NCBI GenBank assembly: GCA_014859225.1
Contig: JACUUP010000026.1
Span: 1-14,877, forward strand
Origin: Candidatus Aerophobota bacterium
Lineage (GTDB): Bacteria > Aerophobota > Aerophobia > Aerophobales > B3-G15
Length of the DNA: 14,877 nucleotides
Reading direction: 5' to 3'
In this document: positions 1-14,877 of the stretch, in pieces
Layout of the letters: each line of letters starts with the position of its first letter
Numbering within the stretch: the stretch's first letter is position 1
Notes under the pieces: model-generated
What the model saw: the letters and a program-made list of their open reading frames with translations, nothing else
Told to the model about the DNA's origin: nothing
The model's database searches: none
Position numbers and translations under genes: made by a program

Positions 1-2
1 TA

Positions 3-1034
3 TTGACGGTAAGTTTGTTTGCAGTGGGACTATTAGCTTCTCCCCTGCTTGCTCTTGCCTCCTCTCCTCCCTATCCCCAGGAAAGACCCCTGAAAGTGGC
101 GGTACTTGTGCCTGCCAGTGGGACTGACCAGGGCTGGAACCAGGCAGGAGTGGAAGGGGTGCTCTTACTCCAGGATAAGTGGCATCTCACTGTAGAGGTT
201 GGTGAAAACCTTGGATATGGTGATATCAGCCCGGTTCTTCGCGACCTTGCGGGAAAGGGGTTTGACCTTATTATTGCTCATGCCTCTGGATATCAGACAG
301 TTGCACCCGAGGTAGCAAAAGAAAGAGGTGTGCGGGTGGCAGTCGTGGAAAACCCGGATGGCGTTGTGCCCGGACTTGTATCCAGCTATGAAGGGAAAGC
401 CCAGGAAGGCGCTTATATGGCTGGCGTTATTGCGGCAATGATGACCAGGTCAAAAATCGTTGGAGTTGTTACTTCTGCTGAGGTGCCTGATTGGAATAGA
501 ATGACTGTAGGCTTCATGGAAGGACTTTATTCTGTAAATCCAAACATTAGATTCCTTTACGCTGTGATTGGTGAGGCAGCTTATGAGGATGCTGCTGGAG
601 CTAAACGCAATACCGAGGCGCAGATTGCTGCTGGTGCCGATGTCATTTTTGGCATGGGTAATGGAGCTACCTTTGGAATGATGAGTGCCTGTGAGGAAAA
701 TAGAGCAAGAGATGGAGGGAAGGTCTGGTTCATAGATGTTATTGGAGATAAATCAGAGATTGATACGGAAGGCATATTGTTAGGTTCGGTGCTGTGGAGA
801 TTTGATATTATTTATGAGATGATGCTCATTGATATTTATACGGGACACTTTGGCAAAAAATATTACCAGACACTGGAAAATCATGGTATAGAGCTGGCAG
901 TTTACCAGGACCTTCCGGGTGAAATTATAGCGGCAATAAGAGAAGCAGAAAAGGCAATTGTAAGTGGGAAGATAAAAGTTCCTGATATTCCTGGCACCCG
1001 GGAGATGAGAGACCACATGAGAAAACTTTTCTGA
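3..1034 (+). CDS. BMP-family (PnrA/Med-like) ABC transporter substrate-binding protein, 5' end probably cut by window
   Basis: Extracytoplasmic binding protein of a BMP-type ABC importer; the family binds nucleosides and similar small molecules and delivers them to the permeases encoded downstream. The first in-window start is TTG at position 3, but the reading frame is open to the left edge, so the true start and the positively charged n-region of the signal peptide are probably outside. Residues 3-20 form a hydrophobic core ending in a likely signal peptidase I site (ALA-SS). There is no lipobox cysteine, unlike the lipoprotein members of the family, so a soluble periplasmic protein is likely. 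Residues 30-51 (KVAVLVPASG, then DQGWNQAG..EG) match the conserved BMP N-terminal strand and ligand loop. GADVIFGMGNGA near 211-222 matches the later lobe. It is separated from the ATPase gene by 70 bases containing a hairpin. The substrate cannot be read from the sequence. Confidence 0.9.
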   Translation: MTVSLFAVGLLASPLLALASSPPYPQERPLKVAVLVPASGTDQGWNQAGVEGVLLLQDKWHLTVEVGENLGYGDISPVLRDLAGKGFDLIIAHASGYQTVAPEVAKERGVRVAVVENPDGVVPGLVSSYEGKAQEGAYMAGVIAAMMTRSKIVGVVTSAEVPDWNRMTVGFMEGLYSVNPNIRFLYAVIGEAAYEDAAGAKRNTEAQIAAGADVIFGMGNGATFGMMSACEENRARDGGKVWFIDVIGDKSEIDTEGILLGSVLWRFDIIYEMMLIDIYTGHFGKKYYQTLENHGIELAVYQDLPGEIIAAIREAEKAIVSGKIKVPDIPGTREMRDHMRKLF

Positions 1035-1046
1035 TAGAAAAATTCA

Positions 1047-1075
1047 GGGTGGGTGTTTTCTCAGGGCACCCACCC
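1047..1075 (+). other. Intergenic hairpin between binding-protein and ATPase genes
   Basis: GGGTGGGTG (1047-1055) pairs perfectly with CACCCACCC (1067-1075) across an 11-base loop. No T-run follows, so it does not look like a classical intrinsic terminator. By analogy with other binding-protein operons it may stabilise the upstream mRNA segment or attenuate transcription, so that the binding protein is made in excess over the membrane components (inference). Confidence 0.6.
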
Positions 1076-1104
1076 ACATTGTAGCATGAAAAGGTTACGA
1101 TAAA

Positions 1105-2670
1105 ATGAGTGAAATGAGAGAGACTGTTATTGAAATGAGAGGTATCACTAAAAGATTTCACGGATTGGTAGCTAATGATTGTATTGATTTTGATGTAAAA
1201 AGAGGCGAAATACATGCTCTTCTTGGAGAAAATGGTGCAGGGAAAACTACATTAATGAATATTCTATCGGGAATGTATCATGCTGATGAGGGTAAAGTGT
1301 ATGTGAGGGGAAAAGAGGTTACATTTCACTCTCCCCAGGAGGCTTTACGTTCAGGTATTGGAATGGTGTATCAGCATCTTACCTTAGTGCCTACTTTATC
1401 AGTTCGGGAAAATATTCTTCTCGGGACAAATAAAAAATTTGTTCTTCCTAAAAGAGATGTTGAGAAAAAAATAAAAGAAATTGCCAGAGAATATGAGATT
1501 AATGTAGAGCCTGGCGTGAAGGTGGGGCAATTATCTGCCGGCGAGCAGGAAAAAGTTGAAATTCTTAAGTTATTCTATCGGGGCTCAGAAATTCTTATTC
1601 TTGATGAGCCCACGTCGGTCTTGACGCCTTTAGAAGTTGATGATTTTTTTAAAATTCTGAAAATAACGAGCGATGCTGGAAAGTCCATCATTTTCATTAC
1701 TCATAAATTAGAGGAGGCGCTGAGTATAAGTGATAGAATAACTGTTTTAAGGCAGGGCAGGAAGGCAGGAGAAATTGACTTACAATCTTTCTCCCAGGAA
1801 ACAAAGTGCGAGATTCCTGAAACGATTGTAAAGATGATGTTTAAAGAAGCTGAATTTGTGGAAGAAATTGAAAATATAGCCTGCGATAAACCAAGCCTCT
1901 CTGATGAGGTTGTGTTAAATCTTGAGGATGTAACAGCTAAAAATGATAGAGGTGCACAGGCTTTAAAGAGAGTCTCCTTTTCTCTTCATAGAGGCGAAGT
2001 TTTGGGTATTGCTGGCGTGGATGGCAATGGTCAGAAAGAACTGGCAGAAGTTATTGTAGGGCAACGCAAAGTATCTTCAGGGAGAATTTTTCTTCAAGGG
2101 TGCGATATAACCAACATGCCTGTTAGGTTTATCAATGAGAGGGGTGTTTTTTATATCACTGATGATAGAATGAAGGAAGGGTGTGTAGGTAATTTTAGTC
2201 TGGCAGAAAACGCCATCTTTCGCTCCTACAAAAAAGAGCCCTTTTGCAAGAAAAAAGCCATCTTGCATATAGAGGCTATTGAAGCCCATGGTAACGAGCT
2301 AATTAAAAAATTCTCCATTAAAGCTTCAAATGCAAAAGTTATGGTAAGAACGCTATCGGGTGGAAATATTCAAAAATTAGTGGTAGCAAGAGAATTATCC
2401 CACAAACCGGTAGTTTTAGTTTGCAATAAACCAACGCATGGTCTGGATGTAATGACCACCCAATTTATCAGAAATGAGATAAGAAGGCAGAGCAGACAGG
2501 GTATCTCTGTGCTTTTAATTTCCTCAGACCTGGATGAGATAATGCAGGTAAGTGACCGCATAGGAGTTTTATTTAAAGGAGAGCTGCTGGATATTTTACC
2601 CAGGCAAAAAGCCACAAAGGAGAACATTGGAAGTTTAATGCTGGGATTAAAAAATAAGGTACAGGCATGA
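1105..2670 (+). CDS. BMP-type ABC transporter, tandem ATPase subunit
   Basis: A 521-residue cytoplasmic ATPase with two fused ABC domains that powers import through the two permeases that follow. NBD1 is complete: Walker A GENGAGKTT (41-49), Q-loop Q90, signature LSAGEQ (143-148), Walker B ILILDEPT with catalytic E168, and switch H200. NBD2 is degenerate: its P-loop is GVDGNGQKE (304-312) without GKT, it keeps signature LSGGN (417-421), its Walker B reads VCNKPT with the acidic pair replaced by N-K (441-442), and its switch position is S474. One-competent/one-degenerate pairing is normal for the sugar/BMP (CUT2-like) transporter class. ATG at 1105 is preceded by AAAAGG (1089-1094); an in-frame ATG at 1114 is an alternative start. 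The stop overlaps the next start (ATGA). Confidence 0.95.
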   Translation: MSEMRETVIEMRGITKRFHGLVANDCIDFDVKRGEIHALLGENGAGKTTLMNILSGMYHADEGKVYVRGKEVTFHSPQEALRSGIGMVYQHLTLVPTLSVRENILLGTNKKFVLPKRDVEKKIKEIAREYEINVEPGVKVGQLSAGEQEKVEILKLFYRGSEILILDEPTSVLTPLEVDDFFKILKITSDAGKSIIFITHKLEEALSISDRITVLRQGRKAGEIDLQSFSQETKCEIPETIVKMMFKEAEFVEEIENIACDKPSLSDEVVLNLEDVTAKNDRGAQALKRVSFSLHRGEVLGIAGVDGNGQKELAEVIVGQRKVSSGRIFLQGCDITNMPVRFINERGVFYITDDRMKEGCVGNFSLAENAIFRSYKKEPFCKKKAILHIEAIEAHGNELIKKFSIKASNAKVMVRTLSGGNIQKLVVARELSHKPVVLVCNKPTHGLDVMTTQFIRNEIRRQSRQGISVLLISSDLDEIMQVSDRIGVLFKGELLDILPRQKATKENIGSLMLGLKNKVQA

Positions 2671-3704
2671 AGTTAGGGATAGTTGTAAAAGCAGTGCTTG
2701 GGCCATTATTTGCTATTTTAGCCGCTTTACTCGTAGGCGGATTAATACTTTTTTTCATCGGATTAAACCCTTTCAGGACATATTTTGAGTTATTTAAGCT
2801 GGGTATGGGAACGCACCTTGGCATTACCGAATCACTGAAAAAAATGGCACCTCTTCTCATTATAAGTGCAGGATTGATAATTGTTTTCAAGGCAGGTATC
2901 TGGAATATAGGTGGCAATGGTCAGTTTTTAATAGGTGCAATTTTCGTAGGTGGCCTGGCTCCTTTATTGATAAATGGGTCTTCTCCCTACCTTTACTTTT
3001 TCCTTCTTGCTTTGATGGGATTTTTAGGTGGAGCACTCTGGATAGTTATTCCTGCCATATTAAAGGCAAAATACGAGATTAACGAGATTATTGTTACCAT
3101 GATGATGGATTTCGTTGCTCTCAACTTTACCGCTTTTTTAGTGAGAGGACCGTTAATTGCACATCCTGAGTATTTTCCCCAGACAAGACTTATCCCTGTA
3201 GGGCAAAGACTTCCCTTTATTCCCTTTACACGAATTCATATTGGTTTAATTGTTGGTTTAGCTGTAGTGATTTTAGCGCATTATTTTATGAAAAAAACAA
3301 CCTGGGGGTATGAGTTTAGACTTTTAGGGGAAAACAAAAAGGCAGCACAGTATGCGGGGGTGAATATAAAAAAAGTCACCATCATTGCCATGCTCATAAG
3401 TGGTGGATTCGCTGGTCTGGCTGGTGCAAATGATATCCTGGGGATTAAGGGCGCTTTTCAAGCGGAATGGAATCCCGGTTATGCTTTTTCAGCTATTCCG
3501 CTAGTCTTCCTGGCACGATTCAACGGAATTGCTGTTATTCCGCTTGCTTATTTTTTCTCTTTCCTGGCAATTGGAGGGGAATTTATGTCCCGGGCAGCAA
3601 ATGTTCCTGTATTTTTTGTCCAGGTACTAGAAGCTTTGATGCTCATATTTTTTGGTGTAACTGAATATATGCAGAAAAAGGGGAAACTATTTTGGAAATC
3701 TTAA
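2667..3704 (+). CDS. BMP-type ABC transporter permease 1
   Basis: A 345-residue integral inner-membrane permease of the BPD_transp_2 family, the first of a heterodimeric pair. It is strongly hydrophobic, with about 8-10 predicted spans beginning at residues 8-31. Family landmarks are IWNIGGNGQFLIGA (78-91), equivalent to the usual N-I-G-x-x-G-Q segment, and EINEIIVTMMMDFVA (137-151), equivalent to the N-E-x-I-x-T-x-M cytoplasmic loop that contacts the ATPase. The ATG overlaps the ATPase stop by four bases, so translation is coupled. The 3' end overlaps the next permease gene by 13 bases. Length and motifs match the larger permease of nucleoside-type importers; substrate is unassigned. Confidence 0.93.
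   Translation: MKLGIVVKAVLGPLFAILAALLVGGLILFFIGLNPFRTYFELFKLGMGTHLGITESLKKMAPLLIISAGLIIVFKAGIWNIGGNGQFLIGAIFVGGLAPLLINGSSPYLYFFLLALMGFLGGALWIVIPAILKAKYEINEIIVTMMMDFVALNFTAFLVRGPLIAHPEYFPQTRLIPVGQRLPFIPFTRIHIGLIVGLAVVILAHYFMKKTTWGYEFRLLGENKKAAQYAGVNIKKVTIIAMLISGGFAGLAGANDILGIKGAFQAEWNPGYAFSAIPLVFLARFNGIAVIPLAYFFSFLAIGGEFMSRAANVPVFFVQVLEALMLIFFGVTEYMQKKGKLFWKS
3676..3683 (+). promoter_or_regulatory. Ribosome binding site deciding a TTG start
   Basis: AAAAGGGG lies eight bases upstream of TTG 3692 and inside the end of the first permease gene. It supports the TTG as the true start of the second permease. Confidence 0.65.
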
Positions 3705-4630
3705 GGTCAATTCTTTCAGAGCCTTTTTTTGTAATTCTTCTGGGGGGAACCTTAACTGCCTCAATACCAATCATTCTGGCAGCAATAGGGGAAAGCCTGG
3801 TTGAAAAAGGAGGAGTACTAAACCTTGGTTTAGAGGGAGAGATGTTGATTGGGGCTTTTGTAGCTTTTGTGATTGCCTTGAATACGAGGAATCTTTTCTG
3901 GGGTCTATTTTCCGGTATAGCTGCTGGTCTATTGGTTGCATTAGCCTTTGGGTACCTGGTAATTTATTTGAAAGTTAACCAGATAGTTGCAGGTCTGGGT
4001 ATATGGATTTTTGGGATAGGGATTACCAGCCTCTTATTTAGAGTTTTTTTTGGGAGGAGGTTTCCCATTGCGCGAGGAATTACCTCAAAAACAGCTATTC
4101 CTTACCTGTCACAGATTCCTTACATACGGTCAGTTTTTAACCAGCATATAGTAGCTTACGTAGCTTTAGCTCTTATTCCCCTTGCCTGGTGGCTGCTCTA
4201 CAAAACTAACTTTGGTTTACACATAAGGGCGGTGGGAGAAAATCCTGTCGCCGCAGATGCTCACGGGGTCAACGTTTACAGAACAAGATACCTGACGGTG
4301 ATGCTGGAAGGTATCTTGGCTGGTCTGGCAGGAGCCTTTCTTTCTATATGCGATTTGTCTTTCTTTGTGGATAATATGACGTTAGGGCGCGGATTTATTG
4401 CCATCGGTATAGTGATGCTGGCTAACTGGAATCCTTCCCGCATATTTTACGGTGCTTTTTTGTTTGGAGTTTTTTATTCACTAACTTCTGGATTGCAGAT
4501 TGCGGGTGTAAATGTTCCACGCGAGTTTCTACTGATGCTTCCCTACGTTGCTGTAATTGTGGTTTTGTGTATTTTTGCCAGGAATACCCGTCTTCCTGCA
4601 GCCTTCTGCCTTCCGTATGAGAGGGAATAA
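3692..4630 (+). CDS. BMP-type ABC transporter permease 2
   Basis: A 312-residue integral membrane permease, the smaller partner of the BPD_transp_2 pair. Translation begins at TTG 3692, supported by AAAAGGGG at 3676-3683, and overlaps the first permease gene by 13 bases. Landmarks are GVLNLGLEGEMLIGA (41-55), the family's N-x-G-x-E-G-x-M loop, VNQIVAGLGIW near residues 93-105, and IRAVGENPVAADAHGVNV near 178-195, the conserved A-V-G-E-x-P-x-A-A-D cytoplasmic loop. About eight hydrophobic spans are visible. Thirteen bases separate it from the Mo-hydroxylase gene, which ties import to that enzyme in one transcript. Confidence 0.93.
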   Translation: MEILRSILSEPFFVILLGGTLTASIPIILAAIGESLVEKGGVLNLGLEGEMLIGAFVAFVIALNTRNLFWGLFSGIAAGLLVALAFGYLVIYLKVNQIVAGLGIWIFGIGITSLLFRVFFGRRFPIARGITSKTAIPYLSQIPYIRSVFNQHIVAYVALALIPLAWWLLYKTNFGLHIRAVGENPVAADAHGVNVYRTRYLTVMLEGILAGLAGAFLSICDLSFFVDNMTLGRGFIAIGIVMLANWNPSRIFYGAFLFGVFYSLTSGLQIAGVNVPREFLLMLPYVAVIVVLCIFARNTRLPAAFCLPYERE

Positions 4631-4643
4631 AAAGGATAAAACA

Positions 4644-6935
4644 ATGAGTGAGTTTTCCGTATTTGGCAAATCACTACCCCGGATTGATGCCTGGTCCAAA
4701 GCTACGGGAGAGGTAAAATACCTGGATGATATTAAAATACAGGGTATGCTATATGGAAAAATACTGCGCAGCCCTCATGCTCACGCAAAAATTGTGAGCA
4801 TTGACACCTTCGGTGCTAAAAAGCTTCCTGGAGTAAGAGCAGTAATTACGGCTGAGGATACCCCCGGGATAAAGTTTAGCTTTGTTCCTGCCCTGGCGGA
4901 TAAACTCCCTCTCTGCAAGGATAAGGTCAGGTATGTAGGGGATGAGGTAGCGGCGGTTGCTGCTGATAGTTTAGAGATTGCCGAGAAAGCTATTCAGCTC
5001 ATAAAGGCTGAGTATGAGATTCTCCCGGCTGTTTTTGATGTGGAAGAGGCTATGAAGCAGGATGCTCCCCTTATTCACGAGGAGCGAGAAAACAACATTG
5101 CCTTTGAAGGACATAAAAGTTTCGGTGATGTAGAAAAAGGTTTTAGAGAATCAGACTACATTTTTGAGGATAGGTGTGTTACCTCCAAAGTTACCCACTG
5201 TTGCATGGAAACACACGGCTGTATTGCCTTGTTTGACAAATTGGGAAAACTTACCATTTACTCTCCCCACCAGGCGCCTCATACTGTTCGCCAGGAGATG
5301 GCAAGAATTTTAGCTTTACCTTTATCCCGGGTAAGGGTAATTAGAACACCTGTGGGAGGTGGCTTTGGTCAAAGATTGGTTACCGACATGAAAGAACCAG
5401 TTGCTGCTATTCTTTCCCGTACAACAGGTAGAGCGGTAAAAATTGTAAATACAAGAGAGGAAGAATTTTGCACAGCTCGCACCCGCTATCCCTACATAAT
5501 TTACCTTAAAACTGGTGTGCGCAAAGATGGAAAAATTTTAGCCCGCCAGGCAAAGGTAATAGTGGACAATGGTGCCTATAATGATAAAGGACCTTCTACT
5601 TTAAATTATGCCGGGGAATGTTTTGCTGTTTTATATAATGTGCCACATATACAGTATGATGGGTGGGGAGTTTATACTAATAAACAGTTCGGGACCGCCT
5701 TTCGCGGATTTGGAAATCCCCAACTTCATTTTGCTACGGAAACGCAGCTGGATGCCATCGCTAAAAAGCTACATATAGACCCGCAGCAACTTCGCTTGAA
5801 GTATGCCAACATGCCAGGGGACGTAGCTGCCTCTGGTGCTAAAATTACCAGTTGCGGTCTTGTGGAGTGTATCAATAAGGCAGCAGAGAGTTCTCGCTGG
5901 AAGGAGAAAAGAAAAGAACCAGTGGATATGGGTGATGGAAAATGCCGGGGTATTGGCATGGCAGCTATGGTGCATACAGGGGGAGGAGGAAGGTTTTACG
6001 GATATGCTGCCACGGATACCTTTGTCAAGATTTCTGAGGAGGGGAAAGTAACGGTAATATCTCCAGCTCCGGAAATTGGTCAGGGAGCAACGATGGTGAT
6101 AGCTCAAATAACAGCCGAAGTGTTGGGTATACGTCCGGACAACATTACGGTAATTAATGATGATACAGAAATTATGCCCTATGACCTCGGAGCGTGGGGA
6201 AGCAGGACCTCTTTTGTCTGTGGAAATGCGGCTAAGTCTGCTGCCGAGAATACACGAGAAGAGGTTATAAAGGTAGCCGCTCAGATGTTGCAAAGACCTG
6301 CAGAGAGGCTCGGGTGTAGAGAGGGTAAGGTTTTTTTAAAAGATAATCCTGAGGTAGCTGTATTTTTTGAAGAGGTCGCCGGGTACGCTATTAGCAAGAT
6401 AGGGCATCCTCTCTCAGGCAGGGGTAGATACTTTGACCCTTTAGCTCCTCAGGTGGGACTTGATAGAAAGTACGGACACCATCTTCCCACTTTTGCTTTT
6501 GCCTGTCAGGTCGTGGAGGTGGAGGTGGATACCTTAACCGGCCAGGTGAAGGTGCTAAAGGTGACAGCAGCTCATGATACAGGAAGAACCATTAATCCTT
6601 CTATGGCAGAAGGACAGATAGAGGGCTCCATTCTCCAGGGACTCGGTTATGCTCTTTCTGAGGAATGCGTAGAAAAAGATGGAATTTTGATGAATCCTAA
6701 TTTTGCTGATTATAAAATATGGACAGCTCTGGATACCCCTTCTTATGAAGTGATTCTGGTAGAAAGCATTGACCCGGATGGTCCTTTTGGAGCAAAGGGA
6801 ATTGGCGAGCCAGGGCTTGTCCCTTTGCCAGCAGCCGTAGCTAATGCGATTTTCCATGCAACAGGTGTTATGTTTAGACAGCTTCCCTTGAATCAGGAGA
6901 GAGTCTTTTTTGGATTAAGAGAGGCTAAAAAATAA
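4644..6935 (+). CDS. Xanthine dehydrogenase-family molybdopterin-binding (large) subunit
   Basis: A 763-residue catalytic subunit of a molybdenum hydroxylase that would insert a water-derived oxygen into an aldehyde or N-heterocycle. ATG 4644 is chosen because AAAGGA (4631-4636) sits seven bases upstream and MSEFSVFGKSLPRIDAWSKATG is the usual family N-terminus; the frame is open further upstream but overlaps the permease. Visible motifs: GGGFGQ (238-243), FRGFGNPQ with R354 at the place of the substrate-orienting arginine of xanthine dehydrogenase, EIGQGA (477-482), GSRTSF (519-524), and GAKGIGEPG with E722 as the expected catalytic base. The residue after GGGFGQR is leucine (L245), where bovine xanthine dehydrogenase has a purine-binding glutamate, so xanthine need not be the substrate. 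Its FAD and FeS partners are encoded over 3 kb downstream instead of next to it. Confidence 0.93.
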   Translation: MSEFSVFGKSLPRIDAWSKATGEVKYLDDIKIQGMLYGKILRSPHAHAKIVSIDTFGAKKLPGVRAVITAEDTPGIKFSFVPALADKLPLCKDKVRYVGDEVAAVAADSLEIAEKAIQLIKAEYEILPAVFDVEEAMKQDAPLIHEERENNIAFEGHKSFGDVEKGFRESDYIFEDRCVTSKVTHCCMETHGCIALFDKLGKLTIYSPHQAPHTVRQEMARILALPLSRVRVIRTPVGGGFGQRLVTDMKEPVAAILSRTTGRAVKIVNTREEEFCTARTRYPYIIYLKTGVRKDGKILARQAKVIVDNGAYNDKGPSTLNYAGECFAVLYNVPHIQYDGWGVYTNKQFGTAFRGFGNPQLHFATETQLDAIAKKLHIDPQQLRLKYANMPGDVAASGAKITSCGLVECINKAAESSRWKEKRKEPVDMGDGKCRGIGMAAMVHTGGGGRFYGYAATDTFVKISEEGKVTVISPAPEIGQGATMVIAQITAEVLGIRPDNITVINDDTEIMPYDLGAWGSRTSFVCGNAAKSAAENTREEVIKVAAQMLQRPAERLGCREGKVFLKDNPEVAVFFEEVAGYAISKIGHPLSGRGRYFDPLAPQVGLDRKYGHHLPTFAFACQVVEVEVDTLTGQVKVLKVTAAHDTGRTINPSMAEGQIEGSILQGLGYALSEECVEKDGILMNPNFADYKIWTALDTPSYEVILVESIDPDGPFGAKGIGEPGLVPLPAAVANAIFHATGVMFRQLPLNQERVFFGLREAKK

Positions 6936-8131
6936 TGCCCTTAAACTTCGCTTTATTAGAAACTGAATCTATAAAGAGAAAAGATTATCTCGTAAAATGG
7001 AGACGCCTTTTTCACCAGCATCCTGAGGTAGGTTTAGATGTGCCTTTTGCCAGAGATGTTATTATTACACATTTACATGAAATAGGTTTGGCGAGGGCAT
7101 ATCGCTCTCTAAAGGCCGGTATAATTGTTGAGCTTTCAGGGGGAAACAGGGACCTTTCCTCCACAGTAGCTTTTCGGGTAGATATGGATGCTTTGCCTCT
7201 TAAGGAAAAAACAAACCTGCCTTATGCTTCTTCCATGGAAGGATGTATGCACGGCTGTGGACATGATGCTCATACGGCAATTGGGCTGGGCGTGATAGAT
7301 GTTTTGCACAGCTTGAAAGATACGTGGAAGGGGGCAGTGCGGGTAATTTTTCAATCAGGCGAGGAAGTGCTTCAAGGGGCAAAGCTCATGCTAACAGAAG
7401 GTGCCTTGAATAATCCTGGGGTAGTTGCTCTTTTAGGATGCCACATAGAACCCAAAATAGCTCTGGGAAGTGTGGGGTTAAAATCTGGACAGATTAATGC
7501 CTACACCGATGAGTTTCATCTATTCATCAAGGGAAAATCAACTCATGGAGCATCTCCACATCTCGGGTGTGACCCTGTGGTTGCAGCTTCATTTGCTATT
7601 CAGGCTTTACAAACTATAGTTTCTCGCAGTATTTCTCCGTTAGAATCCGCTGTAATCTCCATTGGCGAGATAAAGGGGGGAAGTGTATCTAACGTTATTC
7701 CCGATGAGGTCAAAGTAAAGGGGACTATTCGCAGTTTAAATTCAAAGACAAGAGATTTGATTTTTCTTAGAATGAGCTCTATCCTGAGTGGTCTGGAGAC
7801 CTGTTTTGATGTTCAGACTGAGATTGTTTTTACCGCTAACTCTCCTCCAGTTATTTGTGATGAGAAGTTAACCAGAAGATGTTTTGAAATGATAAAAGAG
7901 GTTGTAGGTGAAGAGAAGGTAATAAATCTTAGCGTGCCTCAACTGGGGGGAGATGATTTTGCCTTTTTTGCTCAAAAAGTGCCAGCTACTATGATAAGAT
8001 TGGGGTGCGGGAAAGAGAATTATACCTTTCCTCTACACAGTTCACATTTCAACTTTGATGAAGAGGTTATGGTGATGGGTGTAGCTTTGTTTTCTTATCT
8101 ACTTACTCATTTGGCGCTACCCACAACGTAG
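6935..8131 (+). CDS. M20-family metallo-amidohydrolase (HipO/aminoacylase-like)
   Basis: A 398-residue cytosolic dinuclear-metal amidohydrolase. The subfamily hydrolyses N-acyl amino acids and related amides. The metal ligands of the Cys-containing subfamily are present: C108 and H110 in MHGCGHDAHTA, E144 in QSGEE (with E143 as general base), H170 in GCHIEP, and H368 in LHSSHF. The lid/dimerisation domain (about 183-300) contains GKSTHGASPH and the SNVIPDEVKVKGTIRS segment typical of the family. The start overlaps the upstream stop by one base (TAATG), with GAGAGG at 6919-6924 as ribosome site. It lacks the features that would call it allantoate amidohydrolase specifically. Its position inside the hydroxylase operon suggests that it acts on a ring-opened or amide intermediate (inference). 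Confidence 0.92.
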   Translation: MPLNFALLETESIKRKDYLVKWRRLFHQHPEVGLDVPFARDVIITHLHEIGLARAYRSLKAGIIVELSGGNRDLSSTVAFRVDMDALPLKEKTNLPYASSMEGCMHGCGHDAHTAIGLGVIDVLHSLKDTWKGAVRVIFQSGEEVLQGAKLMLTEGALNNPGVVALLGCHIEPKIALGSVGLKSGQINAYTDEFHLFIKGKSTHGASPHLGCDPVVAASFAIQALQTIVSRSISPLESAVISIGEIKGGSVSNVIPDEVKVKGTIRSLNSKTRDLIFLRMSSILSGLETCFDVQTEIVFTANSPPVICDEKLTRRCFEMIKEVVGEEKVINLSVPQLGGDDFAFFAQKVPATMIRLGCGKENYTFPLHSSHFNFDEEVMVMGVALFSYLLTHLALPTT

Positions 8132-8150
8132 GACAAGCGTCTGGCTTGTC
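8132..8150 (+). other. Perfect 7-bp hairpin in the gap before the membrane-protein gene
   Basis: GACAAGC (8132-8138) and GCTTGTC (8144-8150) pair perfectly across the five-base loop GTCTG. The hairpin starts one base after the amidohydrolase stop codon and ends 10 bases before the next gene's ribosome site. There is no T-tract. It could mark an mRNA processing or partial attenuation point, or be a dispersed palindromic repeat. Confidence 0.55.
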
Positions 8151-8160
8151 TTGAAGAAAA

Positions 8161-8165
8161 AGGAG
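8161..8165 (+). promoter_or_regulatory. Ribosome binding site favouring ATG 8172
   Basis: AGGAG with six bases to ATG 8172. The earlier in-frame candidates TTG 8151 and ATG 8166 lie upstream of it or directly against it, so 8172 is the best start. Confidence 0.65.
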
Positions 8166-8171
8166 ATGTTC

Positions 8172-8846
8172 ATGCAAAAAAAAGAGCACATCAAAATTTT
8201 TTTAGGTGTCATGGTCATGGGGTCAATATGGGGAATGCTGGAGGCGAGTTTAGGAAGCGTCCTTCACATAATTCACTTTCCTTACAAGGGAGAGGTAATG
8301 GCAAACATCGGTTTTTTCTTAATGGGATGGGCATTGGTTCGTTACAAGAAAATCTGGATTCCTGCGGGTATGGCTCTTATCGCCGCCTCCTTTAAAATTC
8401 TAAATGTAGCCATTGTAGGTGTCCCCCTAACGAATAGAATGATTGTCAATCCCGCTATGGCCATAATCTTAGAAGGTTTGATTTTGGTGGGAGTGGTGGG
8501 GATAGCTCATAAAGTATACGAGAAAAATATTTTATATCGCTCGGCAGCAGGTTTTGCCGGAATGTTTTTATCCTACCTGACCTTTTCTTTTGTTTTCTTT
8601 TACGTTTTCCGTCAAGGTCCTATGGAGATTGTCAGTATGGGCGAGCTTGCCTTTTTTACTTTGAGAAATGGGGGACTTGCAAGCATGCTCGCTTTATTTT
8701 CCTTCCCCTCAGGTATGTGGGCAGGAAGGATGAGTACATTTGAATGTAGCTCAGCTAAAAATGAGCAGAAACTGTACTATACTACCTCACTACTGGTTAT
8801 CAGTTGTTGCTGGCTGATTAGTGCTGTTTTTATTGTTCTTGTATGA
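8172..8846 (+). CDS. Polytopic membrane protein of unknown function (possible transporter S-component-like)
   Basis: A 224-residue integral membrane protein that I do not recognise. Hydrophobic stretches lie at about residues 8-31, 43-57, 62-83, 93-113, 126-147, 158-184 and 201-223, giving roughly seven spans. The loop WGMLEASLGSVLHIIHFPYKG (20-40) contains a G-x-x-E-x-x-L-G and a P-x-x-G, and NPAMAIILEG (93-102) buries a glutamate; these are candidate ligand-binding features. Size and topology resemble substrate-binding S components of ECF transporters, but no energising subunits are present and the resemblance is only by eye. ATG 8172 is chosen from the AGGAG at 8161-8165. Its stop overlaps the NTPase start (ATGA), so the two are translationally coupled. 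Confidence 0.8.
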   Translation: MQKKEHIKIFLGVMVMGSIWGMLEASLGSVLHIIHFPYKGEVMANIGFFLMGWALVRYKKIWIPAGMALIAASFKILNVAIVGVPLTNRMIVNPAMAIILEGLILVGVVGIAHKVYEKNILYRSAAGFAGMFLSYLTFSFVFFYVFRQGPMEIVSMGELAFFTLRNGGLASMLALFSFPSGMWAGRMSTFECSSAKNEQKLYYTTSLLVISCCWLISAVFIVLV

Positions 8847-9337
8847 ATAAGATTTTTTTAACCGGGAAAACGGGTGTAGGCAAAAGCCTCATCATTGAGC
8901 ACATTTTGCAAAAAACCTCTCTTTCCTTTGGTGGTTTTCAAACAAAAGCCTGCTGGAGGAAGGGAAAAATAATAGGGTTCAACATTATTGACCTTGCAAC
9001 CACCAAGGAAAAGGTAATTGCTGCCTTTGGGGAAAAGCAAATTATTGTTGATATAGAGGGATTTGAGGTGTTAGGAGTAGATGCTATTAGCAGAGCGCTC
9101 AAGGAAAAAAAGTTGGTGGTAATGGATGAGCTTGGTTTTATGGAACGAAACGCTCCTCTTTTTCAAAGTAAGGTCTGGGAGGCTCTTCGTAGCGATAAAG
9201 CTGTTTTAGGGGTGCTCAAGATGCACACAAATGATTTTCTTGACAGGATTAGAGACTGCAGTTTTATTAGGGTATTAGAAGTTAGCGAGAACATGAAAGA
9301 GGCAATACAAAAAGAGCTTGTACAGGTATTTACATGA
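8843..9337 (+). CDS. THEP1-like P-loop nucleoside-triphosphatase
   Basis: A 164-residue soluble P-loop NTPase resembling the NTPase_1/THEP1 family, whose members hydrolyse NTPs with broad base preference and whose cellular role is largely unknown. Walker A is GKTGVGKS (8-15). GGFQTKACWRKGKIIGFNIID (30-50) matches the family's G-F-x-T segment and following beta hairpin. Walker B is VVMDELGFME (92-101) with D95 and E96, followed by the family-style F-x-x-x-V-W-E-A-L helix. Length is typical. It overlaps both neighbours by ATGA junctions. MobB-type GTP-binding proteins, which serve molybdenum-cofactor synthesis, are an alternative relative to consider given the context; the D-E-x-G-x-M-E signature favours THEP1. 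Confidence 0.82.
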   Translation: MNKIFLTGKTGVGKSLIIEHILQKTSLSFGGFQTKACWRKGKIIGFNIIDLATTKEKVIAAFGEKQIIVDIEGFEVLGVDAISRALKEKKLVVMDELGFMERNAPLFQSKVWEALRSDKAVLGVLKMHTNDFLDRIRDCSFIRVLEVSENMKEAIQKELVQVFT

Positions 9338-10092
9338 TTGTAGATGAACTTGTTAACAAGATAAAGAAAAGGGCAAAGGAAAGAAAAATTCTTGAGGTTT
9401 GCATCGGGGTGAAGTATACAGGAGTTCTTCTGGATGATGGGAGCCTGGGTCTTGCTGCTACTTTGCCTCATCAGCTTCCCCATAGATGTGAGTCTTTCCA
9501 GGATATTGTGGGAAAACCCTCTATGGAGGCAGCTAAAATGGTTTTTTCTCCCCACCTTCTTCCTTCGGTGGTGGGTGCAGCCACAATAAATGCCTTGCTT
9601 TTGCCCGAGGCTGAATTTGAAGCTGTTAGCGGTGATATCCTTGATTTGTTACCCATCTCGGGTAAGGATACTGTAGGTATGGTAGGAGCTTTCTTACCGT
9701 TACTTCCTTCTTTGCGAAAAAAAACGAGGAACATTTATGTTTTTGAACGCTTGCCTGTGGATGGAGTAAAAGAGTACTATCCTGATTGGGCTGAGCCTGT
9801 TTATCTTCCCCGATGCTCTATTGTCATTATCAGTGGGACAACGGTGGTTAATAAGACAATTGACCAGGTTTTATCGTATCTTAATCCCTCACAGACTTTT
9901 GGCCTGGTAGGTCCTACTACTCCCCTTGCTCCTCCTGTTTTTTCCCGATACGGGCTGAGCTTTCTTTCCGGGGTGAGGATAAAAGATTCTGCAAAAATTA
10001 TGAATATAATAAAGCAGGCAGGGGGAACAAAAGATTTCGGGGAAAATGCACAAAAAGTAAACTACTTTCTTAAATGTTCGGGGAGATTTTGA
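9334..10092 (+). CDS. DUF4213/DUF364 family protein (putative heavy-metal chelation)
   Basis: A 252-residue cytosolic protein matching the two-domain family with an enolase-N-like DUF4213 head and a DUF364 body, annotated in databases as a putative heavy-metal-chelation domain; no biochemical role is firmly established. The head covers about residues 1-90, with EVCIGVKYTGVLLDDGSLGLA (21-41). The DUF364 part runs from about 108. It includes PRCSIVIISGTTVVNKTIDQVL (159-180) and GLVGPTTPLAPPVF (190-203), corresponding to the family's I-I-T-G-T-x-x-x-N-x-T and G-P-S-T-P segments. The ATG overlaps the NTPase stop, and its stop shares a base with the FAD subunit start (TGATG). Sitting directly before the FAD and FeS subunit genes suggests a role in assembling or metal-loading the hydroxylase (inference). 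Confidence 0.83.
   Translation: MIVDELVNKIKKRAKERKILEVCIGVKYTGVLLDDGSLGLAATLPHQLPHRCESFQDIVGKPSMEAAKMVFSPHLLPSVVGAATINALLLPEAEFEAVSGDILDLLPISGKDTVGMVGAFLPLLPSLRKKTRNIYVFERLPVDGVKEYYPDWAEPVYLPRCSIVIISGTTVVNKTIDQVLSYLNPSQTFGLVGPTTPLAPPVFSRYGLSFLSGVRIKDSAKIMNIIKQAGGTKDFGENAQKVNYFLKCSGRF
10080..10085 (+). promoter_or_regulatory. Ribosome binding site deciding the FAD-subunit start
   Basis: GGGGAG lies six bases before ATG 10092, inside the end of the DUF364 gene. It argues for 10092 over the upstream in-frame ATG at 10074. Confidence 0.65.
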
Positions 10093-10982
10093 TGTTGACC
10101 AGGCTAAAAAAATTTGACTACCTCAAGCCTCCTACCCTCGGCGAGGCGCTTGAGATTTTGGAAAGGTATGACGGACAGGTAAAAGTTCTTGCTGGTGGCA
10201 CGGACCTTTTCGTGGGGATGAAGGAAAAAGAGATATCTCCTAAATACGTACTTGATATCAAGGGTACAGGAGAGCTAAACTACATTACCTATGATAGCCG
10301 GGAAGGATTGAAAATAGGAGCACTGACCAGTATTCGGACCGTAGAGATATCTTCTTTGATTAAAGAACATTTTCCTTTTCTTTCATCTGCTGCTGGAGCT
10401 CTTGGTTCTTTGCAGGTTAGAAATAAAGCAACGATGGGGGGCAATTTATGCAATGCTGCTCCTTCTGCAGAAACTGCTCCTGCTCTTTTGTGTCTTGATG
10501 CTCGGGTAAAAATTGTATCCCTGAGGGGAGAAAGGGTTATTTTGCTGAAGGATTTTTTTCAGGGACCGGGAATGACCACGCTTGAGCGGGAAATTCTTGT
10601 AGAGATACAGATTCCTCCCCTGAAGAGAAAGGGTATATATATAAAACACAGTCCCCGGCGGGCTATGGATATTGCAGTGGTAGGTGCAGCAGTAGCAGTT
10701 AACGAGGATAGTGAAGGTAGGTGGCATGAGGTAAGGATTGCTCTTGGGGCAGTAGCCCCTGTTCCTTTGCGGGCGCAAAGAGCAGAACGGGTTTTAGAGG
10801 GCAAAAGGGTGGATATGCAGCTAATAAAAGAGGCAGCCAGGCTGGCACAAAAAGAGGCAAGTCCTATTTCTGATGTACGGGCAAGCGCTGAGTATAGACG
10901 GGAAATGGTGCAGGTTTTAGTTCAAAGAGCCCTGCAAAGTATCGCAGGGTGTGAATTTGTTGAACTGGAGGAAGATGTATGA
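10092..10982 (+). CDS. Molybdenum hydroxylase FAD-binding (medium) subunit
   Basis: A 296-residue subunit of the CoxM/XdhB type, passing electrons from the FeS clusters via FAD to the final acceptor. The N-terminal FAD_binding_5 domain shows VLAGGTDLFVGMK (32-44), whose A-G-G-T-D-L loop binds the FAD pyrophosphate. TMGGNLCNAAPSAETAPALL (114-133) is the second FAD-binding loop. The C-terminal CO_deh_flav_C domain begins near residue 178 and ends with the usual ASAEYRREMV (264-273). ATG 10092 is favoured by GGGGAG at 10080-10085 and by the one-base overlap TGATG with the DUF364 stop. The stop overlaps the FeS subunit start by four bases. The length is normal for the family. Confidence 0.93.
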   Translation: MLTRLKKFDYLKPPTLGEALEILERYDGQVKVLAGGTDLFVGMKEKEISPKYVLDIKGTGELNYITYDSREGLKIGALTSIRTVEISSLIKEHFPFLSSAAGALGSLQVRNKATMGGNLCNAAPSAETAPALLCLDARVKIVSLRGERVILLKDFFQGPGMTTLEREILVEIQIPPLKRKGIYIKHSPRRAMDIAVVGAAVAVNEDSEGRWHEVRIALGAVAPVPLRAQRAERVLEGKRVDMQLIKEAARLAQKEASPISDVRASAEYRREMVQVLVQRALQSIAGCEFVELEEDV

Positions 10983-11437
10983 AGATGAGCATAAGCTTAA
11001 AGGTTAATGATGAGGAATATCAACTTGAGGTGGAACCGCAAGAACTTTTACTGGATGTAATCAGGCATAGACTTAATCTTACTGGCACCAAGAGAGGCTG
11101 TGATACGGGTGATTGTGGAGCCTGTACTGTTATTATGGATGGTAGAGCTGTTAATTCCTGTCTTATTTTAGCAGTGGAAGCTGATAAAAAAGAAATTATC
11201 ACTATAGAGGGTCTGAGTAAAACAGGGCAGCTTCATCCTCTCCAGAAGTCTTTTGTGGAACATGGGGCTATACAGTGTGGATTTTGTTCTCCGGGAATGA
11301 TTATGTCGGCAAAAGCTTTGCTTGATGAGAATCCTCATCCCTCAGATGAGGAAATTAGAAAAGCTATTGCGGGAAATCTTTGCCGTTGCACGGGTTATGC
11401 AAAAATTATAGAGGCTATTAAATCTTTATGTACGTAA
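10979..11437 (+). CDS. Molybdenum hydroxylase [2Fe-2S] (small) subunit
   Basis: A 152-residue CoxS/XdhC-type iron-sulphur subunit carrying two [2Fe-2S] clusters that relay electrons from the molybdenum site to FAD. The N-terminal plant-ferredoxin-like cluster has all four cysteines: C41, C46, C49 and C61. The C-terminal helical domain cluster has C100, C103, C135 and C137 in QCGFCSPGM and NLCRCTGY. All eight ligands are intact, so the subunit should be functional. GGAGGA (10967-10972) sits six bases before ATG 10979; a second in-frame ATG at 10985 is possible. The start overlaps the FAD-subunit stop (ATGA), ensuring equal synthesis of the two electron-transfer subunits. Confidence 0.95.
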   Translation: MKMSISLKVNDEEYQLEVEPQELLLDVIRHRLNLTGTKRGCDTGDCGACTVIMDGRAVNSCLILAVEADKKEIITIEGLSKTGQLHPLQKSFVEHGAIQCGFCSPGMIMSAKALLDENPHPSDEEIRKAIAGNLCRCTGYAKIIEAIKSLCT

Positions 11438-11444
11438 AAACTTC

Positions 11445-12014
11445 ATGCAAAAAGAAAAAATAAGAAGAATCATAGTAGCTCTTAGCGGAGCAAGTGGGGC
11501 AATTTATGGAATTAGATTACTGGAGGCTCTACAAAGAATAAAAATAGAGACTCATCTTATTATCAGCAGGTGGGCTGAGGTTACCATTAAGATGGAGACA
11601 GGGTATCTTGTAGAAGAAGTGCAAAAACTTGCCACCTATTCTTACTCGCCAGATAATTTAACTGCCCCCTGTGCCAGTGGCTCTTTTTTAACCGAGGGCA
11701 TGGTGATTGTTCCCTGCAGTATGAAAACTCTTGCCGCTATTGCCTGCGGATATGTGGATAACCTGGTTTCCCGAGCTGCTGATATAACCATGAAGGAAGG
11801 TAGAAAACTTATTCTCGTTCCCCGGGAGGCTCCTTTTAATGCTATTCACCTGGAAAATATGCTCAAGCTTTGCCGCTTGGGGGTTGTCATTATCCCTCCT
11901 GTTCCAGCTTTTTATATAAAGCCCTCTACCATTGATGATTTAATTAACCACACTGTAGGCAAAGTGCTGGACGGCTTGGGTATTGACAATGAGCTTTATG
12001 AAAGATGGAAATAA
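11445..12014 (+). CDS. ubiX: UbiX/Pad1-family flavin prenyltransferase
   Basis: A 189-residue cytosolic flavoprotein that attaches a dimethylallyl unit to FMN to make prenylated FMN, the cofactor of UbiD-type decarboxylases. Motifs match the family closely: ALSGASGAIYG (12-22) at the FMN phosphate site, ASGSF (77-81), VIVPCSMKTLAAIACGYVDN (87-106), SRAADITMKEGR (109-120), and LVPREAPFNAIHLENM (124-139), which holds the conserved PRE. Full length for the family. It begins seven bases after the FeS subunit stop but lacks an obvious Shine-Dalgarno sequence, so its expression may depend on coupling. No ubiD gene is present in the window, so the decarboxylase it would serve must be encoded elsewhere. 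UbiX paralogues with other flavin roles are an alternative. Confidence 0.92.
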   Translation: MQKEKIRRIIVALSGASGAIYGIRLLEALQRIKIETHLIISRWAEVTIKMETGYLVEEVQKLATYSYSPDNLTAPCASGSFLTEGMVIVPCSMKTLAAIACGYVDNLVSRAADITMKEGRKLILVPREAPFNAIHLENMLKLCRLGVVIIPPVPAFYIKPSTIDDLINHTVGKVLDGLGIDNELYERWK

Positions 12015-12030
12015 TTCTTATGTATACTGA

Positions 12031-12048
12031 ATTGATACGATTATCAAT
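12031..12048 (+). other. AT-rich inverted repeat between ubiX and the mocA-like gene
   Basis: ATTGATA (12031-12037) and TATCAAT (12042-12048) form a perfect 7-bp inverted repeat around CGAT. It is too AT-rich and lacks a T-run for a terminator. It could be an operator for an internal promoter of the maturation genes, but I see no convincing -35/-10 pair next to it. Confidence 0.35.
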
Positions 12049-12053
12049 AAGTT

Positions 12054-12058
12054 GAGGG
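12054..12058 (+). promoter_or_regulatory. Ribosome binding site deciding a TTG start
   Basis: GAGGG six bases before TTG 12065. The encoded N-terminus then begins directly with the conserved nucleotide-binding motif, which supports this start. Confidence 0.6.
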
Positions 12059-12064
12059 AAAAGG

Positions 12065-12697
12065 TTGCTGTGTGCAGTTCTTTTAGCGGCAGGTGAGTCA
12101 AAGAGGATGGGTAGCTTAAAGGCGCTTTTACCTTTGTTTTTTGAAGAATCTGGAGAATCTAAAGGAAAGGATACATTTTTATCTTTTATTTTAAAAAATC
12201 TCCATTCTGTGTGCGAGGAGACTATACTTGTTCTGGGATATAAAGCAGATTTAATTGAAAACAAAATAGTTGATTTAAACTTAAAAACAAAAATTATTAT
12301 TAACAGGGAGTACAAAAAGGGACAGCTTTGTTCCTTAAGAGTGAATATAAAAAAAGTTTCGCCAGATTGTGAAGGAATTATGCTGACTCTGGTAGACCAT
12401 CCCTTAGTCAACAAAAAGACCTACAGGCTGTTAAAAGAAAAATTTTCCCGGGAAAAAGACAAAATCATTATTCCCGCTTATAAAGGGAAATGGGGACATC
12501 CGGTGATTTTTAGCTCTTTGTTTTTCCCGGATTTAATGAAAGCTCCTTTAAATCAAGGGGCAAGATATGTGGTGAAAAGTTATTCTGAAAAAATTACCCT
12601 TTTACCCGTGGAAGATAAAGGGGTAATCCTTAACATAGACACGCCGGAAAACTACCAAAAATTTTGTTCTTACACAAGTTTAAAGAGGTTACATTAA
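12065..12697 (+). CDS. mocA: MocA-like molybdenum cofactor nucleotidyltransferase
   Basis: A 210-residue nucleotidyltransferase (NTP_transf_3) that would join a nucleotide to Mo-molybdopterin. MocA enzymes add CMP to make the molybdopterin cytosine dinucleotide used by this hydroxylase class. The N-terminal loop LLAAGESKRMGSLK (6-19) carries the L-A-A-G form associated with CTP-using MocA, not the L-A-G-G form of GTP-using MobA. Other landmarks: KGQLCSLR (85-92), LVDHPLV (109-115) with metal-binding D111, GHPVIF (144-149), and NIDTPENY (190-197). TTG 12065 is supported by GAGGG at 12054-12058. It is followed after two bases by xdhC, its usual maturation partner. A relaxed or different nucleotide specificity cannot be excluded. 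Confidence 0.87.
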   Translation: MLCAVLLAAGESKRMGSLKALLPLFFEESGESKGKDTFLSFILKNLHSVCEETILVLGYKADLIENKIVDLNLKTKIIINREYKKGQLCSLRVNIKKVSPDCEGIMLTLVDHPLVNKKTYRLLKEKFSREKDKIIIPAYKGKWGHPVIFSSLFFPDLMKAPLNQGARYVVKSYSEKITLLPVEDKGVILNIDTPENYQKFCSYTSLKRLH

Positions 12698-12699
12698 AT

Positions 12700-13752
12700 A
12701 TGGGTATTTTTGGAGACATCTATAAGCTACTTTCTTCTGGTAAAGCTGTAGCTCTGGTAACTGTGGTGCATACTGAGGGTAGTACACCTCAGGTTCCTGG
12801 AGCTGTAATGGCGGTGAATAAGGATGGAACTATTGCAGGAACTGTAGGAGGAGGGAATGTGGAAAGGTTGATAATTGAAGATGCAGTTTCATCCCTGCAA
12901 GAAGGTCATCCAGCACTAAAAACGTATATCCTCAGCGAGAAGGAAGATACAAAAATGGTTTGTGGTGGCAGGATGCAGGTATTTATTGAGCCTCTAAAAA
13001 AAAGGACGAGGTTATGTAAGCTTGTAGATGATGAGGCTTGCCTGGGAAAAAGATCTGTGCTGTCCTTTGTCGTTTCAGGTAAAAACATCCCTCCCTCTTT
13101 TATCGGCAGGAAGATGCTTGTAACCTCTGGTGGTGTTGCTACCGGGAAGATGAGTATGGGGAAAATAGATGAGTTAGCTATCAAGGAGGCTTCAAAAGCA
13201 CTTAAAGAAAATATTTCCTACCTAAAAACGTATCCCCTGGAGGAGGACAAAGAGGTTAGCATTTTTTTCCAGGTTGTTCCAGGAACGGAAACTTTGGTCA
13301 TTGCTGGAGCAGGACATATAGCCAGCTCCCTTGTGAAGATGGCAAGAGTGCTGGATTTCAGGGTAGTTGTGGTGGATGACCGCGAGGACTACGCCAAAAG
13401 GTCGCGTTTTCCCTTGGCTGATAAAATTATATGTGGAGATTTTAAGAAGGTATTTTCCAGTATGTATCTTAACGAGAAATCTTATGTAGTTGTAGTCACC
13501 TATGGGCATAAGCACGATGAGGAGGTTCTGGAAGAGGTGCTAAAGTCAAAGGCTGGCTATATCGGATGTATTGGCAGCAGACTAAAAGCTGAAAAAACTC
13601 TCTATTATTTAAAAAGCGCTGGGTACTCTGACGAAGATGTCAAAAGAGTTCACATCCCTGTAGGACTTCATATCGGAGCAAAAACACCAGCGGAGATAGC
13701 TTTATCCATCCTGGCACAGATAATTAAGGAAAAAAGAAAGATGAGCTCATGA
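12700..13752 (+). CDS. xdhC: XdhC-family molybdenum hydroxylase maturation factor
   Basis: A 350-residue cytosolic chaperone. XdhC proteins bind the molybdenum cofactor, help exchange an oxo for a sulfido ligand, and insert the cofactor into the large subunit. The N-terminal XdhC/CoxI domain shows HTEGSTPQVPGAVM (24-37), GTVGGGNVE (47-55) and MVCGGRMQVF (86-95), including the conserved cysteine C88. The C-terminal Rossmann domain shows VIAGAGHIA (200-208), VVDDRE (224-229), VVTYGHKHDEEVL (265-277), YIGCIGSRLKAEK (287-299) and HIGAKTPAEIALSILAQII (324-342). ATG 12700 is preferred over an in-frame ATG at 12664 because the latter lies deep in the upstream gene; AGAGG (12684-12688) is upstream. 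The stop falls within a 13-bp sequence repeated in the downstream transposase gene. Confidence 0.93.
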   Translation: MGIFGDIYKLLSSGKAVALVTVVHTEGSTPQVPGAVMAVNKDGTIAGTVGGGNVERLIIEDAVSSLQEGHPALKTYILSEKEDTKMVCGGRMQVFIEPLKKRTRLCKLVDDEACLGKRSVLSFVVSGKNIPPSFIGRKMLVTSGGVATGKMSMGKIDELAIKEASKALKENISYLKTYPLEEDKEVSIFFQVVPGTETLVIAGAGHIASSLVKMARVLDFRVVVVDDREDYAKRSRFPLADKIICGDFKKVFSSMYLNEKSYVVVVTYGHKHDEEVLEEVLKSKAGYIGCIGSRLKAEKTLYYLKSAGYSDEDVKRVHIPVGLHIGAKTPAEIALSILAQIIKEKRKMSS

Positions 13753-13774
13753 GCAGGGCTGTAAAAAATGGGGT
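13750..13774 (+). repeat. Short remnant resembling the 3' coding end of the transposase
   Basis: TGAGCAGGGCTGT (13750-13762) is identical to 14648-14660 inside the transposase's helix-turn-helix codons. Read in the matching frame, both encode S-R-A-V-K, and similarity continues loosely for about 8 more bases. It may be the scar of an older, related transposase copy; a chance 13-mer match is also possible. Confidence 0.3.
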
Positions 13775-13802
13775 CAAAAAATGGGGTCAGGTCTTGCAAT
13801 AT
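13768..13802 (+). repeat. Left terminal inverted repeat
   Basis: Contains ATGGGGTCA twice (13768-13776 and 13781-13789) followed by GGTCTTGCAATAT. Its inner part, 13783-13802, is the exact reverse complement of 14691-14710. Confidence 0.85.
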
Positions 13803-13827
13803 AACATAAGTATGCTATTATAATACT

Positions 13828-14691
13828 ATGACAAGACCACTCAGAATAGAATTTCCAGGTGCAGTATACCATATAACATCCAGAGGGAATGCAAGAGAGA
13901 GTATATTCCTTGATGATAATGACCGTGATGCTTTTCTTGAAGTTCTGTGTTTTGTGGTAAGAAGATGTGAGTGGATATTGCATGCATACTGTCTGATGGG
14001 CAATCATTATCATGTGCTCATTGAAACACCTCAGGGAAATCTATCCCAGGGGATGAGACAATTAAATGGAATATATACTCAAAGATTTAATCGGAGGCAT
14101 AATAGGGTTGGGCATGTTTTTCAAGGAAGATACAAGGCCATCCTTGTGGATAAAGAGAACTACTTACTTGAACTGTGTCGGTACGTGGTATTAAATCCTG
14201 TCAGGGCAGATATAGTTAAAAGTCCTGAGCACTGGCAATGGAGTAGTTATAGAGGTATGGCGGAGTACAGCAAGGGTATTTCGTGTTTAACGACAGACTG
14301 GATGCTCTCACAGTTTGGTGAAGAGAGAAAAAGTGCCATACTTGCATACAGAGAATTTGTGCACGCCAGTTTAAAAGAAGAGTTGCCATTAAAAAAATTA
14401 AAAGGACAGATATTTCTTGGAGAGGAAGGTTTTATGGATAAAGTCAAGCAATTGATGAGAGGCAAAGACGAATTAAAGGAGATACCCAAAATTCAGCGAT
14501 ATATAACAAGACCATCACTTGATGAGATTTTTAAAGGTAAGGCTACAGACGGAATGTCAAAAGACAAAGCAATGTATGAGGCACATGTTTTGTATGGCTA
14601 TACCTTAAAGGATATAGCAGAATTTCTTGGAGTGCATTATGCTACAGTGAGCAGGGCTGTTAAAAGAGGTGAGAGGAAAGAAGAAAAGTGA
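13828..14691 (+). CDS. REP-associated tyrosine transposase (Y1/HUH, RAYT)
   Basis: A 287-residue single-strand DNA endonuclease/transposase of the Y1_Tnp (IS200/IS605-like) superfamily. MTRPLRIEFPGAVYHITSRGN is the classic RAYT N-terminus, which fixes the start even though no Shine-Dalgarno sequence precedes it. The HUH metal motif is H60-Y61-H62 in GNHYHVLIE. The catalytic tyrosine is most likely Y119 in CRYVVLNPVRA, and GHVFQGRYKAILV (95-107) is also typical. Beyond about residue 150 there is an extension ending in a helix-turn-helix, LKDIAEFLGVHYATVSRAVKR (about 260-280), probably for recognising the repeat ends. The frame and all catalytic residues are intact. The stop codon's last base is the first base of the right inverted repeat, so gene and element end coincide. 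Confidence 0.93.
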   Translation: MTRPLRIEFPGAVYHITSRGNARESIFLDDNDRDAFLEVLCFVVRRCEWILHAYCLMGNHYHVLIETPQGNLSQGMRQLNGIYTQRFNRRHNRVGHVFQGRYKAILVDKENYLLELCRYVVLNPVRADIVKSPEHWQWSSYRGMAEYSKGISCLTTDWMLSQFGEERKSAILAYREFVHASLKEELPLKKLKGQIFLGEEGFMDKVKQLMRGKDELKEIPKIQRYITRPSLDEIFKGKATDGMSKDKAMYEAHVLYGYTLKDIAEFLGVHYATVSRAVKRGERKEEK

Positions 14692-14727
14692 TATTGCAAG
14701 ACCTGACCCCGCAATTGTTGACCCCAT
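14691..14727 (+). repeat. Right terminal inverted repeat
   Basis: Begins ATATTGCAAGACCTGACCCC, the exact reverse complement of 13783-13802, followed by a second TGACCCC box (14719-14725) and CAT. It is two bases longer than the left arm, differing in the spacer between the GGGGTCA boxes. Confidence 0.85.
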
Positions 14728-14739
14728 GAGTGCGGAGTG

Positions 14740-14768
14740 TTGACTTTCGGGGAAATATTGTGTATATT
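14740..14768 (+). promoter_or_regulatory. Sigma70-type promoter
   Basis: TTGACT (14740-14745) and TATATT (14763-14768) are separated by exactly 17 bases, each one or two mismatches from consensus. Transcription would start near 14775 and read off the right edge. It lies just outside the transposase element's right repeat, so it probably belongs to the next host gene. Confidence 0.6.
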
Positions 14769-14776
14769 AGGATTAG

Positions 14777-14877
14777 CTAAGTTGGCGAGGCTGTTTTTCG
14801 TGGGATACCCAGCGAGCCCTTGCAGAAAAGCTAAACTATTACCAAATTTCTCTGAAGGATATTGCTGCCGGGGTAGC
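14777..14877 (+). CDS. Possible 5' part of a next gene, start and frame unresolved
   Basis: After TAG at 14774 a frame is open to the window's end and its conceptual product looks protein-like (FSWDTQRALAEKLNYYQ, then ISLKDIAAGV). It has no ATG, GTG or TTG start inside the window. A competing frame has GTG at 14800 with GGCGAGG ten bases upstream, but its product looks less protein-like. The A-L-A-E-K-L ... I-A-A-G-V pattern faintly recalls the N-terminus of endonuclease V, which is only a guess. It may be a gene damaged near its start, or a leader region with the gene starting beyond the edge. Confidence 0.25.

Follow-up and report, generated by a model that had tools for sequence, protein, structure and literature searches.

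A trio of genes in a molybdenum hydroxylase operon of Candidatus Aerophobota as a candidate salvage importer of molybdopterin-type cofactor

Gene content of the hydroxylase operon

The window analyzed here is the whole of a 14,877-base contig (G000:C77) from a 1.8-Mb draft genome (91% complete) of a Candidatus Aerophobota bacterium, and its operon genes lie on the + strand throughout. A nucleoside-type ABC importer (1-4630, + strand), named from a reading of the translations (ABC, BMP), precedes the gene for the large, Moco-binding subunit of a Mo hydroxylase of the XDH family (4641..6935), in which both the GQG loop and the catalytic Glu (GIGEP) are kept. The FAD subunit (10092..10982, with an alternative start at 10074) and the 2x[2Fe-2S] subunit (10979..11437) are encoded further downstream. 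All three were assigned by Pfam/NCBIfam, and the large subunit with its Moco domains, the FAD and 2Fe-2S subunits and the catalytic Glu together identify an XDH-family Mo hydroxylase, although none of the subunits reached an NCBIfam equivalog cut-off that would name the substrate. These genes are followed by a UbiX-type flavin prenyltransferase (11445-12014), a MocA-like molybdopterin cytidylyltransferase (12065..12697; TIGR03310, E 2.9e-42, below the model's cut-off), an XdhC-family Moco insertion chaperone (12664..13752; Pfam/NCBIfam) and, downstream of XdhC, a REP-type transposase named from its translation. UbiX is likewise part of the hydroxylase operon in the sister genome G003 (L133), and no UbiD gene is present in the window; the position of UbiX in the operon hints at an aromatic substrate for the hydroxylase.

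Three further genes lie between the large subunit and the FAD and FeS subunits, as the original prediction had stated, but the gene of an M20-family amidohydrolase (6935-8131), which it omitted, is found there too, between those of the large subunit and the membrane protein. This amidohydrolase gene overlaps the stop codon of the large subunit. The first gene of the trio encodes a seven-helix membrane protein (8172..8846), which resembles ECF S components in its AlphaFold model, carries the motifs of its family and is putatively molybdopterin- or Moco-binding; its best start is the ATG at 8172, preceded by AAAGGAG. The second encodes a THEP1-family NTPase (8843..9337; Pfam NTPase_1, PF03266, E 7.8e-33, residues 3-159) with the Walker A motif GKTGVGKS and the Walker B motif LVVMDELGFME. 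The third (9334..10092) encodes a protein with both a DUF4213 (E 1.9e-18) and a DUF364 domain (PF04016, E 1.8e-40), for which NCBIfam has no model and which has solved-structure relatives in 3NPG and 3L5O. The identities predicted for the NTPase and the DUF364 protein were confirmed by these matches, and the four junctions by which the trio had been said to be translationally coupled to the hydroxylase subunits are exact (ATGA 8843-8846, ATGA 9334-9337, TGATG 10090-10094 and ATGA 10979-10982).

Family, predicted fold and neighbors of the membrane protein

In line with the prediction of a seven-span protein of unknown family, the AlphaFold model has seven helices and the protein falls into no Pfam or NCBIfam family: the Pfam search returned nothing significant (best DUF7470, E 0.07, below cut-off), NCBIfam holds no model for it, and in neither database did the protein or its partners match the ModABC, WtpABC or TupABC families. 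A protein search of 61 genomes recovered two distant relatives, and the alignment of these with the window protein (A1) was used for wider searches, in which family members were found in 31 of 386 genomes and at 38 loci in a set of named genomes. The hosts comprise Acetothermia, Dehalococcoidia, Thermoplasmata, Methanomassiliicoccales, Altiarchaeota, Acholeplasma and other Mollicutes, Hydrothermota, Zixibacteria and Aerophobetes; no plasmid relatives were found. The closest relative is an Acetothermia protein (L071, about 40% identity), with which the window protein pairs in the tree (support 99/95), and a separate contig of the same Acetothermia genome carries an XDH next to genes of a nucleoside ABC system (L137). 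Sequences within the family differ greatly (about 20-30% identity); GS[IL]WGxxE is kept across them in helix 1, with GSxWGxxE invariant, and a VNPAMAI motif precedes helix 4 of the window protein. Near this helix (window 8445-8475) the AOR-linked (archaeal) members carry CxICSAxAI, whereas the XDH-linked members carry NPxxAI, which, judging from the sequences, is a possible switch in specificity for the metal or the form of the cofactor.

The AlphaFold (AF2) model of the window protein, built with 32 sequences, has a pLDDT of 91.7 and a pTM of 0.90. When it was compared with the PDB, four different ECF S components were among the top six structures, namely 5EDL as the best match (Z 13.0), TmRibU (10.2), PanT (9.7) and CbiM (8.1); Foldseek alone also placed 5EDL first (E 0.05). 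Since helical bundles attain such Z values, as pMMO subunit C did with 11.8, the assignment also draws on the genetics, i.e., the ABC and EcfT neighbors, and with this caution the predicted fold is that of an S component. Three relatives (L066, L064 and L054) adjoin a tandem ECF-type ABC ATPase and an EcfT-like protein. The order in L066 is NTPase_1, membrane protein, tandem ABC ATPase, CbiQ/EcfT and TonB receptor, and its EcfT-like protein matches CbiQ (E 4e-14). Moreover, the membrane domain and NTPase_1 form one protein in two genomes (L056 and L061), and in L061 the DUF364 gene overlaps the fusion gene. Profile comparison backed the T-like domain in L054 and was marginal for that in L055. 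No EcfT/EcfA pair is present in the window, and the only CbiQ match of its genome lies within a Ni/Co-type cluster.

The fused proteins vary in architecture. Those at L056:8429-10057 and L061:8319-10019 join an S-like domain, a further membrane domain and a THEP1 NTPase, while that at L055:5963-6967 joins a T-like membrane domain to a THEP1 NTPase. T-like middle domains had been considered for the fusions L056, L060 and L061, and profile comparison gave them no support. In two genomes of one family (L062:6085-8865 and L063:8326-10980), an S-like domain and a TonB-dependent receptor share a single frame of ~900 residues, as if inner- and outer-membrane parts had been fused or were read through.

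The neighborhoods of 71 relatives, out to 6 kb, were typed with phmmer using seeds from the same loci, and since these seeds were chosen post hoc the figures are descriptive. A Mo/W enzyme or cofactor marker was present at 49 of 71 loci; it was also present in 2 of 20 control regions, each time as a generic NTP-transferase match. XDH, AOR, Mo-oxidoreductase or FdhC genes were present at 29 loci and in none of the 20 controls, and NTPase_1 at 30 loci (adjacent or fused in 22) and again in no control, while fourteen loci had none of these markers. Two unrelated genomes, G306 (L053, with MocA) and a member of the Hydrothermota (L100), have the exact trio along with XDH subunits and XdhC, and in Mollicutes the order is MocA-FAD-FeS-XDH-membrane-XdhC-NTPase, without DUF364. 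As the trio recurs with XDH in two unrelated genomes, and the pair of membrane protein and NTPase_1 in many more, the arrangement is more than chance. Co-occurrence with XDH subunits was observed in L053, L100 and Mollicutes, but family members also adjoin tungsten AORs, formate dehydrogenases, TonB receptors and ECF T/ABC subunits without any hydroxylase. Furthermore, a similar XDH operon followed by UbiX lacks the trio in the sister genome G003, indicating that the trio is not strictly required for the maturation of this type of enzyme, and the notion of a hydroxylase-specific module did not survive these observations. Genes for ModE-like HTH regulators, TonB receptors and WtpABC were found near some copies. 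In 30 sources, neither a Moco riboswitch nor any other regulatory RNA was found close to the genes.

In the archaeal branch a membrane-anchored protein is encoded directly upstream of the S-like gene (13 aligned, A6). Its AF2 model (pLDDT 86) displays the pterin-binding fold of PruR (Foldseek E 4e-4) and that of the Moco domain in sulfite oxidase (VIA Z up to 14.3), and an Aerophobetes neighbor matches PF00174, a molybdopterin-binding oxidoreductase domain (E 5e-19). Small anchored proteins of the PruR/sulfite-oxidase fold were seen upstream in archaea and in some bacteria (L078:9564-10001, L103:5358-5789 and others).

Cofactor synthesis genes in carrier genomes

Genomes with the membrane gene were surveyed for MoaA (PF06463), MoaC, MoaE, MoeA, ModA and XDH (PF20256), and genomes without it for MoaC, ModA and XDH; the searches for MoaA, MoaC, MoaE and MoeA work, as they gave matches in 11 of 14 well-known genomes that served as positive control. 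The genome sets were modest and non-random, and contamination of MAGs is possible for single cases. Among 40 carriers MoaC was found in 9, MoaA in the same 9, MoaE in 5, MoeA in 12 and ModA in 2, while the 39 non-carriers had MoaC in 24 and ModA in 13. MoaA and MoaC are thus both missing in 31 of the 40 carriers, many of them 95-100% complete, so that molybdopterin could not be made there by the known route. An XDH-type hydroxylase is nevertheless encoded in 20 of these 31 genomes compared to 0 of 15 MoaC-negative non-carriers (Fisher p 1.7e-5; about 7e-4 after rough grouping into lineages), and in further carriers without Moa genes the membrane gene has genes for AOR or formate dehydrogenase next to it. 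Likewise, of two genomes of the same genus, the carrier G306 has XDH and the non-carrier G019 does not. All genomes tested for MoaC that had an XDH-type hydroxylase and no MoaC carry the membrane gene, G003 being outside this test. The XDHs beside the membrane gene that were examined keep the catalytic Glu and the GQG Moco loop and are therefore not Moco-free relics; degenerate hydroxylases as the cause of the missing moa genes were rejected for these proteins. MobA/MocA, by contrast with the mostly missing MoaE and MoeA, is often present in carriers, a pattern consistent with uptake of molybdopterin or metal-molybdopterin, to which the nucleotide would then be attached in the cell.

Mollicutes and relatives (L077, L079, L080, L093, L098 and L106) encode XDH-family hydroxylases, often two, without MoaA, MoaC, MoaE or MoeA; Mollicutes have been reported to lack Mo use (PMC6147048).

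The window's own genome differs from most carriers. It encodes MoaA beside AOR and TupABC (L131), MoaC with a MOSC protein and MogA (L130), and MoeA (L132), while searches of this 91% complete draft found neither MoaE nor ModA. The organism thus probably makes at least the precursor and, with MoaA, MoaC, MogA, MoeA and TupABC at hand, has no obvious need for salvage. The trio would here be a supplementary salvage system, or, should MoaE really be lacking, the only way past the MoaE step.

Proposed cofactor import, its alternatives and known systems

One paper gives as the prevailing view that cells requiring Moco must make it, and describes its passage across membranes as unknown (PMC9793310). 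Several hundred genomes with molybdoenzymes, no complete Moco pathway and, in most cases, no known Mo transporters were left unexplained in a 2018 survey (PMC6147048). We consider it somewhat probable that the trio is a salvage importer of a molybdopterin-type cofactor with THEP1 and DUF364 helpers, and it is from the predicted fold, the Mo/W context, the partners and the absence of MoaA and MoaC that we infer transport, its exact substrate and the roles of the two helpers. The trio would then be the cofactor-supply part of the operon, in which the membrane protein would act as the S component of an ECF-type importer for molybdopterin or Mo-/W-molybdopterin, the NTPase would use ATP for a step linked to the import or the processing of the cofactor, and the DUF364 protein, where present, may handle pterin or metal inside the cell. 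MocA would add CMP, and XdhC would pass the completed cofactor on to the hydroxylase. Import would replace de novo Moco synthesis in most relatives and supplement it in the window genome. The sequence of uptake, NTP-driven step and carrier put forward in the original prediction agrees in outline with the S-component model and the Mo/W-enzyme context, but the presumed carrier, DUF364, is optional (4 of 72 loci of the family). THEP1 is known to hydrolyze ATP and GTP slowly, and the fold nearest to it is that of cob(I)alamin adenosyltransferase (PMC1079890). A THEP1 kinase was considered as a trapping step, and the authors of the THEP1 structure argue against a kinase role. For DUF364, a crystal structure led to the proposal of a flavin or pterin ligand, and the family neighbors Mo/W transport (PMC2954201).

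The predicted acquisition of a metal or cofactor holds as an idea, with the absence of MoaA and MoaC from most carriers, the presence of WtpABC right beside the gene in one of them and the pterin-binding fold of an extracytoplasmic partner pointing to a pterin cofactor rather than bare metal. An S component that imports molybdate, tungstate or a metal chelate (e.g., a metallophore complex) for ordinary Moco synthesis is unlikely, if still deserving of attention: ModA is missing in 38 of 40 carriers, DUF364 has been linked to Mo/W transport (PMC2954201), and the ModE-like regulators, TonB receptors and WtpABC beside some copies suit metal uptake also. However, the 31 carriers without MoaA or MoaC could not use the metal, the window genome already has TupABC, and the archaeal partner has a pterin-binding fold. 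In G271 a complete WtpABC lies beside the S-ABC-T cluster, yet no Moa genes are found, so that the oxyanion already has an importer there. Free Moco is oxygen-labile, which counts against its import.

Import of an early pterin precursor (cyclic pyranopterin monophosphate or a simple pterin), to be completed inside the cell, would be in keeping with the MoaD/MoeB-like genes that some carriers, such as L040, have next to the membrane gene and AOR, but it appears improbable: with no MoaE in 35 of the 40 carriers and no MoeA in 28, completion by the known route is unlikely in most of them. About as improbable, finally, is a maturation or electron-transfer factor that acts on the FAD/FeS subunits without transport, toward which the original prediction leaned. 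In its favor, the trio overlaps tightly with the FAD and FeS genes of the window and is closely linked in L053 and L100, whereas the occurrence of the family with AOR, FDH, TonB and ECF genes in the absence of any hydroxylase, the G003 operon without the trio and the S-component fold of the membrane protein argue against it.

Whether S component and THEP1, joined by DUF364 or a PruR-like protein, constitute the first dedicated importer of Mo/W cofactor, enable many bacteria and archaea to use molybdo- and tungstoenzymes without cofactor synthesis of their own and thereby explain the "orphan molybdoprotein" genomes seems to us evenly balanced; no earlier report of a prokaryotic Moco importer was found within the literature searched. 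If cofactor import is true, the module would account for such genomes without Moco synthesis, Moco would be a shared good in anaerobic communities, and roles would be available for THEP1 and DUF364, two long-uncharacterized families.

Among known systems, ECF transporters share with the proposed module the logic of cofactor and vitamin salvage, the predicted fold of their S components (YkoE-type 5EDL, RibU 5KBW, PanT 4RFS, CbiM 5X3X) and, in some relatives, an adjacent tandem ABC ATPase and EcfT. Unlike the known S components, however, the membrane protein has no sequence family match, a Moco-enzyme context, a recurrent THEP1 NTPase partner and an extra C-terminal helix, and unlike in ECF systems no EcfT/EcfA pair accompanies it in the window. 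The window NTPase has PF03266, Walker A and the DExG Walker B in common with THEP1/NTPase_1 proteins (1YE8, 2I3B), which are without an assigned role, whereas NTPases of the window type recur with, or fused to, the S-like protein. Similarly, the full DUF4213+DUF364 two-domain architecture is shared with 3NPG and 3L5O, but the gene in the window is translationally linked to those of a transporter-like protein and a Mo hydroxylase. The periplasmic pterin-binding protein PruR has its fold in common with the anchored archaeal partner, which is not encoded in the window. ModABC, WtpABC and TupABC serve Mo/W enzymes, as the proposed module would, but they are oxyanion importers whose proteins are unrelated to the trio, even though WtpABC adjoins the ECF-type set in G271.
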